Shown: positions 1 through 64,000 of the stretch, piece by piece
How the letters are laid out: each line of letters opens with the position of its first letter
Position numbering within the stretch: the first letter of the stretch is position 1
Source of the DNA: Ornithinimicrobium sp. F0845
Lineage (GTDB): Bacteria > Actinomycetota > Actinomycetes > Actinomycetales > Dermatophilaceae
Reading direction: 5' to 3'
Assembly: GCF_023015765.1 (NCBI RefSeq)
Contig: NZ_JALKAL010000009.1
Coordinates: forward strand, 62,173-126,172
DNA: 64,000 nucleotides
Program-made: the position numbers and the translations under genes
Notes under the pieces: generated by a model
Told to the model about the DNA's origin: nothing
Seen by the model: the letters and a program-made list of their open reading frames with translations, nothing else
Database searches by the model: none

Positions 1-2
1 AC

Positions 3-491
3 CCGGCTGCCTTGTGGTGGGCCATCCGGCACTCCGACCAGCTGGGCCACAGCTGGTACATGCTCGTCTTCCAACTCCCGGTCGTGCCTGAGTTGCTCCT
101 GGCACGGCTGCTGCGCTCCGGCGCCCTCCACCGGTGGGGGGTCCCGGGTGGTGACAGCCGCCGATATGCCCTCCGGCTGGGCCGGTCACGAGCGCTTCGC
201 GGACCGATCAACTGGTATCGAGCAGCGCTGCGGCAGGCGCTTCGCCGACCCGCTGAGCTGGAGACCGCGGTGACGGTGCCGACGACGTATGTCTGGGGCG
301 CCCGGGACCCGTTCCTCGGTCGTGTCGCGGCCGAGCGCACGGCACGGCACGTCGCCGGTGACTACCGCTTCGTCGAGGTCGACGCCGGCCACTGGTTGCC
401 GGAGCGGGAGCCGGTGCTCGTGGCTCAGGAGGTCCTGGCGCGTATCGCCGCCGTGAGTCACGGGGTCGGCGCGCCAGGGCATGAGGACTGA
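3..491 (+). CDS. alpha/beta hydrolase, C-terminal part (5' end outside window)
   Basis: The reading frame is open to the left edge, so the N-terminus with the nucleophile elbow is missing. The visible part ends in the classic second half of an alpha/beta hydrolase fold: a strand followed by WGARDPF, carrying the acid residue, and later DAGHWLPE, carrying the catalytic His. The sequence between them fits the cap domain of epoxide hydrolase or haloalkane dehalogenase-like enzymes. The substrate cannot be inferred. The gene is convergent with the minus-strand genes that follow. Confidence 0.8.
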   Translation, partial: PAALWWAIRHSDQLGHSWYMLVFQLPVVPELLLARLLRSGALHRWGVPGGDSRRYALRLGRSRALRGPINWYRAALRQALRRPAELETAVTVPTTYVWGARDPFLGRVAAERTARHVAGDYRFVEVDAGHWLPEREPVLVAQEVLARIAAVSHGVGAPGHED

Positions 492-558
492 GACGCACAG
501 GGGAGTGGCTGAAGAACGCGCGCGTCACTGCAGGTCCGGAGGTCGTCCCTCTGCACGG

Positions 559-636
559 CTACCGAGCCAGCCCGAGAAGCGCCATCAGGGCCCGCTCGAC
601 CTCCACGAGAGTCTCTGGGGACAGTCGGCCGACTCT
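559..636 (-). pseudogene. MazF/PemK-type toxin C-terminal remnant
   Basis: On the minus strand a short open frame ends with VGRLSPETLVEVERALMALL and a few further residues before a TAG stop at 559-561. This resembles the last helix of MazF/PemK endoribonuclease toxins, whose C-termini typically read GRLSPE..L..VE.AL...LGL. The frame is closed by a TAA about 10 codons upstream of the motif, and no SH3-like toxin core or start is present. I read it as a decayed toxin of which only the tail survives. It lies just downstream of a same-strand gene whose C-terminus looks antitoxin-like. The family call rests on about 25 residues. Confidence 0.45.
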
Positions 637-700
637 GATGCAATACGCATAGCGTTACTTGACATAATGTGTCTTATCGGCGTTTACGAATGGTCGTCAA
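632..700. other. AT-rich junction with inverted repeats next to the toxin remnant
   Basis: This stretch is clearly poorer in GC than its surroundings. It contains GACATAATGTGTC (GACA/TGTC arms) and TTATCGGCGTTTACG. It lies exactly where the toxin remnant loses its reading frame, between the remnant and the upstream gene on the same strand. It may be a recombination scar or an attachment-like site. No integrase or transposase is nearby. Confidence 0.3.
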
Positions 701-708
701 CCCTGCGC

Positions 709-1167
709 TCACTGGTCAAGCATCTCGTCGAGCTCGGCGTCGGTGAACTCGAAGTCGTCTCCGATCCAGACTTCCCTCGCCAGCGAGCCGCGCGCCGCGA
801 GGAACCGGCCACCTGACTTCACCTGTTCGAGTCTGTCGTGGTCGCTCGCGTGCCCTGCGGCACGGTGCAGCACGGCGTGCGTCGGAGTGAGCTCGAGCGC
901 GCCGTCGTCGCGGATCCTCGCGTCACCGTCGATGATCAGCGTGTGGCCACCGGCGTCCTGCGGCGGGAGCATCACCGTGACCTCCGGCAGTTCGGGAACG
1001 GTCCGCCGCGCCGTGCGGCCCGGTTCGACGATCACCAGGACGTTGCCCACGAGCTGTGGGAACACCTGTGCGACATGCGGACGCCCGTTGCGTCCGGACA
1101 GCAGGTACGCCGTGTGGTGGCGACCGAGCGCCTCGCCGAGTTCCGCCAGGTTGACCGGGATGCTCAT
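709..1167 (-). CDS. pyridoxamine 5'-phosphate oxidase-fold (FMN-binding split barrel) protein with odd C-terminus
   Basis: The protein has 152 residues. Residues 1-105 match small actinobacterial PNPOx-like flavin or deazaflavin proteins: a helix, then HTAYLLSGRNGRPHVAQV, an RRTVPEL turn and the closing TPTHAVLHR. The cofactor and substrate are unknown. The start ATG at 1167 overlaps the stop of the barstar-like gene by 4 nt (ATGA), so the two are translationally coupled. The last 30 residues (AREVWIGDDFEFTDAELDEM) are not typical of the family. They resemble the acidic tail of type II antitoxins, and a toxin remnant lies directly downstream, so an in-frame fusion is possible. Confidence 0.7.
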   Translation of the reverse strand: MSIPVNLAELGEALGRHHTAYLLSGRNGRPHVAQVFPQLVGNVLVIVEPGRTARRTVPELPEVTVMLPPQDAGGHTLIIDGDARIRDDGALELTPTHAVLHRAAGHASDHDRLEQVKSGGRFLAARGSLAREVWIGDDFEFTDAELDEMLDQ

Positions 1168-1697
1168 GCCCCCATCATGCCCGGATCGCTGTCGTCGCGC
1201 GGAGTGTCTAGCAAATTCCATAGAGGACGCTGACTGGGCTCGGGGCGGTCGAAGTCCGGGCCGTCGCCCACGGCGAAGACCACGAGCTCGATCCGGGTCC
1301 TGTTGGCCGGGTTCTGCGCGGGCATGTCGCCGATCTGCACCTCCAGCAGCCCCCAGCCGACCTCCGCCACCGTGGCCGGAGCGGCACGCGCCGCAACGTC
1401 CAGGTGACGCCAGATGACGGCCACCCGCTCGCCGTCGTGGTCCACGACATACTGCCCGATGCAGTCGTTGAAGGCGTCCCAGCCGGCGCCGTACCAGTCC
1501 GGGAAGCCGAAGACCTCCCCGAGGTGCCGGTGGGCGGCGGCCCGGGAGGTCATCCGCCGCCCGTCCAGCTCCACGCGCAGATAGCCCCAGCGGTCCAGGT
1601 GGGCGTCCAGCAGCGGCCACGCGTCCACGTGGACGTGGGACAACGGACCGGACCGCAGGAAGGGCAGGTCGCGCCGGGCGTTCGGCCGATCGCTCAC
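1164..1697 (-). CDS. barstar-like protein (ribonuclease inhibitor family)
   Basis: The protein has 177 residues. The core resembles barstar, the intracellular inhibitor of barnase-type ribonucleases. The stretch HLGEVFGFPDWYGAGWDAFN corresponds to the barstar helix carrying the inhibitory residues (the usual pattern is FP.YFG.NWDAL.D). It is followed by a strand-rich half (VDHDGERVAVIWRHL). No barnase-like gene is next to it, so it may guard against an incoming toxin or have another role. It is the first gene of a two-gene unit with the flavin-fold gene. The start is at 1697. Confidence 0.75.
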   Translation of the reverse strand: MSDRPNARRDLPFLRSGPLSHVHVDAWPLLDAHLDRWGYLRVELDGRRMTSRAAAHRHLGEVFGFPDWYGAGWDAFNDCIGQYVVDHDGERVAVIWRHLDVAARAAPATVAEVGWGLLEVQIGDMPAQNPANRTRIELVVFAVGDGPDFDRPEPSQRPLWNLLDTPRDDSDPGMMGA

Positions 1698-1836
1698 CCC
1701 ACGACCCTAACCTCGCAGAGTCGTGGCCGTGCCGGGCCAAATTTTCGTTGTGCGCGGTGGCGGTCCGGTTCTACCGTGACAGACGACCGTGATCAGCCAG
1801 TGTGGGACGGTTCGCCGCCCGCTTGAGGAGGTAGTG

Positions 1837-2484
1837 ATGCCCTGTGACGCCAGCGGCATGGCCGAGATCCACCGCCTGTACAAGTCGGGGTTCGGCGAGG
1901 GCCCCAGCCTGGTCGAGGGGGTGCGCGACGGCGACACCGCGCACGCCTCCCTGGTCGCCGACCACCTGGCGACGCTCTCGGCCTCGCTGCACGCCCACCA
2001 CGAGTTCGAGGACGGCAAGTTCTGGGACCCGCTGACCGAGCGGGCTCCCGGCTGCGCGCTGCACGTGGACCGGATGAAGCGCCAGCACGCCGAGATGCTG
2101 GTGCACCTGGAAGCCATGGACCAGGCGCTCACGGTCTGGCGCACGACCGGCCGGTCGGCCGACGCCGAGCCCATCAGGCAGGCGCTGGCCGGCATCAATG
2201 CGGCGCTCGCTGAGCACCTGCCGGACGAGGAGCAGAACATCGTGCCCGTCATGGAGTCGGTGCTGACCCAGAAGGAGGTCGACGCCGCGAGCGCGCACGG
2301 CCGCAAGGCGACCCCGAAGGGCCAGGCGTTCCCGATGCTCGGCGAGATCCTGGCCGCCCAGCCCGACGGTGGCACGGAGTGGTTGCACAAGCACCTGCCG
2401 CCCCCTGTGCGCCTCATCTGGAGAGTGCTCGGACAGAGGAAGTACGAAGCACACCGACGAGCACTCGTGCAGGGACCGAACTGA
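1837..2484 (+). CDS. hemerythrin/HHE domain protein
   Basis: The protein has 215 residues. The start ATG at 1837 was chosen because GAGGAGG at 1825-1831 is correctly spaced; an earlier in-frame ATG at 1789 has no such site. The four-helix HHE fold is visible through its metal-ligand motifs: ASLHAHHEFED near residue 50, HVDRMKRQHAEM near 80, and EHLPDEEQNIVP near 130. Such proteins bind a non-haem di-iron centre used in oxygen, peroxide or nitric oxide sensing or storage. It is cytoplasmic, and the specific function is unknown. Confidence 0.85.
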   Translation: MPCDASGMAEIHRLYKSGFGEGPSLVEGVRDGDTAHASLVADHLATLSASLHAHHEFEDGKFWDPLTERAPGCALHVDRMKRQHAEMLVHLEAMDQALTVWRTTGRSADAEPIRQALAGINAALAEHLPDEEQNIVPVMESVLTQKEVDAASAHGRKATPKGQAFPMLGEILAAQPDGGTEWLHKHLPPPVRLIWRVLGQRKYEAHRRALVQGPN

Positions 2485-2526
2485 GTCAACCCCTCGCCGG
2501 CCCCCGGGCCGTGGCACGCTGTCGGG

Positions 2527-3156
2527 GTGGCCTCCCCCTCCCCACTCCCCCACGGGCTCTCTGGGTCGCGTGCTGCCGGTAGGAGGAGGCCTGTCTGGCT
2601 GGACCGCGTCCTGCCAGTGCTCGTCCTCGTCGGTCTGCTCTGGGTTCTTGAGCTGGTCGACCTGCTCACCTCGCTCGACCTGGACGCCTACGGCATCCGG
2701 CCTCGCGAGCTTGCCGGCCTGCCCGGCATCGTGCTCGCGCCGTTCCTGCACCTCGGCTTCGTCCATCTGATCGCCAACACCTCCGCCCTGCTGGTGCTCG
2801 GCGCGCTGCTGGCCTGGAGCACGCGTCACCTGTGGGTGGTGACTGTCGGCGTCGTCCTCCTGGGCGGCGTAGGCGTGTGGCTGTTCGGTGGCTCCCACAC
2901 CGTGGTCGTCGGGGCCAGCGGCGTGGTCTACGGGTATGCCGCGTTCCTCACGGTCTACGGCTTCGCCGCGCGACGGTTCGGCCAGGTCCTGATCGGACTT
3001 CTGGTGGTCGCGCTCTACGGCGGGCTGTTGTGGGGAGTCCTGCCGTTGCGTCCTGGCGTGTCCTGGCAGGGGCACCTGTTCGGAGCGCTCGCCGGGGTGG
3101 TGCTGGCGCTCTGGCTCGGTCGCCGGGACCGCGCGACGCGGGCGGCCGCCCGCTGA
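2527..3156 (+). CDS. rhomboid family intramembrane serine protease
   Basis: The protein has 209 residues with about six membrane segments. The catalytic Ser is in GASG (Ser131) and the catalytic His is in WQGHLFGALAG (His183). The HLIAN motif in the second segment supplies the oxyanion residues (His80, Asn84), as in GlpG. It cleaves membrane-embedded substrates, but the target is not evident. The gene starts with GTG 43 nt after the hemerythrin gene and is probably co-transcribed with it. Confidence 0.9.
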   Translation: MASPSPLPHGLSGSRAAGRRRPVWLDRVLPVLVLVGLLWVLELVDLLTSLDLDAYGIRPRELAGLPGIVLAPFLHLGFVHLIANTSALLVLGALLAWSTRHLWVVTVGVVLLGGVGVWLFGGSHTVVVGASGVVYGYAAFLTVYGFAARRFGQVLIGLLVVALYGGLLWGVLPLRPGVSWQGHLFGALAGVVLALWLGRRDRATRAAAR

Positions 3157-3160
3157 CTGC

Positions 3161-3676
3161 TCAGACGTCGAAGACCGACCAGCAGATCTCGTTGCGGCGC
3201 CGTTGGTCCTCCAGCACCAGCTGCCGGATCGCGTCCGGCAGCTGGTCGTGCTGCCAGCGACACTCCAGACGTCCCGCGACCTCGGCGTCCGCCTCGGCGA
3301 CGCTGGCCCTGACCGCCTTGATCGCGTAGGCCGCCGCTCCCAGGTCGTGCTCGGCGACGTGGGCCACGCACGCTGCCTGACCAGCGGAGTATGCCGCGTG
3401 GCGGGCTGCGTCGGTCAGGTCCCGGGCCGCACCCATCGCGTGCCCGCCAGCAGCCCGGGCTGCCATCATCGGCAGGTCGCCCGCCACCCACGCCCGGGCC
3501 GCGGCGACCGCCTCCCGCGGCCGCGCGTCCTCGGCTCGGACGGCCTCGAACAGGGGCAGGACGTGCTCGGCGCAGGTGGCCGCCCAGAGCGCGAGACGGT
3601 GGTGGTCCTCGGTGGTCAGGGTGCCCCCACGCCGGATGGTGACCAACCGCGGGTCCCGGACGGCGGGCAGGATCAC
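3161..3676 (-). CDS. putative immunity protein (Imm5-like alpha-helical)
   Basis: The protein has 171 residues and is rich in alanine and helix. The opening TLTTEDHHRLALWAATCAEH, the following RPREAVAAARAW, and later AGQAACVAHVAEHDLGAAAYAIKAV match a family annotated as putative immunity protein in actinobacteria and firmicutes. The GTG start at 3676 overlaps the stop of the upstream YjbR-like gene by 4 nt (GTGA), which decides the start. No polymorphic toxin gene is present here, so it is an orphan immunity gene or has been repurposed. It is convergent with the rhomboid gene. Confidence 0.6.
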   Translation of the reverse strand: MILPAVRDPRLVTIRRGGTLTTEDHHRLALWAATCAEHVLPLFEAVRAEDARPREAVAAARAWVAGDLPMMAARAAGGHAMGAARDLTDAARHAAYSAGQAACVAHVAEHDLGAAAYAIKAVRASVAEADAEVAGRLECRWQHDQLPDAIRQLVLEDQRRRNEICWSVFDV

Positions 3677-4083
3677 GGCGGCACCACCGGGAGGTCGGTC
3701 AGCTGGGCCACGAGCCTGGCCGGCGCCTGGGTGCAGTAGGAGTCGACGAGCATCTCGCGGAGGTCCTCCCAGTCGGTGTCGTCGCCGAGGATGGCGCCCA
3801 CCACGTTGCGGCCCCAACCGGCCCGGAAGAACGACGGGCCGAGGTGCTCGAAGGCCATGACCTCCGAGTCGGGGGCACGGAAGACGATCCGGAACTGCTG
3901 GTCCTCCCCGCCGAAGACGTGCGCGACGGTGGCCTGGCCGACCCGCCACCGCTCCCCCACCCAGGCCGCCTCGCGGTCGCACTCCGGCAGCTCCGCGAAC
4001 ACACGGTCGAGCCGCTGGATCAGGGCGTCGGGCACCTCGGGACGTTCCACCACGGCAGCAAGTCTGCACCCCACCGCCGACAC
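3673..4083 (-). CDS. MmcQ/YjbR family protein
   Basis: The protein has 136 residues with the compact alpha/beta YjbR fold. Diagnostic parts are FAELPECDREAAWVGERWRVG near residues 30-50, VAHVFGG, and VDSYCTQAPARLVAQL near the end. Members bind DNA or act as single-domain proteins of uncertain role. The GTG start at 4083 is a choice; GTG codons a few residues later are also possible. It is coupled to the immunity-like gene and divergent from the hybrid kinase gene. Confidence 0.8.
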   Translation of the reverse strand: MSAVGCRLAAVVERPEVPDALIQRLDRVFAELPECDREAAWVGERWRVGQATVAHVFGGEDQQFRIVFRAPDSEVMAFEHLGPSFFRAGWGRNVVGAILGDDTDWEDLREMLVDSYCTQAPARLVAQLTDLPVVPP

Positions 4084-4107
4084 CGTCCGTTCAGGTCCTC
4101 CTCCTCA

Positions 4108-6708
4108 ATGTCGATCACTGCTAACTTCGTTCCCGGAGAGGACTACCGTGCCACCGACCCACCGCGGCGACGAGGGTGGGTGCAGCGCGCCGTGACCTCG
4201 ATCACCGGCGAGGCGCAGGGACCCGGGCGGTCGGGCTGGCGAGAGGGCGTCCGGTCGGACCTGATCGCCGCCATGGCCGTGGCCGGCGTGATCTGGGGCG
4301 CGCTCTACGCGGTGCAGGGCAACTGGCTCGCCGCCCTGTGGCCGTGGGGATACTCGTTCCTCTCCGCGGTGAACCTGGTGCTCTACCGTCGCTGGCACCT
4401 GACGCGCGCGCTCGACCTGCAGCTGGTCATCAGCCTGCTCATCCCGTTCGGGCTGATGATCCACCTCGGCGGGTTCCAGGCGTCCGGCGGCGTGATCCTC
4501 TGGTCGTTGCTGCCGTCCATTGCCGCGCTGCTCGGCTACGGCCTGCGGGCGGCGGTCGGTTGGTTCCTCGGGTATGCCGTCCTGCTCGCCACGGGCGTGT
4601 TCCTCGAGCCCTGGCTGGAGCCGTGGTCGGGCCGGATGCCGGAGCCGTGGGTCACCGGCTTCTACTTCGGCAACATGGTCGGGGTGACCCTGGCGGCCTG
4701 GCTGGTCATCGCGCGCTACACCCGGCAGAACGCCGAGCTGATCGAGACCGAGCGCGAGGCCCGCCTGACGGCCGAGGAGGCCACCCGCGCCAAGGGCGAG
4801 TTCCTGGCAAACATGAGCCACGAGCTGCGCACCCCGCTGAACTCGGTGATCGGCAACGGCCAGCTCATCGCCGGCACCGAGCTCGACCCCGAGCAGAGCG
4901 AGTACGTCGACGCGATCCGGAGCAGTGCGGAGCTGTTGCTGGCCACGATCAACGACGTGCTCGACTACTCCAAGATGGAGGCGGGTCAGTTCCGGATCGA
5001 CCCGCAGCCGATGGACCTGCGGGCCGTGGTGGAGACCACGCTGGACGTCATCGCTCCCCTGGCCTCACAGAAGAGGATCGACCTGACGTATCAGCTCGCG
5101 GAGGACCTGCCGGGCACCATCGTCACCGACGGGCACCGGCTGCGCCAGGTCCTGGTGAACCTGATGACCAACGCGGTGAAGTTCACCGACGAGGGCGAGG
5201 TGTCCCTGAGGGTCAGCACGCAGGAGGCGGGAGCGGGGCTGACGGTAGTGTTCGCGGTCCGGGACACCGGCATCGGCATCCCGCAGGGCGCCCAGGAACG
5301 CCTCTTCGAGTCCTTCCAGCAGGGTGACGCCTCGACGAGCCGGCGCTACGGCGGCACCGGCCTCGGCCTGGCGATCACCCGCACCATCGTCACCCTGCTC
5401 GGCGGGACGGTGAGCGTCGAGAGTGAGGTCGGCGTGGGATCGACCTTCACCGTGCGGATCCCCGCCACCGACCACTCCCCCGCTCCCCCGACGGCTGGGT
5501 CGGAGGACCCGCTCACCGGCCGGTCCCTGCTCCTCGTCAACGACAACCCCACCGACCGAGCCCTCGTGGAGGGCTTCGGTCGCGGCTGGAGTATGACGGT
5601 GCGCACGGTGGCCACGATGCGCGAGGCCGTGGAGCTCACCGACTCCCACGAGATCGTCGACGTGGTCCTGATCGACCACCAGCACATGGGCGGGGACGCC
5701 ACGGCCCTCGCCCGGCGCATCGCCTCCACACCGTGGACCGCGGCGGTGCCACTCGTCCTCATCTCCACCCTGGGCTCGCGCGCAGCGCTGGAGGGCACGC
5801 CCTTCGTCGATCTCATCACCCGCCCGCTCAAGCAGTCCTCGGTGCACGACGTGCTCGTCGGCCTGCTGGCGAAGGAGCCGGGGCCGGACAGGGCCCGCGC
5901 CAGGACCCCGGTCCTGGACACCGATCTCGGGCGACGACACCCGTTGCGGGTGCTGGTCGCCGAGGACAACGCCACGAACCAGCGCCTGATCCAACGACTG
6001 CTCCAACGACTCGGCTACGAGCCGACCGTGGTCGGGGACGGCGTGGAGGCCGTGGCTGCCGTGGCTGAGATCGACTACGACGTCGTCCTGATGGACCTCC
6101 AGATGCCGCGCATGGACGGGCTGGAGGCCACCAGCCGCATCCGGGCACAGGACGGGCACCAACCCTGGATCGTCGCGGTGACCGCCAACGCCTCCGAGCA
6201 GGACCGCCGCGACACCGTGGAGGCCGGGATGCAGGACTACGTCACCAAGCCCCTTCGGGTCGAGGAGCTCACCGCCGCTCTGGTGCGCGCGTGGGAGGGG
6301 ACCACCCACCCGTCGACCGTGGCCACACCGGGACCGCCCGACGAGCGCCCGGCCTCCCCGGGCCCCACGACGACCATCGACCAGGCCGCCATCGACCAGC
6401 TGGTCGCCCTCACCGGTGACGCCGCCTTCCTGACCACCCTGCTGTCCGAGTTCCTCACGGAGAGCCGGACCCTGGTGGATGCCGTTCGCGGCGCCACGGG
6501 ACCGCCCATCGACCCCGAGCCGCTGCGCCGGCACGCGCACAGCCTGAAGTCCAGCGCCGCGAGCGTGGGTGCCACGGAGCTGTCGGCGTGTGCGGCGCGG
6601 ATCGAGGCTGCCGCGCTCGCCGGGGAGTATGCCGAGCTGCCGGCCCTGGTGGAGAAGCTCGCCCAGGTGCACGCGGCCACCGAGCAGGCGCTGCAGGAGC
6701 GGGTGTGA
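4108..6708 (+). CDS. hybrid sensor histidine kinase with two receiver domains and HPt
   Basis: The protein has 866 residues. Domain order: a membrane region of about six helices (residues ~55-200), HisKA with FLANMSHELRTPLN (His238), and HATPase_c with NAVKF, DTGIGIP and GTGLGLAI. Next is a first receiver that looks degraded (NDN instead of the acidic pair, Asp523 kept, Lys replaced by Arg in TRPL). A canonical receiver follows (EDNATN, LMDLQMP with Asp663, TKP), then an HPt domain with HSLKSS (His811). This is a BarA-like phosphorelay in one chain. The start ATG 4108 has no clear Shine-Dalgarno; GTG 4180 is an alternative. The stimulus is unknown. Confidence 0.9.
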   Translation: MSITANFVPGEDYRATDPPRRRGWVQRAVTSITGEAQGPGRSGWREGVRSDLIAAMAVAGVIWGALYAVQGNWLAALWPWGYSFLSAVNLVLYRRWHLTRALDLQLVISLLIPFGLMIHLGGFQASGGVILWSLLPSIAALLGYGLRAAVGWFLGYAVLLATGVFLEPWLEPWSGRMPEPWVTGFYFGNMVGVTLAAWLVIARYTRQNAELIETEREARLTAEEATRAKGEFLANMSHELRTPLNSVIGNGQLIAGTELDPEQSEYVDAIRSSAELLLATINDVLDYSKMEAGQFRIDPQPMDLRAVVETTLDVIAPLASQKRIDLTYQLAEDLPGTIVTDGHRLRQVLVNLMTNAVKFTDEGEVSLRVSTQEAGAGLTVVFAVRDTGIGIPQGAQERLFESFQQGDASTSRRYGGTGLGLAITRTIVTLLGGTVSVESEVGVGSTFTVRIPATDHSPAPPTAGSEDPLTGRSLLLVNDNPTDRALVEGFGRGWSMTVRTVATMREAVELTDSHEIVDVVLIDHQHMGGDATALARRIASTPWTAAVPLVLISTLGSRAALEGTPFVDLITRPLKQSSVHDVLVGLLAKEPGPDRARARTPVLDTDLGRRHPLRVLVAEDNATNQRLIQRLLQRLGYEPTVVGDGVEAVAAVAEIDYDVVLMDLQMPRMDGLEATSRIRAQDGHQPWIVAVTANASEQDRRDTVEAGMQDYVTKPLRVEELTAALVRAWEGTTHPSTVATPGPPDERPASPGPTTTIDQAAIDQLVALTGDAAFLTTLLSEFLTESRTLVDAVRGATGPPIDPEPLRRHAHSLKSSAASVGATELSACAARIEAAALAGEYAELPALVEKLAQVHAATEQALQERV

Positions 6709-6721
6709 GGACGATCGACCC

Positions 6722-8179
6722 GTGAGCCAGGACGCCACCCCGCCCGGGTCCACCCGCCCCCGTGACGGGGCCGGGGACGGCCCCGCGTGCGTGCTCGTCG
6801 TCGAGGACACGCTCGTCAACCGGCTGGCGCTCGCCCAGGGGTTGAGCCACCTGGGGCACCGGGTGCTGCAGGCCGCCGAGGGAGAGGCAGCGCTGCGCAC
6901 CCTCGGCGAACACCGGGTGGACATGGTCCTGCTCGACCTGCTCATGCCCGGCACGGACGGGTTCGCCGTCCTGGAGCGCATGTCTGTCGACCCGGAGCTG
7001 CGACCGATCCCGGTGCTCGTGATCTCCGCCGTGGAGCGCAGCGAGGACATCGCCCGGGCCATCGAGCTGGGAGCCATCGACGTCCTGCCCAAGCCCGTGG
7101 ACCCGGTGCTCCTCCGGGTCCGGGTGCAGGTGGCCCTGGAGCAGTCCCGCCTGCGCCGGCTGGAGCAGCAGTACCTCCGCCAGGAGCTGGCGCTGCGCAG
7201 GCAGGAGCGACTGGCCACCCTCGGCAGGCTCAGCGCCGGCCTGGCCCACGAGCTCAACAACCCCGCCGCCGCGGCGCTCGGTGCGGCCCGCCAGCTGGCG
7301 TCGGCGCTGCGCGAGACGGAGGAGGCGCTGCCCGAGCTGATCGTCCGCGCGGACGGGACCGCCGTGATCGGCGCCGTGAACGAGCTCCTCGACACGGCCC
7401 GCGACCCCGCCCCCGACGCGGACCGCGCGATGGGGGATCTGGCGCTGGAGGAGGAGTTGGCGCTGGAGGAGGTCCTTGAGTCCGCGGGCATCGACGAGTT
7501 CTGGAACGTGGCCCCGGAGCTGGCTTCCCACGGGCTGACGGCCGACGTGCTCTCGGCGCACCTCGCGGCCCTCGGCGACGGGGGTGCCGCAGCGGTCTCC
7601 TGGTTCCGGTCACGGGCCGGCGTGCGCCGGCTTGTCGCCGAGATCGGCACCAGTGTCGGCCGCATGTCGGAGCTGATCGGCGTGCTGCGGGACTACAGCG
7701 CGGTGGACCGTGCCCCCACGCAGGATGTCGACGTGCGGGCTGGCCTCGACGAGACCCTGCAGATCCTGGACCACCGGATCCCGTCCGGGATCACCGTCGC
7801 GCGCGACTTCGCTCCAGACGTGCCGACCATCGTCGCCTACGGCGGCGAGCTCAACCAGGTGTGGACGAACCTGATCGACAACGCGACCCAGGCGATGGAT
7901 GAGGCCGGACTCCTGCGGGTGCGCGCACACGCCAGCGGGACGGGCGTGCGGGTCGAGGTGGAGGATGACGGCCCCGGCATCCCAGCCTCCCTGCTGGGCC
8001 AGGTGTTCGACCCGTTCGTCACCAGCAAGCCACCGGGTCAGGGCATCGGCCTGGGGTTGAGCATCGCGCACCAGATCGTGGTCGAGCATCACGGCGGCAG
8101 CCTGACGGTCCGCTCCGCACCGGGTCGCACGGTCTTCACCGTCGAGCTCCCCGACCAGCCACCAGGAGCGCCCGCCTGA
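6722..8179 (+). CDS. receiver-histidine kinase protein (phosphorelay partner)
   Basis: The protein has 485 residues and no membrane segment. An N-terminal receiver (VVEDTLVNR, LLDLLMPGTDGF with Asp72, PKPVD) is followed by a linker and HisKA with GRLSAGLAHELNNP (His176). After an insert comes HATPase_c (NLIDNATQAM, DDGPGIP, GQGIGLGLSI). The gene starts with GTG 13 nt after the upstream hybrid kinase gene. The likely flow is from the upstream HPt to this receiver, which would control the attached kinase. No DNA-binding or enzymatic output domain is encoded nearby. Confidence 0.85.
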   Translation: MSQDATPPGSTRPRDGAGDGPACVLVVEDTLVNRLALAQGLSHLGHRVLQAAEGEAALRTLGEHRVDMVLLDLLMPGTDGFAVLERMSVDPELRPIPVLVISAVERSEDIARAIELGAIDVLPKPVDPVLLRVRVQVALEQSRLRRLEQQYLRQELALRRQERLATLGRLSAGLAHELNNPAAAALGAARQLASALRETEEALPELIVRADGTAVIGAVNELLDTARDPAPDADRAMGDLALEEELALEEVLESAGIDEFWNVAPELASHGLTADVLSAHLAALGDGGAAAVSWFRSRAGVRRLVAEIGTSVGRMSELIGVLRDYSAVDRAPTQDVDVRAGLDETLQILDHRIPSGITVARDFAPDVPTIVAYGGELNQVWTNLIDNATQAMDEAGLLRVRAHASGTGVRVEVEDDGPGIPASLLGQVFDPFVTSKPPGQGIGLGLSIAHQIVVEHHGGSLTVRSAPGRTVFTVELPDQPPGAPA

Positions 8180-8201
8180 CCCGGGCATAGAGTGTCACGC
8201 C

Positions 8202-9686
8202 GTGACCTCTCCCGGTGCCGCCGAGCAGCGCAGCCCCTGGCCGGCGCTGTGGGCGCTGGTCATCGGCTTCTTCATGATCCTGGTCGACTCGACCATCGTC
8301 TCCGTGGCGACGCCGACGCTGATGCAGGCCTTCGAGACCGACGTCAACGGGGTCCTGTGGGTCACCTCGGCCTACCTGCTGGCGTATGCCGTGCCGCTCC
8401 TGGTCACCGGCCGCCTGGGTGACCGGCTGGGCCCCCGACCCGTCTACCTCACCGGTCTGGCCGTGTTCACGGTCGCGTCCCTGTGGTGCGGTCTCTCCGG
8501 CGAGCTCGGCCTGGGCCTGGGCGGACTGGTCGCGGCGCGCGTCGTCCAGGGCCTCGGCGCGTCGATGATGACCCCACAGACGATGACGGTCATCACCCGC
8601 ACTTTCCCGGCCACCCGGCGCGGCACCGCGATGGCGCTGTGGGGAGCCACGGCAGGCATCGCCACCCTGGCCGGTCCGCTGCTGGGTGGTCTGCTGCTGG
8701 ACACCCTGGGCTGGGAGTGGATCTTCTTCGTGAATGTGCCCGTCGGCCTCATCGGCTGGCTGCTGGCCTGGCGGCTGGTCCCCCGCCTGGAGACGCACGC
8801 GCACCGCTTTGACGGGCTCGGCGTGGCGCTCAGCGCGGTGGGCCTGTTCTGCCTCGTCTTCGGCATCCAGGAGGGCCAGACCTACGACTGGGGCCGGATC
8901 TGGGGGTGGATCTCGGTGCCGTTGCTGATCGCCACGGGGCTGGTGATGCTCGCCGTGTTCGTCTGGTGGCAGGCCCGGCAGCGCGGTGAGCCCCTCGTGC
9001 CGCTGCGGCTGTTCGCCGACCGCAACTTCTCGCTCGCCAACGTCGGCATCACCACGATGGGGTTCACCATCACGGCGATGATCTTCCCGTTCTACATCTG
9101 GGCCCAGTCGGTCCGGGACCTCTCCCCCACCCAGGCGGCGCTGGTGATGGCGCCGTCGTCGGTGCTGTCCTTCCTGCTCGCCCGGCCGGCGGGTCAGCTC
9201 ACCGACCGGGTCCACCCACGGGCCCTGATCACCACCGGCACCGTGCTCCTGGCGGTCGGGCTCTGGCTCCTGACGCAGGCCATGACGCCCACTGCCCCCT
9301 TGTGGCAGGCCCTCGTCGCCGCCGGGGTCCTCGGCGTCGCCAACCCCCTCATCTGGGGACCGCTGTCGACGACCGCCACCCGGAACCTGCCGATGGCCGA
9401 TGCGGGCGCCGGAGCCGGGGTCTACAACACGACGCGCCAGCTGGGAGCCGTGCTGGGCAGCGCCGCGATCGCCGTGCTGATGCAGGCGCGCATCACCGCC
9501 CACCTGGGGGCCGCCGGGCCGGAGGCGGGCACGAGCATGACGGGAGGAGCCGCGCTGCCGCCCGCGGTGGCCGAGGGCCTGGCCCGCGCCATGGCCGAGG
9601 CGATCTACCTGCCGATGGGGGTCATCCTGCTCGGAGCCCTGGCCGCGCTCTTCTTCGAGCGACCGACCCACCTGCTGCGCCGCTGA
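8202..9686 (+). CDS. MFS drug exporter, DHA2 family (14 helices)
   Basis: The protein has 494 residues. The start is typical of proton-driven DHA2 exporters: LVIGFFMILVDSTIVSVATPT in helix 1 with the family Asp, then GRLGDRLGPRPVYLTGL in the loop after helix 2. GATAGIATLAGPLLGGLL is motif C, the antiporter signature. About 14 membrane segments are visible. It presumably exports hydrophobic cations or drugs; the substrate is unknown. The GTG start is 22 nt after the kinase gene, so it could be in that operon. Confidence 0.85.
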   Translation: MTSPGAAEQRSPWPALWALVIGFFMILVDSTIVSVATPTLMQAFETDVNGVLWVTSAYLLAYAVPLLVTGRLGDRLGPRPVYLTGLAVFTVASLWCGLSGELGLGLGGLVAARVVQGLGASMMTPQTMTVITRTFPATRRGTAMALWGATAGIATLAGPLLGGLLLDTLGWEWIFFVNVPVGLIGWLLAWRLVPRLETHAHRFDGLGVALSAVGLFCLVFGIQEGQTYDWGRIWGWISVPLLIATGLVMLAVFVWWQARQRGEPLVPLRLFADRNFSLANVGITTMGFTITAMIFPFYIWAQSVRDLSPTQAALVMAPSSVLSFLLARPAGQLTDRVHPRALITTGTVLLAVGLWLLTQAMTPTAPLWQALVAAGVLGVANPLIWGPLSTTATRNLPMADAGAGAGVYNTTRQLGAVLGSAAIAVLMQARITAHLGAAGPEAGTSMTGGAALPPAVAEGLARAMAEAIYLPMGVILLGALAALFFERPTHLLRR

Positions 9687-9735
9687 GCCACCCCGGACCG
9701 GCGGGGTGTCCGCGCACCGGACTACCGTATGCCGC

Positions 9736-10626
9736 GTGGCTGACCTGACCTCCAACGTCACCGACACCGCCCTGCTCTTCGAGGGCGGCGGGATGCGTGC
9801 CAGCTATACCTCCGGGCTGGTGGTCGCCCTCCTGGAGGCCGGCATCCACCTGGACTGGGTGGGCGGGATCTCCGCGGGGTCCAGCAACGCGTGCAACTAC
9901 CTGTCGCGTGACGCCGACAGGGCGCGCCGCTCGTTCACCGACTTCGCCGCCGACCCGAGGTTCGGCGACGTGCGCACCTTCGTGCGCGGTGACGGCCTCT
10001 TCAACGCCAAGTACATCTACCAGGAGGCCGGGCTGCCCGGCCAGGCGCTCGCCTTCGACTGGGACACCTTCGCCGCGAACCCGGCGCAGCTGCGCATCGG
10101 CGGTTTCAACGCCACCACGGGTGAGCAGGTGCACTGGGGACGGCCCGACTATGCCGACATCCACGACCTGATGATCCGGGTCCAGGCCTCCTCCACGATG
10201 CCCGTGCTGATGCCCCCGGTCACCATCGACGGTGAGGTCTTCGTCGACGGCGCCCTCGGGCCGGCAGGTGGCATCCCGCTGGACGCGGCTCGCGCCGACG
10301 GATACGACCGGTTCCTGGCCGTCCTGACCCGGGAACGCGGCTACGTCAAGCCCCCGCAGGGTGCCGAGTGGTTCTTCCGTCGCCACTTCCGCAAGCTCCC
10401 GGCCGTCGCGGACGCCCTGATGGCACGCGCCGAGCACTACAACGCCACACGCCAGGAGCTGTTCGAGCTGGAGCGGGCGGGACGGGCCTACCTCTTCGTG
10501 CCCGAGCAGATGCCGGTCGGCAACGGGGAGCGCAAGGTCGGCAAGCTGCACGCCAGTCATGCGGCCGGCCTGGCGCAGGCACGGCGTGAGATCCCCGCCA
10601 TCCGGGAGTTCCTCGGGCTCGGCTGA
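9736..10626 (+). CDS. patatin-like phospholipase (YjjU-like)
   Basis: The protein has 296 residues. The GTG start at 9736 places the oxyanion loop FEGGGMRASYTSG at residues 15-27, as usual in the family; an in-frame start 30 nt upstream is less likely. The nucleophile is in GGISAGSSNA (Ser46). The dyad Asp lies in VDGALGPAGGIP near residue 170. It resembles the YjjU class of cytoplasmic patatins that hydrolyse acyl lipids. Confidence 0.85.
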   Translation: MADLTSNVTDTALLFEGGGMRASYTSGLVVALLEAGIHLDWVGGISAGSSNACNYLSRDADRARRSFTDFAADPRFGDVRTFVRGDGLFNAKYIYQEAGLPGQALAFDWDTFAANPAQLRIGGFNATTGEQVHWGRPDYADIHDLMIRVQASSTMPVLMPPVTIDGEVFVDGALGPAGGIPLDAARADGYDRFLAVLTRERGYVKPPQGAEWFFRRHFRKLPAVADALMARAEHYNATRQELFELERAGRAYLFVPEQMPVGNGERKVGKLHASHAAGLAQARREIPAIREFLGLG

Positions 10627-10719
10627 TCACAGCGGACGAGACGCGCGGGAGTGACACCGGACCCATGCCGTGAGGATGCCGGCCGTCCGGTCCCGAGGGG
10701 CGACGGCTAGCCTGCCCGG

Positions 10720-11976
10720 GTGACCACCGGCCCCACTCCCCCGTCCCCCCGCGAGGCGCGTGCCGGCATACTCCTGACGATCGTGCTCGCTGGCCTGGCG
10801 ATGATCGGGCCGTTCACCATCGACACGGTCTTCCCCGGCTTTGAGGCGATGGGGCGCGACTTCGGCGCCAACGAGGCCGCGATGCAGCAGGTCACCAGCG
10901 TCTACCTGCTCGCGTTCGCGGTGATGAGCGTGTTCCACGGCCCCATCTCGGACACGCTGGGTCGCAAGCCGGTGATGCTGACGGGCCTGTCGTTCTACGT
11001 GCTGGCGACCATCGGGTGCGCCCTGGCACCAGACCTCACCATCATGCTCGTGTGCCGCGCGCTGCAGGGTGCCTCGGCGGGTGCCGCCACGATCGTGAGT
11101 CGGGCGGTGATCCGCGACCTCTACAGCGGGCCGGAGGCGCACCGGCTGATGAGCCAGGTGATGATGATCTTCAGCATCGCCCCGGCCGTCGCCCCCGTCG
11201 CGGGCGGACTGCTGCTGGCGTGGGGACCGTGGCCCGTCATCTTCTGGGCGATCGCGGGCTACGGCGTCGCGATCGCGCTCCTCACCGCGGGCGTGCTGCC
11301 CGAGACACTCCCGGCCGAGGACCGGCACCCCCTGCGTCTGGGGCCCGTCCTGGCGGGCCTGTTCGAGGTGGCCCGGCACGCCGGCTTCGCCCGGATGGCG
11401 ATTGCCACCACGTTCATCTTCGCCGCGCAGTTCGTCTACATCGTCGCTGCACCGATCATCGTGGTCGACCTCCTGGGCAAGGGCGAGCAGGACTTCTGGA
11501 TGCTGTTCGTGCCGATGATCGGCGGCATGGTGATCGGTGCCTGGTTGTCCGGGCGGCTGGCCGGGCGGGTCGACACCTCACGGTTGATCGACCGGGCGGT
11601 CGCCCTCGCCCTGGTGGCCGCCGGCCTCAACCTCACCCTGATGTCGACCGTGCCGCAGCTGCCGTATGCCGTGCTGGCCCCCGGCCTGATCGCCGTCGCG
11701 ATCGCCATCGCGTTCCCGGTGCTGCAGCTGGCGATGCTCGACCTCTTCCCGCACCACCGGGGGTCCGCCGCGTCCCTGGCCAGCTTCGCCAGCCTGGTCT
11801 TCAACGCGCTCCTGGCGGGCGTCATCTCGCCGTTCGTGACCAGCTCACTGCTGGTCCTGGCCACCGCGAGCACGGTCTTCGCGGTGATTGGTGCCGGCTT
11901 CTGGATCGTGCACCGGCAGCTGGAAGTCAGGCAGCAGCAGCTGGAGGTCAGGCAGCAGCCGGCGGTCGCGGACTGA
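10720..11976 (+). CDS. MFS multidrug efflux protein, Bcr/CflA family
   Basis: The protein has 418 residues and about 12 helices. It opens with GLAMIGPFTIDTVFPGFEAM and has GPISDTLGRKPVMLTGL in the loop between helices 2 and 3, typical of Bcr/CflA transporters. The substrate is unknown. The C-terminus ends in two copies of QLEVRQQ, encoded by a 21-bp tandem duplication that directly precedes the stop. It is convergent with the two small membrane protein genes that follow. Confidence 0.85.
   Translation: MTTGPTPPSPREARAGILLTIVLAGLAMIGPFTIDTVFPGFEAMGRDFGANEAAMQQVTSVYLLAFAVMSVFHGPISDTLGRKPVMLTGLSFYVLATIGCALAPDLTIMLVCRALQGASAGAATIVSRAVIRDLYSGPEAHRLMSQVMMIFSIAPAVAPVAGGLLLAWGPWPVIFWAIAGYGVAIALLTAGVLPETLPAEDRHPLRLGPVLAGLFEVARHAGFARMAIATTFIFAAQFVYIVAAPIIVVDLLGKGEQDFWMLFVPMIGGMVIGAWLSGRLAGRVDTSRLIDRAVALALVAAGLNLTLMSTVPQLPYAVLAPGLIAVAIAIAFPVLQLAMLDLFPHHRGSAASLASFASLVFNALLAGVISPFVTSSLLVLATASTVFAVIGAGFWIVHRQLEVRQQQLEVRQQPAVAD
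11917..11958 (+). repeat. 21-bp tandem duplication in the efflux gene 3' end
   Basis: There are two copies of a 21-nt unit (11917-11937 and 11938-11958) differing at one base. They encode QLEVRQQ twice at the extreme C-terminus of the transporter. Confidence 0.85.
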
Positions 11977-12385
11977 GCGCGGCATAGATCAGCAGCAGGG
12001 CGGCCGCGCACGCCGCGATCTGCCCACCCAGGGCCGTGAGTCCGGCGAGCAGGACGGCGACGGCCAGTCCCGCGCCGGCCAGGCCCAGCCACCGGTGCTC
12101 GCGGCGGACCCACGCGACGACGATCAGCACGAGGGCGCCCACGAGGAAGACCCGGGCCACGCTCCCTGCGCCGCTCAGCGCGGCGGAGCCGGTCATGAAG
12201 CCCGGTGAGAGGAAGCTGCCGCTGCACCAGATCGTGCCGTCCGCGGTCGGGATGCACATCGAGGGTGCCATCCAGCCCGGGACGTAGGTCTGCGACGACG
12301 TCGTCCACGGCAGTCCCAGCGACAGCACGACCAGCAGTCCGGCGACCACCACCGCGGCACGCTGGCGCGCCGTGGCGGGCACCAC
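11948..12385 (-). CDS. small membrane protein, function unknown
   Basis: The protein has 145 residues. An N-terminal hydrophobic segment (AAVVVAGLLVVLSLGLPW) is followed by a Cys-containing soluble loop (SMCIPTADGTIWCSG) and about three further helices. I do not recognise the family. The GTG start at 12385 follows the stop of the upstream gene without a gap, so the two are translated together. Its 3' end overlaps that of the efflux gene on the other strand. Confidence 0.65.
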   Translation of the reverse strand: MVPATARQRAAVVVAGLLVVLSLGLPWTTSSQTYVPGWMAPSMCIPTADGTIWCSGSFLSPGFMTGSAALSGAGSVARVFLVGALVLIVVAWVRREHRWLGLAGAGLAVAVLLAGLTALGGQIAACAAALLLIYAALSPRPPAAA

Positions 12386-13072
12386 TCAGACCTTCCGGTC
12401 GGGGCTGAGCAGGACCGCGGCGACGGCGCACGCGGTGCCCAGCGTCACCAGGAAGGCCATGTTGGTGCTGATCATCGGCAGCATCAGCAGGGTCCAGAAC
12501 AGGAGCAGACCTCCGGCACCGATCGCCCCGAGGGTCCAGCCGGCGCCGGACAGTGCGGTCCGGGGCAGCATGGCGCCTCCCTGGAGCACGGCCATCAGCG
12601 TGGCGAAGCCCGCCCAGGTCCACGTGTCGCCCCACAGCACGCTGCCCCGGTTGTCCAGGTCGAGGGAGATGCCGAGCACGACCAGCAGCAGCGCCGCGAT
12701 GTGCAGCACCAGGCGCACCACGTCGGCCGTGCTCATCGCGCTGCTGCCGGACACCGGCGCGGCAGCCGTAGCCGCGGCGGCCGTGGCGGTGCCGGCCTGC
12801 GGTGGCCCGCCCTCCGGATGGCCGTAGCCACCCTGTGGTGGGTAGCCGCTCGGTTGTCCAGGTGCGCCCTGTGGTCCAGGTGCGCCGTGTGGTCCAGGGC
12901 CACCCTGGTCAGGTGCCCCCGCACCCTGGGGGTAACCGCCCTGCGGACCCCACGGACCGGGCTGCTGCCCCGGTGCGCCGGAGGGACGACCCTGTTGATC
13001 GGCATACTGCCCCGGCTGTTGCGGCCCCCACGGGTGCCCCTGCCCAGGCTGCGGTCCGGTCGGATTGCTCAC
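12386..13072 (-). CDS. Pro/Gly/Gln-rich membrane protein, function unknown
   Basis: The protein has 228 residues. The GTG start at 13072 was chosen because GGGAGA lies just upstream and upstream sequence in the frame looks non-coding. Residues 1-105 are low complexity (Pro, Gly, Gln, Tyr), like the cytoplasmic tails of many actinobacterial membrane proteins. Four hydrophobic segments follow. It forms a two-gene unit with the next gene. I do not recognise the membrane domain. Confidence 0.65.
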   Translation of the reverse strand: MSNPTGPQPGQGHPWGPQQPGQYADQQGRPSGAPGQQPGPWGPQGGYPQGAGAPDQGGPGPHGAPGPQGAPGQPSGYPPQGGYGHPEGGPPQAGTATAAAATAAAPVSGSSAMSTADVVRLVLHIAALLLVVLGISLDLDNRGSVLWGDTWTWAGFATLMAVLQGGAMLPRTALSGAGWTLGAIGAGGLLLFWTLLMLPMISTNMAFLVTLGTACAVAAVLLSPDRKV

Positions 13073-13220
13073 GTTCTCCCCTTTGCTGTGCTGACGTCCC
13101 GGGCAGCCTATCGGCAGGCTCGGCCAGCCGGACCCTCGCGTCCCTCGCGCTGTCAACCGGTGTCGGGCACTAGGTTTGTCCCATGCACCCGACCGCGGCC
13201 ACCCATCGACGGAGGCTGCG

Positions 13221-14057
13221 ATGAGACGCGCCTACCGGACCACGGGCGGCTCACTCGTCGCTCACGACCAGGGAGCGCACCTGACCGAGTGGGTGGTCGG
13301 CGACACCGCGGTGATCTGGGCGAGCCAGGCCTCTGAGTATGCCGAGGGCCGGGCCATCCGTGGTGGTGTCCCGGTGTGCTGGCCCTGGTTCGCGGCCGGC
13401 CGGTCCGGGGACGTCTCCCCCGCGCACGGCTTTGCCCGGGTCGCCCCGTGGCGCCTCGTCGAGGAAGCTGTGGACCAGCACTCCGTGGTCTTGGCGTGGG
13501 AGCTCACCGGTCAGGATGTGAGGGGCCTGGACGGCAGCGACCTCTTCCCGCACGAGTTCCGGGCACGGCTGCAGGTGCAGGTCGCGGAGGCCGCCACCAT
13601 CTCCCTCACGGTCCGCAACGAGGACCGGGCACCGTTCAGCTACGAGGCCGCGCTGCACACCTACCTGCACGTGGGCGACATCCGTGAGGCACGCGTGGTC
13701 GGCCTCGACGGGGCCGACTACTACGACAAGGTCGACCAGCAGGAGCGGACGCAGACCGGGGACATCCGGTTCGTCGGCGAGACGGACCGGGTCTACACCG
13801 CTGACGGGCCGGTCCGGGTGCAGGACCCGGTGCTGGAACGTACGCTGCTGATCGAGAAGTCCGGCTCTCCGAACACCGTGGTGTGGAACCCCTGGGTCGA
13901 CAAGGGTGCGGCCATGTCGGACTTCGGTGACGACGAGTGGCCGCTGATGGTGTGTGTCGAGGCCGCCAGCGTCGGCGACCGGGCGGTGGTCCTGGAGCCG
14001 GGCGCCGAGCACACGCTGTCCACCCGTGTCCGAGTCCTTGACGAGAGTGGGTCCTGA
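13221..14057 (+). CDS. D-hexose-6-phosphate mutarotase (aldose 1-epimerase-like)
   Basis: The protein has 278 residues. The ATG at 13221 is 5 nt from GGAGG (13211-13215), which decides the start. Signature stretches are GGVPVCWPWFAAG, SPAHGFARVAPWRL with the catalytic His, SYEAALHTYLHVGDI, and WNPWVDKGAAMSDFGDDEW. The enzyme interconverts anomers of glucose 6-phosphate and is cytoplasmic. It overlaps the next gene by one base (TGATG), so the two are coupled. Confidence 0.9.
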   Translation: MRRAYRTTGGSLVAHDQGAHLTEWVVGDTAVIWASQASEYAEGRAIRGGVPVCWPWFAAGRSGDVSPAHGFARVAPWRLVEEAVDQHSVVLAWELTGQDVRGLDGSDLFPHEFRARLQVQVAEAATISLTVRNEDRAPFSYEAALHTYLHVGDIREARVVGLDGADYYDKVDQQERTQTGDIRFVGETDRVYTADGPVRVQDPVLERTLLIEKSGSPNTVVWNPWVDKGAAMSDFGDDEWPLMVCVEAASVGDRAVVLEPGAEHTLSTRVRVLDESGS

Positions 14058-15424
14058 TGGCTGCTGACCGTGACGCCCCGGAGATCTCCGGCGAGGTGCC
14101 CCCTGGCGGGTTCGGCGCCGAGACGCCGGCCGAGAACGAGGGGCTGGACCGCGGCCAGGTCATCGGCGCCGCGATGCTGCAGTGCTCCCGCTGGGCGGGA
14201 CGCTTCATCATCGTCGCGGTCGCCACGGCGATCGTCTTCTGGCTGCTCTCCAAGCTGTGGGTCGGCCTGCTGCCCGTGCTCCTGGCCCTCATCGTCTCGA
14301 CCGTGCTTGCCCCCGCCGTGAGCTGGCTGCGCGGCAAGCGGTGGCCTCCCGCCCTGGCCGCGGCGGTCACCCTGGTGACGGCCGTCCTCCTCGTCCTCGG
14401 GCTGCTCGCGGCGATCGCCCCCTCGATCATCTCCCAGACCGGCGACGTGGTCAGCCAGGCCAGCAAGGGCATCGGCGAGGTGCGCACGTGGCTCGAGGGG
14501 CCGCCCATCAACCTCGACAACGAACAGTTCGACGCAGCCGTGCAGGAGGCGACGGCCTGGCTCCAGGACCGAGCCGCCGACATCGCCTCGGGCGTCTTCA
14601 CGGGAGTGTCCGCGGTCACCTCCGTCCTGGTGACGATGGGTCTGGTCGCCGTGCTGACCTTCTTCTTCATCAAGGACGGGCCGGCCTTCCTGCCCTGGCT
14701 CCAGCGAGCCACCGGCCGGACCGCCGGCCGCCACCTCACCGAGATGCTGACCCGCGTCTGGCTGACCCTCGGCGGGTTCATCCGCACCCAGGCCATCGTC
14801 AGCGCGGTGGACGCCTTCTTCATCGGCCTCGGCCTGGTGCTCCTGGGCGTGCCGCTGGCGCCGGCGCTGGCCGTGCTGACGTTCATGGCCGGATTCATCC
14901 CGCTCGTCGGTGCCTTCGTCGCGGGTGCGCTCGCGGTGCTCGTGGCGCTGGTCTCCAACGGGTGGGTCACGGCGGTGTGGGTGCTGGTCATCGTGCTCGG
15001 CGTGCAGCAGGTCGAGGGCAACGTGCTCCAGCCTCTGCTGCAGAGCCGCAGCATGAAGATGCACCCGGGCATCATCCTGCTCGCCGTGGCCGCCGGTGGC
15101 ACGCTGTTCGGCATCCCGGGGGCCTTCCTGGCCGTGCCCGTCGCGGCCTCGGTCGTGGTCGCCCTGCGCTACTTCTCTGAGCAGGTCGACCTGCGCACCG
15201 GCGACCTCAGACCGGAGGACCTGCAGCTGGCCACCCCGGAGGGTGCGATCACCGCCCGAGAGGCCGAGCTGGCCGGTGCGCGCACCCGCAGCGATCTGGC
15301 CCGCCGAAGCGCTGAGGAACTCGCGGCTGACACCTCTCAGCCGTCGGGCAGAGGTGCCGAGGCCGGCCGCCAGACCGGGTCCGCCCCACGGGGAGGACTC
15401 CGGCGCCGCCTGCGTCGACGGTGA
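14057..15424 (+). CDS. AI-2E family transporter (PerM-like)
   Basis: The protein has 455 residues with about eight membrane segments. It begins with an acidic cytoplasmic stretch, then helices. A soluble periplasmic-side domain (residues ~135-185) follows, then VAVLTFFFIKDGPAFLPWL and the family end block FIPLVGAFVAGALAVLVAL and QVEGNVLQPLLQSRSMKMHPGIILLAVAAG. These permeases are annotated from TqsA; the true substrate is usually unknown. The C-terminal 80 residues are polar and disordered. It is coupled to the mutarotase gene. Confidence 0.85.
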   Translation: MAADRDAPEISGEVPPGGFGAETPAENEGLDRGQVIGAAMLQCSRWAGRFIIVAVATAIVFWLLSKLWVGLLPVLLALIVSTVLAPAVSWLRGKRWPPALAAAVTLVTAVLLVLGLLAAIAPSIISQTGDVVSQASKGIGEVRTWLEGPPINLDNEQFDAAVQEATAWLQDRAADIASGVFTGVSAVTSVLVTMGLVAVLTFFFIKDGPAFLPWLQRATGRTAGRHLTEMLTRVWLTLGGFIRTQAIVSAVDAFFIGLGLVLLGVPLAPALAVLTFMAGFIPLVGAFVAGALAVLVALVSNGWVTAVWVLVIVLGVQQVEGNVLQPLLQSRSMKMHPGIILLAVAAGGTLFGIPGAFLAVPVAASVVVALRYFSEQVDLRTGDLRPEDLQLATPEGAITAREAELAGARTRSDLARRSAEELAADTSQPSGRGAEAGRQTGSAPRGGLRRRLRRR

Positions 15425-15507
15425 ACGGGTCGTCGGGCTGAACGAGTCGGTGCGGCTGAACGGGTCGTCGGACTGAACGGGGCGGTGCGGCTGAACGGGT
15501 AGGTAAC
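15421..15507. repeat. short tandem repeat, 17/18-bp units
   Basis: Four full units and one partial unit start at 15421, 15438, 15456, 15473 and 15491. Each begins (C/G)TGAACG and alternates a 17-nt form ending TCGTCGG with an 18-nt form ending CGGTGCGG, giving a composite 35-bp repeat present twice. It starts at the stop codon of the permease gene and ends just before a hairpin. Confidence 0.85.
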
Positions 15508-15516
15508 CGCACACGG

Positions 15517-15553
15517 CGAGGGCCGCACCGGATGTGCTCCGGTGCGGCCCTCG
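15517..15553. terminator. perfect hairpin, bidirectional terminator
   Basis: The stem is about 15 bp (arm GAGGGCCGCACCGG and its complement) with a 7-nt loop. It lies between the plus-strand permease gene and the convergent csbD-like gene. There is no T-run, as is common for actinobacterial terminators. Confidence 0.8.
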
Positions 15554-15588
15554 GATCGTCTCGTGCGCGGGTCCTGGACCCGGGAGGC

Positions 15589-15774
15589 TCAGCCGTCCGT
15601 GGCGTCCTTCCAGGCGTCCTTGAGATCCTCCCCGGTCTTGCGGACGTCAGCCTCGGCCTGGTCCATCTTGCCCTCGGCCTGCTGACCCTCGTCGTCCCTC
15701 AGGTCGCCCATGGCCTCCTTGGCCTTGCCCTTGGCGTCAATCGCCTCGTTCTTGATCTTGTCGCCCATGCCCAT
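15589..15774 (-). CDS. CsbD family stress protein
   Basis: The protein has 61 residues and is very hydrophilic. It has the CsbD pattern GMGDKIKNEAIDAKGKAKEA followed by MDQAEADVRKTGEDLKDAWK. CsbD-like proteins accumulate under general stress and are sigma-B dependent in several Gram-positives. The ATG at 15774 has GAGGAGG upstream. A GGGTAG sequence (15859-15854 on the minus strand) could be the -10 of a sigma-B-like promoter, but the -35 is poor, so this is only a suggestion. Confidence 0.9.
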   Translation of the reverse strand: MGMGDKIKNEAIDAKGKAKEAMGDLRDDEGQQAEGKMDQAEADVRKTGEDLKDAWKDATDG

Positions 15775-15901
15775 CTCGCATCCTCCTCGTGTGATCGCTT
15801 CCGGACGCCTCCACCGTCTCCCCGGGTGGGCAGCACCGCAACTCGGACCGGCACCTACCCGTTTAGACTCGTCCTGACCAGCGGATTGGCCCTGCACGGC
15901 G

Positions 15902-15917
15902 CATGTTCGCTAACATG
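15902..15917. promoter_or_regulatory. small inverted repeat in the csbD-rbpA intergenic region
   Basis: CATGTT and AACATG flank a 4-nt loop. It lies in the 314-bp gap between divergent csbD-like and rbpA genes and may be an operator. Apart from this and the SigR-type promoter I see nothing else in the gap. Confidence 0.35.
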
Positions 15918-16004
15918 TAGGGCTATCCCCACCGAAGGTGTCCCTGCGAGGCCCGCACTGCCGGACCGCGCCGCACATTCGCGCGCTCGACCGGCACCCG
16001 CCGT

Positions 16005-16031
16005 GGGAACACAGCGCCCGCTCAGAGCGTT
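16005..16031 (+). promoter_or_regulatory. SigR/SigH-type stress promoter of rbpA
   Basis: GGGAAC (16005-16010) and GTT (16029-16031) are separated by exactly 18 nt. This matches the GGAA(T/C)-N18-19-GTT consensus of the thiol-oxidative stress sigma factors SigR (Streptomyces) and SigH (mycobacteria). rbpA is a known SigR target in Streptomyces. The predicted start point is about 50 nt before the rbpA ATG. Confidence 0.75.
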
Positions 16032-16088
16032 GTCACCAACAGTCCGTTTGCATGTAAGACCGTGTTCACAACACGATGGGAGTTCGAC

Positions 16089-16448
16089 ATGGCCGAGAGG
16101 TCCCTCCGAGGCACCAACCTGTCCTGGCTGTCCTTCGAGAGCGATGAGGGCGTCACCTTCTCCGAGCGCCAGATGGTGGCCTACACCTGCCCCGACGGGC
16201 ACGTGACCGAGCTGCCGTTCTCCGTCGAGGCCGAGATCCCGCCGCTGTGGGAGTGCCGCTGCGGCAAGGACGGCAAGCTCAATGACGGCCCCGAGCCCGA
16301 GCTCAAGCCGACCAAGGCTCCGCGCACCCACTGGGACATGCTCCTGGAGCGGCGCACCGTCCCCGAGCTCGAGGAGCTCCTGGAGGAGCGCCTGGCGCTC
16401 CTGCGCGAGAAGCGCGGCGAGAAGCCGCGCCGTCAGCGCACCGCCTGA
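16089..16448 (+). CDS. rbpA: RNA polymerase-binding protein RbpA
   Basis: The protein has 119 residues. RbpA binds the principal sigma factor and RNA polymerase beta subunit and stabilises the open complex; it is confined to actinobacteria. Visible features are the N-terminal tail (RGTNLSWLSFESDEGV), a core domain with Zn ligands (TCPDGH, Cys34, His38; ECRCG, Cys56, Cys58), a basic linker, and the sigma-interaction helices with RTHWDMLLERRTVPELEELL. The start ATG 16089 has GGGAG upstream. The upstream promoter suggests induction by disulfide stress. Confidence 0.95.
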   Translation: MAERSLRGTNLSWLSFESDEGVTFSERQMVAYTCPDGHVTELPFSVEAEIPPLWECRCGKDGKLNDGPEPELKPTKAPRTHWDMLLERRTVPELEELLEERLALLREKRGEKPRRQRTA

Positions 16449-16480
16449 GACGTCACGCGTCCCATTGGGGCGCACAACAA

Positions 16481-16513
16481 AGGGGCCCACCCGGTTCGTC
16501 CGGGTGGGCCCCT
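16481..16513. terminator. strong hairpin between rbpA and fxsA
   Basis: A 14-bp perfect stem (AGGGGCCCACCCGG and its complement) has a 5-nt loop. It serves convergent transcription from both sides. Confidence 0.85.
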
Positions 16514-16553
16514 AGCTGTGCGCCGGCGCTGCATCAGCCGGCGCATCGGTGGG

Positions 16554-17231
16554 TCAGCGGCCCGGCGGCGGGTCCTCGTCGATGATCTCCCCCTCGATGA
16601 TGTCGCCCGAGGCATCGCCGGACGGTGACCTGGGGCTGGCGGGCCCCGGGCGTCGACCGGGGCTGAAGGCACCGGGTCCGAACGCGCCGGGTACGACTGC
16701 GACCCGGGCGCCGATGAGCGTCGCGAGCAGCTTGCGGCTCACCGACCGCGTGAACGGCAGGATGAGGAAGATCCCCAGCGCATCGCTGATGAACCCCGGC
16801 AGCAACAACAGCAGGCCGCCCACGAGCACGAGGCTGGCGTCAGCGAGCTCTCGGCCGGGCATCCGGCCCGTGTCGACCGCCCCGCGCATGGCCTTCCACG
16901 CCCGGCCGCTCTCCCGCTTGACCAGGAAGGCGCCGAGGACCGCCGTGGCGAGGAGGAGGAGCAGGACCCAGCCCGGGCCGATGGCCCGTCCGACGGTGAT
17001 CAGGACCACGATCTCCAGCAGCAGGAGCAGCAGGACGCCGGCGAAGATCAGCCGGAGCCGGTAGGGCGCACGTCGTCGCGGGCCGGGTCGGCCACCCGTC
17101 CCGCCGCGGCCCCGGCCGTCAGCACCTTCGCGGCCCCGGCCGTCAGCACCTTCGCGGCCCCGGCCGTCAGCACCTCCGTGGCCCTGACCGTCCGGCTGGA
17201 GCGGCCCGCTCAGTCCGTCAGCTCGTGCCAT
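16554..17231 (-). CDS. fxsA: FxsA family membrane protein
   Basis: The protein has 225 residues. The FxsA core has four hydrophobic segments, with VKRESGRAWKAMRGAVDTGRMPGRELADA between the second and third and GGLLLLLPGFISDALGIFLILP after. FxsA suppresses F-exclusion of phage T7 in E. coli; its normal role is unknown. The N-terminal 50 residues carry GADGRGRE-type repeats encoded by a 24-bp tandem repeat. The ATG at 17231 lies inside the end of the upstream ppm1 gene (22-nt overlap). The C-terminus is acidic. Confidence 0.9.
   Translation of the reverse strand: MARADGLSGPLQPDGQGHGGADGRGREGADGRGREGADGRGRGGTGGRPGPRRRAPYRLRLIFAGVLLLLLLEIVVLITVGRAIGPGWVLLLLLATAVLGAFLVKRESGRAWKAMRGAVDTGRMPGRELADASLVLVGGLLLLLPGFISDALGIFLILPFTRSVSRKLLATLIGARVAVVPGAFGPGAFSPGRRPGPASPRSPSGDASGDIIEGEIIDEDPPPGR
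17106..17177 (-). repeat. 24-bp tandem repeat (three copies) in fxsA
   Basis: Three nearly identical 24-nt units (17106-17129, 17130-17153, 17154-17177), plus a degenerate fourth, encode repeated Gly-Ala-Asp-Gly-Arg-Gly-Arg-Glu at the FxsA N-terminus. Confidence 0.9.
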
Positions 17232-18004
17232 GTCGCACCGGGATTCGCCGAGCGGACCGCCCTGCGGGTCAGGGACGCCACCTGGGCCGACCGCCGCTGG
17301 AGCCCCCAGAGGGTCACTCTGCCCAGGGCCTCACGGACGATGGTGCCGTCCATCTTGGACGAGCCGATCTCGCGCTCCACGAAGTCTATTGGCACCTCGA
17401 CGACCCGCAGCCCGCGGTCGACGGCCCGGAGCGTGAGATCCACCTGGAAGCAGTAGCCCTGTGAGGCGACCCCGTCGAGGTCCATCGCCTGGAGGGCCGA
17501 GGTGCGGTAGACGCGGTAGCCGGCCGTCGCATCCCGCACAGGGACGCCCAGGGCGGCGCGGGCATAGAGGTTCGCGCCACGGCTGAGGGCATTGCGGGTG
17601 TGTGGCCAGTTGTGCGTGGCTCCGCCGGGCACCCACCGCGACCCGATCACCAGGTCGGCGTGCTCCGCCGCGGCGAGCAGCCCGCCGAGCTGCTCGGGTT
17701 GGTGGGAGCCGTCCGCATCCATCTCCACGACAGCGTCGTAGCCGCGCTCCTGCGCCCAGCCGAACCCGGCCAGGTAGGCCCGACCGAGGCCCTCCTTGTC
17801 CGCCCGGTGCAGCACGTGCACCTGCGGGTCGGTCGCGGACAGACGCTCGGCGATGACGCCGGTCCCATCCGGGCTGTTGTCATCGAGCACCAGGACATCG
17901 ACCCGAGGCTGGCTCTGCCGAACCCGGGCGATGACGCCGGGCAGGGAGTCCTTCTCGTTGTAGGTCGGGATCAGCACGAGGACCCGTCCAAGGGTGTCGG
18001 TCAT
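17210..18004 (-). CDS. ppm1: polyprenol-phosphate mannosyltransferase (Ppm1 catalytic domain)
   Basis: The protein has 264 residues and is a GT2 glycosyltransferase. Motifs are LIPTYNEKDSLPGV, VLVLDDNSPDGTGV, EMDADGSHQPE (DxD-type metal site) and GSRWVPGG. It lacks a membrane domain, as in the mycobacterial Ppm1 D2 domain. It makes polyprenyl-phospho-mannose, the donor for lipomannan synthesis and protein O-mannosylation. It lies 65 nt after lnt. In M. tuberculosis these two activities are one fused protein, which supports the call. ATG 18004 is the start. Confidence 0.9.
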   Translation of the reverse strand: MTDTLGRVLVLIPTYNEKDSLPGVIARVRQSQPRVDVLVLDDNSPDGTGVIAERLSATDPQVHVLHRADKEGLGRAYLAGFGWAQERGYDAVVEMDADGSHQPEQLGGLLAAAEHADLVIGSRWVPGGATHNWPHTRNALSRGANLYARAALGVPVRDATAGYRVYRTSALQAMDLDGVASQGYCFQVDLTLRAVDRGLRVVEVPIDFVEREIGSSKMDGTIVREALGRVTLWGLQRRSAQVASLTRRAVRSANPGATWHELTD

Positions 18005-18069
18005 GGTGCGGTGGGCCTGCCTCTGGTCGTCCGGTCGGTGGGCTCCGTGGGCGCACCTTCCCCAGAAGA

Positions 18070-19614
18070 CTAACCCCGTCGCCGCACGAGAACCGCACTC
18101 ACCAGCGCCACCACGAGCCCGGCGACCGCGAGCCGCTCCGGCCACCAGCCGAGACGTGCCGCGAGGGTGAGGTCGGTGCGGCGGGGCACCTCCCCGGAGA
18201 TGATGTCCCGGGTGAACAGCTCGGTCTTCTCGTGGACGCTGCCGTCGGGCATCACCAGACCGCTGACCCCCACCGTGCTCACGTGCACCACGGGGCGTCC
18301 CAGCTCGACGGCCTTCACCCGCGAGGCGGCCAGCTGCTGCTCGGACTCGTCGGTGAAGCCGAAGGTGGCGTTGTTGGTCGGCACGAAGAGCACCTCGGCA
18401 CCGCGCAGCACGTTGTCCCGCATGAGGTCGTCCACCACGACCTCGAAGCAGATGGCGATGCCGAGCACGACCTCTCCCCCGTCGACGGGCACGCTCATCA
18501 CGCCCGGCTCGTCCCCGGCCACGAAGTCCCGCGCGACCAGGTCGACCTTGTCGCTGAAGATGCGGAAGAAGTCACGGAACGGGATGTACTCGGCGAAGGG
18601 CACCGGCCGTTGCTTGACATAACGATCGACGAACCCCTCCCCCGGCAGGTAGAGCAGGCTGGCGTTCGTGGAGCGGTCCTCGGGCTCACGCAGCACCGCC
18701 CCGACCACGAGGGGCACCCCGACCGCGTCGGCGGCCCGGCTGATCACGGCCGCCGCGTCGGCGTTGCGCAGCGGGTCGATGTCGGAGGCGTTCTCCGGCC
18801 ACAGCACGAGGTCTGGAGCAGGCAGGTCCCCGCTGCCGATGAGCTCGGCAGCCGCCAGCGTCGTGGCCACGTGGTTGTCCAGCACGGCGCGCCGCTGGGC
18901 GTTGAACTCCAGGGTCATCTCGGGGACGTTGCCCTGGACGCCGAGCACCTGGAGGGGCTCCCCGTCCACGGGACGCGGGATCAGGAGCGGCCCGAGCAGG
19001 AGGGCAGCAGCGCACAGGGCGGCCCCCGGAGCCACCCACCGACCGCGCCCCGGTGGTGCCGCGGTCGCCTCCGCTCCCGCGCCGCCCTGGCCTCTCACCG
19101 GGCGCACCAGTCGCTCCACCGCGAGGGCAGCGAGGGCGCCGACCAGCGCAGCGGTGAACGTCACGCCCGGAGTGCCGAGCCACGACGCGACACCGAGCAG
19201 GGGCGCATCTGCCTGGCTGAAGGCCACCCGTCCCCACGGGAACCCTCCGAAGGGTGTGGTCGCCCGGGCCAGTTCGGCGACCACCCAGCCCAGGGCGACC
19301 ACCAGCGGCCGCACCCCGTCCCGCTGCAGGTAGCCGCAGAGCGCCCCGAGGCCGGCGACGTAGAGCGACTCCAGGACGGCCAGCGCGAGCCAGGGCAGGG
19401 ACCCGACGAAGATCCCCGTCCACGACAACAGGGGCACGAAGTAGGCCAGGCCAGCGGCGAACCCCAGACCCAGTCCGCGCCTGGCGCCGGCTCCCGCCGT
19501 CGCCAGGGCGAGCGCCCCGATGCCGACATAGGCCATCCACCACAGGTCGTTCGTCGGGAACGCCAGCCAGAGGCAGAGGCCCGCGGCGACGGACAGAACC
19601 AGGCGGACGAGCAC
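18070..19614 (-). CDS. lnt: apolipoprotein N-acyltransferase
   Basis: The protein has 514 residues. It has six to seven N-terminal membrane helices, then a carbon-nitrogen hydrolase domain with the triad Glu274 (LWPENASD), Lys334 (RYVKQRPVPFAEYIPFR) and Cys389 (GIAICFE), and a final C-terminal helix. It acylates the amino group of lipoprotein N-terminal Cys on the outer face of the membrane. The GTG start is at 19614. Paired with ppm1. Confidence 0.93.
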   Translation of the reverse strand: MLVRLVLSVAAGLCLWLAFPTNDLWWMAYVGIGALALATAGAGARRGLGLGFAAGLAYFVPLLSWTGIFVGSLPWLALAVLESLYVAGLGALCGYLQRDGVRPLVVALGWVVAELARATTPFGGFPWGRVAFSQADAPLLGVASWLGTPGVTFTAALVGALAALAVERLVRPVRGQGGAGAEATAAPPGRGRWVAPGAALCAAALLLGPLLIPRPVDGEPLQVLGVQGNVPEMTLEFNAQRRAVLDNHVATTLAAAELIGSGDLPAPDLVLWPENASDIDPLRNADAAAVISRAADAVGVPLVVGAVLREPEDRSTNASLLYLPGEGFVDRYVKQRPVPFAEYIPFRDFFRIFSDKVDLVARDFVAGDEPGVMSVPVDGGEVVLGIAICFEVVVDDLMRDNVLRGAEVLFVPTNNATFGFTDESEQQLAASRVKAVELGRPVVHVSTVGVSGLVMPDGSVHEKTELFTRDIISGEVPRRTDLTLAARLGWWPERLAVAGLVVALVSAVLVRRRG

Positions 19615-19686
19615 GGCCTCAGCCTAGGTGACCGAACCCCCAGTTCCTGACCGTCGCCTCAGGTGGTCCGCCGGCGCCGGACCGCC

Positions 19687-20772
19687 TCAGGTGGTCCGGC
19701 GCCGCCGGACCGCCCCGGCAAGGTCACGCAGGACGTCCGCAGTGGTCTCCCACGACATACAGGCGTCCGTGACCGACTGGCCGTAGGTGAGACCGGACGG
19801 AGCCGGCTCCTGACGACCGGCCACCAGGAAGCTCTCCAGCATCACCCCCACGACCGATCGGTTGCCGGACGCGACCAGCGCCCCGATCTCACCCGCCACC
19901 TGGGCCTGCCGGACGTGGTCCTTGCCGCTGTTGCCGTGGCTGGCGTCGACGACCAGGCGGTCATCGAGGCCTGCGCCGGACAGCAGCCGCCCGGCAGCGG
20001 CCACCGAGACCGCGTCGTAGTTGGGTCCGCCCCGGCCCCCGCGCAGGATGACATGGCCGTCGGGGTTGCCCTCGGTCTCCACGAGCGCGGCCCGCCCGTC
20101 CTCATCCACGCCGAGGAAGGTCTGCGGCGCCCCCGCCGCGACGCAGGCGTCGACCGCCACCTGCACGCTGCCGTCCGACCCGTTCTTCAGACCGACGGGC
20201 ATGGACAGCCCGGAGACGAGCTGCCGGTGCACCTGGGACTCGACGGTGCGAGCCCCGATCGCGCCGTAGGTAACGGTGTCCGCGATGTACTGCGGCGTGG
20301 TGGTCTCCAGGTACTCGCACCCGGCCGGGACACCGGCGCGCAGGACGTCCAGCAGGACGCGGCGCGCGAGACGCAGTCCCCGCGGGATGTCGTAGGTGCC
20401 GTCCAGGTCCGGGTCGTTGATCAGTCCCTTCCACCCGGTCGTGGTGCGGGGCTTCTCGAAGTAGACCCGCATCACGACGGCCAGGTCGTCGGCCAGCTCC
20501 TCACGCAGGGCCGCCAGCCGGGTGGCGTAGTCGACCACTGCGACGGGGTCGTGGACACTGCACGGGCCGACGACGACGAGCAACCGGTCGTCCGTGCCGC
20601 GGAGCACGTCCTGGACCTCGGACCTGGACCGGGCGACCAGGTCGGCCAGGTCGGCGGGCAGGGGCTGCTCGGCCAGGACCTGCGTCGGCGCCGGCAGCGG
20701 CTCCATGCGCCGCACGCGCAGGTCGCCCGTTCGGGCGGTCTGCTGGGGGGTGGCGCTGTGTGTCGTGCTCAT
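19687..20772 (-). CDS. aroG: 3-deoxy-7-phosphoheptulonate (DAHP) synthase, class I
   Basis: The protein has 361 residues. It condenses phosphoenolpyruvate and erythrose 4-phosphate in the first step of the shikimate pathway. Class I motifs: GPCSVHDPVAVVDYATRL, RVYFEKPRTTTGWKGLINDP, ARRVLLDVLRAGVPAGCEYLE, SGLSMPVGLKNG, and DASHGNSGK near the end. It is of the AroF/G/H type, normally feedback-regulated by an aromatic amino acid. ATG 20772 has GGAGGA (20785-20780) at good spacing. Upstream lie a leader peptide rich in aromatic codons and strong inverted repeats, suggesting attenuation control. Confidence 0.95.
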   Translation of the reverse strand: MSTTHSATPQQTARTGDLRVRRMEPLPAPTQVLAEQPLPADLADLVARSRSEVQDVLRGTDDRLLVVVGPCSVHDPVAVVDYATRLAALREELADDLAVVMRVYFEKPRTTTGWKGLINDPDLDGTYDIPRGLRLARRVLLDVLRAGVPAGCEYLETTTPQYIADTVTYGAIGARTVESQVHRQLVSGLSMPVGLKNGSDGSVQVAVDACVAAGAPQTFLGVDEDGRAALVETEGNPDGHVILRGGRGGPNYDAVSVAAAGRLLSGAGLDDRLVVDASHGNSGKDHVRQAQVAGEIGALVASGNRSVVGVMLESFLVAGRQEPAPSGLTYGQSVTDACMSWETTADVLRDLAGAVRRRRTT

Positions 20773-20842
20773 CGGGTGTTCCTCCTGCGTGGAGGCGGAT
20801 CACCCTCGGCTCCCGGAGCGCCCGCCCTGTGAATGGGGAAGG

Positions 20843-20868
20843 GCGCGGACCATCTGGTCCACGCCCTG
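20843..20868 (-). promoter_or_regulatory. terminator-like hairpin in the aroG leader
   Basis: On the minus-strand RNA, GGGCGUGGACCA and UGGUCCGCGCCC flank a 2-nt loop, 12 bp with a single G-U pair. It lies between the leader peptide and the DAHP synthase start and is followed by UUCCCC. It could be the attenuator. Confidence 0.6.
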
Positions 20869-20869
20869 G

Positions 20870-20919
20870 TCGGCTCCGGTGTGCGCGTCAGCTGAGCTTC
20901 GCGCCGGCCGGAGCCGACC
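20870..20919 (-). promoter_or_regulatory. 12-bp perfect inverted repeat overlapping the leader peptide codons
   Basis: GGTCGGCTCCGG at 20870-20881 is the exact complement of CCGGAGCCGACC at 20908-20919. On the RNA the first arm is the Gly-Ser-Ala-Pro codons directly after the Tyr-Trp-Leu-Phe codons. It can alternatively pair (one bulge) with a segment near 20806-20816 just before the DAHP synthase ribosome site. The two pairings exclude each other. Confidence 0.6.
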
Positions 20920-20950
20920 CAAAGAGCCAATACTGACGAGCGCAGGTCAT
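20888..20950 (-). CDS. leader peptide of the DAHP synthase gene
   Basis: This is a 20-codon ORF, ATG at 20950, stop TGA at 20888-20890. It begins MTCARQYWLFGS and ends AGAKLS. Tyr, Trp and Phe codons are clustered at positions 7, 8 and 10, and these are the end products of the pathway whose first enzyme is encoded downstream. A -10-like TATCCT at 20962-20957 lies 6 nt before the A of the ATG, the arrangement of leaderless actinobacterial transcripts. No Shine-Dalgarno is present. Ribosome position on the aromatic codons would control the folding of the inverted repeats that follow. Confidence 0.75.
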   Translation of the reverse strand: MTCARQYWLFGSAPAGAKLS

Positions 20951-20984
20951 GGTTGGAGGATACACGCACCCGTCCCCGGGCATG

Positions 20985-21074
20985 AGCCAGGGCCCGTGCG
21001 CCGTTGGTGCCGATCCCCCAGCGGCCGGGTGCCGCCGGTGGTCCCGTTGTCTACTGAGCGCGCGGGCCCTGGCT
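20985..21074 (-). ncRNA. possible structured RNA or long stem upstream of the aroG leader
   Basis: AGCCAGGGCCCGTGCGC (20985-21001) pairs with 21058-21074 over 17 positions with one mismatch. The 56-nt interior contains a GCGGC/GCCGC hairpin. It would be transcribed from the TTGACA promoter at 21242, either as a small RNA ending at this stem or as a long 5' leader of the aroG message. No known RNA family is recognised. Confidence 0.35.
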
Positions 21075-21208
21075 TGTCCACCGTCATGCAATGTCGACTG
21101 CTCACCCAGGCAGGGGTGGGCGTTGGCACGGCTCCGTGGAGCTGACGCCCCTCCTGCGCAGGTGGGCTGCCGCTGGTCCCGATCGTGCCGGAACCGGTAG
21201 CGGACCTG

Positions 21209-21242
21209 AGGGCTAACTTAGCCCTCCCGCTCGTCATGTCAA
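21209..21242 (-). promoter_or_regulatory. sigma-70-type promoter with palindromic operator
   Basis: On the minus strand TTGACA (21242-21237) is followed after 16 nt by TAAGTT (21220-21215). The -10 is embedded in a perfect 17-nt palindrome, AGGGCTAA-C-TTAGCCCT (21209-21225, plus-strand reading), which looks like a repressor site. Transcription would run toward the DAHP synthase leader. Confidence 0.55.
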
Positions 21243-21326
21243 ATGGCCGCTGACCTGCGCTTTTGCGCGTTTGTGCAGGTCAGGACAGCGCTGGGAACGC
21301 TCGACTTTCGATGAGCGGTCGCCCCG

Positions 21327-21354
21327 ACCGGCGTGTCGCGCGCGACACGCCGGT
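21327..21354. terminator. 28-bp perfect palindrome
   Basis: ACCGGCGTGTCGCG is followed immediately by its exact complement with no spacer. It lies 77 bp beyond the amidohydrolase stop, so a terminator is the simplest reading. A protein-binding site or cruciform is also possible. Confidence 0.5.
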
Positions 21355-21430
21355 GCTCGGCTCCCTGGGAGCCACCTCGGAGTCACCCGTGTGTCGCGGT
21401 GTCGTCGCGAGAGCGTCGCGGCCCGTCGTC

Positions 21431-23026
21431 TCAGCCGGTTTCGCGGTCGAACGCGAGATGTCCGTCGACGACGGTGAGCCTCGCGATCGGCAGGGGTAGG
21501 TCCGGCTCGGCGGCCAGGTCCGGCAGCCCGTCCGCCCCCGCGGGTGGACCGTCCGCGGGCAGGTCCCAGACGACGTATGACGCGGGGGCGCCGACCGTCA
21601 GGGTGCCCCCCGGGCGCTCGGCCAGCTCGTAGCCGCCCGCCGTGTGTGCCGACACCGCCTGGGCGACCGTCAGGCGCTCGTCCTCGTTGTGGTGCCACAC
21701 GGCATACTGCACCGCCTGCCACGGGTCGATCGCGGTGACCGGGCTGTCCGAGCCCAGCGCGATCCGCACGCCGGCGTCGACCATGCTGCGCAGCGGGACC
21801 GTCGCCAGCGCCCGCGCCTCGCCCAGGCGCGCGGCGTACATCCCCTCGGTGCCGCCCCAGAGCCCGTCGAAGGCTGGCTGGACACTGGCCCAGATCCCGA
21901 GCTCCGCCATGGTGGCGAGCACCTCCGCGTCCGGCAGCTCCACGTGCTCCCAGCGGTGCCGCGAGGCGATCATCGTGTCCACGCCCACCTCCTGGGCGGC
22001 CCGTCGGAAGCCCTCGGCCATCGTGTGCAGCGCGGCGTCGCCGATCACGTGCCCACCGGCCTGGAGACCGGCCCTGGTGCACGCGATGACGTGGGCGGCG
22101 ATCTCGTCCGCGGTCAGGTAGCTGTAGCCGTGGCCCGGCGCGTCGGCATACTCCTCGAGGAGGTGCGCGGTGCGGGACCCGAAGGAGCCGTCGGCGCACA
22201 GGTCACCGGCCAGGCCCATCACCCCGAGGAACTCACCCAGGTGCGCGGCCTCCGCGCGGTCGCCGACCAACTGCCCCCAGTAGGCGACGGTCGCGGGGAC
22301 CCCCGGCCGCCGGCCCGCCTCGAGCACGTGCTGCACGTCCGCGAAGGCCGTGAGGTGCTCGCCCCCGGTCTCGTGGATGAGGCCGATTCCCCGCTCCGCG
22401 GCGGTCCGCAGGGCCAGGTCGAGGTAGTGCTGGCGGTCTGCGTCGGTCATGCCCGAGGTGAACGCGGTGGTGACTGCGGCGAAGGCGTCCCGGGACACGA
22501 TGCCGTTGCCGTCCCACCCGTCCAGGCCGTGCACCCGCGCGACCGCCGCCATCGCCGAGGAGACGCTCGCCGAGTGGGCATCGACCCGCGGCATGTAGAC
22601 GACGCCTCCGTAGGTGGCGCGGTCCAGCTCCGTCGCGGTGACCGGGCGCTTCTCGACCCACTTCGTCTCGTCCCACGAGTGGGCGTAGACGGGCCGACCG
22701 CGCAGGTGCCGTGCGGCGGTCTCGATCAGTCGGAGGGCCTCCCCCACCGAACGGGTGCCGGACAGGTCGATGCCGTCCAGTCCCTGGCCCGTCATGGTGA
22801 GGTGCACGTGGGCGTCGCAGAACGAGGCGGTCACCAGCGCGCCATCCAGCTCGACGACGCGGTCCACGTCGTCCGCCATGGTCTCCGCCGCCCGATCGTC
22901 GCCCACCCACTCGATGCGGCCGTTGCGCGAGAGCAGGGCCTGGGCGCCGGGGTGACCGTGCACCCGGCCGCCCCGCAGCAGGATCGTCGGTGGACCGGCA
23001 GTCTCCGGTGGCGTCTGGGTGATCAC
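21431..23026 (-). CDS. amidohydrolase family protein (YtcJ-like)
   Basis: The protein has 531 residues. It is a metal-dependent amidohydrolase of the YtcJ/Amidohydrolase_3 class. Visible are the N-terminal beta-sandwich (ILLRGGRVHGHPGAQALLSRNGRIEWVGDD), the HxH site DAHVHLTM, an ADGSFGSRTAHLLEEY block, GGHVIGDAALHTM, and the late Asp in ALGSDSPV. The substrate is unknown. GTG start 23026. It is divergent from the radical SAM gene. Confidence 0.85.
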   Translation of the reverse strand: MITQTPPETAGPPTILLRGGRVHGHPGAQALLSRNGRIEWVGDDRAAETMADDVDRVVELDGALVTASFCDAHVHLTMTGQGLDGIDLSGTRSVGEALRLIETAARHLRGRPVYAHSWDETKWVEKRPVTATELDRATYGGVVYMPRVDAHSASVSSAMAAVARVHGLDGWDGNGIVSRDAFAAVTTAFTSGMTDADRQHYLDLALRTAAERGIGLIHETGGEHLTAFADVQHVLEAGRRPGVPATVAYWGQLVGDRAEAAHLGEFLGVMGLAGDLCADGSFGSRTAHLLEEYADAPGHGYSYLTADEIAAHVIACTRAGLQAGGHVIGDAALHTMAEGFRRAAQEVGVDTMIASRHRWEHVELPDAEVLATMAELGIWASVQPAFDGLWGGTEGMYAARLGEARALATVPLRSMVDAGVRIALGSDSPVTAIDPWQAVQYAVWHHNEDERLTVAQAVSAHTAGGYELAERPGGTLTVGAPASYVVWDLPADGPPAGADGLPDLAAEPDLPLPIARLTVVDGHLAFDRETG

Positions 23027-23176
23027 GGCCTCAGTCTGCTACCCGGCGCTGACGGGTCTCGCGCCGGGGTTCGTCGCAGTTCCTCACGGGACCGCTGGCA
23101 CAGTGAATCATCCGTTGAAATCTCGGTCTGACAACACATCATCCGTGTGGTGGTCGCATTCACCGGAAGTTGTCCG

Positions 23177-23190
23177 TATCCTGCGGGGTA
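23177..23190 (+). promoter_or_regulatory. leaderless-type -10 element of the radical SAM gene
   Basis: TATCCT (23177-23182) is followed by 7 nt and then the A of the start codon, predicting transcription to start at the ATG. There is no Shine-Dalgarno before the ATG, which fits. Confidence 0.5.
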
Positions 23191-24644
23191 TGAGCAGTCT
23201 TATCGAGCAGCCCTACCGCTACCAGCAGCGCGAACTGGTGGAACCGGACTGGACGCGTTTCCCCGGGTGGCGCGAGGTCACCGCGCAGGAGTGGGCCGAC
23301 GTGCAGTGGCAGCGGGCGCACTGCGTCAAGAACATCAAGCAGCTGCGCGAGCTGATGGGCGACCTGCTGACCGAGGGCTTCTACGCCGATCTGGAGCGCG
23401 ACCAGGCCGAGCGGGCCACCATGTCCATGCTGGTGCCGCCCCAGATGATGAACACGATGGTCTCGGAGATGACCTGGGTCGACGGCTCCATGCCGGCCGC
23501 GGGCGAGGAGTTCACCGCCGCGTTCTACGCCGACCCGGTGCGCCACTACATGCTGCCGGTCTTCTCCGACCGGCGCACCGACTGGCCGTCCCACCCCTAC
23601 GCCTCGCGCGACTCGCTGCACGAGCACGACATGTGGGTGGCCGAGGGCCTGACGCACCGCTACCCCACCAAGGTGCTGGCCGAGCTGCTGCCCACCTGTC
23701 CGCAGTACTGCGGGCACTGCACCCGGATGGACCTGGTCGGCAACTCCACGCCGCAGGTCACCAAGCTCAAGCTCGCCGGCAAGCCGATGGACCGCCACGA
23801 GGCGATCCTGGACTACCTCAAGCGCACCGAGACCGTCCGCGACGTCGTCGTCTCCGGCGGTGACGTGGCCAACATGCCGTGGAAGAACCTGGAGTCCTTC
23901 ATCGACCGGGTGCTGGACGTCGAGAACATTCGCGACATCCGGCTGGCCACCAAGGCGCTCATGGGCCTGCCCCAGCACTGGCTGGTCGGGGACACCGTCG
24001 AGGGTGTCGCCAGGGTTGCCGCCAAGGCCCGCAGCCGCGGTGTCGGGCTGGCGATCCACACCCACGTCAATGCGGCGCAGTCCGTCACCCCGCTGGTCGC
24101 CCAGGCCTCCCGGGCGATGCTGGACGCCGGCATCCGGGACGTACGCAACCAGGGCGTGCTGATGCGTGGGGTCAACGCCACCAGCGAGGACCTGCTCGAC
24201 CTCTGCTTCGCGCTGGCCGACGGCGCCTCGATCACGCCCTACTACTTCTACATGTGCGACATGATCCCCTTCGCCGAGCACTGGCGGACCTCGCTGGCCG
24301 AGGCCCAGCACCTGCAGCACTCGATCATGGGCTACCTGCCCGGGTTCGCCACGCCCCGCATCGTGTGCGACGTCCCGTTCGTCGGGAAGCGATGGGTGCA
24401 CCAGGTCGACTCCTACGACACCGAGCGCGGGATCTCCTACTGGCGCAAGAACTACCGCACCTCCATCGAGACCGAGGACGTCGACGTGACGAGCGCGGAG
24501 TACGTCTACTACGACCCGATCTACACCCTGTCCACCGAGGGCCAGGCCTGGTGGAACGAGCACGGCGACGCAGCGGCGACCCACGCGGCCAACGCCAGCG
24601 CCGCCGAGACCTCGCGCGCGGTCTCGGTCGCCCAGCTGGACTGA
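23190..24644 (+). CDS. KamA-family radical SAM protein (lysine 2,3-aminomutase-like)
   Basis: The protein has 484 residues. The radical SAM cluster motif CPQYCGHC (Cys170, Cys174, Cys177) is followed by VVVSGGDVANMP and a TIM-barrel region. In lysine 2,3-aminomutase the PLP lysine lies in a PGGGGK segment; here the aligned region reads DVPFVGKRWVHQ, so the Lys is kept but the Gly-rich loop is not. About 165 residues precede the cluster. It probably performs an amino-acid or peptide-linked 1,2-amino shift or another radical reaction; the substrate is open. ATG 23190 with a leaderless promoter. Confidence 0.75.
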   Translation: MSSLIEQPYRYQQRELVEPDWTRFPGWREVTAQEWADVQWQRAHCVKNIKQLRELMGDLLTEGFYADLERDQAERATMSMLVPPQMMNTMVSEMTWVDGSMPAAGEEFTAAFYADPVRHYMLPVFSDRRTDWPSHPYASRDSLHEHDMWVAEGLTHRYPTKVLAELLPTCPQYCGHCTRMDLVGNSTPQVTKLKLAGKPMDRHEAILDYLKRTETVRDVVVSGGDVANMPWKNLESFIDRVLDVENIRDIRLATKALMGLPQHWLVGDTVEGVARVAAKARSRGVGLAIHTHVNAAQSVTPLVAQASRAMLDAGIRDVRNQGVLMRGVNATSEDLLDLCFALADGASITPYYFYMCDMIPFAEHWRTSLAEAQHLQHSIMGYLPGFATPRIVCDVPFVGKRWVHQVDSYDTERGISYWRKNYRTSIETEDVDVTSAEYVYYDPIYTLSTEGQAWWNEHGDAAATHAANASAAETSRAVSVAQLD

Positions 24645-24677
24645 CCGGGTCGGGCCACCCGGGGCTAAGGTGCTCGG

Positions 24678-25160
24678 GTGGCCAGATCCAAGGGAGGCAC
24701 CCCGGCGACCGTGGCGCTGGAGCGTGCCGGGGTGAGTTTCACCGTCCGCACCTACGACCATGACCCGACCACGCACTCATACGGGCTGGAGGCGGCCGTC
24801 GCGCTCGGCGTGCCACCCGAACGCGTCTTCAAGACGCTGCTGGTGGAGACCGGGACCGGTCTCGGTGTCGGCATCGTCCCGGTCGACCGGCTCCTGGACC
24901 TGAAGGCCATCGCCAGCGCCCTGGGCGTCAAGAGGGCCACCATGGCGGACCCCGCGGTGGCCGAGCGGAGCACGGGCTACGTGGTCGGCGGCATCAGCCC
25001 CCTCGGGCAACGCAAGGCGTTGCCGACCGTGCTCGACGTCACGGCGCGAGACTTCGAGACCATCCTGGTCTCGGGCGGCAAGCGTGGCTTCGACATCGAG
25101 CTGGCACCTGCGGAGCTGGCGGCGCTGACCCGCGCCACCTTCGCCGAGATCGCTCGGTAG
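24678..25160 (+). CDS. ybaK: Cys-tRNA(Pro)/Cys-tRNA(Cys) deacylase YbaK
   Basis: The protein has 160 residues. It hydrolyses mischarged Cys-tRNA(Pro), removing prolyl-tRNA synthetase errors. The fold is recognised by TPATVALERAGVSFTVRTYDHDP, GVPPERVFKTLLVE with the active Lys, VPVDRLLDLKAIASALGVKRATMA, GYVVGGISPLGQRKALPTVLD, and SGGKRGFDIELAPAELAALT. It starts with GTG 33 nt after the radical SAM gene. Confidence 0.93.
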   Translation: MARSKGGTPATVALERAGVSFTVRTYDHDPTTHSYGLEAAVALGVPPERVFKTLLVETGTGLGVGIVPVDRLLDLKAIASALGVKRATMADPAVAERSTGYVVGGISPLGQRKALPTVLDVTARDFETILVSGGKRGFDIELAPAELAALTRATFAEIAR

Positions 25161-25290
25161 CGACACGATCTGCGTCAGATCTGCCTCAACTGCGACACAA
25201 GCCTGGTTCGCTAGTCCGTCCCGGGTCCCGGACCCGTGACCTTCCAGCAGAAGCAGACCCGCGGCGCCGCCGCGATCGAGGGAGTCCATC

Positions 25291-25866
25291 ATGAACGACA
25301 ACATGCCGCAGCAGCCTGCCGTCCCGACGGCCACGCCGCCCCACCAGGCCGCGCCCACCGCTCACCCCTCGGCGGGCTACGTCCCCGCACCGGAGTATGC
25401 CGGCGTCCCGGGTCCGGTCTCTGCCGCCCGTTACGCGGAGTGGCCGCACCGGGCGTGCGCCTCGCTGATCGACGGCGCGCTGGTGCTCGCCTTCTCCCTC
25501 GTGGGCGCGATCCTGGGACAGATCAGCTTCTTCTTCAGCATGATCTTCGGACTCGCAGGCCTGGTGGTCGCGCTGTACTTCGCCTACCTCAACGGCAGCC
25601 GCGGCCAGTCGCCCGGCAAGGCGCTGATGGGCCTGCGCGTCGTCCGGGAGGACGGCACGTTGCTGGGCGGCCCCATGGGGGTCCTGCGCACCCTGACGCT
25701 CGGTGCCATGGGGGTCGTCACCCTCGGGTTCGGCACCCTCGTGGCCGTCCTGTGGCCGCTGTGGGACGAGCCGAAGCGCCAGGCGCTGCACGACAAGGTC
25801 TTCGGCACGGTGGTGCTCAGTGGACAGCCCCGCAAGGCGCTGGGGCAAGAGCTCTTCCTGCCCTAG
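25291..25866 (+). CDS. RDD family membrane protein
   Basis: The protein has 191 residues. A Pro-rich N-terminal tail (residues 1-45) is followed by the RDD domain: RYAEWPHRACASLIDGALVLAF, FAYLNGSRGQSPGKALMGLRVV, and PKRQALHDKVFGTVVL. It has about three membrane helices. RDD proteins are thought to be transport- or stress-related, without firm function. ATG 25291 is preceded by GGGAG. Confidence 0.85.
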   Translation: MNDNMPQQPAVPTATPPHQAAPTAHPSAGYVPAPEYAGVPGPVSAARYAEWPHRACASLIDGALVLAFSLVGAILGQISFFFSMIFGLAGLVVALYFAYLNGSRGQSPGKALMGLRVVREDGTLLGGPMGVLRTLTLGAMGVVTLGFGTLVAVLWPLWDEPKRQALHDKVFGTVVLSGQPRKALGQELFLP

Positions 25867-25927
25867 CCGCAGGAACTCTTCCTGCCCGACGCCGGCACAC
25901 CCCGGACTGCCAGGGCGGCGACCTGTC

Positions 25928-26380
25928 TCAGGCCTCGGCGGGCAGGGCGACCGGTCGCCCCTCCCAGGGGGTGGAGAGCACCACCGTGGTGCTGCTGGCG
26001 CAGTTGGCCGCCGCCCGGATGTCGGCCAGCAGCTGCTCCAGGTCCGAGGGCTTGGCGAGCCGGACCTGGATGACGTAGTTCTCGCGGCCGGCGACCGACC
26101 AGCAGGAGTCGATCTGCGGCAGGTGCTCCAGCCGCTCCGGGATGTCGTCCGGCGCGGCGGGGTCGAACGGCGACAGCGCGATGAGCGCGGTCAGCGGCAG
26201 GCCCACCTTCTCGAAGTCGATCTCCGCGCGGTAGCCGGTGATCACCCCCCGCTCCTCCAGCCGCTTGACGCGCTGGTGCACCGCGGAGGTGGACAGTCCC
26301 ACGGCTCGACCCAGCTCGGCGAAACTGATCCGTCCGTCGGCGGCGAGCAGCCCGACGATCTGGCGGTCAACGGCTTCCAT
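25928..26380 (-). CDS. Lrp/AsnC family transcriptional regulator
   Basis: The protein has 150 residues. An N-terminal winged helix (DRQIVGLLAADGRISFAELG, then GLSTSAVHQRVKRLEERGVI) is followed by the RAM ligand-binding domain (YRAEIDFEKVGLPLTALI, ...WSVAGRENYVIQVRLAKPSDLEQLL). It senses amino acids in related proteins. The ATG at 26380 is 20 bp from the divergent exonuclease gene start, so it may control that gene and itself. Confidence 0.9.
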   Translation of the reverse strand: MEAVDRQIVGLLAADGRISFAELGRAVGLSTSAVHQRVKRLEERGVITGYRAEIDFEKVGLPLTALIALSPFDPAAPDDIPERLEHLPQIDSCWSVAGRENYVIQVRLAKPSDLEQLLADIRAAANCASSTTVVLSTPWEGRPVALPAEA

Positions 26381-26400
26381 AGGCCCTAGCCTAGTGAGCC

Positions 26401-27348
26401 ATGAGCGCAGACCTGAGTGCCGGCCAACGACTACTGCTCCTGGACACCGCGAGCCTCTACTTCCGGGCGTTCTTCGGTGTGAAGGACACCTCCCCCGCAC
26501 CGGATGGCACACCCACCAACGCGCTGCGCGGGATGCTCGACATGACGGCCACCCTCATCACCCGGTTCCGCCCGTCGCACCTCGTCGCGTGCTGGGACGA
26601 CGACTGGCGGCCGGCCTTCCGCACAGCCGCGATCCCGTCATACAAGGCCCATCGTCTCGTGGAGGGGGCGACGGACAACACCGAGGAGGTGCCGCCGGAC
26701 CTGCTGGTCCAGGTGCCGCTCATCCGCGCCGCTCTCGAGGCCTTCGGGTTCCCGGTGCTCGGCTCCCCCGGCTACGAGGCGGACGACGTCATCGGGACGC
26801 TCGTCGAGCGGCACACCGGGGTCATGCCGGTGACGGTCGTGACCGGCGACCGCGACCTGTTCCAGCTGATCGACGACGAGCACGACATCACCGTCGCCTA
26901 CACCGCGCGGGCCGGGGTGCGGGACGCTGAGGTGATCGACCAGGCGGGGCTGCAGGAGCGGTATGCCGTGGGGTCGGGTCCGGCGTACGCCGACATGTCG
27001 ATCATGCGCGGGGACACCAGCGACGGGCTGCCCGGCGTTGTTGGCATCGGGGAGAAGACGGCGGCGGCGCTCATCGCCACCTACGGGTCGCTGGCCGGTG
27101 TCCGGCAGGCGCTCGCGGACGGCGACCCGGCGATCAAGGGGGCGCGCCGCAAGAACCTGGAGGCGGCCTCGGCCTATCTGGACGTCGCGCCGGGCGTGGT
27201 CCTGGTGGCACGGGACGCTGCGCTCCAGGAACGTCCCCTGACGCTACCCCGAGAGCTGGCCGACCCCGGCACCCTCCAGCAGTTCGTCGAGACCTACGCC
27301 ATCGGCAACCCGGTCAGCCGCCTGATGAAGGCTCTCGGGCTGAGCTGA
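26401..27348 (+). CDS. 5'-3' exonuclease (PolI N-domain/FEN-like)
   Basis: The protein has 315 residues and is a stand-alone homologue of the DNA polymerase I 5'-nuclease. Metal-binding acidic clusters are in LLLDTASLYFRAFF, GYEADDVIGTL, TGDRDLFQLID and IMRGDTSDGLPGVVGIGEKTA (the last leads into the helix-3-turn-helix DNA-binding motif). It acts in replication and repair on flapped or RNA-primed DNA. Many actinobacteria carry this extra copy. Confidence 0.92.
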   Translation: MSADLSAGQRLLLLDTASLYFRAFFGVKDTSPAPDGTPTNALRGMLDMTATLITRFRPSHLVACWDDDWRPAFRTAAIPSYKAHRLVEGATDNTEEVPPDLLVQVPLIRAALEAFGFPVLGSPGYEADDVIGTLVERHTGVMPVTVVTGDRDLFQLIDDEHDITVAYTARAGVRDAEVIDQAGLQERYAVGSGPAYADMSIMRGDTSDGLPGVVGIGEKTAAALIATYGSLAGVRQALADGDPAIKGARRKNLEAASAYLDVAPGVVLVARDAALQERPLTLPRELADPGTLQQFVETYAIGNPVSRLMKALGLS

Positions 27349-27349
27349 C

Positions 27350-27898
27350 TCAGCGCCCGCCGCGGGCCCGCGGCGGCTCATTCGGGGGCCACTCGCCGTC
27401 GTCCGAGCCGTCGTCCCGGGCGTAGAGCAGGTTCTGCAGCTGCACGTGGACCGACTCCACCCCGGGCACGTCGTGCAGCCGCATCCCCGCCTTGTCGGTC
27501 GCGTCGGAGACGATGAGGGAGCCGCAGCCGAGCATCCGGTCCAGCAGGTTCTTCTCGATGCCGATGTCGTTGATGCGGTGCAGCGGGATGTCCCTGCCGA
27601 CCTTGGTGAGGATGCCGGTGCGGTGGCTGATCCTGCGGGTGGTGATCACGTAGCGCTCGGTGAACCACCGCAGCACCGGGATCGCCACGAAGAACAGCAG
27701 GATCCCCGCGACCATCACGGCGACACCGATCGTCAGCCAGGACCCGAAGGACTGGTCGCGCGTGAACCACCAGACGGCCCACAACAGCGCCAGCAGGAAC
27801 AGGCCGAGTGCCACCGGCTCAGCCAGGGCCTTCCAGTGCGTGCGGATGCTCAGCACGATCTCTTCGCCGTCAGCGAGCTGCTTCTCCTTGAGTGCCAT
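27350..27898 (-). CDS. PH domain-containing membrane protein
   Basis: The protein has 182 residues. Two membrane helices (residues ~25-45 and 53-77) precede a bacterial PH-like (bPH2) domain. That domain begins RWFTERYVITTRRISHRTGILTK and continues DIPLHRINDIGIEKNLLDRMLGCGSLIVSD. The C-terminal tail is acidic and Pro-rich. The function is unknown. It lies 44 nt after helY on the same strand and is probably the last gene of that transcription unit. Confidence 0.85.
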   Translation of the reverse strand: MALKEKQLADGEEIVLSIRTHWKALAEPVALGLFLLALLWAVWWFTRDQSFGSWLTIGVAVMVAGILLFFVAIPVLRWFTERYVITTRRISHRTGILTKVGRDIPLHRINDIGIEKNLLDRMLGCGSLIVSDATDKAGMRLHDVPGVESVHVQLQNLLYARDDGSDDGEWPPNEPPRARGGR

Positions 27899-27942
27899 GG
27901 GTGAATCCTGCCACCTGCGAGACCGGTTGTGCCTCAGCCAGC

Positions 27943-30852
27943 TCAGTCGAGGCGGTCCGCGGCGACGACTCCGCGCAACATCGCCTCGGAAGCACGCCGC
28001 GCGGTCGCGGCGACCGAGCCGTCGGCCGCCTGCGAGATCTGCCCGAGCAGATCGACGACCTGCTTGCTGCGGCGCACGAAGTCACCCGCGGAGAGCTCGC
28101 CGTCGCGCAGGACCTCCTCCAGGGCACGGCCCGAGGCCCAGCGGTGCACCATCCAGGCGATGCCGGGGTCCAACTCGCCGGTCAGCGGGAGGGTGTGCTC
28201 CGCCTCGCGGTCGGTGAGCTGGGACCAGATGGCGACCATCTCGTGGAAGGCCTCCTCCACCTCGACCGTCGGCCACCGTGGGGGGCCGGAGTCGTCGCCG
28301 CCCCGCGGCTCGTGGATCAGGCTCGACACGACCGCGGCCAGCGCGGGGGCGTCGAGTCGGTCCCAGGTGCCCTGCGTGATCGCCTGGGCCGCCACCAGGT
28401 CCTTCTCGGTGTAGATCCGGCGCAGCCGCGCCCCCGCCGGGGTGACCTCCGTGCCGTCCTCGGTCAGGTAGCCCAGCTCGCCGAGCAGGGTGCAGATCCG
28501 GTCGAAGGTCCGCGCGACCGTGTTGGTCCGGCCGCTCACCCGCCGCTGCAGGTCGTCGGTCTCCCGCCGCAGCTGCCACCAGCGCTCCGCCCACCGGGCG
28601 TGCTCCTCGCGGTCGGGGCAGCGGTGGCAGGGGTGGTCCCGCAGCTGCTGGCGCAGGGTGTCCGGGTCAGTATGCCGTCCGCCGCCACTGCCCTGCCGCC
28701 CGCCTCCGTCGCGGGCCGGCCGTGCCGGGGTCCGGTCGCCGTCCGTCCGGTCGGGGCGCTGGGAGGGTGGCGGCTCGAACGGGACCTTGGCCCGCAGCGT
28801 GGCGGCGAGGTCCTTGCGGGCCCGGACGTTGCGCGGGTTGAAGCCCCGGGGGATGTGGAGGCGGGCCACCGGCTCGACCGGCTCCCGCAGGTCGGTCGCG
28901 GTGACCCGGCGCAGCTGACCGTCGGAGGTGAGCACGCCCGGCTCGGGCGAGCGGCCGGCCTTGGTCGGCACGCTCAGCACCAGCGCCATCCCCCTGCGCC
29001 GACCCTCGGGCAGGCTGATCACGTCCCCGGGCGTGAGCTCCTCGAGACTGACCGCGATCTCGGCGCGCCGGGAGGCGCTGCGACGCCGCGCCTCGTCCTT
29101 CTCGGCGTCGCTGAGCTGCCGCCGCAGCCGGGCGTACTCCCGGAAGTCCCCCAGCTCGCAGTGCATCGACTCGGCGTAGCCGGTGAGCGCCTCCTCGTTG
29201 CGCCGGACCTGACTGGCCAGGCCGACCACCGCCCGGTCCGCCTGGAACTGGGCGAAGGAGGACTGGAGCAGCTCGTGGGCCACCGAGCGCCCGAACTGGG
29301 CCACCAGGTTGACGGCCATGTTGTAGGTCGGGCGGAAGGACGAGCGCAGCGGGTAGGTGCGGGTCGAGGCCAGTCCCGCCACGTCCACCGGGTCCAGCCC
29401 GCGTCGGTAGAGCACGACCGCATGCCCCTCCACGTCGATGCCGCGGCGGCCGGCGCGACCGGTGAGCTGGGTGTACTCCGCCGGGGTGACCGGGGCGTGC
29501 TCCTCGCCGTTGAACTTGACCAGCTTCTCCAGCACCACGGTGCGGGCTGGCATGTTGATGCCTAGGGCGAGCGTCTCGGTGGCGAAGACCGCCTTGATCC
29601 GGCCGGCCGTGAACAGCTCCTCCACGACCTCCCGGAACAGCGGCAGCATGCCCGCGTGGTGGGCCGCGAACCCGCGGCTGAGGCCCTCGACGAAGTCGTG
29701 GTAGCCCAGCACCGGCAGGTCCCGCTCGTCGACCTCCGCGACCCGCTCCTCGATGAGCCGCCGGATCCGCTGGCCCTCCTCCGGCGGCACCAGCCGGGTG
29801 CCGCGGGCCAGGAGCTGGGTGACGGCACCCTCGCACCCGGCGCGGCTGAAGATGAAGGTGATCGCTGGCAGCAGCCCCTCCCGGTCCAGCCGGTCGATGA
29901 CCTCCGACCGGCTCGCGGTGCCCCCCGGCAGACTCCCCGGTCCCCCGCCGCCGCGAGCCTCCCGGTCACCGCCGCGCCCGGCATACTCCTGCCGGCGGCC
30001 CCGCCCACGGTCGTCCCGGCCGTGCGGCCGGCCACGACGGCCCCGGGGCCCGCCCGCGTCCTCCCGGCGCCAGCGCGACTCCCGGTCGTTGACGGAGATC
30101 CGGTCCAGCAGCTCGGGGTTGACCCTGGCCTGCTGGCCCGTCGGTGCCGGCTGGGCGACCAGGCCGTCGCCCGCGTGCACGAACAGGTCGTAGAGGTCCT
30201 TGCCGACCATCATGTGCTGCCACAGCGGCACCGGCCGGTGCTCGGTGACGATCACCGCGGTGTTGCCGCGCACCTCACGCAGCCAGTCGCCGAACTCCTC
30301 GGCGTTGCTGACCGTGGCCGACAACGAGATGACCTGCACCGACTCGGGCAGGTGGATGATCACCTCCTCCCACACGGCGCCCCGGAACCGGTCGGCGAGG
30401 TAGTGCACCTCGTCCATGACCACGAAGCCCAGGCCGTCGAGCGTCCGGGACGAGGAGTACATCATGTTGCGCAGCACCTCGGTGGTCATCACGACGACCG
30501 GTGCCTCACCGTTGACCGACGCGTCCCCCGTCAGCAGACCGACGTTGGCGGATCCGTGCCGGGCGACCAGGTCGTGGTACTTCTGGTTGCTCAGCGCCTT
30601 GATCGGCGTGGTGTAGAAGGCCTTGCGGCCGGTCTCCAGGGCCAGGGCGACCGCGAACTCGCCGACCACCGTCTTGCCGGCGCCGGTCGGCGCGGCGACC
30701 AGGACACCCTGGCCGTCGTCGACCGCGCCGATCGCCTCCAGCTGGAAGTCGTCGAGGGGGAAGTCGAAGCCGGCCGCGAAGCGACCGACCGCCCCGCTGT
30801 CCTGCCGGGTCCGCTTGCGGGCAGCGGCATACCGCTCGGCGGGAGTGGACAT
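27943..30852 (-). CDS. helY: Ski2/Mtr4-like DEAD-box RNA helicase HelY
   Basis: The protein has 969 residues. The helicase core carries Walker A APTGAGKT (54-61), TTPIKALSNQK, DEVH (147-150), SAT (178-180), and motif VI TGRAGRRGIDVEGH. The C-terminal part holds the arch and helical domains of this family. Two Arg/Gly-rich insertions (about 258-312, and another around residue 700) look disordered and may bind RNA. Its place next to the tat and paf genes matches M. tuberculosis helY. The ATG 30852 follows a TAGCCT leaderless-type -10. Confidence 0.92.
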   Translation of the reverse strand: MSTPAERYAAARKRTRQDSGAVGRFAAGFDFPLDDFQLEAIGAVDDGQGVLVAAPTGAGKTVVGEFAVALALETGRKAFYTTPIKALSNQKYHDLVARHGSANVGLLTGDASVNGEAPVVVMTTEVLRNMMYSSSRTLDGLGFVVMDEVHYLADRFRGAVWEEVIIHLPESVQVISLSATVSNAEEFGDWLREVRGNTAVIVTEHRPVPLWQHMMVGKDLYDLFVHAGDGLVAQPAPTGQQARVNPELLDRISVNDRESRWRREDAGGPRGRRGRPHGRDDRGRGRRQEYAGRGGDREARGGGGPGSLPGGTASRSEVIDRLDREGLLPAITFIFSRAGCEGAVTQLLARGTRLVPPEEGQRIRRLIEERVAEVDERDLPVLGYHDFVEGLSRGFAAHHAGMLPLFREVVEELFTAGRIKAVFATETLALGINMPARTVVLEKLVKFNGEEHAPVTPAEYTQLTGRAGRRGIDVEGHAVVLYRRGLDPVDVAGLASTRTYPLRSSFRPTYNMAVNLVAQFGRSVAHELLQSSFAQFQADRAVVGLASQVRRNEEALTGYAESMHCELGDFREYARLRRQLSDAEKDEARRRSASRRAEIAVSLEELTPGDVISLPEGRRRGMALVLSVPTKAGRSPEPGVLTSDGQLRRVTATDLREPVEPVARLHIPRGFNPRNVRARKDLAATLRAKVPFEPPPSQRPDRTDGDRTPARPARDGGGRQGSGGGRHTDPDTLRQQLRDHPCHRCPDREEHARWAERWWQLRRETDDLQRRVSGRTNTVARTFDRICTLLGELGYLTEDGTEVTPAGARLRRIYTEKDLVAAQAITQGTWDRLDAPALAAVVSSLIHEPRGGDDSGPPRWPTVEVEEAFHEMVAIWSQLTDREAEHTLPLTGELDPGIAWMVHRWASGRALEEVLRDGELSAGDFVRRSKQVVDLLGQISQAADGSVAATARRASEAMLRGVVAADRLD

Positions 30853-30875
30853 GTCATCAGGCTACGCGCACCCCA

Positions 30876-30918
30876 ATTCTTGGGGAGCGTTTGACCGCCC
30901 CCCGCGCATTCTTGGGGA
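30876..30918 (-). promoter_or_regulatory. 32-nt spaced direct repeats upstream of helY
   Basis: ATTCTTGGGGA occurs at 30876-30886 and again at 30908-30918 (plus-strand reading), 32 nt apart, in the 91-bp gap before the helY start. The first copy is part of CCCCAA-TTC-TTGGGG, an inverted repeat. The spacing equals three helical turns and suggests protein binding. Confidence 0.55.
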
Positions 30919-30943
30919 AGATCTGCACGCCGGACCGCCGGGC

Positions 30944-31825
30944 TCAGGATGCGGGCACAACCACCTGGAGCGCTCCGGGCACGACCTCGCACGTCACCGG
31001 CAGGGGGCACAGCGCGTCCCCGTCACCGTGCGCGGTCAGCTCCGGTCCGGCGACCCCCACCCGGGCGGCTCGCTCGACGCGCACCGCGGGGTGGCTGGTG
31101 TGCCGTCCCGAGAAGACGCCCCGGAGCAGACCCAGGGCCGCCCTGGGACCGACCGGTTCGATGATGAGCACGTCGAGCAGCCCGTCGCCCGGGTCGGCGT
31201 CCGGCGCGATCCGCATCCCGCCGCCGTAGATGGGCATGTTGCAGACCGCGACCACCAGGGCCTGGGTCTCCAGCACCCGGTCGTTGAGCTCGAGGCGGTA
31301 GTCCATGGGCCGGAGCCGCACGACCTCGGGGAGGGTCGCCACGGTGTAGCTCTGGGCGCCCAGCCACCGCGGGTAGGTCGCAGCCCGGGCGGCGATGAGC
31401 GCGTCCAGCCCGCACGGCACCGAGCCCACGACGTGCCGGTCCAACGGGTCTACGTGGATCAGGTCGATGCTCCGTGGGCGGCCGTGCAGGAGGGTCTGGA
31501 GCGCCTCCTCGGTCCGCAGCGGGATGCCGAGGGAGCGGGCGTTGTCGTTGCCGGTGCCGGCCGGCACGATCCCCAGGGCCGTGCGGGTGCCGACCAGGCT
31601 GTTGGCCGCTAGCTGGACCACCCCGTCCCCGCCGACGGCGACGAGGACCTCCGCGCCCTCGGCCACGGCCGTGCGACAGGCCTCCCGGGCGCCCTCGACC
31701 GAGCCCGTCTCCAGCTCCAGGACCTCCTGGCCGGCGCGCCGCAGCTGCTCCGAGATCTGCACCCCCACCGCACCGGCGCCCCGGCGACCGGAGCGCGGTC
31801 CGTGCACCACGGCATACTGCGTCAT
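30944..31825 (-). CDS. diacylglycerol kinase/lipid kinase (DagK/YegS-like)
   Basis: The protein has 293 residues. The catalytic domain carries VAVGGDGVVQ (GGDG 65-68) and IVPAGTGND (88-94). The C-terminal sandwich includes GGGMRIAPDADPGDGLLDVLII. It phosphorylates diacylglycerol or a related lipid using ATP. ATG 31825 was chosen; in-frame upstream codons add about six residues. It lies between tatC and helY. Confidence 0.88.
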   Translation of the reverse strand: MTQYAVVHGPRSGRRGAGAVGVQISEQLRRAGQEVLELETGSVEGAREACRTAVAEGAEVLVAVGGDGVVQLAANSLVGTRTALGIVPAGTGNDNARSLGIPLRTEEALQTLLHGRPRSIDLIHVDPLDRHVVGSVPCGLDALIAARAATYPRWLGAQSYTVATLPEVVRLRPMDYRLELNDRVLETQALVVAVCNMPIYGGGMRIAPDADPGDGLLDVLIIEPVGPRAALGLLRGVFSGRHTSHPAVRVERAARVGVAGPELTAHGDGDALCPLPVTCEVVPGALQVVVPAS

Positions 31826-31865
31826 GGGGTGATTGTGCCGCACGCCGGCGCCGGGAGTGCCCGAC

Positions 31866-32684
31866 TCACAACGAACTCGCCTCGTCGGGCGAGAGGTCCT
31901 CCCAGGCCCTCGTCGGGTCCTTCCTGGCCCGACGCCGCTCCATGATGGCCGCGACCCCGATGGCGCCCCAGTAGAGCAGGAAGACGGGTGCTGCCAGGGC
32001 GAGCATCGTCCAGGCGCTGGGGTCCGGTGTGACGAACGCCGCGAAGACGAGGATCAGCATCAGGGCCACCCGCCAGCCGCGGACCATCACGCGCACGGAG
32101 AGGATCCGCAGCTGGTTGAGGCCGACGAGGGCGACCGGCATGAGGAAGGCCAGGCCGAACGCGAGGATGAAGTAGAGGACGAAGTTGAGATAGGTCATCG
32201 CGTCCTGCAGGTTCGCCGCGTCGTCCGGGGTGAACGAGAGCAGGATCGCGACGGTCCGCGGGATCGCCCAGGCCGCCAGCGCCGCCCCGGCCAGGAAGAG
32301 CGGGACGCCGGCCAGGAAGTAGGCCAGCGCGATACGCCGCTCCTGCTTGGTCAGGCCCGGCAGCAGGAACGCCCAGATCTGCCAGATCCACACCGGGCTG
32401 GACAGCACGATCCCGACGAAGATCGCGACCTTCAGCTGCACGGAGAACGGTTGGGTGATGCTGGCGCCGAAGTTGATGTTGACGATCTCGCGGCCCTCGG
32501 AGTCGCGGACGTCACGCAGTGGCTGGATCAGGAGGTTGATGAGCTCCTCGTAGAAGTACCAGCCGACGATGCTGGCGATGAGGACGCCGAGGACGGCCAG
32601 CAGCACCCGGTTGCGCAGCTCCCGGAAGTGGTCCGCGAGGGACATCCGTCCCTCGGGGTCACGGGGACGGCGACGAAGTGCCAC
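31866..32684 (-). CDS. tatC: Sec-independent translocase subunit TatC
   Basis: The protein has 272 residues with six membrane helices. TatC signatures: SLADHFRELRNRVLLAV at the N-terminus (signal-peptide binding, with the conserved Glu), FKVAIF-like VQLKVAIFVGIVLSSPVWIWQIWAFLLPGL, and AFGLAFLMPVAL. With TatA it exports folded proteins with twin-arginine signals. GTG start 32684, 20 nt after tatA. Confidence 0.96.
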   Translation of the reverse strand: MALRRRPRDPEGRMSLADHFRELRNRVLLAVLGVLIASIVGWYFYEELINLLIQPLRDVRDSEGREIVNINFGASITQPFSVQLKVAIFVGIVLSSPVWIWQIWAFLLPGLTKQERRIALAYFLAGVPLFLAGAALAAWAIPRTVAILLSFTPDDAANLQDAMTYLNFVLYFILAFGLAFLMPVALVGLNQLRILSVRVMVRGWRVALMLILVFAAFVTPDPSAWTMLALAAPVFLLYWGAIGVAAIMERRRARKDPTRAWEDLSPDEASSL

Positions 32685-32704
32685 TGCTGACGCTGCGGGT
32701 CGGC

Positions 32705-33061
32705 TCAGCCGCGGGTGTCGTCACGGCGCGAGTCGTCCGCCGGCACGTCCTCACCGCGCAACCCGTCACGGAACTCGTCGCGCACCGACGCGCCGTGGTC
32801 CTTGACCCCCTCGGCGGTGTCGCGCGCCCGGTCGCCCAGGTCGGCCGCGCGGTCCCGGAGGCCGCCGCTCTCGCCGTCGGCGCGCTCGCCCCGGACGGTG
32901 TCCTGGCTGGCGGCGCTCGGCCCCTTCATCTGGTCGACCTCGGACTTGAAAATCCGCATCGACTGCCCGAGGCTGCGCGCCATGTTGGGCAGGCTCTTCC
33001 ACCCGAACAGGATGATGAGCGCAATCACCAGGACGATGATGTGCCAGGGCTGTGGCCGCAT
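32705..33061 (-). CDS. tatA: Sec-independent translocase subunit TatA
   Basis: The protein has 118 residues. A single N-terminal helix (WHIIVLVIALIILFGWKSLP) leads into the amphipathic helix with the FG hinge and NMARSLGQSMRIFKSEVDQM, then a long charged tail of 65 residues. It forms the Tat pore with TatC. The ATG at 33061 lies 59 nt after pafC. Confidence 0.95.
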   Translation of the reverse strand: MRPQPWHIIVLVIALIILFGWKSLPNMARSLGQSMRIFKSEVDQMKGPSAASQDTVRGERADGESGGLRDRAADLGDRARDTAEGVKDHGASVRDEFRDGLRGEDVPADDSRRDDTRG

Positions 33062-33120
33062 GCGGAACCTCTCTCACGGGACGCTGACCACACGACCGTG
33101 CGGCCCGCTTGAACGTGGCG

Positions 33121-34086
33121 TCAGTGTACTCCGTAAGCCTGAAGCGCCCGGTCCGCTCCGGAGCGGATCTCCTCGGCGAGCTCTGGCGGGCTGACCACCG
33201 TGGCACCGCCCCCCAGGCGCCACACCAGACGCCGCACCCACGTGGGGTCAGCGGCACGGAGCGTGACGCGCTGGGAGCCGTCCTCACCTCGCTCCACGCC
33301 CTCGACCGGGAAGTTCTCCGAGACCCAGGTCGCCCCGGGTGCCAGCTCCAGCTCGACGAGCACGTCCCCCGGCGAGGCGCTGAAGGCGCTGGCACCGGTG
33401 TCCCGCGGTCGGGCGCCGGCCGGAGGTGTGCCGTCCACGTCAAGGATCGTGAGGTCCTCGATCCGGTCGAGCCGGAAGCGCCGCACGTCCACGGCCCGGT
33501 GGCACCACCCCTCCAGGTACCAGCGGCCCTCCAGGGAGACGACGCGCATCGGGTCCACGTCGCGCTCAGTGGTCTCGTCACGGGTTGGGTTGTAGTGCCG
33601 GAGGTGGAGGCGGTTGGGCCCGGCCAGGGCCTCGCGGATCTGCTCCAGCCGCTGCTGCTCGACCTCGCCGACCTCGAGGCTCACGCTCACCTGCGCGGCC
33701 CGCCGGCTCTCGGCACCCGCGGCGTCCTCGAGCTTGGCCAGGGCCCGCTCGATGGCGTCCTTGGCGCCGACCCCCGGGGTTGCGGCCAGGGCCCGCAGCG
33801 CCACGATGAGCGCGAGTGCCTCGTCGCGCCCGAGTCGCAGGGGCCGGGCGATCTCATCGGCGTTGCCGACGTGCACCCGTCCGCCCTCCCAGCTGGCCTC
33901 GATGAGGTCACCCGGGTAGTGCCCCGGCGTGCCGCAGACGAAGAGCAGCTGCAGGTCCTCCACGAACTGCTCCTGGTTCACGCCGAGCTCCCGGGCGGCC
34001 TCGGCGATGTCGATGCCCTGGCGGTTCATCAGCCACGGCACCATCGTCAGCAGCCGGCCGAGCCGCTGCGTCGCAGTCTCCGCCAT
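33121..34086 (-). CDS. pafC: WYL-domain transcriptional regulator PafC
   Basis: The protein has 321 residues. An N-terminal winged helix (QRLGRLLTMVPWLMNRQGIDIAEAARELGV) is followed by the WYL domain (VSLEGRWYLEGWCHRAVDVRRFRLDRIEDLTIL) and a WCX domain at the C-terminus. With PafB it forms the PafBC activator of the LexA-independent DNA-damage response in mycobacteria. Its ATG at 34086 overlaps the pafB stop by one base (TGATG). Confidence 0.93.
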   Translation of the reverse strand: MAETATQRLGRLLTMVPWLMNRQGIDIAEAARELGVNQEQFVEDLQLLFVCGTPGHYPGDLIEASWEGGRVHVGNADEIARPLRLGRDEALALIVALRALAATPGVGAKDAIERALAKLEDAAGAESRRAAQVSVSLEVGEVEQQRLEQIREALAGPNRLHLRHYNPTRDETTERDVDPMRVVSLEGRWYLEGWCHRAVDVRRFRLDRIEDLTILDVDGTPPAGARPRDTGASAFSASPGDVLVELELAPGATWVSENFPVEGVERGEDGSQRVTLRAADPTWVRRLVWRLGGGATVVSPPELAEEIRSGADRALQAYGVH

Positions 34087-35135
34087 CACGCCCCACCCCC
34101 AATTTTTGTAGTGGTTTTGCTGGCGTCTCCCGCATTTTCGTAGTGGTTTTGCTGGCCGTGGCCGTCCCGGACCTCGGTGAGCGCGCGCACCACGGCTGAC
34201 ACCAGACCCTCGGGCTCCAGCGCCACGGCGTCCGGACCCAGGCTGGCGACCTCCTCGGCCAGCGCCCACAGGGAGCCGACGCGCACCTCGATGACGTCCC
34301 ACCCGTTCGGTCCGCGCTCCTTCTGGAGGTCGCCCCGACGCCGGATCTGCTGCCCGCTGCCCATCCGCAGGGCCACCCGGGCGACGTGCTCTCCACCCTC
34401 GCCGGTGGCGGTGGCGGTGATCATCGCCCGCGGCTCGTGCTCCTCGGGCACCTCGTAGGCACCCGGCTTCCCGGTCGCGCGGACCTCACCCTCGACACGG
34501 TCCAGCCGGAACACCCGGGGGGCGTCCCGGTCCAGGTCGTAACCGGTGAGGTACCACCGGCCGTGCCAGGCGGTCAGCGCCCACGGCTGCAGGTGCCGCT
34601 CGGCCGGCCCGTCCGGCGCACCCCCGCGGTAGCGGAAGGCCACCTCGCGCCGGGCCAGGACCGCGTCACGGGCCGCGTCGAACGCCGGTTCTGTGGTGTG
34701 CAGCAAGGGCTCCACCCCGGCGACCGACCCCACGTCCCGCGTCAGCCCGGACGCCTCGAGCTTGCGCAGGGCCTGAGCCGCCGGGCCGGCCAGGCTCGCC
34801 TGCGACCAGGCACGGGACGCCACGCCGATGACCGCCAGCTCGTCCGGCTCGAAGGAGATCTCCGGGAGGGCGTACTCACGCCGGTCGATGCGATAGCCGG
34901 TCTCGTCGTCGAAGAGCGGGTCGACGACCTCGGTGCGCAACGGGATCCCCAGGTCACGCAGCTCATCCTTGTCCCGTTCGAACATGCGGTCGAAGGCCTC
35001 GTCCGAGCTCGCGGCATACTGCGGCACCGCGGTGCGGATGCGGCTCTTGCTCATCGGCTGCCGGGTGTAGAGCAGGGCGATCACCAGGTTGAGCAGCCGC
35101 TCGGTCTTGGCTGCGGCGGGACTGGGACGGACCAT
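34086..35135 (-). CDS. pafB: WYL-domain transcriptional regulator PafB
   Basis: The protein has 349 residues. An N-terminal HTH (KTERLLNLVIALLYTRQPMSKSRIRTAV) is followed by a WYL domain (LTAWHGRWYLTGYDLDRDAPRVFRLDRVEGEV) and WCX region. It is the partner of PafC. The last 25 residues (including GQQNHYENAG and KTTTKIGG) are encoded by an A-rich 23-bp direct repeat and are not typical of PafB, so they may be by-products of a DNA site. Confidence 0.93.
   Translation of the reverse strand: MVRPSPAAAKTERLLNLVIALLYTRQPMSKSRIRTAVPQYAASSDEAFDRMFERDKDELRDLGIPLRTEVVDPLFDDETGYRIDRREYALPEISFEPDELAVIGVASRAWSQASLAGPAAQALRKLEASGLTRDVGSVAGVEPLLHTTEPAFDAARDAVLARREVAFRYRGGAPDGPAERHLQPWALTAWHGRWYLTGYDLDRDAPRVFRLDRVEGEVRATGKPGAYEVPEEHEPRAMITATATGEGGEHVARVALRMGSGQQIRRRGDLQKERGPNGWDVIEVRVGSLWALAEEVASLGPDAVALEPEGLVSAVVRALTEVRDGHGQQNHYENAGDASKTTTKIGGGA
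34102..34156 (-). promoter_or_regulatory. 32-nt spaced A-rich direct repeats at the pafB/pafC junction
   Basis: Two 23-nt copies (34102-34124 and 34134-34156) match at 22 positions. On the minus strand each contains CCAGCAAAACCACTAC followed by an A-tract. The copies start 32 nt apart and end 15 nt upstream of pafC. Base composition is far from the gene's average. Confidence 0.65.
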
Positions 35136-35184
35136 GGGGGCGACGCTACCTGACCGCCAGGGCCGCTCGTGCGCGGCGCGACCG

Positions 35185-36366
35185 TCAGAGCAGGCTCGCC
35201 GCGTGCCGTCCGGCGGCGGCCGCGGCGAGGAAGGCCGCAGGGTCCTGGGCTAGACCCCGCCCCATGGTGGACAACCGCACCGGAGCGTGGTCCAGCACCT
35301 CGTCGAGCCCCTCCAGATCGATGTCGTGCCGCACCAGGTGAGGCCCCGCCGCGCACAGTTCCTCGGCCTGCCGCGCCACCTGGTGCGCCAGCGCGGGGTC
35401 GATGCCCGGGTGCCCCTCGAGCACGGGGACAGGCAGGTCGGCGGGGCGGCTCAGGACCCGGGAGTATGCCGTGCGGCTGTGGTGGGAGATCCCGCGGTGC
35501 CTCTCCCTGGGGTCGGCTCCCGAGACGCGCAGGGCGGCGACGCCGACGCCGCCCAGCACCGCCGCTGCGTTGAGGGCCTCACCCGCCGAGACCCCGGAGA
35601 AGCCCCACGTGGTGCCGGTGCCCAGGTTGCCCGGGCCCTGCGTGACCACCACGACGTCCGCGTTCACCACGTGGCGCGCCGCAAGCAGCCCCGAGTAGGT
35701 GTTGACCGCCTCGAGGTCACCGCCGTAGGCCTGGCCACAGCTCACCACGGCCGTCAGCCACTCGCTCTCCCGCAGCAGGGCACAGGTGCGGGAGAAGGTC
35801 GCGGGCAGCGCCCCACCGTCGGTCATCAGGTAGGCCGCACGCGCTCGCGGGGCGCGCTCCCGCAGACCCGCGAGGACAGCGGGCAGACTGGAGTGCAGAT
35901 CCGCCACGACGACCGGCGTGCCGGCCAGCTCCCCCGCCTCGGCCAGGAGCGCGTGGTGCGGGCTGTCCTGCTCGTCCACGCCGAAGACCATGGTCTGCAG
36001 GGGGGTGTAGCGCGCCTTGACCAGGTGGCCCACTCCGGCGGGGTCAGCCGCGTCCAGGCGGTCGGCGGGCAACCGGTCGGGCAGCGCCACGACCATGGCC
36101 ACTCCCCCGGTGCCCAGCTCGTTGTCCAGCGCGTTGGTGTTGAGCAGCACCCGGTCCCCGACCCGCGGCTCACCGGTCACCGAGACATAGGCCAGGGCCC
36201 GGACAATGGGGCGCGGCGGCACCTCACCGACGCCGCCGGGTGTCCCGATCTCGCCCAGTCCTGAACGGTGGGGGCTAGCCGGTGGTCCGAGCCGCACCTC
36301 GACCTCGACGGCGTCGCCCCAGCGGGCGCGCTCGCCCACGACCTCACCCTCGCGCCACCGAATCAC
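35185..36366 (-). CDS. DUF3866 family protein
   Basis: The protein has 393 residues. It matches the DUF3866 proteins that sit near pafBC in actinobacteria. Recognisable stretches are VRALAYVSVTGEPRVGDRVLLNTNALD, GYGGVAMVVALP-like GTGGVAMVVALP, YTPLQTMVFGVDEQDSPHH and VVTQGPGNLGTGTTWGFSGVSAGEALNA. The biochemical role is unknown. It is cytoplasmic by composition. Confidence 0.85.
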   Translation of the reverse strand: MIRWREGEVVGERARWGDAVEVEVRLGPPASPHRSGLGEIGTPGGVGEVPPRPIVRALAYVSVTGEPRVGDRVLLNTNALDNELGTGGVAMVVALPDRLPADRLDAADPAGVGHLVKARYTPLQTMVFGVDEQDSPHHALLAEAGELAGTPVVVADLHSSLPAVLAGLRERAPRARAAYLMTDGGALPATFSRTCALLRESEWLTAVVSCGQAYGGDLEAVNTYSGLLAARHVVNADVVVVTQGPGNLGTGTTWGFSGVSAGEALNAAAVLGGVGVAALRVSGADPRERHRGISHHSRTAYSRVLSRPADLPVPVLEGHPGIDPALAHQVARQAEELCAAGPHLVRHDIDLEGLDEVLDHAPVRLSTMGRGLAQDPAAFLAAAAAGRHAASLL

Positions 36367-36401
36367 GCCACGACCTTAGTGGTCGGGTCGGATGCAACCC
36401 C

Positions 36402-36899
36402 TCAGAATGGCCGACTCGGGGCCAGGGGAGGCTCGCTGCTCTGCCGCTGCAGGGTGGACCGGGGGTTGATGACGAGTCCGGTCAGCCACACCCCGATCAG
36501 TGCCGCGCCCACCAACCGGACCAGGTGCACGACCTGGATCATCAGCGCGATCAGACTCTCCGGCGCACGGTCCGGCACGGCAGACAGGACTGGCCCGGAC
36601 ATCGTGACGATCTCGAGCAACGTCATCAGCACCACGAGGCCGATCCCCGACCACAGGAAGACCGACCGGTTGTCGCGCAGCGGCGGACGGCCGGTCACCG
36701 CCTGGATCACGCCGAGAACGATCATCGTCACGCCCGTCGTGACGCAGGCGGTGCCGACCACCGGCACGAGGGCGACGAGGTAGACGAGCACGCGCAGCTG
36801 GTCGGCCTGCATCTCGAGCAACTGGCGGAAGGCCCACATCTCCAGCAGGAGGCCCCCGACCGCCAGCGCGGCCCCCGCGATCGCAACTCGGCGTCCCAT
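36402..36899 (-). CDS. four-helix membrane protein, function unknown
   Basis: The protein has 165 residues with four hydrophobic segments at about 8-27, 42-68, 80-105 and 120-145. The ATG at 36899 was chosen because upstream in-frame codons look non-coding. I do not recognise the family. It is in line with the FKBP genes upstream and DUF3866 downstream. Confidence 0.65.
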   Translation of the reverse strand: MGRRVAIAGAALAVGGLLLEMWAFRQLLEMQADQLRVLVYLVALVPVVGTACVTTGVTMIVLGVIQAVTGRPPLRDNRSVFLWSGIGLVVLMTLLEIVTMSGPVLSAVPDRAPESLIALMIQVVHLVRLVGAALIGVWLTGLVINPRSTLQRQSSEPPLAPSRPF

Positions 36900-36974
36900 G
36901 AACGGACCATAGCGAGGATCCCTCCCGGGTGCGACCAACTGAGGGGCCAGCATGCTCGGCGGGAGGGAGAGAAA

Positions 36975-37014
36975 GAGGCCCCGGGCCGGTGCGGTCGCAC
37001 CGACCCGGGGCCTC
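36975..37014. terminator. hairpin after the FKBP gene
   Basis: An inverted repeat with arms GAGGCCCCGGG and CCCGGGGCCTC encloses a second CGGTGCG/CGCACCG stem. It lies 23 nt beyond the FKBP stop and ends the upstream proteasome/FKBP unit. Confidence 0.85.
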
Positions 37015-37036
37015 CCGGGACATCAGTGGGGGCGCC

Positions 37037-37414
37037 TCAGCGCACGCCCTCGAGGTCGACGACGAAGATCAGGGTCTCGCCGCCCTTGATGGCGCCGCCG
37101 GCGCCGCGGTCGCCGTAGCCCAGGTGCGGCGGGATAGTGATCTTGCGACGACCACCGACCTTCATACCGAGCAGACCCTGGTCCCAGCCCTGGATGACCT
37201 GGCCGACACCGACCTGGAAGTCCAGCGGGGCGCCGCGGTTCCACGAGGCGTCGAACTCCTCGCCGGTGGACCAGGCCACGCCGACGTAGTGGGCGGAGAC
37301 GATCTTGCCGGGGGTGGCCTCGGCGCCGTCACCGATCTCGAGGTCCTCGATGACCAGGTCGGCCGGCGGCGTGTCGCCGGGGAACTCGATCTCGGGCTTG
37401 GTCTTGTCGCTCAT
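37037..37414 (-). CDS. FKBP-type peptidyl-prolyl isomerase (cytoplasmic)
   Basis: The protein has 125 residues with a single FKBP domain and no signal peptide. The active-site strands read SAHYVGVAWSTGEEFDASW, FQVGVGQVIQGWDQGLLGMKVGGRR, IPPHLGYGDRGAGG and IKGGETLIFVVDLEGV. It catalyses cis-trans isomerisation of prolyl bonds. It lies 74 nt after the lipoprotein FKBP gene, a pair commonly placed next to pafA in actinobacteria. Confidence 0.95.
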   Translation of the reverse strand: MSDKTKPEIEFPGDTPPADLVIEDLEIGDGAEATPGKIVSAHYVGVAWSTGEEFDASWNRGAPLDFQVGVGQVIQGWDQGLLGMKVGGRRKITIPPHLGYGDRGAGGAIKGGETLIFVVDLEGVR

Positions 37415-37488
37415 CAGGTGCCTTCCTGTGGATGGAGTATGCGGGTGGGTCAGGTCAGGTGCGGGACCAGGCCCCTGCTGGACCGGGC

Positions 37489-38493
37489 CTACTGCGCGGC
37501 CAGGATGTCGACGACGAAGACGAGGGTCTCCTCCTGCAGCTCGTGACCCTCGCTGGCGCCGTAGCCCATGTCCGGCGGGATGACGAGGAGGACGCGGCTG
37601 CCGACGGTCTGGCCCACCAGGCCCTCGTCCCAACCGGCGATGACCTGGCCCGCGCCGATCACGGTCTCGAAGGCGCCACGGCCCTCCTGCAGCGAGGTGT
37701 CGAACTGTGTGCCGTCCGACCACTTCACACCGGTGTACTGCATGCGGACCTGCTGGCCGGACTGGATCTCCTTGCCCTCACCCTTGATGAGCGGCTGGGC
37801 GACCAGCTCGGCGGGGGGCTCCTCCCCCTCGGGGATGGTGATCGTGGCCGGCGAGGTGCCGTCGGCCTCGACGGTCGGCAGGCCCTCGACGGGCTCCACC
37901 GCCTCGCCCTCGGCCTGGGTCAGCGGGGTGGTGGCGCCGACGACCTCGACGTAGAAGATGACGGTGTCGTTCGGGCCGATGCCGAGTTGGGCGTTGCCCT
38001 GCGCGCCGAAGCCGTCCTCGGGGGACATCGCGATGATGAACGACTGACCGGGCTTGGTGCCCTCCAGGCTGTTCAGGAAGCCAGGCAGCAGGTTGGGGTT
38101 CGCCAGCGACATGCTGACGGTCTCGTCGGTCGGGAACGTGGAGAGGATCTCCTCCCCGGTCGTGCCGTTGACCGCGAGGTAGCGGAGCTCGACGTCCTGC
38201 TCGGCCGTGGCCGCCTCGCCCTCACCGGGCTCGATCTCCTGGATGGAGGTCTCCGCCACCACGAGCGGGGTGGTCCCCAGCTCGAGTGCGGGCACCGTGG
38301 TGCCGTCGACGTCGGCCTCGGTGAGGGTCACGTCCTCGGCGCTCCCGGTCGGGGCCATCGAGGTGGCCGCCGCGTCATCACCCGGGCTGGTCGTCGAGTT
38401 CGCCTCGTCGGAGCCGGAGTCGTCGCCGCAGGCGGAGAGGAGGATCAGGGGTGCCACGGCAAGGCCGAGCAGCCGGAACTTGGGAGAGCGCAC
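37489..38493 (-). CDS. FKBP-type prolyl isomerase lipoprotein with two FKBP-like domains
   Basis: The protein has 334 residues. A signal peptide ends in a lipobox (LILLSAC, Cys22), then comes an acidic Ser/Thr linker. The first FKBP-like domain (about 85-195) is divergent. The second (about 225-334) is canonical: MQYTGVKWSDGTQFDTSL, IGAGQVIAGWDEGLVGQTVGSR, IPPDMGYGASEGHELQEETLVFVVDIL. It is anchored outside the membrane and probably helps folding of exported proteins. GTG start 38493. Confidence 0.92.
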   Translation of the reverse strand: MRSPKFRLLGLAVAPLILLSACGDDSGSDEANSTTSPGDDAAATSMAPTGSAEDVTLTEADVDGTTVPALELGTTPLVVAETSIQEIEPGEGEAATAEQDVELRYLAVNGTTGEEILSTFPTDETVSMSLANPNLLPGFLNSLEGTKPGQSFIIAMSPEDGFGAQGNAQLGIGPNDTVIFYVEVVGATTPLTQAEGEAVEPVEGLPTVEADGTSPATITIPEGEEPPAELVAQPLIKGEGKEIQSGQQVRMQYTGVKWSDGTQFDTSLQEGRGAFETVIGAGQVIAGWDEGLVGQTVGSRVLLVIPPDMGYGASEGHELQEETLVFVVDILAAQ

Positions 38494-38650
38494 GCGCCAT
38501 CCTTGTCTGGGAGAGGTGTAGGACTGGCCAAGGGTAACCCGCTGACCCTGGGTCTTCGCTGAGTGCCGCCGGAGGATCTGCCCTGAGCCTGCCGATCGTG
38601 CCGATGTCGGACGTCTCGGTCTATGTCGGGTGCCGTCCTCGGAGGGTGAC

Positions 38651-40027
38651 CTAGCGTCCCCGCTCCATCGAGGCGATCAGCTCGTCGATGCGGGTGTCCT
38701 GGCTGACGAACGGGTCCTTGCACAGCACCGTCCGCTGCGTGGAGTCGTTGAGCTTGAGGTGGACCCAGTCGACGCTGAAGTCACGGTGGTGCTCCTGGGC
38801 GACCCGCACGAAGTCACCGCGCAGCTTGGCGCGCGTCGTCTGCGGTGGTGTGTGGCCCGCCGCGGCGATCCGCTCCGGCGTCACGACCTCGGTGGCTCCG
38901 CCCCGGCGCGACACGATGTTGAACAGGCCGCGCGTCGGGTGGATGTCGTGCCAGGCGAGGTCGAGCTGCTGCAGCCGGGGGTCGGCCATCGACAGACCGG
39001 ACCGGTCGGCGTACCGCTGCAGGGTGCGCCACTTGAGCACCCAGTCGATCTCGTTCTCGACCAGCGACAGGTCCCGCCCCTCGAACGCCTTGAGCGTGCG
39101 CTCCCACAGGTCCAGCACCTGGCGGTAGGGCTCCTGCTGCGCCAAGCCGGTCGTCTCGGCGTGCAGCCGCGCGCGGTGGAGATACTCCGCCTGCATCTGG
39201 GTGGCGGTGATCCGCCGCCCGTCCGCCAGGGAGATCGTATGCCGTGAGGTCAGGTCACGACTCACCTCACGGATGGCGCTGATCGGGCTGAGCAGGGTGA
39301 AGTCCGGGAACCGCACCCCGGCCTCGATCGCCTTGAGCACCAGGTCGGTCGCGGCGACCTTCAGCAGCGTCGTCGTCTGGGACATCGTCGAGTCGCCCAC
39401 GATGACGTGTAGTCGCCGGAACCGCTCGGCGTCGGCGTGCGGCTCGTCGCGGGTGTTGATGATGGGCCGGGAGCGCGTCGTGGCCGAGCTCAGCCCGTCC
39501 CAGATGTGGTCGGCGCGTTGACTGATCTGGTAGGTCGCCTGACCCCCGGAGACGTTGAGCCGACCGGCGCCGCTGATCACCTGGCGGGTGATGAGGAAGG
39601 GGATCAGGGTGTCGGTGATCCGGCTGAGCTCGCCCCGTCGTCCGATCAGGTAGTTCTCGTGGCAGCCGTAGGAGTTGCCGCGCGAGTCGACGTTGTTCTT
39701 GAGCACGTAGACCCTGGCCTCGATCCCCTCCTCGGCCATCCTCGCCTCGGCGTCCAGCGCCAAGTCGTGCAGGATCGCCTCGCCGGACTTGTCGTGGGCG
39801 ACGAGGTCGAGGAGGTCGTCGCACTCGGCCGTGGCGTACTCCGGGTGGGAGCCGACGTCGAGGTAGAGCCGGGCACCGTTGCGCAGGAAGACGTTGCTCG
39901 ACCGCCCCCAGCTGACGACCTTGCGGAACAGGTAGCGGGCGACCTCGTCGGGCGCCAGGCGCCGCTCCCCCGGGAAGGCACAGGTCACCCCGAACTCGGT
40001 CTCGATCCCGAAGATCCGCCGGTCCAC
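38651..40027 (-). CDS. pafA: Pup-protein ligase PafA
   Basis: The protein has 458 residues, normal for PafA (about 452). It joins the C-terminal Glu of deamidated Pup to lysines of target proteins using ATP. Signatures: [14 protein letters not shown] with the catalytic-site Glu, [44 protein letters not shown], and [31 protein letters not shown] 40027 is 2 nt after the prcA stop, so they are co-transcribed. Confidence 0.96.
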
Positions 40028-40029
40028 GG

Positions 40030-40869
40030 CTAGTCCTCGCGCTGGGTCTGGGGGTTGCTGGACGCGGCGGGGTCGCCCGGGCCGTCCGCTGTGGTCGCCC
40101 CGTCGGGATCGTGCTCGGTCAGGGTGTCGTGCAGACCGGGTCGGGAGTCGTCGCGGGTCGGCACGTCCTGCGTCGCGCCCCGCCCGTCGAGCAGGGCATC
40201 GAGCAGCGGGCCCCCGACGCGCCGGAAGGTGCGGCGTTGCCGTCGGCGGTCGAGCACGGCCACCTCGAGGTCTCCCGCCGCGAGCTCCCGATGCTCCTCG
40301 CCGTTGCCCCCCAGGAGCTCGACGGCCAGGCGCAGCACGTCGGCCAGCGGGAGCGCCGGCGTCCACCGCTCGCGCAGCGCGGTGGCGATCGGCTCGCTGG
40401 CGCCGCCCATCACGACGAACCCGCGCTCCTCGGTGACGGAGCCGTCGTAGGTCAGCCGGTAGATCTGGTCGTCGTCCTGCCCGCCGCCCACCTGGGCCAC
40501 GGCGATCTCGACCTCGTAGGGCTTGGACTCCTGGGTGAAGATCGCGCCCAGGGTCTGGGTGTAGGCGTTGGCCAGTCCGCGCGCCGTGACGTCGCTGCGG
40601 TCGTAGGAGTAGCCGCGCATGTCGGCGTAACGGATGCCGGCAACACGGAGGTTCTCGAACTCGTTGTACTTCCCCGCGCCGGCGAAGCCGATCCGGTCAT
40701 AGAGCTCGGACACCTTGTGCAGGGTGCGGGACGGGTTCTCCGCGACGAAGGCGATGCCGGTGGCATAGCTGGCGACGATGACCGAGCGCCCCCGGGCGAT
40801 CCCCTTGCGTGCGAAGTCCGCCCGGTCCTTCATCAGCTGCTCGGGCGAGACATACATCGGCATCGTCAT
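40030..40869 (-). CDS. prcA: 20S proteasome alpha subunit
   Basis: The protein has 279 residues. It forms the outer rings of the 20S core. Features include the N-terminal gating part ([25 protein letters not shown]), no catalytic Thr, [31 protein letters not shown], and a long acidic disordered C-terminal tail of about 60 residues. The start overlaps the prcB stop by 4 nt (ATGA). Confidence 0.96.
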
Positions 40870-41693
40870 CGGGCACCTCCGGGGTTGCCGCGGCGGGACT
40901 GGACGACCTCGGTGGCCAGGGCCTCGAGCTGCTCGTCGTCGACGAAGCGCACCCCGTCGACGCTCACCACGGCACAGGTGGGCCAGATGCTGCGGCTCAG
41001 GTCAGGCCCGCCGGTGGCGGAGTCGTCGTCCGCGGCGTCGTAGAGCGCCTCGACGGCCACGTGGAGGGCCCGGTCCTCGGTCAGGTCCTCCTGCCACAGC
41101 TTCTTGAGCGCGCCGCGCGCGAAGAGCGACCCCGAGCCGACGCTGTGGTGCCGCTGCTCCTCGTAGCACCCGCCGGTGACGTCGTAGGAGAAAATGCGCC
41201 CGACCCGCTGGTCCAGGTCGTAGCCGGCGAACACGGGGAGCACCGAGAGACCGCGCATCGCGTTGGGCAGGTTGCCCCGGATCATCGCGCCCAACCGGTT
41301 GGCCTTGCCCTCCAGGGAGAGCAGCGTGCCCTCGATCTTCTCGTAGTGCTCGAGCTCGACCTGGAAGAGCTTGACGATCTCGATGGCCGTGCCGGCCGTG
41401 CCGGCGATCCCGACCGCCGAGTAGTCGTCGGCGGCGAAGACCTTCTCGATGTCACGGTTGGCGATGAAGGTGCCCATCGTGGCCCGGCGGTCGCCCGCGA
41501 CGAGGACGCCACCGCGGAAGGTCAGCGTGACGATCGTCGTGCCGTGCGGTGCGTCCACCTGCCCGTCCGAGCCGCGTCCGGCGCCGCTCCCGGGCAGCAG
41601 CTCGGGAGCCCGCATACGGAGGAACTCGGTGAACGAGCTGCCGCGCGGGGCCAGGAACTCCGGCGGGAGAGCCCGCCCGTGCTCTGCGTTCAC
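40866..41693 (-). CDS. prcB: 20S proteasome beta subunit
   Basis: The protein has 275 residues. A propeptide of 51 residues precedes the catalytic Thr52 in [13 protein letters not shown], exposed by self-cleavage. GDRRATMG, then [25 protein letters not shown] with the active Lys region, and [15 protein letters not shown] are standard. The GTG start at 41693 overlaps the pup stop (GTGA). Confidence 0.96.
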
Positions 41694-41884
41694 TGGCCGC
41701 CCTTCTGCACGAAGCCGTGCACAAACTCCTCGGCGTTGGTCTCCAGCACGCCGTCGATCTCATCGAGGAGGTCATCCACCTCGGCGGTGCGCGCGGCATC
41801 CTGGCGCTGTGCCACCGGCGCCGCCGGCGTCGGCGTGTCCTCGTCGTCCCGCCGTGGCGGGCGCTTCTGCTCCTGACCGGCCAT
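41690..41884 (-). CDS. pup: prokaryotic ubiquitin-like protein Pup
   Basis: The protein has 64 residues and is highly polar. The Arc-binding helix ([23 protein letters not shown]) leads to the C-terminal FVQKGGQ. The terminal Gln must be deamidated by Dop before PafA can use it. GGAGG lies 7 nt before the ATG at 41884. It lies between dop and prcB as in other actinobacteria. Confidence 0.97.
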
Positions 41885-41925
41885 GGTTGCCTCCTGGTGA
41901 CCGTCGACGTCTGCTAGGTCTGACC

Positions 41926-43440
41926 CTAACTGCCGCGGCTGACAAGGTGTGCCAGCAGGTCGTCCACGCCGGTCACCGCGTCGAGCAGCGACTCGATGTC
42001 CTCCCGTGAGCCCCGCAGCGGCTCCGGCAGCTGGACGCGACGCAGCTCCCGGCCGCCCGCCGCCGGCTCGAAGACCACCGAGTCCCACGACGCGGCCCGC
42101 ACCTGCCCAGCAAAGCGGCTGACGCACTGCCCGCGGAACCAGGCCCTGGTCTCCTCGGGCGGCTCCACCATCGCCGCGCGCACCTCCTCGTCACTGACCA
42201 GGGTCTCCAGCCGTCCGGAGGCCCGCATCCGGGCCGCCAGGCCGCGCGACGGCTCGAGGTCGGACCACTGGATGTCGATGGCGGACAGGCGTGGGTCGCC
42301 CCACTCCAGGCCGTCCCGGCGGCGATACCCGTCCAGCAGGGCCAGCTTGGTGACCCAGTCGACCCGCCCGACGCAGCGCATCGGGTCCTCCCCCAGGTCC
42401 GCGGCCACGGCGTCCCAGTGCCCCAGCACCTCGCGGGTGTCGTCGTCGACGTCCGCGCCGAGGTGCTCCTCGACCGCCTCGCGGTAGACGGCCAGGATCT
42501 CCAGGGCGGTCAGCTCCCTCCCGTCGACCAGCTCGACCCGCCGGGTCAGGCCGGGGTCGTGGGAGATCGCACGGATAGCGGCCACCGGGTCGGCGAGCTC
42601 CAGCGACGGGGCCCGGCCCGCCTCGATCAGGCCCAGGACCAGGCTCGTGGTCCCCACCTTGAGCAGGGTGGCGACGTCGCACAGGGTCGCGTCACCGACG
42701 ATCACGTGCAGGCGGCGGTACTTCTCCCCGAACGCGTGCGGCTCGTCCCGGGTGTTGACGATCGGGCGCTTCAGGGTGGTCTCCAGGCCGATCTCGGCCT
42801 CCATGTAGTCGGCCCGCTGACTGATCTGGAAGCCCGGCTGCTCGGAGAACTGGCCCAGGCCCACGCGCCCAGCCCCCACGAGCACCTGCCGGGCCACGAA
42901 GAAGGGCAGCAGCCCGGCGGCGATCGTCAGGAACGGCACCTCGCGGGGCACGAGGTAGTTCTCATGGGTCCCGTAGGACGCGCCCTTGCCGTCGACGTTG
43001 TTCTTGTAGAGGCGGACCGGGTCACCCTTCTCCGCCAGGGCCGCGGCGGCCGTGAGCATCACCTCGTCGCCCGCGCGGTCCCAGCGGACGACGTCCCGTG
43101 GGGTGAGCACCTCCGGGGAGGAGTACTCCGGATGCGCGTGGTCGACATAGAGGCGGGCACCGTTGGACAGCACCGAGTTGGCCGTCGCCGGGTCGTCGAC
43201 ATCGGTGAGCTGGCTGATGTCGGCCAGGGCCCGCGCGACCTCGAACCCCCGGGCATCGCGCAGCGGGGTCTCGTCGGCGTAATCCCAGCCCGAGCCGGTC
43301 GGCAGCGCGCGGCGCGGACCGGCCGACGTGGCGTAGGCGCGCACCACCAGCCCGGACAGGGCCACCGGGTTGGCCCGAGGGTCCCCCGGGCGGGTGATGC
43401 CGTACTCCGTCTCGGTCCCCATCACCCGGCGCACACCCAT
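41926..43440 (-). CDS. dop: deamidase of Pup / depupylase Dop
   Basis: The protein has 504 residues, longer than PafA, its paralogue. Motifs: GTETEYGITRPGDPRANPV, SNGARLYVDHAHPEYSSPEVLTPRDVVRWDRAGDEV, YKNNVDGKGASYGTHENYL, and [26 protein letters not shown]. It converts Pup-Gln to Pup-Glu and also removes Pup from proteins. It lies 41 nt before pup. Confidence 0.96.
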   Translation of the reverse strand: MGVRRVMGTETEYGITRPGDPRANPVALSGLVVRAYATSAGPRRALPTGSGWDYADETPLRDARGFEVARALADISQLTDVDDPATANSVLSNGARLYVDHAHPEYSSPEVLTPRDVVRWDRAGDEVMLTAAAALAEKGDPVRLYKNNVDGKGASYGTHENYLVPREVPFLTIAAGLLPFFVARQVLVGAGRVGLGQFSEQPGFQISQRADYMEAEIGLETTLKRPIVNTRDEPHAFGEKYRRLHVIVGDATLCDVATLLKVGTTSLVLGLIEAGRAPSLELADPVAAIRAISHDPGLTRRVELVDGRELTALEILAVYREAVEEHLGADVDDDTREVLGHWDAVAADLGEDPMRCVGRVDWVTKLALLDGYRRRDGLEWGDPRLSAIDIQWSDLEPSRGLAARMRASGRLETLVSDEEVRAAMVEPPEETRAWFRGQCVSRFAGQVRAASWDSVVFEPAAGGRELRRVQLPEPLRGSREDIESLLDAVTGVDDLLAHLVSRGS

Positions 43441-43449
43441 AGGGCAACC

Positions 43450-44031
43450 CTAGGTTGCCGCCGCCTGCGACGATGAGCCGGTGGTCGCGATCCGGTCCAC
43501 CACCTGCTGGACGAGCGCGCCATACTCCTGCGCGACCGCCTCGAGGTCCGTGTCACCGGGGTCGAAGAGGTGCAGGGTCCGCGTGCCGGCGGCCAGGCCC
43601 ACCATCAGGCAGGCCAGCTGGTCGGAGTGGCGACGAAGCAGCAGGGCGTCCTTCCCCTGGACTCCGTCTGCCTCGAACCGGCTGAGGAAGCGCTGACGGA
43701 ACTCGGCCCGTGCCGCCGCCGGGTCCGGGGCATCCGCGATCAGGTAGAGGGCGCGCAGCCAGGGCTCGGCGTCCGCATCCTCGCGGCGGGCCAGGACGCG
43801 ACGGACGAGCAGCTCACCGAGGCCCTCGAGCGGCACATCCGGCGCGAGCGGCTGCGGCTCCAGCGGGGTGGCGTCGGCATGGAGCTGCTCCTTGGAGCCG
43901 CCGACCTTCATCACCATCGCCGGCGACACCCCGGCGGCCGAGGCGATCTCCCGGATGGTGACCGCGGCATAACCACGCTCCCCGAAGAGCCGGCGTGCCG
44001 CCTGGAGGACCTGCTCCCGGGTGCCGCTCAC
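43450..44031 (-). CDS. TetR family regulator
   Basis: The protein has 193 residues. The N-terminal HTH reads REQVLQAARRLFGERGYAAVTIREIASAAGVSPAMVMKVGGSKEQL. The C-terminal ligand domain is unremarkable. The GTG at 44031 overlaps the MFS gene stop by 4 nt, so both are one unit, and the exporter is its likely target. Confidence 0.9.
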   Translation of the reverse strand: MSGTREQVLQAARRLFGERGYAAVTIREIASAAGVSPAMVMKVGGSKEQLHADATPLEPQPLAPDVPLEGLGELLVRRVLARREDADAEPWLRALYLIADAPDPAAARAEFRQRFLSRFEADGVQGKDALLLRRHSDQLACLMVGLAAGTRTLHLFDPGDTDLEAVAQEYGALVQQVVDRIATTGSSSQAAAT

Positions 44032-46070
44032 CGGATCGCCGGCTCGCTCGGGCGCGGACGGGAGCGGGGGATCCCGGTGACGATGTCGACGTCCAGCGTG
44101 CTGGAGGTGGATCCGATCTGGACGGCGCGGGAGCGGGTGCGTCCCGTGTCGTGGTCCACGACCGTGAGCACGTAGCGGCCCGGGGGTGGCAGCCCGATCT
44201 CGTAGGCGCCGTCCGCGTCGGCGTGCCGGGTGGCGACGTACTCCCCCGAGTGCCGGATCAGGGACAGCATCACGTCGCCGAGCGGCTCCCCGTCGTCGGT
44301 GATGTGCCCGGTGAGGAGCAACCGGCGGTTCATCCGGATCTGGTCCAGGTCGGCGTCGCCGAGGTGCTCCAGGCCGGACATCGGGCCCCACCCGTCGGCG
44401 CTGACCACGACGAGGTAGCGGCCGGCCCTGGGCAGCGCGAGGGTGTAACGGCCCGCGTTGTCGGTGCGACCCCAGTCGACGTGGCGGCCGTCGGGGTGCA
44501 GCACCGTGACCACGGCCTGCTTGATCGGGCGGTCCTGCTCGTCGGTGATGACACCGCCCACCACCACCTCGTTCTCGGCCTCGGGCTGCTTCACCTCGTG
44601 CCGCTCGGCGGCCAGCACCTCGCCGGGCACCTGGCGGCGGTCACCCACCGGCTGCGGCCGCGCGATGAAGGCGGCGATGAGGGCGCCCCCGAGTGCGGCA
44701 GCCGTCCCGATCCAGAAGACCAGCTGGTAGGCCTCGAAGCGGGGCACGGTCGGCATGCCCTCCATGGCCATCGCGGCGAACAGCGCCGCCACGAGCGCGC
44801 TCGCGCTCGACGTGCCGAGCGCCCGGAGGAGGGTATTCAGACCGTTGGCCGAGGCGGTCTCGGTGATCGGCACCGACCGCATGATCAGGGTCGGCATGGC
44901 GGCGAAGGCGAGGGCGGTGCCCAGCGAGGAGATCCCCGCGGCGATCACGACCTCCAGGACCGACCCGTGCAGGAAGGCGCGCAGGACGAACCCGACCGCG
45001 ATGACGATGGCACCGTTGATCAGCATGGCCCGCGGCCCGTAGACCCGGATCAGCCACGCGGCGACCGGCGACATGAGCACCATGAGGATGCCCTGAGGAA
45101 GGAGCACCAGGCCGGTCTCGATGACCGACAGGCCGAAGCCGTAGCCGGTCTCGACCGGCATCTGCACCTGCTGCGCGCTGGTCAGGAAGTTGGCGAACAT
45201 CGCCAGGCCGATGAGGATGGAGGCGGCGTTGGTCAGCAGCACCGTCCGGCGCATCGAGGTGCGGATGTCCACCAGGGGCTGGCCCTGCCGCAGCTCCCAC
45301 GGCACCCAGGCGGCCAGCACCAGCCCGGAGACGATCAGCAGGGACACGGTGAGCCGGTCGAACCACCCCCACGACCCGGCCTTGGAGACGGCGAGCAGGA
45401 AGCACGTCAGGGCGATCGAGAGCAGGACGGCGCCGACGTAGTCGAAGCGGCCCCGGGTGCGCACGGTGGACTCCGGCACCACCAGCAGCACCAGGACGAA
45501 CATGAGCACCGCGAAGCCGCCGGAGACCACGAACAGCATCTGCCAGTCGAAGTTCTCGTAGATGACCCCCGCGAGCGGCATCCCCACCGCGCCGCCGATG
45601 CCCAGCGTGGCGCTCATCAGCGCGACTCCGGAGCCGACCTTCTCGCTCGGCAGGTGGTCGCGCATGATGCTGATGCCGACCGGGACCAGGCTCGTGCCGA
45701 TGCCGGTGAGCCCGCGCGCGATGATCACCGGGGCGAGCGTCTCGCTCAGGGCACCCAGCGCCGAGCCGATGATGACCGAGCCGAGGCAGACCAGGAGCAT
45801 CAGCCGCTTGCCGAACATGTCGGCCAGACGGGACACGATCGGGGTCCCCACGGCTCCGGTCAGCAGCGTGATGGTGATCAACCAGGACGCGTTGTCGGTC
45901 GTGGTGTCGAGGATGTCCGGGAAGTCCGGCAGGAGCGGCAGCACCAGGGTCTGCTGCAGCGACACCAACGTGCCGCACAGACCGAGGACGGTGATGATGA
46001 GCCCGGTCGCGATCCCCTTGACGGCCTCGGGCGCTGGGTCGGGGCGAGTGGTGGTGGCGGACGTGGACAC
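44028..46070 (-). CDS. MFS exporter (DHA2-like) fused to two carboxypeptidase-regulatory-like domains
   Basis: The protein has 680 residues. About 14 membrane helices (residues 20-510) carry DHA2 features (SRLADMFGKRLMLLVCL, MSATLGIGGAVGMPLAGV). Two beta-sandwich repeats follow, roughly 525-600 (VVVGGVITDEQDRPIKQAVVTV, DNAGRYTLALPRAGRY) and 605-675 (LLLTGHITDDGEPLGDVMLSL, DADGAYEIGLPPPGRY). They resemble CarboxypepD_reg or CNA-B domains. With an even helix number they would be cytoplasmic, an unusual place for such domains. GTG 46070 has GGAG upstream. Confidence 0.85.
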   Translation of the reverse strand: MSTSATTTRPDPAPEAVKGIATGLIITVLGLCGTLVSLQQTLVLPLLPDFPDILDTTTDNASWLITITLLTGAVGTPIVSRLADMFGKRLMLLVCLGSVIIGSALGALSETLAPVIIARGLTGIGTSLVPVGISIMRDHLPSEKVGSGVALMSATLGIGGAVGMPLAGVIYENFDWQMLFVVSGGFAVLMFVLVLLVVPESTVRTRGRFDYVGAVLLSIALTCFLLAVSKAGSWGWFDRLTVSLLIVSGLVLAAWVPWELRQGQPLVDIRTSMRRTVLLTNAASILIGLAMFANFLTSAQQVQMPVETGYGFGLSVIETGLVLLPQGILMVLMSPVAAWLIRVYGPRAMLINGAIVIAVGFVLRAFLHGSVLEVVIAAGISSLGTALAFAAMPTLIMRSVPITETASANGLNTLLRALGTSSASALVAALFAAMAMEGMPTVPRFEAYQLVFWIGTAAALGGALIAAFIARPQPVGDRRQVPGEVLAAERHEVKQPEAENEVVVGGVITDEQDRPIKQAVVTVLHPDGRHVDWGRTDNAGRYTLALPRAGRYLVVVSADGWGPMSGLEHLGDADLDQIRMNRRLLLTGHITDDGEPLGDVMLSLIRHSGEYVATRHADADGAYEIGLPPPGRYVLTVVDHDTGRTRSRAVQIGSTSSTLDVDIVTGIPRSRPRPSEPAIR

Positions 46071-46207
46071 GCTGCTCCTGCGGAAAGTATGACGTGGGGT
46101 GGCGACGGTGGTGACCAGCGGGCGCCATCGACCAACGGACCACGACGGTGAACAAGCGTTCACCGGCAGAAGGCAGTGTAGCTGCCACGCTGTGACACGC
46201 TGAGTCC

Positions 46208-46570
46208 GTGCGCTACGCCCTGGACCTGATCGTGGTCGCCGTCTTCGTCCTGATCGGTCGCGCCACGCACGAGGAGGGCTTCGCCTGGTCCGGCACCCTC
46301 CAGGCGCTGTGGCCGTTCGTCGTCGCGCTCCTGGCGGGCTGGCTGGCTGCCCGGGCGCTGCGCCTCCCCCTGACAACCCCGCGGGCGGGCGGTGTGGTCT
46401 GGCCAGTCACCCTCGTCCTCGGTATGGGTCTGCGAGCCCTGTCGGGCCAGGGCACCGCCCTTCCCTTCATGATCGTGGCGACCCTCGTTCTGGGCGCGGG
46501 GCTCCTGGGGTGGCGACTGATCGGCACCCTCCTGGGCCGCGGCGCGATTCCCTCGGACCCCGAGTCCTAG
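46208..46570 (+). CDS. DUF3054 family membrane protein
   Basis: The protein has 120 residues and four helices. It matches DUF3054: an ALDLIVVAVFVLIGRATHEEG start, LWPFVVALLAGWLAARAL, and GVVWPVTLVLGMGLRALSGQGTALPFMIVATLVLG. The function is unknown. The GTG start is 137 bp from the divergent MFS gene. Confidence 0.88.
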   Translation: MRYALDLIVVAVFVLIGRATHEEGFAWSGTLQALWPFVVALLAGWLAARALRLPLTTPRAGGVVWPVTLVLGMGLRALSGQGTALPFMIVATLVLGAGLLGWRLIGTLLGRGAIPSDPES

Positions 46571-46581
46571 GCTGACCCGCT

Positions 46582-47763
46582 ATGGACACGGTGCTCACGG
46601 TCGCCATCGGCGTGCTCATCGTGGCGACCGGCGCGGTCCTGCTCACCTGGTTCGTCCGGTCCCGGCTCGTCCTCGGCACCCCGGAGGACCAGGCCACCTA
46701 CCAGGTCCTGCACGTCACCGGCCTGGCCACTCCCGAGCTGCGAGCGGGCCTGGAGGCGGGCGCCGAGAAGGCCGTCCGCCACCTCCGTGACCTCCTCGGC
46801 ACCCCCGCAGTGGCACTCACCGATGGCACGCGCCTCCTCGCCTGGGACGGCGTCGGGGCCGACGTGCACGCCCAGCACGCGGTGAGCCACGCCGTCAACG
46901 CCGTGCGGGACGGGTCCACGGTCGTCCTCGGGCCCGCGACCGTCGCGTGCCCGGACCCCGAGTGCCGGATCCGCCACGCCATCACGGCCGCGCTGACGAC
47001 CGAGGATCACCTGGTAGGGGCCCTGACGGCCTACACGGGCAACCGCCCGTCGGCGCGCCTGGTGCGGGCGGTCGAGGAGGTGGCACGCTTCGTCTCCGGC
47101 CAGCTGGAGCTCGCCGAGCTGGACCGCTCCCGCGCCAAGCTCGCCGAGGCCGAGATCCGGGCCCTGCGCGCCCAGATCTCGCCGCACTTCATCTACAACA
47201 GCCTCGGGGCCATCGCCTCCTACGTGCGCACCGACCCCGAGCACGCGCGAGAACTGCTCCTGGAGTTCGCCGACTTCACCCGCTACTCCTTCCGGCGGCA
47301 CGGGGAGTTCACCACCCTCGCCGAGGAGCTGCGCTCGGTCGAGCGCTACCTCGCCCTCGAGCAGGCCCGCTTCGGTGGCCGGCTGGAGGTCACGCTCCGG
47401 GTGTCTCCGGAGGTGCTCCCGGTCGCCGTCCCCTTCCTCTGCCTGCAGCCGCTGGTCGAGAACGCCGTGCGCCACGGGCTCGAGGGCGACGAGGGCCGGG
47501 GGCGGATCATCATCATCGCCGAGGACGCCGGCAACGAGGCGAGCATCAGCATCGAGGACAACGGGGTCGGGATGGAGCCCGAGCGAGCCCTGGAGAACCT
47601 CACCGGCGAGGGTGGTGACCACGTGGGGCTGGGCAACGTCGACCAACGTCTGCGCAGCGTCTTCGGCGACGAGCACGGGCTGGTCGTCGAGACCGCACCG
47701 GGGGCGGGGACCAAGGTCAGTATGCGGGTCCCCAAGTACTCCCCCGGCGTGCACGTCCACTGA
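46582..47763 (+). CDS. LytS/YehU-type sensor histidine kinase
   Basis: The protein has 393 residues. One N-terminal membrane helix (TVLTVAIGVLIVATGAVLLTWFV) precedes a GAF-like region (about 60-170). The His_kinase domain has the phospho-His in LRAQISPHFIYNSLGAI, and HATPase_c carries PLVENAVRHGL, EDNGVGM and GLGNVDQRL. It works with the LytTR regulator that follows. The adjacent symporter genes suggest control of solute uptake. Confidence 0.92.
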   Translation: MDTVLTVAIGVLIVATGAVLLTWFVRSRLVLGTPEDQATYQVLHVTGLATPELRAGLEAGAEKAVRHLRDLLGTPAVALTDGTRLLAWDGVGADVHAQHAVSHAVNAVRDGSTVVLGPATVACPDPECRIRHAITAALTTEDHLVGALTAYTGNRPSARLVRAVEEVARFVSGQLELAELDRSRAKLAEAEIRALRAQISPHFIYNSLGAIASYVRTDPEHARELLLEFADFTRYSFRRHGEFTTLAEELRSVERYLALEQARFGGRLEVTLRVSPEVLPVAVPFLCLQPLVENAVRHGLEGDEGRGRIIIIAEDAGNEASISIEDNGVGMEPERALENLTGEGGDHVGLGNVDQRLRSVFGDEHGLVVETAPGAGTKVSMRVPKYSPGVHVH

Positions 47764-47779
47764 CCTCCTCGGCGTGCCC

Positions 47780-47808
47780 TGACACTCACTTGACGCGCGG
47801 ACTAGTGT
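47780..47808 (+). promoter_or_regulatory. internal promoter of the LytTR gene
   Basis: TGACAC (47780-47785) and TAGTGT (47803-47808) are 17 nt apart. The -10 ends 7 nt before the ATG at 47816, predicting a leaderless transcript. Confidence 0.45.
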
Positions 47809-47815
47809 GCTCTCC

Positions 47816-48541
47816 ATGCCGTGCGTCCTCGCCGTCGATGACGAACCGCCCGCCCTGCGCGAGCTCGCGCACCTGCTCTCGCAGGACCGGCGCGTGGGCA
47901 GTGTGCTCACTGCGTCCGACGGCGCCGAGGCGCTCCGGCTGCTCGAGCAGGAGGACGTCGACATCGTCTTCCTCGACATCCGGATGCCGGGTCTCTCCGG
48001 GCTCGACCTCGCCCGGGTGCTCGCCCGGTTCCGGACGCCGCCGGCCGTCGTCTTCGTGACGGCCTACGAGAACCACGCGGTCGACGCGTTCGACGTCCAG
48101 GCGGTGGACTACGTGATGAAGCCCTACCGGCCCGAGCGGCTGGCCGCGGCCCTCGCGCGGGCCCTGGAGCACGTCGTCGGCAGTGCCTCCCCGGGCCCGG
48201 ACCTGCAGGACGAGTCGATCCCGGTGGAGCTGGGCGGCGTCACCCGCTTCGTGCGGCGCAGCGAGGTCATCTACGTCACCGCCCAGGGCGACTACGCACG
48301 CCTGCACACGCACCAGGGAAGCCACCTGCTGCGCACGCCCCTGACCACCCTGGAGGAACGGTGGGCCGACGCCGGGTTCGTCCGGATCCACCGCAGCCAC
48401 CTCGTGGCCCTGCAGCACGTCGAGGAGATCCGCGTGGACAGCGGCCGATACACCGTGTCGGTCGGCGGCCGGGAGCTGACGGTGAGCCGACGACATACTC
48501 GTGAGCTCAGGGACCTGCTCGTCAAGCGAGCGGGCGGGTGA
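47816..48541 (+). CDS. LytTR family response regulator
   Basis: The protein has 241 residues. The receiver (AVDDEPPALREL, IVFLDIRMPGLSGLDLA, VKPY-like VMKPYRPERL) is followed by a LytTR DNA-binding domain (VRRSEVIYVTAQGDYARLHTHQGSHLLRTPLTTLEERW, RIHRSHLVALQHVEEI). It pairs with the preceding kinase. The ATG at 47816 was chosen for the leaderless promoter. Its stop overlaps the next gene (GTGA), so it is coupled to the symporter module it may control. Confidence 0.93.
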   Translation: MPCVLAVDDEPPALRELAHLLSQDRRVGSVLTASDGAEALRLLEQEDVDIVFLDIRMPGLSGLDLARVLARFRTPPAVVFVTAYENHAVDAFDVQAVDYVMKPYRPERLAAALARALEHVVGSASPGPDLQDESIPVELGGVTRFVRRSEVIYVTAQGDYARLHTHQGSHLLRTPLTTLEERWADAGFVRIHRSHLVALQHVEEIRVDSGRYTVSVGGRELTVSRRHTRELRDLLVKRAGG

Positions 48542-48921
48542 GCGAGCCCGACGGGCCGGCAGGCGGCCGGGTCACCGTCACCCACCCGAGCCGCCAGCGC
48601 CCCCGGATGCGTCCGGCCCCGCTGACGCGTGAGATCGACGAACAGACAGGTCTGGGCGAGGTCTACATCTCCTCACTGATCCGCTCGCAGCTGCGGCTGG
48701 CCCTGGCGGTGCTGACGGTGTCCCTGGGCGTCCTGGCGACGCTCCCGTTGGTCTTCCACCTCTTCCCGGAGGTTGCTGCGGTCGAAGTTCTGGGCATCAC
48801 CCTGCCCTGGCTCGTCCTGGGTGTCGTGGTCTATCCGGCCATCCTGGGCGCGGCCTGGTTCTACGCCCACAACGCCGAACGGGTCGAGCGCGACTTCGTG
48901 GACCTGCTCGACGACCGATGA
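48538..48921 (+). CDS. DUF485-like small membrane protein
   Basis: The protein has 127 residues. A basic N-terminal tail is followed by two helices (LALAVLTVSLGVLATLPLVFHL and ITLPWLVLGVVVYPAILGAAWFYAHNAERVERDFVDLL). DUF485 proteins accompany acetate/cation symporters. It overlaps both neighbours by 4 nt. Confidence 0.8.
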   Translation: MSEPDGPAGGRVTVTHPSRQRPRMRPAPLTREIDEQTGLGEVYISSLIRSQLRLALAVLTVSLGVLATLPLVFHLFPEVAAVEVLGITLPWLVLGVVVYPAILGAAWFYAHNAERVERDFVDLLDDR

Positions 48922-50675
48922 GCCCGACGCTCGGCCTGGTCGCGATCCTGGCGACCGCGGTGGTCACCGTCCTGGTCGGGATCGTGGGCGTCCGCGCGGC
49001 CCGCACCACCAGCGACTTCTACGTCGCCTCACGCAGCGTGACCCCGTGGTGGAACGCCTCCGCCATCGGCGGGGAGTATCTCTCGGCCGCCTCCTTCCTC
49101 GGCGTCGCGGGCCTGATCCTGGCCTACGGCGCCGACATGCTGTGGTTCCCCGTCGGCTACACCGCGGGCTACCTGGTGCTCCTGGTGCTGGTGGCCGCCC
49201 CGCTCCGACGCTCCGGTGCCTACACCCTGCCGGACTTCGCGGAGGCCCGTCTGGAGTCCCTGCCCGCCCGCCGCACGGCCAGCGTCCTGGTGGTCACGAT
49301 CGGCTGGCTCTACCTGCTCCCCCAGTTCCAGGCGGCCGGACTGACCGTCCGCACGGTGACCGGTGCGCCCCGGTGGGTCGGGCCGGTCCTGGTCTGCGTG
49401 GTCGTCCTGATCGGGGTGCTGTCCGGCGGCATGCGCAGCATCACCTTCGTCCAGGCCTTCCAGTACTGGCTGAAGCTGACCGCGCTGGCCGTGCCCGCCG
49501 TCTTCATCCTCCTGGTGTGGCAGTCCCAGGGCTCCCCCACCGTCGACCAGGAGGCCCCGCCGGCCTTCGCCGCGGCCACGACCGTGCAGATCAGCACCGG
49601 CGTCTCGGTCGAGGTGTCCGAGCCGGTCCGGGTCCACGCGGAGGGTGTCGTCAACGGCGCGGTGGTGGACGGGCCCGTCGACCTCACCCCCGGGACGCAC
49701 GACCTGCGCCAGGGCACCGAGATCACCTTTCCGGCGGGCGCGCAGATCCCGCACGCCGACTCGCTCAGACCGTTGGGCGGGGCAGACTGGCTGCTTCCGT
49801 TGAGGTCCGACAGCGACTACCCCCTCTACTCCACCTACTCCCTGATCCTGGCCCTGTTCTTCGGCACGATGGGGCTGCCGCACGTGCTCGTGCGCTTCTA
49901 CACCAACCCCGACGGCCGGGCCGCCCGCCGCACCACGGTGGCGGTGCTCGGCCTCCTCGGGATCTTCTACCTCCTCCCGACCGTCTACGGAGTCCTCGGT
50001 CGGCTCTACACCCCCGACCTGCTGCTGACCGGGCGCACCGACGCGGTGGTGCTCCTCCTGCCCGGCCGGTTGATCGACGGTATGCCGGGTGACGCCTTGT
50101 CGGCACTGGTCACCGCGGGTGCGTTCGCCGCGTTCCTGTCCACCTCCTCCGGACTGACCATCTCGGTCGCCGGAGTCCTCTCCCAGGACCTGATCGGTCG
50201 CCGGGTGCGCAACCCGGTCCGGGCGTTCCGGCTGGGCGCCAGCCTGGCGCTGATCGTCCCGATCGCCCTGGCGCTGATCAGTCCCTCCCTCGGGATCGCC
50301 GACGTGGTGGGTCTGGCGTTCGCCGTGGCCGCCTCCTCGTTCTGTCCCCTCCTGCTCCTGGGCATCTGGTGGCCCCGGCTCACCGACGTGGGTGCCATCG
50401 CGGGACTGGTCACCGGGGGCGGTCTGTCCACCCTGGCCGTCCTCACCACCCTGGTCTGGGCGCCGGCCGGCGGCTGGTGGACACCGGCGCTGGCGCAGCC
50501 GGCCGCCTGGACGATGCCGATCGCCTTCCTGGTCATGGTGCTCGTCTCCCTCGCGACTCCGCGACGGGTCGCGACCGGCGTGAGCCGCACGATGATCCGG
50601 TTGCACACCCCCGAGAGCGTCGACCTCGACCGCGGCGACTGGGACCCCGAGGATCGCTGGCGCAGCCGGACCTGA
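48918..50675 (+). CDS. sodium:solute symporter (cation/acetate symporter-like)
   Basis: The protein has 585 residues and about 13 helices. SSS features: RTTSDFYVASRSVTPWWNASAIGGEYLSAASFLGVAG at the sodium site, GLPHVLVRFYTNPDGRAARR typical of ActP-like acetate symporters, and LSTSSGLTISVAGVLSQD. A soluble insert of about 100 residues (about 198-295) is longer than usual. It is coupled to the DUF485 partner and to the two-component system. Confidence 0.88.
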   Translation: MSPTLGLVAILATAVVTVLVGIVGVRAARTTSDFYVASRSVTPWWNASAIGGEYLSAASFLGVAGLILAYGADMLWFPVGYTAGYLVLLVLVAAPLRRSGAYTLPDFAEARLESLPARRTASVLVVTIGWLYLLPQFQAAGLTVRTVTGAPRWVGPVLVCVVVLIGVLSGGMRSITFVQAFQYWLKLTALAVPAVFILLVWQSQGSPTVDQEAPPAFAAATTVQISTGVSVEVSEPVRVHAEGVVNGAVVDGPVDLTPGTHDLRQGTEITFPAGAQIPHADSLRPLGGADWLLPLRSDSDYPLYSTYSLILALFFGTMGLPHVLVRFYTNPDGRAARRTTVAVLGLLGIFYLLPTVYGVLGRLYTPDLLLTGRTDAVVLLLPGRLIDGMPGDALSALVTAGAFAAFLSTSSGLTISVAGVLSQDLIGRRVRNPVRAFRLGASLALIVPIALALISPSLGIADVVGLAFAVAASSFCPLLLLGIWWPRLTDVGAIAGLVTGGGLSTLAVLTTLVWAPAGGWWTPALAQPAAWTMPIAFLVMVLVSLATPRRVATGVSRTMIRLHTPESVDLDRGDWDPEDRWRSRT

Positions 50676-50720
50676 CCGCTGGCGCAGCCGGGCCCGGTCG
50701 CTGGCGTACCTGGGCCCGAC
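50655..50720 (+). repeat. 22-bp tandem repeat spanning a stop codon
   Basis: Three units (50655-50676, 50677-50698, 50699-50720) begin CGCTGGCG and contain CC(G/T)GG(A/G)CC. The first encodes the last residues and stop of the symporter; the others lie beyond the stop. Confidence 0.75.
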
Positions 50721-50886
50721 CGCTCGTCCCGCCTCGGGCGCCGTTCGTCGCACCGCTGGGCACCGACGGGCGATCCCTTGCACCGTTGACCGCGCCATCC
50801 GACCGACCTCCTGCCGCCGCGCGCTCGCTCTCCCTAGCGTGTCGGGCGTCACAACGTCGTGGCCCCGACAGTGGAGGAGAGAACCC

Positions 50887-50925
50887 GTGTCCGACATCGC
50901 CCCACCCCCCACCGAGGAGTGCTGA
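50887..50925 (+). CDS. 12-residue leader ORF with Pro-Pro-Pro
   Basis: A GTG at 50887 preceded by GGAGGAG at good spacing opens an ORF encoding (V/M)SDIAPPPTEEC. Its TGA (50923-50925) overlaps the ATG of the next gene (TGATG). The triple proline followed by Thr is a context where ribosomes pause. It may be a coupling or regulatory leader for the symporter pair. Confidence 0.45.
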   Translation: MSDIAPPPTEEC

Positions 50926-51203
50926 TGGATGCCCAAGCACGCCAGTCCTACTGGAAACGCAACCTGCGCCTCATGGCCGTCCTGCTCACGGTCTGGGCCC
51001 TCGTCTCCTACGGCGCGGGCATCCTCTTCGTGGAGCAGCTGAACCAGGTGTCGATCATGCAGATCCCGCTCGGGTTCTGGTTCGCCCAGCAGGGCTCGAT
51101 CATCACCTTCCTGATCCTCATCGCGATCTACGTCTGGCGGATGGACAAGCTGGACAAGGAGTACGGGATCACCGAGTACGAGGAAGGGGTCCACCACTCA
51201 TGA
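50925..51203 (+). CDS. DUF4212 sodium/substrate symporter small subunit
   Basis: The protein has 92 residues with two helices. It matches DUF4212: YWKRNLRLMAVLLTVWALVSYGAGILFVEQLNQV and IPLGFWFAQQGSIITFLILIAIYVWRMDKLDKEY. It is the accessory subunit of VC_2705-type symporters. GAGGAG is 5 nt before the ATG. It overlaps the next gene (ATGA). Confidence 0.93.
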   Translation: MDAQARQSYWKRNLRLMAVLLTVWALVSYGAGILFVEQLNQVSIMQIPLGFWFAQQGSIITFLILIAIYVWRMDKLDKEYGITEYEEGVHHS

Positions 51204-52930
51204 GCTCTGTCCAGCTGTGGACCCTCATCTTCGTGGGGCTGTCCTTCGGCTTCTACATCTACATCGCCTACGCCAGCCGGGTGAACACCACCTCCGGCTT
51301 CTACGTCGCCGGCGGCGGAATCCCCGCCCCGGCCAACGGCGCGGCCATCGCGGCCGACTGGATGAGTGCCGCCTCGTTCATCTCGATGGCTGGCATCATC
51401 GCGCTCTCCGGCAACGGCTACGGCGCGTCGGTCTACCTCATGGGCTGGACCGGTGGCTATGTGCTCCTGGCCATGCTCCTGGCGCCCTACCTGCGCAAGT
51501 TCGGCAAGTACACGGTCCCGGACTTCGTCGGCGACCGCTACTCCGAGACGGCCCGCCTGATCGCGGTGATCTGTGCGATCGTCGTCTCGTTCGTCTACGT
51601 CGCCGGCCAGATGTCCGGTGTCGGTGTGGTCTTCCAGCGCTTCCTCGGTGTCGACACCACGGTCGGCGTCATCATCGGCATGGTCATCGTCTTCCTGTAT
51701 GCCGTGCTCGGCGGCATGAAGGGCATCACCTGGACCCAGGTGGCGCAGTACTCCGTGCTGATCGTCGCCTACCTGATCCCGGCGATCGCCATCTCCCAGA
51801 AGCTCACCGGCATCCCGATCCCGCAGATCGGCTTCGGCCAGATCATGGACGAGCTCAACGCCCTGCAGCGTGACTTCGGCCTGGCGGAGTACACAGAGGC
51901 GTTCGCCACCACGAACATGCTCAACATGTTCCTGATCACGGCCGCCCTGATGTTCGGCACCGCCGGCCTGCCGCACGTGATCGTGCGGTTCTACACCGCC
52001 AAGAGCGTGCGGGCGGCACGCTTCTCGGCCCTGTGGGCGCTGTTCTTCATCTCGCTGCTCTACCTGACCGCGCCCGCCATCGGCGCGTTCAGCAAGTTCA
52101 ACATCCTCAACGACATCCCAGGCACCGCGATCGGGTCCGAGCCAGCCTGGTTCCAGTCCTGGCAGGAGGTTGGGCTGATCACCGTGGACGACCTCAACGG
52201 CAACGGCATCATCGACGTCCAGGGTGGCCTCGGCGCGGGCTTCGAGCTGGCGATCAATAACGACATCGTGGTGCTGGCCACGCCGGAGATCGCCGGGCTG
52301 CCCGCCCCGATCGTCGGTCTGGTGGCCGCCGGTGGTCTGGCCGCGGCACTGTCCACGGCGTCCGGCCTGCTGCTGGTCATCTCCTCGTCCGTGGCCAACG
52401 ACGTCTACTACAAGAAGATCAACCCGCAGGCCTCCGAAGCTCGTCAGCTGTTGGTCGGCCGCATCGCGATGGGCGCCGCGATCGTGGTCGCCGGCTACCT
52501 CGGCATCAACCCGCCCGGGTTCGTGGCGCAGGTGGTCGCGCTGGCCTTCGGACTCGGGGCGGCGAGCTTCTTCCCGATCCTTGTGCTCGGGATCTTCTGG
52601 AAGAAGTGCACCGCCGCGGGCGCGATAGCAGGCATGATCGCCGGTCTGGGCACGACCATCGCCTATCAGCTGTGGACGATCGATATCTACGGCAACAGCG
52701 ACGGCATCTTCGGCATCAACGAGGTCGCCTTCGGTGCGGTCGGCATGGTGATCAACTTCGTCGTCACGATCGTCGTCTCGCAGTTCACCACCAAGCCGAC
52801 CGAGGCCATGCAGCAGCTGGTCGAGGACATCCGTTACCCGGGTCGCAGCGAGCTGGTCGCGGCCCACGCAGCGGGGACGCTCGACGACGAGCTGCTCCAC
52901 GGTGAGCACCACGATAAGGACGAGTCGTGA
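51200..52930 (+). CDS. sodium:solute symporter, VC_2705 subfamily
   Basis: The protein has 576 residues and about 13 helices. Features: SGFYVAGGGIPAPANGAAIAADWMSAASFISMAG (sodium site), VPDFVGDRY, AGLPHVIVRFYTAKSVRAAR and ALSTASGLLLVISSSVANDVYYK. The substrate is probably acetate or a similar carboxylate. An extracellular loop contains DLNGNGIID (residues 331-339), an EF-hand-like calcium loop. It is coupled to DUF4212 upstream and to a membrane protein downstream. Confidence 0.92.
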   Translation: MSSVQLWTLIFVGLSFGFYIYIAYASRVNTTSGFYVAGGGIPAPANGAAIAADWMSAASFISMAGIIALSGNGYGASVYLMGWTGGYVLLAMLLAPYLRKFGKYTVPDFVGDRYSETARLIAVICAIVVSFVYVAGQMSGVGVVFQRFLGVDTTVGVIIGMVIVFLYAVLGGMKGITWTQVAQYSVLIVAYLIPAIAISQKLTGIPIPQIGFGQIMDELNALQRDFGLAEYTEAFATTNMLNMFLITAALMFGTAGLPHVIVRFYTAKSVRAARFSALWALFFISLLYLTAPAIGAFSKFNILNDIPGTAIGSEPAWFQSWQEVGLITVDDLNGNGIIDVQGGLGAGFELAINNDIVVLATPEIAGLPAPIVGLVAAGGLAAALSTASGLLLVISSSVANDVYYKKINPQASEARQLLVGRIAMGAAIVVAGYLGINPPGFVAQVVALAFGLGAASFFPILVLGIFWKKCTAAGAIAGMIAGLGTTIAYQLWTIDIYGNSDGIFGINEVAFGAVGMVINFVVTIVVSQFTTKPTEAMQQLVEDIRYPGRSELVAAHAAGTLDDELLHGEHHDKDES

Positions 52931-53358
52931 CGGCCGTGGCGGAGCGTAAGGGCTCGCGCCCCGCGTCGGCGCAGCGGGCGCGTCGGCGCTTGATGCCCGG
53001 ACAGAAGCGGATGCTGGCCGCCAGCGTCATGATGCTCATCGGTGCCTTCGTCCCCTGGCTGTACACCCAGCTGGGAACGTTCACCGGGATGGCCGGCCCC
53101 GGCCTCTGGACGGCCACCGTCGCGATGCTCGCACTGGCTGGTGCGTTGGTCCCGATCCGGATGCTGGCCGTCGTTCAGGGCGCCATCGCGGCGGGCGTCG
53201 CCATGGTGATCCCCGTGTGGCAGTTCTGGCACGTCTTCAGCCAGGTCGGCATGGCCGGCTGGATCCCCGGTCCCGGCCTCCTGCTGACCTTTGTTGGTGG
53301 CCTGCTGTGCGGCATCGCGGCCTGGCAGCTGCTGCACCTGGAGGTCGCCGAGGGCTGA
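52927..53358 (+). CDS. four-helix membrane protein, function unknown
   Basis: The protein has 143 residues. A basic N-terminus (RRRLMPGQKR) is followed by four hydrophobic segments. The GTG start overlaps the symporter stop by 4 nt, so it is made with the symporter and may be an accessory subunit. I do not recognise the family. Confidence 0.7.
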   Translation: MTAVAERKGSRPASAQRARRRLMPGQKRMLAASVMMLIGAFVPWLYTQLGTFTGMAGPGLWTATVAMLALAGALVPIRMLAVVQGAIAAGVAMVIPVWQFWHVFSQVGMAGWIPGPGLLLTFVGGLLCGIAAWQLLHLEVAEG

Positions 53359-53376
53359 CCCAGCCAGCCCACGCCA

Positions 53377-53424
53377 GACGGGACGGGGTATGCCAACGCG
53401 AGAGTCGGCATACCCCGTTCCGTC
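53377..53424. terminator. 18-bp hairpin between convergent genes
   Basis: Arms 53377-53394 and 53407-53424 pair with one G-U and a 12-nt loop; the inner part is ACGGGGTATGCC and its complement. It ends both the symporter unit and arc. It contains the GTATGCC word in both orientations. Confidence 0.88.
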
Positions 53425-53444
53425 GCGTTGCCCGGCGGTGCTGG

Positions 53445-55115
53445 TTAGAGGTACTGACCGGTGTTGCCGCGCTCGAGGCTGCGCCCGGGCGACGTGCCGT
53501 CCTTTCCGGAGATGAGCGTGCGGATGTAGACGATCCGCTCGCCCTTCTTGCCCGAGATGCGCGCCCAGTCGTCCGGGTTGGTCGTGTTGGGCAGGTCCTC
53601 GTTCTCCTTGAACTCATCGACGCAGGACTGCAGCAGGTGGTCGACCCGCAGACCGTGCGACCCCGAGACCAGCAGGTCCTTGATCGCCATCTTCTTGGCA
53701 CGGTCGACGATGTTGTGGATCATCGCCCCGGAGTTGAAGTCCTTGAAGTACAGAACCTCCTTGTCGCCCCCGGCGTAGGTGACCTCAAGGAACTTGTTCT
53801 CGTCGATCTGGGAGTACATCCGCTCCACGACCGCCGCGATCATCGCCTCGACGGTGGCGTCGCGGTCGCCGCCGTGCTCCGCCAGGTCATCCGGGTGCAG
53901 CGGGATCGCGGGGGTGAGGTACTTGCTGAAGATGTCCTTGGCACCCTCGGCGTCCGGTCGCTCGATCTTGATCTTGACGTCGAGCCGGCCCGGGCGCAGG
54001 ATCGCCGGGTCGATCATGTCCTCACGGTTGGAGGCGCCGATGACGATGACGTTCTCCAGCCGCTCGACCCCGTCGATCTCGGCCAGCAGCTGGGGCACGA
54101 TCGTGGTCTCGACGTCACTGGAGACCCCGGACCCGCGCGTGCGGAACAGCGACTCCATCTCATCGAAGAAGACCACCACGGGCGTGCCGTCGCTGGACTT
54201 CTCCCGGGCCCGCTGGAAGATCGTGCGGATGTGCCGCTCGGTCTCGCCGACATACTTGTTGAGCAGCTCGGGGCCCTTGATGTTCAGGAAGTAGCTGCTG
54301 GCGTCGTCGCGCCCCGCGCGCTCGGCGGAGTGCCGGGCCAGCGACGCGGCGACGGCCTTGGCGATGAGCGTCTTGCCGCAGCCCGGCGGGCCGTAGAGCA
54401 GGACGCCCTTGGGCGGGCGCAGCTGGTGCTCCTCGTAGAGCTCGGTGTGCAGGAACGGCAGCTCGACCGAGTCCTTGATCATCTCGATCTGCCGGGCCAG
54501 CCCGCCGATGTCCTCGTAGGAGATGTCCGGCACCTCCTCGAGCACCAGGTCGCTGACCTCGGACATGGCGATCCGCTCGTAGACGAAGCCGGCCCGGGCG
54601 TCCATGAGCAGCCCGTCACCCACCCGGAAGGGCGGCTGCAGGGAGCCGGCCGCACGGCATACTCGCTCCTCGTCCCCGCGGACCAGGACCAGGATCCGTC
54701 CGTCGTCCAGCAGCTCCTTGACCGTCACGACCTCACCGGTGCGCTCGAAGTCAGCCACGCCCACGATGGTCTGCGCCTCGTTGAGCAGCACCTCACGACC
54801 GGGCTTGAGCTCCTCGACCGGCACGTCCGAGACGGCACGCACCTGGATCTTGCGACCCGCGAAGGAAATCTCCACGCGGTTGTCGTCGTGCCGCTGCAGC
54901 ACGGTGGCGTAGCTGAGCGGGGGCTCGCCCATCGAGTCCAGGTCCTCGCGGAGCCGGACGATCTGGGCACGGGCCTGGCGCAGGGTGTCAGTGAGCTTCT
55001 CGTTCTGCCCGGAGACACTGCCCAGCCGGGTCTCGAGGTGGAGGACGCGCTGCTCGAGCAGACGGACGCGGGCGTGCCCGGCGACGGCGGGACGATCCTG
55101 GGGCTCCTCGGTCAC
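53445..55115 (-). CDS. arc: proteasome-associated AAA ATPase Arc/Mpa
   Basis: The protein has 556 residues. Domain order: N-terminal coiled coil (about 10-65) that binds Pup, two OB folds, and an AAA domain with [24 protein letters not shown] and an arginine-finger region. The C-terminal GQYL docks into the proteasome alpha ring. It recognises pupylated proteins and threads them into the 20S core. GTG 55115 was chosen because AGAGGAG lies just upstream; 8 further in-frame codons exist. Confidence 0.96.
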
Positions 55116-55145
55116 GGTGACTCCTCTGCATGGGGTCACTCCAGC

Positions 55146-56216
55146 CTAATCGCCGGGGCGCAGATCTCCGCGTTCATCCCCAGCCCGTGCGTCGGAGGTC
55201 CGCTCGGCGTCGCGGTTGAGGTCGCGCAGCGTCCGGCGGACCCGCTTGTCGGAGATGACGCGCTCCCCCACGTCCTCGGGGGTCCACTCCTCGACGGGCG
55301 GGGTGTAGTCCTCGCCGTAGGCCCCGTGAGCGGGGCGGGTGCGGCGCGCCGGAGCCGTGGCGCCGGGAGCCAGCCGCCGCGTGGTGAGCAGGAAGCCCGT
55401 GTGCCCGTGCATCCGATGCTCCGGGCGCACCGAGAGCCCCTCCAGGTGCCAGCCGCGGACCATCGACTCCCACGCCTGCGGCTCGGTCCAGCCGCCCGCG
55501 TCACGCGCCGCCTCGGCCACGCGGGAGAGCTGCGTCGCGGTGGCGACGTAGCAGATCAGCACGCCGCCCGGCGCGAGCGCATCCCCGACCACGTGCAGGC
55601 AGTCCCAGGGGGCGAGCATGTCGAGGACCACCCGGTCGATGCTGCCCGGCTCGACGGTCTGCGGCAGCATCTCCACCAGGTCGCCGACGGTGACGCTCCA
55701 CGCCGGGTGGTCCGCCCCGAAGAAGATCCGGGCGTTGCCCCGTGCGATGTCGGCGAAGTCCTCGCGACGCTCGAAGCTGTAGAGCCGCCCGCCGTCGCCG
55801 ACCGCGCGGAGCAGCGACAGGCTCAGCGCGCCGGACCCCACACCAGCCTCGACCACCCGGGCACCGGGGAAGATGTCGGCCATCGTGACGATCTGCCCCG
55901 CGTCCTTGGGATAGACCACCTGCGCGCCGCGCGGCATGGACAGCACATAGTCGGACAGGAGGGGCCGCAGGGCGAGGTACTCCTGACCCGAGCTGTGCGT
56001 GACGACGGTGCCGTCCGGCGCACCGATGAGGTCGTCATGCCGGATGTGCCCACGGTGGGTGTGGAACTGCTTGCCGGCCTCCAGCGCGATGGTGTGCAGG
56101 CGGCCCCGCGGGTCGGTGAGCTGGACGCGGTCGCCCTCCCGGAAGGGACCACGACGCAGTATGGCGCCAGTCGGGTCCTGCGGGGTCGGCTGCGGGGCGG
56201 GCGGTGCGTCGGTCAC
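55146..56216 (-). CDS. trmI: tRNA (adenine58-N1)-methyltransferase TrmI
   Basis: The protein has 356 residues. The N-terminal small barrel (FREGDRVQLTDPRGRLHTIALEAGKQFHTHRGHIRHDDLIG) is followed by a SAM-binding Rossmann fold (VVEAGVGSGALSLSLLRAVG), VLDMLAPWDCLHVVGDALAPGGVL, and motif QLSRV. It makes m1A58 in the T loop of tRNA. The C-terminal 60-residue polar tail is longer than usual. It is 30 nt upstream of arc, as in mycobacteria where the genes are close. Confidence 0.94.
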   Translation of the reverse strand: MTDAPPAPQPTPQDPTGAILRRGPFREGDRVQLTDPRGRLHTIALEAGKQFHTHRGHIRHDDLIGAPDGTVVTHSSGQEYLALRPLLSDYVLSMPRGAQVVYPKDAGQIVTMADIFPGARVVEAGVGSGALSLSLLRAVGDGGRLYSFERREDFADIARGNARIFFGADHPAWSVTVGDLVEMLPQTVEPGSIDRVVLDMLAPWDCLHVVGDALAPGGVLICYVATATQLSRVAEAARDAGGWTEPQAWESMVRGWHLEGLSVRPEHRMHGHTGFLLTTRRLAPGATAPARRTRPAHGAYGEDYTPPVEEWTPEDVGERVISDKRVRRTLRDLNRDAERTSDARAGDERGDLRPGD

Positions 56217-56269
56217 GCCGAGGAGTCTAGGTGGCCTAGCCTCCTCGACACGATGCGCTCGCCGCAGGG

Positions 56270-56752
56270 TCACTCCGCCAGGCCGCACCTCCGGTCGAGG
56301 TTGGCGTCGAGCCGGGACTTGGCCATGATCGTCGGCTTGTTCCCGCGGAAGACGAAGGTCGCCACCCCGACGACGTGCAGGTCGGAGACGTTGCGGGCCG
56401 TGTGCCAGCTGAGCGGCGGGTTGAAGCTGTCGCCCGCGGTGTAGTCGGTCGCCGTGCAGTTGGTCGACATGAGCGTGAACGTGCCGTCCCCCTCGACCGT
56501 GACACTGGTCATCCCCGGGTGGCGGTGCCAGTCGACATAGCCGCCGGGCGGGATGTTGATCCGGGCGACGAGCACCGTGCGGTTGGGGGCGACCTCGGTC
56601 GGTCCTGCCACCGGCGGCATCTCGATCCAGAACGGAGGGTCGGGCGCCTCCTGCGCCGTCGAGACCCCGATGGAAGCGCTGGTCATCAGCGCGACCGAGG
56701 CGAGGACGGCACCCAGGCGAGCGAGCCTGCGGCTGGGCTGTGAACTGTTCAT
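56270..56752 (-). CDS. secreted cupin-domain protein
   Basis: The protein has 160 residues. A signal peptide (LARLGAVLASVALMTSASIGVSTAQ) is followed by a single cupin: INIPPGGYVDWHRHPGMTSVTVEGDGTFTL, with the metal-binding His pair, and later LSWHTARN. Two Cys (in STNCTAT and RRCGLAE) could form a disulfide outside the cell. The function is unknown. It is divergent from the LuxR gene; a palindrome lies between them. ATG 56752. Confidence 0.8.
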   Translation of the reverse strand: MNSSQPSRRLARLGAVLASVALMTSASIGVSTAQEAPDPPFWIEMPPVAGPTEVAPNRTVLVARINIPPGGYVDWHRHPGMTSVTVEGDGTFTLMSTNCTATDYTAGDSFNPPLSWHTARNVSDLHVVGVATFVFRGNKPTIMAKSRLDANLDRRCGLAE

Positions 56753-56818
56753 GATCTTCCCTCTCACGGGGTGTGATTGACCCGTGACAGCCTGCCGAAC
56801 CCGGTGCGCTGGTCGCCA

Positions 56819-56834
56819 TACGCAGATCTGCGTA
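56819..56834. promoter_or_regulatory. 16-bp perfect palindrome between cupin and LuxR genes
   Basis: TACGCAGATCTGCGTA is a perfect palindrome in the 158-bp divergent intergenic region, about 67 nt from the cupin start and 77 nt from the luxR-type start. It is a candidate operator of the LuxR-type regulator. Confidence 0.55.
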
Positions 56835-56910
56835 GGCCGTGGGGCGGGGAAAGCACTGGCGCGTCAGTGTGATGTGGGCCACACTAGGGAGGCTGGGAAG
56901 GGAGGTTCCC

Positions 56911-57681
56911 ATGTCCGTGACCGCACGCGCCGCCTCCGTCGACGCCCTCTGGGAGCTCCACGATGTGCTCCACGCCGAGGGCCCTGGGGTGGGCCTGCCG
57001 CTCGTCCTGCTCGAGCGTTTACGCACCGCGCTGGGGTGTGAAGCACTGGCGTTCAACGCGATGGACAGTCGGCGCGAGAGGCACCGCTTCATGCAGGTTG
57101 CCACTGCCGACGAGAGCGACGAAGTGCTGAATCCAGAGAACGACGAGATTGACGCCGTGTTCTGGCAGCGCTACTGGGGAGCCGACTGCTCCTGGCCGGA
57201 CCAGACCACCGACCTCACCCAGGTTCTGCGGCAGTCCGACGTGACGACCCGCCGCGACTGGCTGGCCAACCCGATGTCCGAGCTGTTCGGGGACGGCCAG
57301 GAGCACGAGGTCATGGTCGCCTGGCCCGACGGCGGTCCCGGCCAGACGCTGCGGCTGCTCGCCTGGCGCGGACAGGGTCGCGACTTCGACGAGAACGACG
57401 TGCTGCTCCTCGAGCTGCTCCAACCGCACCTGCACGCGGCCTATCTGAAGGCCGAGGCCGGGCGTCAGCGACTCGCTGGCAGCGGCGTCGGCCGGCTGAC
57501 GGAGCGGCAGCACGCCGTGCTCGGGCTCGTGCGCGAGGGCCACACGAACTACTCCATCGGCCGGGCCCTCGGCATCTCCGAGGGGACCGTGCGCACCCAC
57601 CTGCAGAACATCTACTGCCTGCTCGGGGTGTCCTCACGCACTGCGGCCGTCATGGAGCTGGAGCAGTCGCTGCCCCGGTGA
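56911..57681 (+). CDS. LuxR-type transcriptional regulator
   Basis: The protein has 256 residues. The N-terminal 180 residues resemble a GAF/autoinducer-like sensor without recognisable ligand motifs. The C-terminal HTH reads LTERQHAVLGLVREGHTNYSIGRALGISEGTVRTHLQNIYCLLGVSSRTAAV. The ATG at 56911 has GGGAGG 6 nt upstream. It probably controls the divergent secreted cupin gene. Confidence 0.9.
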   Translation: MSVTARAASVDALWELHDVLHAEGPGVGLPLVLLERLRTALGCEALAFNAMDSRRERHRFMQVATADESDEVLNPENDEIDAVFWQRYWGADCSWPDQTTDLTQVLRQSDVTTRRDWLANPMSELFGDGQEHEVMVAWPDGGPGQTLRLLAWRGQGRDFDENDVLLLELLQPHLHAAYLKAEAGRQRLAGSGVGRLTERQHAVLGLVREGHTNYSIGRALGISEGTVRTHLQNIYCLLGVSSRTAAVMELEQSLPR

Positions 57682-57705
57682 GGGCCGTCCGCTCGTGCGC
57701 CGATC

Positions 57706-58797
57706 TCAGAGGTCGGCGGCGCGCACGACCCCGTGGACCTGCCCGTCGACGCCCCGCACCGCGATCATCGACAGGCTGTCGGTCTGCATCGCGATGACGA
57801 CGTCGGTCATGTCGTCCTCGGGGGTGGCGCGGACCACCCATGCTGCCGGGAGGTGCTGCAGCACGGCGCTGACCGAGGTGGCTCCCCAGACGTCTGGTGG
57901 GACGCTCCGCAGTGCCGTCGGGTCGAGCACGCCCACCGGCTGGCCGGCGGCATCCGTGCCGAGAACGAGCTGGCCGGTCGGCGGCGGCAGGTCGGTCAGC
58001 GGTGCCGCCGCGGGGACGACGGACACCGGCGTGAGGTACTGAGAGACCCGCACCCGCTCCAGCCGCTGCCGCGCGCGACCCACCTTGATCGCCTCGCTCG
58101 CTCCGAACCACAGGAAGCCGCCGAGGACCAACAGCCACAACAGGCTGGTCGTGCTCAGTTGCTCGCCCGCGAGGAGGGGCCGGCCGATCAGCCACCAGGC
58201 CGCCAGGAGCACCATCAGGCGTCCGCTCCAGCCAGCCACGATCATCCCCGCCCCGCGGCTCCCGGTGATCTTCCAGACCAGGGAGTCCACGAGGTAACCA
58301 CCGTCGAGGGGCAGACCCGGGAGCAGGTTGAAGGCGGCCACGAAGCCGTTGGCGTAGGTGAAGCCGGCCGCCAGCAGGAAGGCGATCCCGTTGTCGGTCT
58401 GCTGCAGCCAGAGCCAGCCGAGGCCGGCCAACGCTGCGTTGGCCAGCGGTCCGGCGATGGCCACCAGGGCGCTGCGGCCCGCCGTGCTGTCGCGGCTGTC
58501 GTAGGCCGTGTGGCCGCCCCAGAAGTCCGCCACGACGCGGTTGACTGAGTAGCCGCAGGCCTGACCCACGAGGGCGTGCGCGGCCTCGTGCACGAGCACA
58601 GAGACCAGCAGGAGCAGCGCGAACGCGCCAGCGACGACGTAGGCCCAGACGCCCAGCTCGGGCAGGGTGCGTTGCACCACTGGTCCGAACAGCAGCACGA
58701 TCACGCCGGCCACGAGGAACCAGCTGCGACCGATGTAGACGGGCGCACCGGCGAGACGGCCGATTCGCCACCCGGGCGCCTTGGGGGGCGCGGTCAT
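57706..58797 (-). CDS. site-2 protease family (M50) with CBS domains
   Basis: The protein has 363 residues. Zn motif HEAAH near residue 70 and NLLPGLPLDGG near 160 give the metal site. About six helices are followed by a C-terminal pair of CBS-like repeats (about 240-360). It cleaves proteins within the membrane, often to release sigma factors; the substrate is unknown. It is convergent with the LuxR gene. Confidence 0.92.
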   Translation of the reverse strand: MTAPPKAPGWRIGRLAGAPVYIGRSWFLVAGVIVLLFGPVVQRTLPELGVWAYVVAGAFALLLLVSVLVHEAAHALVGQACGYSVNRVVADFWGGHTAYDSRDSTAGRSALVAIAGPLANAALAGLGWLWLQQTDNGIAFLLAAGFTYANGFVAAFNLLPGLPLDGGYLVDSLVWKITGSRGAGMIVAGWSGRLMVLLAAWWLIGRPLLAGEQLSTTSLLWLLVLGGFLWFGASEAIKVGRARQRLERVRVSQYLTPVSVVPAAAPLTDLPPPTGQLVLGTDAAGQPVGVLDPTALRSVPPDVWGATSVSAVLQHLPAAWVVRATPEDDMTDVVIAMQTDSLSMIAVRGVDGQVHGVVRAADL

Positions 58798-58891
58798 GGA
58801 GCAACACTAACCGCGCCGAGGCACACCCCGTGCCGCTGAGCACACTGGTCGGTGGCGGAGCACTGTCGGTGGCGTTGCCTAGGCTGCAGGC

Positions 58892-59791
58892 ATGTCTCCA
58901 GCCCTGTCCCCCAGCCGGGCCTCGGACTTCATGCAGTGCCCGTTGCTGTATCGCTTCCGGGTGATCGACCGCCTGCCGGAGCCTCCGAGTGCCGCCGCCG
59001 CTCGGGGCACCCTGGTCCACGCGGCCCTCGAGCGGGTCTTCGACCTGCCGGCGCCGCAGCGCACGCCGGAGGCGACCATCGCACTGCTCCCGGGCGAGTG
59101 GGCCCGCCTGGTGGAGGAGGAGCCCGAGCTGGCCTCGCTGCTGGCCGCGCCCGGCGAGGAGGTCACGCCTCTGGACGACACCGCGCCGCAGGTCACCGAG
59201 GCCGACCGGGAGCGGGCCTGGTTCGAGGAGGCAGCCGGGTTCGTCCGCACCTGGTTCACCCTGGAGGACCCGACGCGGTTGGAGCCCGCCGAGCGGGAGC
59301 TGTATGTCGAGGCGGAGGTCGACGGCCTGGTCATGCGCGGCTACGTGGACCGTTTGGACGTGGCCCCCGACGGGCGGCTGCGCGTCGTCGACTACAAGAC
59401 AGGTCGATCGCCCTCGGAGCAGTGGGAGGGCAAGGCCCTCTTCCAGATGAAGTTCTACGCCCTGGTCCTTTGGCGCACCAGGGGCGTGGTCCCCACCCTG
59501 CTGCAGCTGGTCTACCTGCGCGACGGTCAGGTGCTGCGGTATGCCCCGGAGGAGCGCGAGCTGCTGGCGACCGAGCGCAAGGTCAAGGCGCTGTGGGCCG
59601 CCATCGAGGTGGCGGCCACGACCGGGGACTGGAGACCGCGGACCGGTCGCCTGTGCTCCTGGTGCCACCACAAACCGATCTGTCCGGCCTTCGGCGGCAC
59701 TCCCCCGCCGCTACCCGAGGATGCGAAGAGCCGGGCGCTCGACCCGCGCGCGACCGGGCAGACCGCCCCGGCCGACGACGCGGACGAGTAG
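58892..59791 (+). CDS. RecB-like PD-(D/E)XK nuclease with Fe-S cluster motif
   Basis: The protein has 299 residues. Nuclease motifs are GTLVHAALERVF, GYVDRLDVAPDGRLRVVDYKTGR (the D...D-x-K core) and FQMKFYALVLW. Cysteines in MQCPLLY and LCSWCHHKPICPAFGG form the four-Cys pattern of AddB/Cas4-type Fe-S nucleases. It is a stand-alone nuclease like Rv2119, next to trmI in mycobacteria. It may act in recombination repair. Confidence 0.9.
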   Translation: MSPALSPSRASDFMQCPLLYRFRVIDRLPEPPSAAAARGTLVHAALERVFDLPAPQRTPEATIALLPGEWARLVEEEPELASLLAAPGEEVTPLDDTAPQVTEADRERAWFEEAAGFVRTWFTLEDPTRLEPAERELYVEAEVDGLVMRGYVDRLDVAPDGRLRVVDYKTGRSPSEQWEGKALFQMKFYALVLWRTRGVVPTLLQLVYLRDGQVLRYAPEERELLATERKVKALWAAIEVAATTGDWRPRTGRLCSWCHHKPICPAFGGTPPPLPEDAKSRALDPRATGQTAPADDADE

Positions 59792-59855
59792 TCCGGGGCG
59801 CGCCGACCGGGCCAGCGCCGACCCGACCCCGCGCTTCCCGCGCGCCCGGGCAGTG

Positions 59856-60548
59856 TCAGCGGACGGTGGCGGCCAGCTCAGCCAGGTCCTGCAGGCTCAG
59901 TCCCTCCAGACCGGGGACCGTCACCATGCCCGTGACCTCCGGGATGGGCACGACGTGGGGTATGCCGATCGTCGGCACCTGGGCCGCGGTGGCCGAGTGC
60001 ACACCGGTGGGTGAGTCCTCCAGGGCGAGGCAGTCCCGGGCGTCGACGCCGAGACGTTCGACCGCCAGCAGGTAAGGGTCCGGGGACGGCTTTCCGTGGG
60101 TGACCTGATCACCGGTGACGACGGTGGCGAAGGTGCCCGGCGGCAGGTGTTCCAGCAGCACGTCCGCCAGCGGGGTCCACGACATCGTCACCAGGGCGCA
60201 GGGCACGCCGAGCTCTGCGCACTCGACCAGCAGCTCCCGGGCACCGGGGCGCCACGGTAGGTGGGCCCGGGTCCGGGCCACCACGCCGCTCAGCAGCGTG
60301 TCGACGACCTGCTCCGGGGTGCCGGTGACGGGGGTGCGGGCCAGGATGATTTCGGCAGACCGCAGGAGACTGTTGCCGACCAGCTCGACGGCGTCCTCCT
60401 GGGTCCACGTGCCGCCGGCGCGCGCGATCAGCTCGCCCTCCTCGGCCATCCAGTAGGGCTCGGTGTCGATCAGGGTGCCGTCCATGTCCCACAGCACCGC
60501 TGCGGGCAGCGGCGCCGGGTCGGCGCGAAGCTCGGGGAGGTCGGTCAC
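59856..60548 (-). CDS. HAD superfamily phosphatase (beta-phosphoglucomutase-like)
   Basis: The protein has 230 residues. Motif I LWDMDGTLIDTEPYW, motif II VTMSW, and motif III/IV GKPSPDPYLLAVERLGV and LEDSPTGVHSA are complete, with the small alpha cap between. It is a cytoplasmic sugar-phosphate phosphatase or mutase. The GTG start is at 60548. Confidence 0.92.
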   Translation of the reverse strand: MTDLPELRADPAPLPAAVLWDMDGTLIDTEPYWMAEEGELIARAGGTWTQEDAVELVGNSLLRSAEIILARTPVTGTPEQVVDTLLSGVVARTRAHLPWRPGARELLVECAELGVPCALVTMSWTPLADVLLEHLPPGTFATVVTGDQVTHGKPSPDPYLLAVERLGVDARDCLALEDSPTGVHSATAAQVPTIGIPHVVPIPEVTGMVTVPGLEGLSLQDLAELAATVR

Positions 60549-60664
60549 CGGTCGATCCTAGCGACGGCCCCCAGGCGTCTCCCACGCCCTCTGGCACCCG
60601 GGTGCGCGGGATTCGGGCCCGGGACTCGTAGGCTGACGCCTATCCGTCAGACCGGAGGCTGATC

Positions 60665-61516
60665 ATGATTGATGTGGGGCACGTGGGCGAGGTGAACGAC
60701 CCGATCGTCATCGCGGCCTTCGAGGGCTGGAATGACGCCGGTGAGAGCGCGACGCGGGCTGTTGAGCACCTGGTGCAGGCGTGGGACGCCGAGCTGATGG
60801 CGGTGATGGACCCGGAGGACTACTACGACTTCCAGGTGAACCGTCCCCGGGTGGCGCTGGTGAACGGCCAGCGCCAGCTGACCTGGCCCACGACCCGGGT
60901 CCTGCTGGCACGCGACACGCCGCTCGGGCGCGACGTCATACTCGTCCTCGGCATCGAGCCCTCGATCCGGTGGCGCACCTACGTCAACGAGCTCCTCACC
61001 CTCGCCATGGACCACGGGAGCACACTCTGGGTGTCGATGGGCGCGCTGCTGGCGGACGTGCCGCACAGCCGGCCGATCCCGGTCTCGGTGACCTCCGAGG
61101 ACGCCGAGCTCCGCGAGGTGCATGACGTGGAGCGCAGCACCTACGAGGGCCCCAGCGGCATCGTCGGGGTGCTCATGGACCAGGCGCACCAGAGGGACCT
61201 GCCCGGCCTCTCTGTGTGGGCGGCGGTGCCGCACTATGCCGGTGGTCCTCCCTCGCCCAAGGCGACGCTGGCGCTCGTGAGCCGGCTGGAGGAGCTCCTC
61301 GGCTGCGTCATCGACGACGGTGACCTCACGGAGCAGGCCCGGGCCTGGGAGCGCGGCGTCGACGAGCTGGCCGCCTCCGACGACGAGGTCGCGGAGTATG
61401 TCGAGGCGCTGGAGGACGCGCAGGACACCGCCGACCTGCCCGAGGCCAGCGGGGACGCCATCGCGCGGGAGTTCGAGAAGTACCTCAGGCGCCGGGGCGG
61501 CCACGAGGCGGGGTAG
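60665..61516 (+). CDS. PAC2 family protein
   Basis: The protein has 283 residues. It matches PAC2, named from proteasome assembly chaperone 2: VIAAFEGWNDAGESATRAVEHL, YYDFQVNRPRV, ILVLGIEPSIRWRTYVNELL, LGALLADVPHSRPIPV-like stretch, and VPHYAGGPPSPKATLALVSRLEELL. Whether it assists the 20S core in actinobacteria is not established. The C-terminus is acidic. It lies about 5.5 kb from arc. Confidence 0.92.
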   Translation: MIDVGHVGEVNDPIVIAAFEGWNDAGESATRAVEHLVQAWDAELMAVMDPEDYYDFQVNRPRVALVNGQRQLTWPTTRVLLARDTPLGRDVILVLGIEPSIRWRTYVNELLTLAMDHGSTLWVSMGALLADVPHSRPIPVSVTSEDAELREVHDVERSTYEGPSGIVGVLMDQAHQRDLPGLSVWAAVPHYAGGPPSPKATLALVSRLEELLGCVIDDGDLTEQARAWERGVDELAASDDEVAEYVEALEDAQDTADLPEASGDAIAREFEKYLRRRGGHEAG

Positions 61517-61576
61517 GTGTGCTGACCCCAGGAAGTCGGGGCGGCCCCACCGACCCGCAGGCCGGCCCACGGACGC

Positions 61577-62119
61577 TCACGCGAGCGCGCCTCGCAGGAC
61601 CACGCCGAGGGTCGGCCGCACGTCGGAGTCGTCGTGGCGACCGATGCGGTGCAGGATCAGCCCCTCCGCGCAGGCCATGATGGCCCCGGCGGACGCGCCG
61701 GGGTCCTGGGCTCCGAGGGCGCGCAGCACTGGCTCCAGGGCGGTTTCGATCTCGGCCCGGCCACGCCCCAGCGCCTCGCGCAGCACAGGGTCGTGGCTCG
61801 CCTCCATGAACAGCACGAGACGGGCCGTGGTCAGGACGCGCTGATCGCGGGTGGTGCGGTCCAGGAGGGCCACCAGCGCGTCGAGGAGCTCGTCGGCGGA
61901 CGCGGGGGTGAGTGCGGGGCCGACGCTCGCGAGATCCTTCTCGAGGATGGCGTCAGCCACGCCGGTCAGCAGGGCGTCGCGCGTGCGGAAGTAGTTCGAC
62001 GTCGACCCCGGCGGCAGCTCGGCCCGTGCATCGATCCGGCGGTGCGTCAGGGCGCTGAGCCCCTGGGTCCCGAGCAGCTCGATGGCGGCAGCGAGCGCCC
62101 GCTCACGTCGTGTCGTCAT
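61577..62119 (-). CDS. TetR family regulator
   Basis: The protein has 180 residues. The HTH reads RERALAAAIELLGTQGLSALTHRRIDARAELPPGSTSNYFRTRDALL. The ligand-binding half has no recognised specificity. The ATG at 62119 follows a small palindrome that could be its own operator. No obvious target gene is coupled to it. Confidence 0.9.
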   Translation of the reverse strand: MTTRRERALAAAIELLGTQGLSALTHRRIDARAELPPGSTSNYFRTRDALLTGVADAILEKDLASVGPALTPASADELLDALVALLDRTTRDQRVLTTARLVLFMEASHDPVLREALGRGRAEIETALEPVLRALGAQDPGASAGAIMACAEGLILHRIGRHDDSDVRPTLGVVLRGALA

Positions 62120-62125
62120 GACCGC

Positions 62126-62141
62126 CACTATATGAGTAGTG
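62126..62141. promoter_or_regulatory. candidate TetR operator
   Basis: CACTA and TAGTG flank 6 nt directly upstream of the TetR start, in a locally AT-rich stretch. This is typical of an autoregulatory site. Confidence 0.45.
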
Positions 62142-62172
62142 ACTGGAGCGTCACGAGCCTCAGGGGCGTGCG

Positions 62173-63318
62173 TTAGGCGGTGCCGTCGATGAGGGTGCGC
62201 AGTCGCGCGCCGAGGTGTTCCCAGCCCCAGGCGTCCTGCACCCACTCCCGCCCGGCGGCGCCCATCCGGGCGGCCCGGCCGGGGTCGCCCAGGACGCTGA
62301 TCACGGCCTCGGCGAGCCGGGGCACGTCCCGCCCGTCCACCACGAGCCCGGTGCGTCCGTCCAGCACCGTCTCGGGGGCCCCGCCGGAGGTCCCCGCGAT
62401 GACGGGCACCCCGGCAGCGGCGGCCTCCAGGTAGACGACGCCCAGGCCTTCGACGTCGAGGCCGCCCCCGCGGGTGCGGCAGGGCATCGCGAAGAGGTCG
62501 GGCATCGCGTAGTGCGCCGCGATCTCCTCGGAGGGGACGCGGCCGGTGAACAGCACGTCGTCGTCGACCCCGTGCTGGCTCACCAGGGTGCGCAGCTTCT
62601 TCTCGTAGGAGCCTTCGCCCGCGATCACCAGGGCGGCCCCCGGCACCGCTTGCCGGATCTGGGGCATCGCGCGGATCAGCGAGTCCGCCCCCTTGCGCGG
62701 CACCAGCCGGGACAGGCACAGCACGACGGGTCGGTCACCGAGGCCGTATCGCTCACGCAGCTCCGCCCTGGCGGCCGGGTCGGGCCGGAACTCCTCGGCC
62801 TCGACGCCGGAGGGCAGGTGGGCCGTGGACCCGGCCCTGCTGAAGGCCCCGTCGAGGCGGCGCCGGGTGTAGCGGCTGACGTAGGTCATCACGTCCGAGG
62901 CTCCGGCGATGCGACGCAGTGCCTGGCGTGTCCCGGGCGACATCCACCACCCGACCTCGTGGCCGTGCGTCGAGGCGATCACCCGCTGCACGCCGGCCTT
63001 CCTCAGCGCGGGAGCCATCAGGCCGAGCGGGGCTGCGGCGCCGAACCACACCGTCTCGATCTGGTGGGCGCGCACGAGCTCGGCCGCCTGGCGGACGACG
63101 TCGGGTGTCGGCACCATCATCGTGTGCCTGGACCGGACGACCTCGTAGGGCTGCGCGGCGTCGAAGGCCGCCATGTCGGCCTGGTGATAGTTCGAGGCGA
63201 AGACCGTCAGATCCTCCGCGGGGAGCTGCGCCGCGAAGTTGTGCAGATAGCTCTGGATGCCGCCGTGGCGCGGGGGGAAGTCGTTCGTGACCAGGAGCGT
63301 GCGTCGCACCCGCGTCAC
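62173..63318 (-). CDS. pimB: GT4 glycosyltransferase, PimB-like mannosyltransferase
   Basis: The protein has 381 residues. The GT-B fold is shown by [48 protein letters not shown] and the [29 protein letters not shown] donor-binding block. It fits PimB-type enzymes that add the second mannose to phosphatidylinositol mannosides. The specificity is inferred. The GTG at 63318 overlaps the mshC stop (GTGA). Confidence 0.75.
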
Positions 63319-64000
63319 AGCCTGACGCCAAGCAGCGCGTCGACCGCGGCCCCGACGGCTGCACGGTCGCCGGGCGCCCCCGCACCGACCCACTCGTCCA
63401 CCACGCGCAGCGCCGTCGGGGAGTCCAGGTCGTCGGCCAGGGCGGCCCGCACGGTCCCGATCACCGAGGCCTCGGGGCCCACGCCCGTCGTTCCGTCCGC
63501 GGTACTCACCGTCCCGCCGGCAACAGCGCGCCAGGCCGCGAGCCGGTCCACCGCGTCCTGGAGGATCTGCGGTGTCCAGTCCCACGGCTGACGGTAGTGC
63601 TGCCCCAGCAGCGCCAGCCGGATGGCCATCGGGTCAACCCCGTCGCGGCGCAGCGCGGAGACGATCACCAGGTTGCCCTTGGACTTGCTCATCTTCTCGC
63701 CGTCCAGCCCCACCATCGCCTGGTGCACGTAGGCGCTGGCGAAGGCCTGGCCGGTCAGCGCCCGGGACTGGACGGCACTCATCTCGTGGTGCGGGAAGAT
63801 CAGGTCGGTCCCCCCGCCCTGGATGTCGAAGGTCTCGCCGAGGTAGCGCAGCGCGATCGTGGTGCACTCGATGTGCCACCCCGGCCGCCCCTCCCCCAGG
63901 GACTCACCGGGCCAGTGCGGCTCACCCTCGCGGTGGGCACGCCACAGCAACGGGTCCAGCCGGTCCCGCTTGCCGGGACGATCCGGGTCGCCGCCACGCT
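63315..64000 (-). CDS. mshC: mycothiol ligase MshC (5' end outside window)
   Basis: The C-terminal 228 codons are visible; the frame is open to the right edge, so the HIGH motif is missing. It is related to cysteinyl-tRNA synthetase: [41 protein letters not shown], and KMSKS in [13 protein letters not shown]. The end [18 protein letters not shown] and the short C-terminus without an anticodon domain are typical of MshC. It ligates Cys to GlcN-inositol in mycothiol synthesis. Confidence 0.92.

Follow-up and report, generated by a model that had tools for sequence, protein, structure and literature searches.

The gene for the entry point of aromatic biosynthesis, the first gene of the shikimate pathway, is preceded at this locus by a short open reading frame (ORF) with codons for Tyr, Trp and Phe, and by several inverted repeats. 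The question raised is whether this arrangement adjusts the enzyme to the supply of its end products and, if so, by which switch. The gene (aroG; 19687..20772, minus strand, where all positions refer to the window, the whole stretch of 64,000 nucleotides analysed) encodes a class I DAHP synthase of the aroFGH type with 361 amino acids, and its score of 480.9 bits against TIGR00034 lies above the curated cut-off of 173.2. Based on sequence comparison and folding, we believe that the upstream region is probably a ribosome-mediated attenuator of class I DAHP synthase, with a likelihood that we put at roughly 0.8. Its leader most likely tunes the enzyme to aromatic amino acid supply.

The elements of this region, all on the minus strand, are arranged in a compact series. 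A -10 box (TATCCT, 20957..20962) ends 6 nt before the ATG of a 20-codon leader ORF (20888..20950, MTCARQYWLFGSAPAGAKLS*), which is found in the ORF list, carries Tyr, Trp and Phe codons just as an initial sequence-only reading had described, and is of the kind read in the 150 records discussed below. The aromatic run in this ORF is TAT TGG CTC TTT (Tyr-Trp-Leu-Phe, 20921..20932), with TAT at 20932-20930, TGG at 20929-20927 and TTT at 20923-20921. Right after the Phe codon, and still within the ORF, comes arm 1 of an inverted repeat (GGTCGGCTCCGG, 20908..20919), followed by the stop codon and by arm 2 (CCGGAGCCGACC, 20868..20879). Next are a GC-rich, terminator-like hairpin B (20841..20866) with one G-U pair in its stem and a tail, TTCCCCATTC, that holds no U-run, and then a G-rich element C (GGGCGGGCGCTCCGGG, 20812..20827). 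The sequence CCGCC (element D, 20794..20798) stands directly upstream of the Shine-Dalgarno (SD) sequence AGGAGG (20781..20786) and the aroG start codon ATG at 20772, both read from the sequence; it can pair with the 5' half of C, a pairing weakly supported by the partner-swap test described below. The sequence-only reading had recognized the inverted repeat and the second hairpin and had placed arm 1 correctly (20919-20908), although its coordinates for arm 2 (20870-20881, now 20879-20868) and for hairpin B (20843-20868, now 20866-20841) were each 2 nt off. The 201-nt strand folds better than all 200 of 200 dinucleotide shuffles (z -5.59).

The first reading proposed to check the arrangement by alignment in related actinobacteria. 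That it is more than a product of chance follows from its recurrence: the leader is found in 150 actinobacterial records that correspond to 143 places, 7 of them fetched twice, and to 130 distinct ORFs, and both stems show compensatory changes. Because a search for aromatic pairs helped to find these leaders, the presence of aromatic codons in all of them is partly a product of selection, and the fraction found in each sample is the fair measure. The gene for class I DAHP synthase itself was detected in 16 of 58 relatives at E<=1e-3. For the order the count is 101 of 396 genomes at E<=1e-100, and for the class it is 58 of 296 at E<=1e-90. Among the 17 class I loci from the relatives search, 14 carry the leader, one is cut by a contig end (L012) and two lack it (L016 and L017). 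The leader is present at all 27 of the loci L098-L124 and at 41 of 48 further loci of the order, where two of the seven misses are additional gene copies in a single genome and the other five belong to a family designated f4. It also stands at 26 of the 35 named actinobacterial loci examined (of 80 fetched), whose genera include Streptomyces, Isoptericola, Puerhibacterium, Dietzia, Mycobacterium, Gordonia, Rhodococcus, Nocardia, Amycolatopsis, Micromonospora and others; among these 35 loci it was not found at L022, L024, L029, L031, L032, L034, L041, L046 and L052. In the class sample the count is 33 of 51, which leaves out six further printed ORFs that are the ends of upstream genes, and the 18 misses are 17 members of a family f35 and one locus masked by N (L228). 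A codon pattern for YWRFxxAPGGA matched nine of the 296 genomes of the class, once in each, with 0 control matches, and all nine matches stand before class I DAHP synthase.

Two families thus have the gene with no leader detected, f35 (0 of 17 loci) and f4 (0 of 7 loci). As read from the sequences, an upstream ORF of f35 is also present in a Nocardiopsis record, whereas f4 resembles Bifidobacterium records, which are likewise without leader. Five of the 17 f35 loci (L240, L241, L242, L245 and L252, Nocardiopsis-like) have a palindrome similar to CGTCTCA-N5-TGAGACG some 160-180 nt upstream of DAHP synthase. This palindrome occurs in 3 of 211 other loci and in none of four named relatives, and it is perhaps a repressor site that replaces the attenuator. 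A different case is genome G316, with three class I DAHP synthase genes, where a leader precedes one (L119) and was not found before the other two (L127 and L128). Outside the actinobacteria, some class I DAHP synthase genes of Proteobacteria were noticed to have aromatic leader-like ORFs (for example FYFWFSVPGG and FWYFFYP) 154-221 nt upstream, namely in Burkholderiales, Betaproteobacteria (L062, L069, L073, L088 and L093) and in Leisingera (L091). They probably represent leaders of this type that are independent or only distantly related.

The genus to which the window belongs offers a view of how closely leader and gene are associated. All 31 of its genomes have a class II DAHP synthase, 12 of them also have the class I gene, and the leader is found in exactly those 12. 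A covariance model of the leader (R1) matches the 12 gene-bearing genomes with E<=6.2e-18, matches that arise by construction, since the underlying alignment (A1) contains 11 of these 12 leaders. The same cannot be said of the other 19 genomes, where the model finds nothing better than 0.0033 and where the absence is not by construction. The leader is absent where the class I gene is absent; therefore, it is no general feature of the genomes of this genus and accompanies the gene. Five weak matches of R1 in genomes without the gene (L275-L278 and L280) are, as judged by eye, hairpins beside tRNA sequence. No leader was found before the class II gene at 30 loci of the genus, for which the upstream window was set by the open frame, such that a true start was possibly missed. 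Three of the genus leaders (L008, L009 and L011) are without Trp.

The start of the transcript is suggested by a signal that played no part in choosing the records. A TAnnnT sequence ends 6-8 nt before the leader start codon in 150 of 150 records, compared with 15 of 1200 at shifted control positions. This predicts a leaderless transcript that starts at or adjoining the leader start codon, in agreement with what the sequence-only reading had proposed from TATCCT in the window. Tyr codons are present in 150 of the 150 leaders, Phe codons in 144, Trp codons in 134 and all three in 129; among the 130 distinct ORFs, the corresponding numbers are 130, 124, 115 and 110. The idea that one leader senses all three charged tRNAs would thus suit the majority, whereas the remaining leaders miss at least one of the codons, mostly Trp. 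Codon choice is strongly skewed in the 130 distinct leaders, with TAT used 156 times and TAC 7 times (of 163 Tyr codons), and TTT 116 times and TTC 34 times (of 150 Phe codons). The DAHP synthase genes themselves, counted at 100 loci, have 23 TAT versus 529 TAC (of 552), and 11 TTT versus 661 TTC (of 672). The distance from the last aromatic codon to the start of arm 1, by the anchor that our script used, is 3-6 nt in 135 of 150 records.

Support for the stems comes from an alignment (A1) of 79 of the 100 non-identical leaders that share the layout of the window (group I), from which near-duplicates and the false ORF L041 were left out. Across these 79 leaders, 89.0% of stem cells are paired and 16 of 24 pairs have changed on both sides, 11 of the 12 pairs of hairpin B among them. 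Changes on both sides amount to 229 cells, compared with a mean of 76.0 (sd 6.7) after shuffling, and none of 500 shuffles reached this value. Sliding the partner abolishes the support, a control that is favourable to the structure, as this was taken from the window's own sequence. Columns 45-47 and 49, in arm 1, are invariant in all 79 rows. When each leader's own partner segment was swapped for those of other families, the own partner was better in 79 of 79 leaders both for arm 1 with arm 2 and for the two sides of hairpin B; under other segment limits these values are 74 of 79 and 79 of 79. Of 36 segment pairs tested in this way, only these two were favoured in 10 of 10 families. Next are C with D and the aromatic codons with the ORF end (7 of 10 families each), followed by four pairs at 6 of 10 families each: arm 2 with C or with the 3' arm of B, and arm 1 with the ORF end or with the 5' arm of B. 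Among these six runners-up, C with D and arm 2 with C gain the most, at 2.4 kcal/mol each, where C and D as cut for the test overlap by 12 nt. For C with D, the own partner is better in 57 of 79 leaders.

A leader-peptide attenuator is expected to have a short ORF rich in codons for the end products of the pathway and a stem that overlaps this ORF and has a competitor downstream. The former is present, with the aromatic pairs being part of the search, and the latter emerges from comparison and folding as follows. Covariation and free folding pair the whole of arm 2 with arm 1, and partner swap, covariation and folding mark arm 2 as the switching strand, which can alternatively pair through its part 20879-20873 with element C. 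Hairpin B overlaps neither arm and is kept in both predicted states. We folded 134 leaders by partition function, which are the 150 records without 13 that have a second layout and without three of odd layout (L038, L045 and L110). In the free fold, arm 2 is paired with the ORF at a mean probability of 0.91. With 14 nt of arm 1 masked, it is paired with C at a mean probability of 0.77, compared with 0.25 when the downstream part is shuffled. The masked value exceeds 0.3 in 117 of 134 leaders (109 of 123 without repeats), a lenient threshold that 35% of the shuffled downstream parts also pass, and it is above the mean of the leader's own shuffles in 119 of 134. Arm 2 does not form this helix under masking in 17 of the 134 leaders, and in 8 of 134, L010 included, the pairing reaches 0.3 even unmasked.

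In the window, the predicted change is nearly complete, with arm 2 at a probability of 1.0 with arm 1 in the free state and 0.96 with C when arm 1 is masked (shuffles 0.33); its partner is then GCTCCGG (20819-20813). On fixed alignment columns, the pairing of arm 2 with C is 73.7% paired and has one pair changed on both sides. We think that this poor score is due to a shifting register, and the own partner is better in 58 of 79 leaders. Concerted changes of both strands can be read in distant lineages, as in TCGACACCCGG:CCGGGTGTCGA (L021), CTCACCCGG:CCGGGTGAG (L174), CAGAGCC:GGCTCTG (f12) and, by our reading of the arms in these sequences, CGAGCCGGC:GCCGGCTCG in Micromonospora (L084, and similarly L254). 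The sequence-only reading had suggested that arm 1 itself pairs with a segment at 20806-20816. This pairing can be drawn here, but it is not conserved, as the own partner is better in 35 of 79 and 32 of 79 leaders. Element C at 20827-20812, acting as the competitor of arm 1 for arm 2, is the better supported candidate by the folding model.

This model also makes a prediction about the amino acid that matters most. By the usual footprint, a ribosome whose A site is occupied by the Phe codon would shield about 9-10 nt downstream of that codon, and one waiting at the Tyr or Trp codon would shield little of arm 1. In the window, masking 8 nt of arm 1 is enough to move arm 2 to C and masking 4 nt is not, which, given this footprint, fits a stall at the Phe codon. 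Shortage of Phe is therefore predicted to be the strongest signal.

We propose that regulation would proceed in the following manner. A leaderless transcript would begin at the leader ATG, and a ribosome would translate the 20 codons, whose Tyr-Trp-x-Phe run uses mostly codons that end in U. With an ample supply of aromatic aminoacyl-tRNAs, the ribosome would depart and arm 2 would pair with arm 1. If the ribosome instead halts when the last aromatic codon has entered its A site, most of arm 1 would be covered, and arm 2, now free, would pair with C in a helix closed around B. These two states would then set the output of DAHP synthase. We infer that charged tRNA would be the signal and that starvation would raise expression. 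For the output step itself we can offer guesses, the most likely being that C, unless it is bound by arm 2, obstructs ribosome binding at aroG or transcription beyond this site, perhaps with B acting as a pause or a weak terminator. Control of translation by masking of the SD sequence was considered and found no support, since two-state folding of 88 leaders (104 less 15 without a usable start and one with a long spacer) shows no consistent change: the SD sequence becomes more open in 15 of 88 and less open in 13 of 88, where some of the SD picks look wrong (for example L013, L018, L021 and L154). In the window, it sits in a hairpin in both states.

These folding results are what might favour the view that translation of the leader merely brings ribosomes to the mRNA or stabilises it, with no amino acid signal involved. 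Such a role predicts neither an aromatic run kept across families nor the extreme bias to TAT and TTT, and we regard it as the least credible of the readings considered here. Arrest of the ribosome by the nascent peptide, triggered by a free aromatic amino acid, which the first reading offered as an alternative, would account for the AP(G/A)GA-like residues that recur past the aromatic run in distant lineages. However, these residues are encoded by arm 1, whose invariant columns point to a constraint on the RNA. Moreover, two loci (L136 and L165) keep the arm-1 DNA in a different reading frame (CSGGARV and GSGGA, versus ALEGPA in relatives). The same two are among the 17 leaders that do not form the helix of arm 2 with C when masked, and they may be decaying copies or sequence errors. 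That the arm-1 part is kept as RNA and the aromatic codons are kept as codons speaks for sensing of tRNA supply and against an arrest peptide, an explanation that is weakened to the point of being very improbable.

The textbook trp-type transcription attenuator, in which B would terminate transcription intrinsically and arm 2 would form the antiterminator by pairing with the 5' arm of B, has more in its favour and is still unlikely. Conservation of hairpin B extends across the 79 aligned leaders, TT..TT is frequent in its tails, and some of these (such as TTTTTCTTTG in L027 and TTTTCGTTTTT in L023) resemble U-tracts. In addition, the five tRNA-side hairpins in those genus members that do not have the gene are followed by tails such as TTCGCC or TTCTCG, and one tRNA of the window's own genome (L314) has a hairpin with the tail TTCGCC, so that such tails may suffice for termination. 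Only some of the hairpins behind tRNA genes in the own genome look like terminators, in a rough survey for which strand and 3' end were guessed and 4 of 30 tRNAs had no recognisable T loop. A terminator scan of 20700-21100 in the window gave no terminator-like site, and B has no U-run there. For the pairing of arm 2 with the 5' arm of B, the own partner is better in 35 of 79 and 37 of 79 leaders, no more than for swapped partners. The classical 2:3 antiterminator, as in the trp-type attenuation to which the sequence-only reading likened the leader, was rejected on this basis, and no antiterminator that would open B was supported in the swap tests on the 79 leaders. Thus, two hallmarks of a trp-type attenuator, an intrinsic terminator with a U-run before the gene and an antiterminator built with the terminator's 5' arm, were not found. 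The similarity of the tails behind some tRNA-linked hairpins to that of B makes B a possible weak terminator or pause site within the attenuator that we favour.

A second layout is seen in 13 leaders (group II: L033, L035, L039, L040, L042, L043, L049, L070, L092, L258-L260 and L262) from Rhodococcus, Nocardia, Amycolatopsis and Pseudonocardia, whose peptides resemble QRAYFWFSRPxxGG. In these, a compact hairpin, CGAGCCGG:CCGGCTCG, with a short loop takes the place of arm 2, B and C of group I. As we read it, the helix of Micromonospora-like lineages, CGAGCCGGC:GCCGGCTCG, has a hairpin inserted in its loop, in contrast to the compact form of Rhodococcus and Nocardia. The predicted fold of group II keeps the compact 2:3 hairpin even with arm 1 free in 12 of 13 leaders, and folding therefore does not show the switch logic of group I for group II. 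Single loci offer a 3:4 helix near the SD sequence (L033 ACAGACCG:CGGTCTGT, L035 CAAGCCG:CGGCTTG and L262 GAACCGG:CCGGTTC). With 8 of 13 in the swap test and persistence of the 2:3 hairpin in 12 of 13, we consider this helix to be suggestive only, and it was not retained.

A further, tentative reading, which we hold to be possible at somewhat less than even odds, is that group I represents a separate class of attenuator spread over many actinobacterial families. In this class, the alternative partner of arm 2 would lie beyond a permanent hairpin, B, so that the loop of the ‘on’ helix would contain this hairpin. RNA polymerase would then be held at B, as at a site of pausing or decision, immediately before it makes the competing strand. 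If the attenuator that we favour is real, many actinobacteria with a class I enzyme would gate entry to the aromatic pathway by one kind of RNA leader, whose switch layout lies outside the textbook trp scheme. For metabolic engineering, such a leader would be an obvious candidate brake.

A second structured element came to light in the course of this work. Directly upstream of the leader, at 20978-21093 of the window (minus strand), is an element of about 116 nt that was collected from loci L331-L356. It has a near-invariant AGUAGACAAC and a CCNAANRG-like stretch in an internal loop between two covarying stems, and 21 of its 25 predicted pairs have changed on both sides among 23 sequences. A strong place for it exists in 31 of the 31 genomes of the genus (E<=2.4e-8), where one genome has a second weak match and five show the same place on the opposite strand, and it has matches in 28 of 198 genomes of the order. 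At 25 of 26 fetched loci, a match to lnt (apolipoprotein N-acyltransferase) lies within about 1.5 kb, and lnt often starts within ~150 nt downstream where aroG is not in between. In the window, the leader ORF and aroG stand between the element and lnt. The element also occurs without the leader and is thus apparently independent of it. It has no match in Rfam, and a literature search at the level of titles gave nothing obvious. It looks like a cis-regulatory RNA of lnt.

Likewise, the aroG leader was not recognized by existing family models. Seven Rfam matches to 20500-21300 of the window at E<=5 are all under the gathering score, 18 loci searched at the gathering score gave only two tRNAs, and NCBIfam has no family for the five leader peptides tested. 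Mycobacterial leaderless uORFs with polycysteine are said to be amino-acid-responsive attenuators, to judge by the title of a 2020 study by Canestrari et al. These have the leaderless leader ORF in common with the present case, and they concern cysteine and other genes. The closest parallel is the aroR-aroF attenuator of Corynebacterium glutamicum, for which the original study is reportedly that of Neshat et al. in 2014.

Comparable systems in the literature share some features with the leader and differ in others. A survey of Actinobacteria by Seliverstov et al. 2005 (PMC1262725) gives, in the parts available to us, candidates for Trp, Cys and Leu (ilvB) and ileS T-boxes; for the remaining amino acid pathways it reports no conserved structures. 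Its trp attenuators likewise have a short ORF with codons for the regulated amino acid and competing stems, but they differ in having poly-U terminators and complementary triples shared by antiterminator and terminator (PMC1262725). The uORFC-13-1 motif before aroF of Acholeplasma, for which the accessible text proposes aromatic-leader attenuation, is similar in having a uORF with Phe codons before a DAHP synthase gene (PMC8632094). It differs in its consensus, its adjoining intrinsic terminator and its restriction to Acholeplasma and environmental sequences (PMC8632094). In the literature searched, from which subscription papers were mostly beyond reach, we found no description of such a leader for actinobacteria outside Corynebacterium. 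Even so, the statement of the sequence-only reading that it knew of none in this group does not stand, given that aroF of C. glutamicum has a reported attenuator, aroR, with Phe-Tyr-Phe in its leader (described in the excerpts seen of PMC4046766, PMC11802643, PMC7356990, PMC3890552 and PMC6892785). In both systems, an aromatic leader peptide precedes the DAHP synthase gene, and the host is an actinobacterium with another DAHP synthase besides. According to the same partial sources, stalling raises aroF expression under Phe limitation. A review, as far as its available text goes, states that aroF responds to the availability of Phe and not of Tyr, which matches the dominance of Phe predicted here (PMC11802643). 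The present leader differs from aroR, which we could compare by description only, in its Tyr-Trp-x-Phe run and in the switch of arm 2 around hairpin B. Our best reading of the locus is therefore a putative ribosome-mediated attenuation akin to that of aroR-aroF in C. glutamicum, with an unusual layout.
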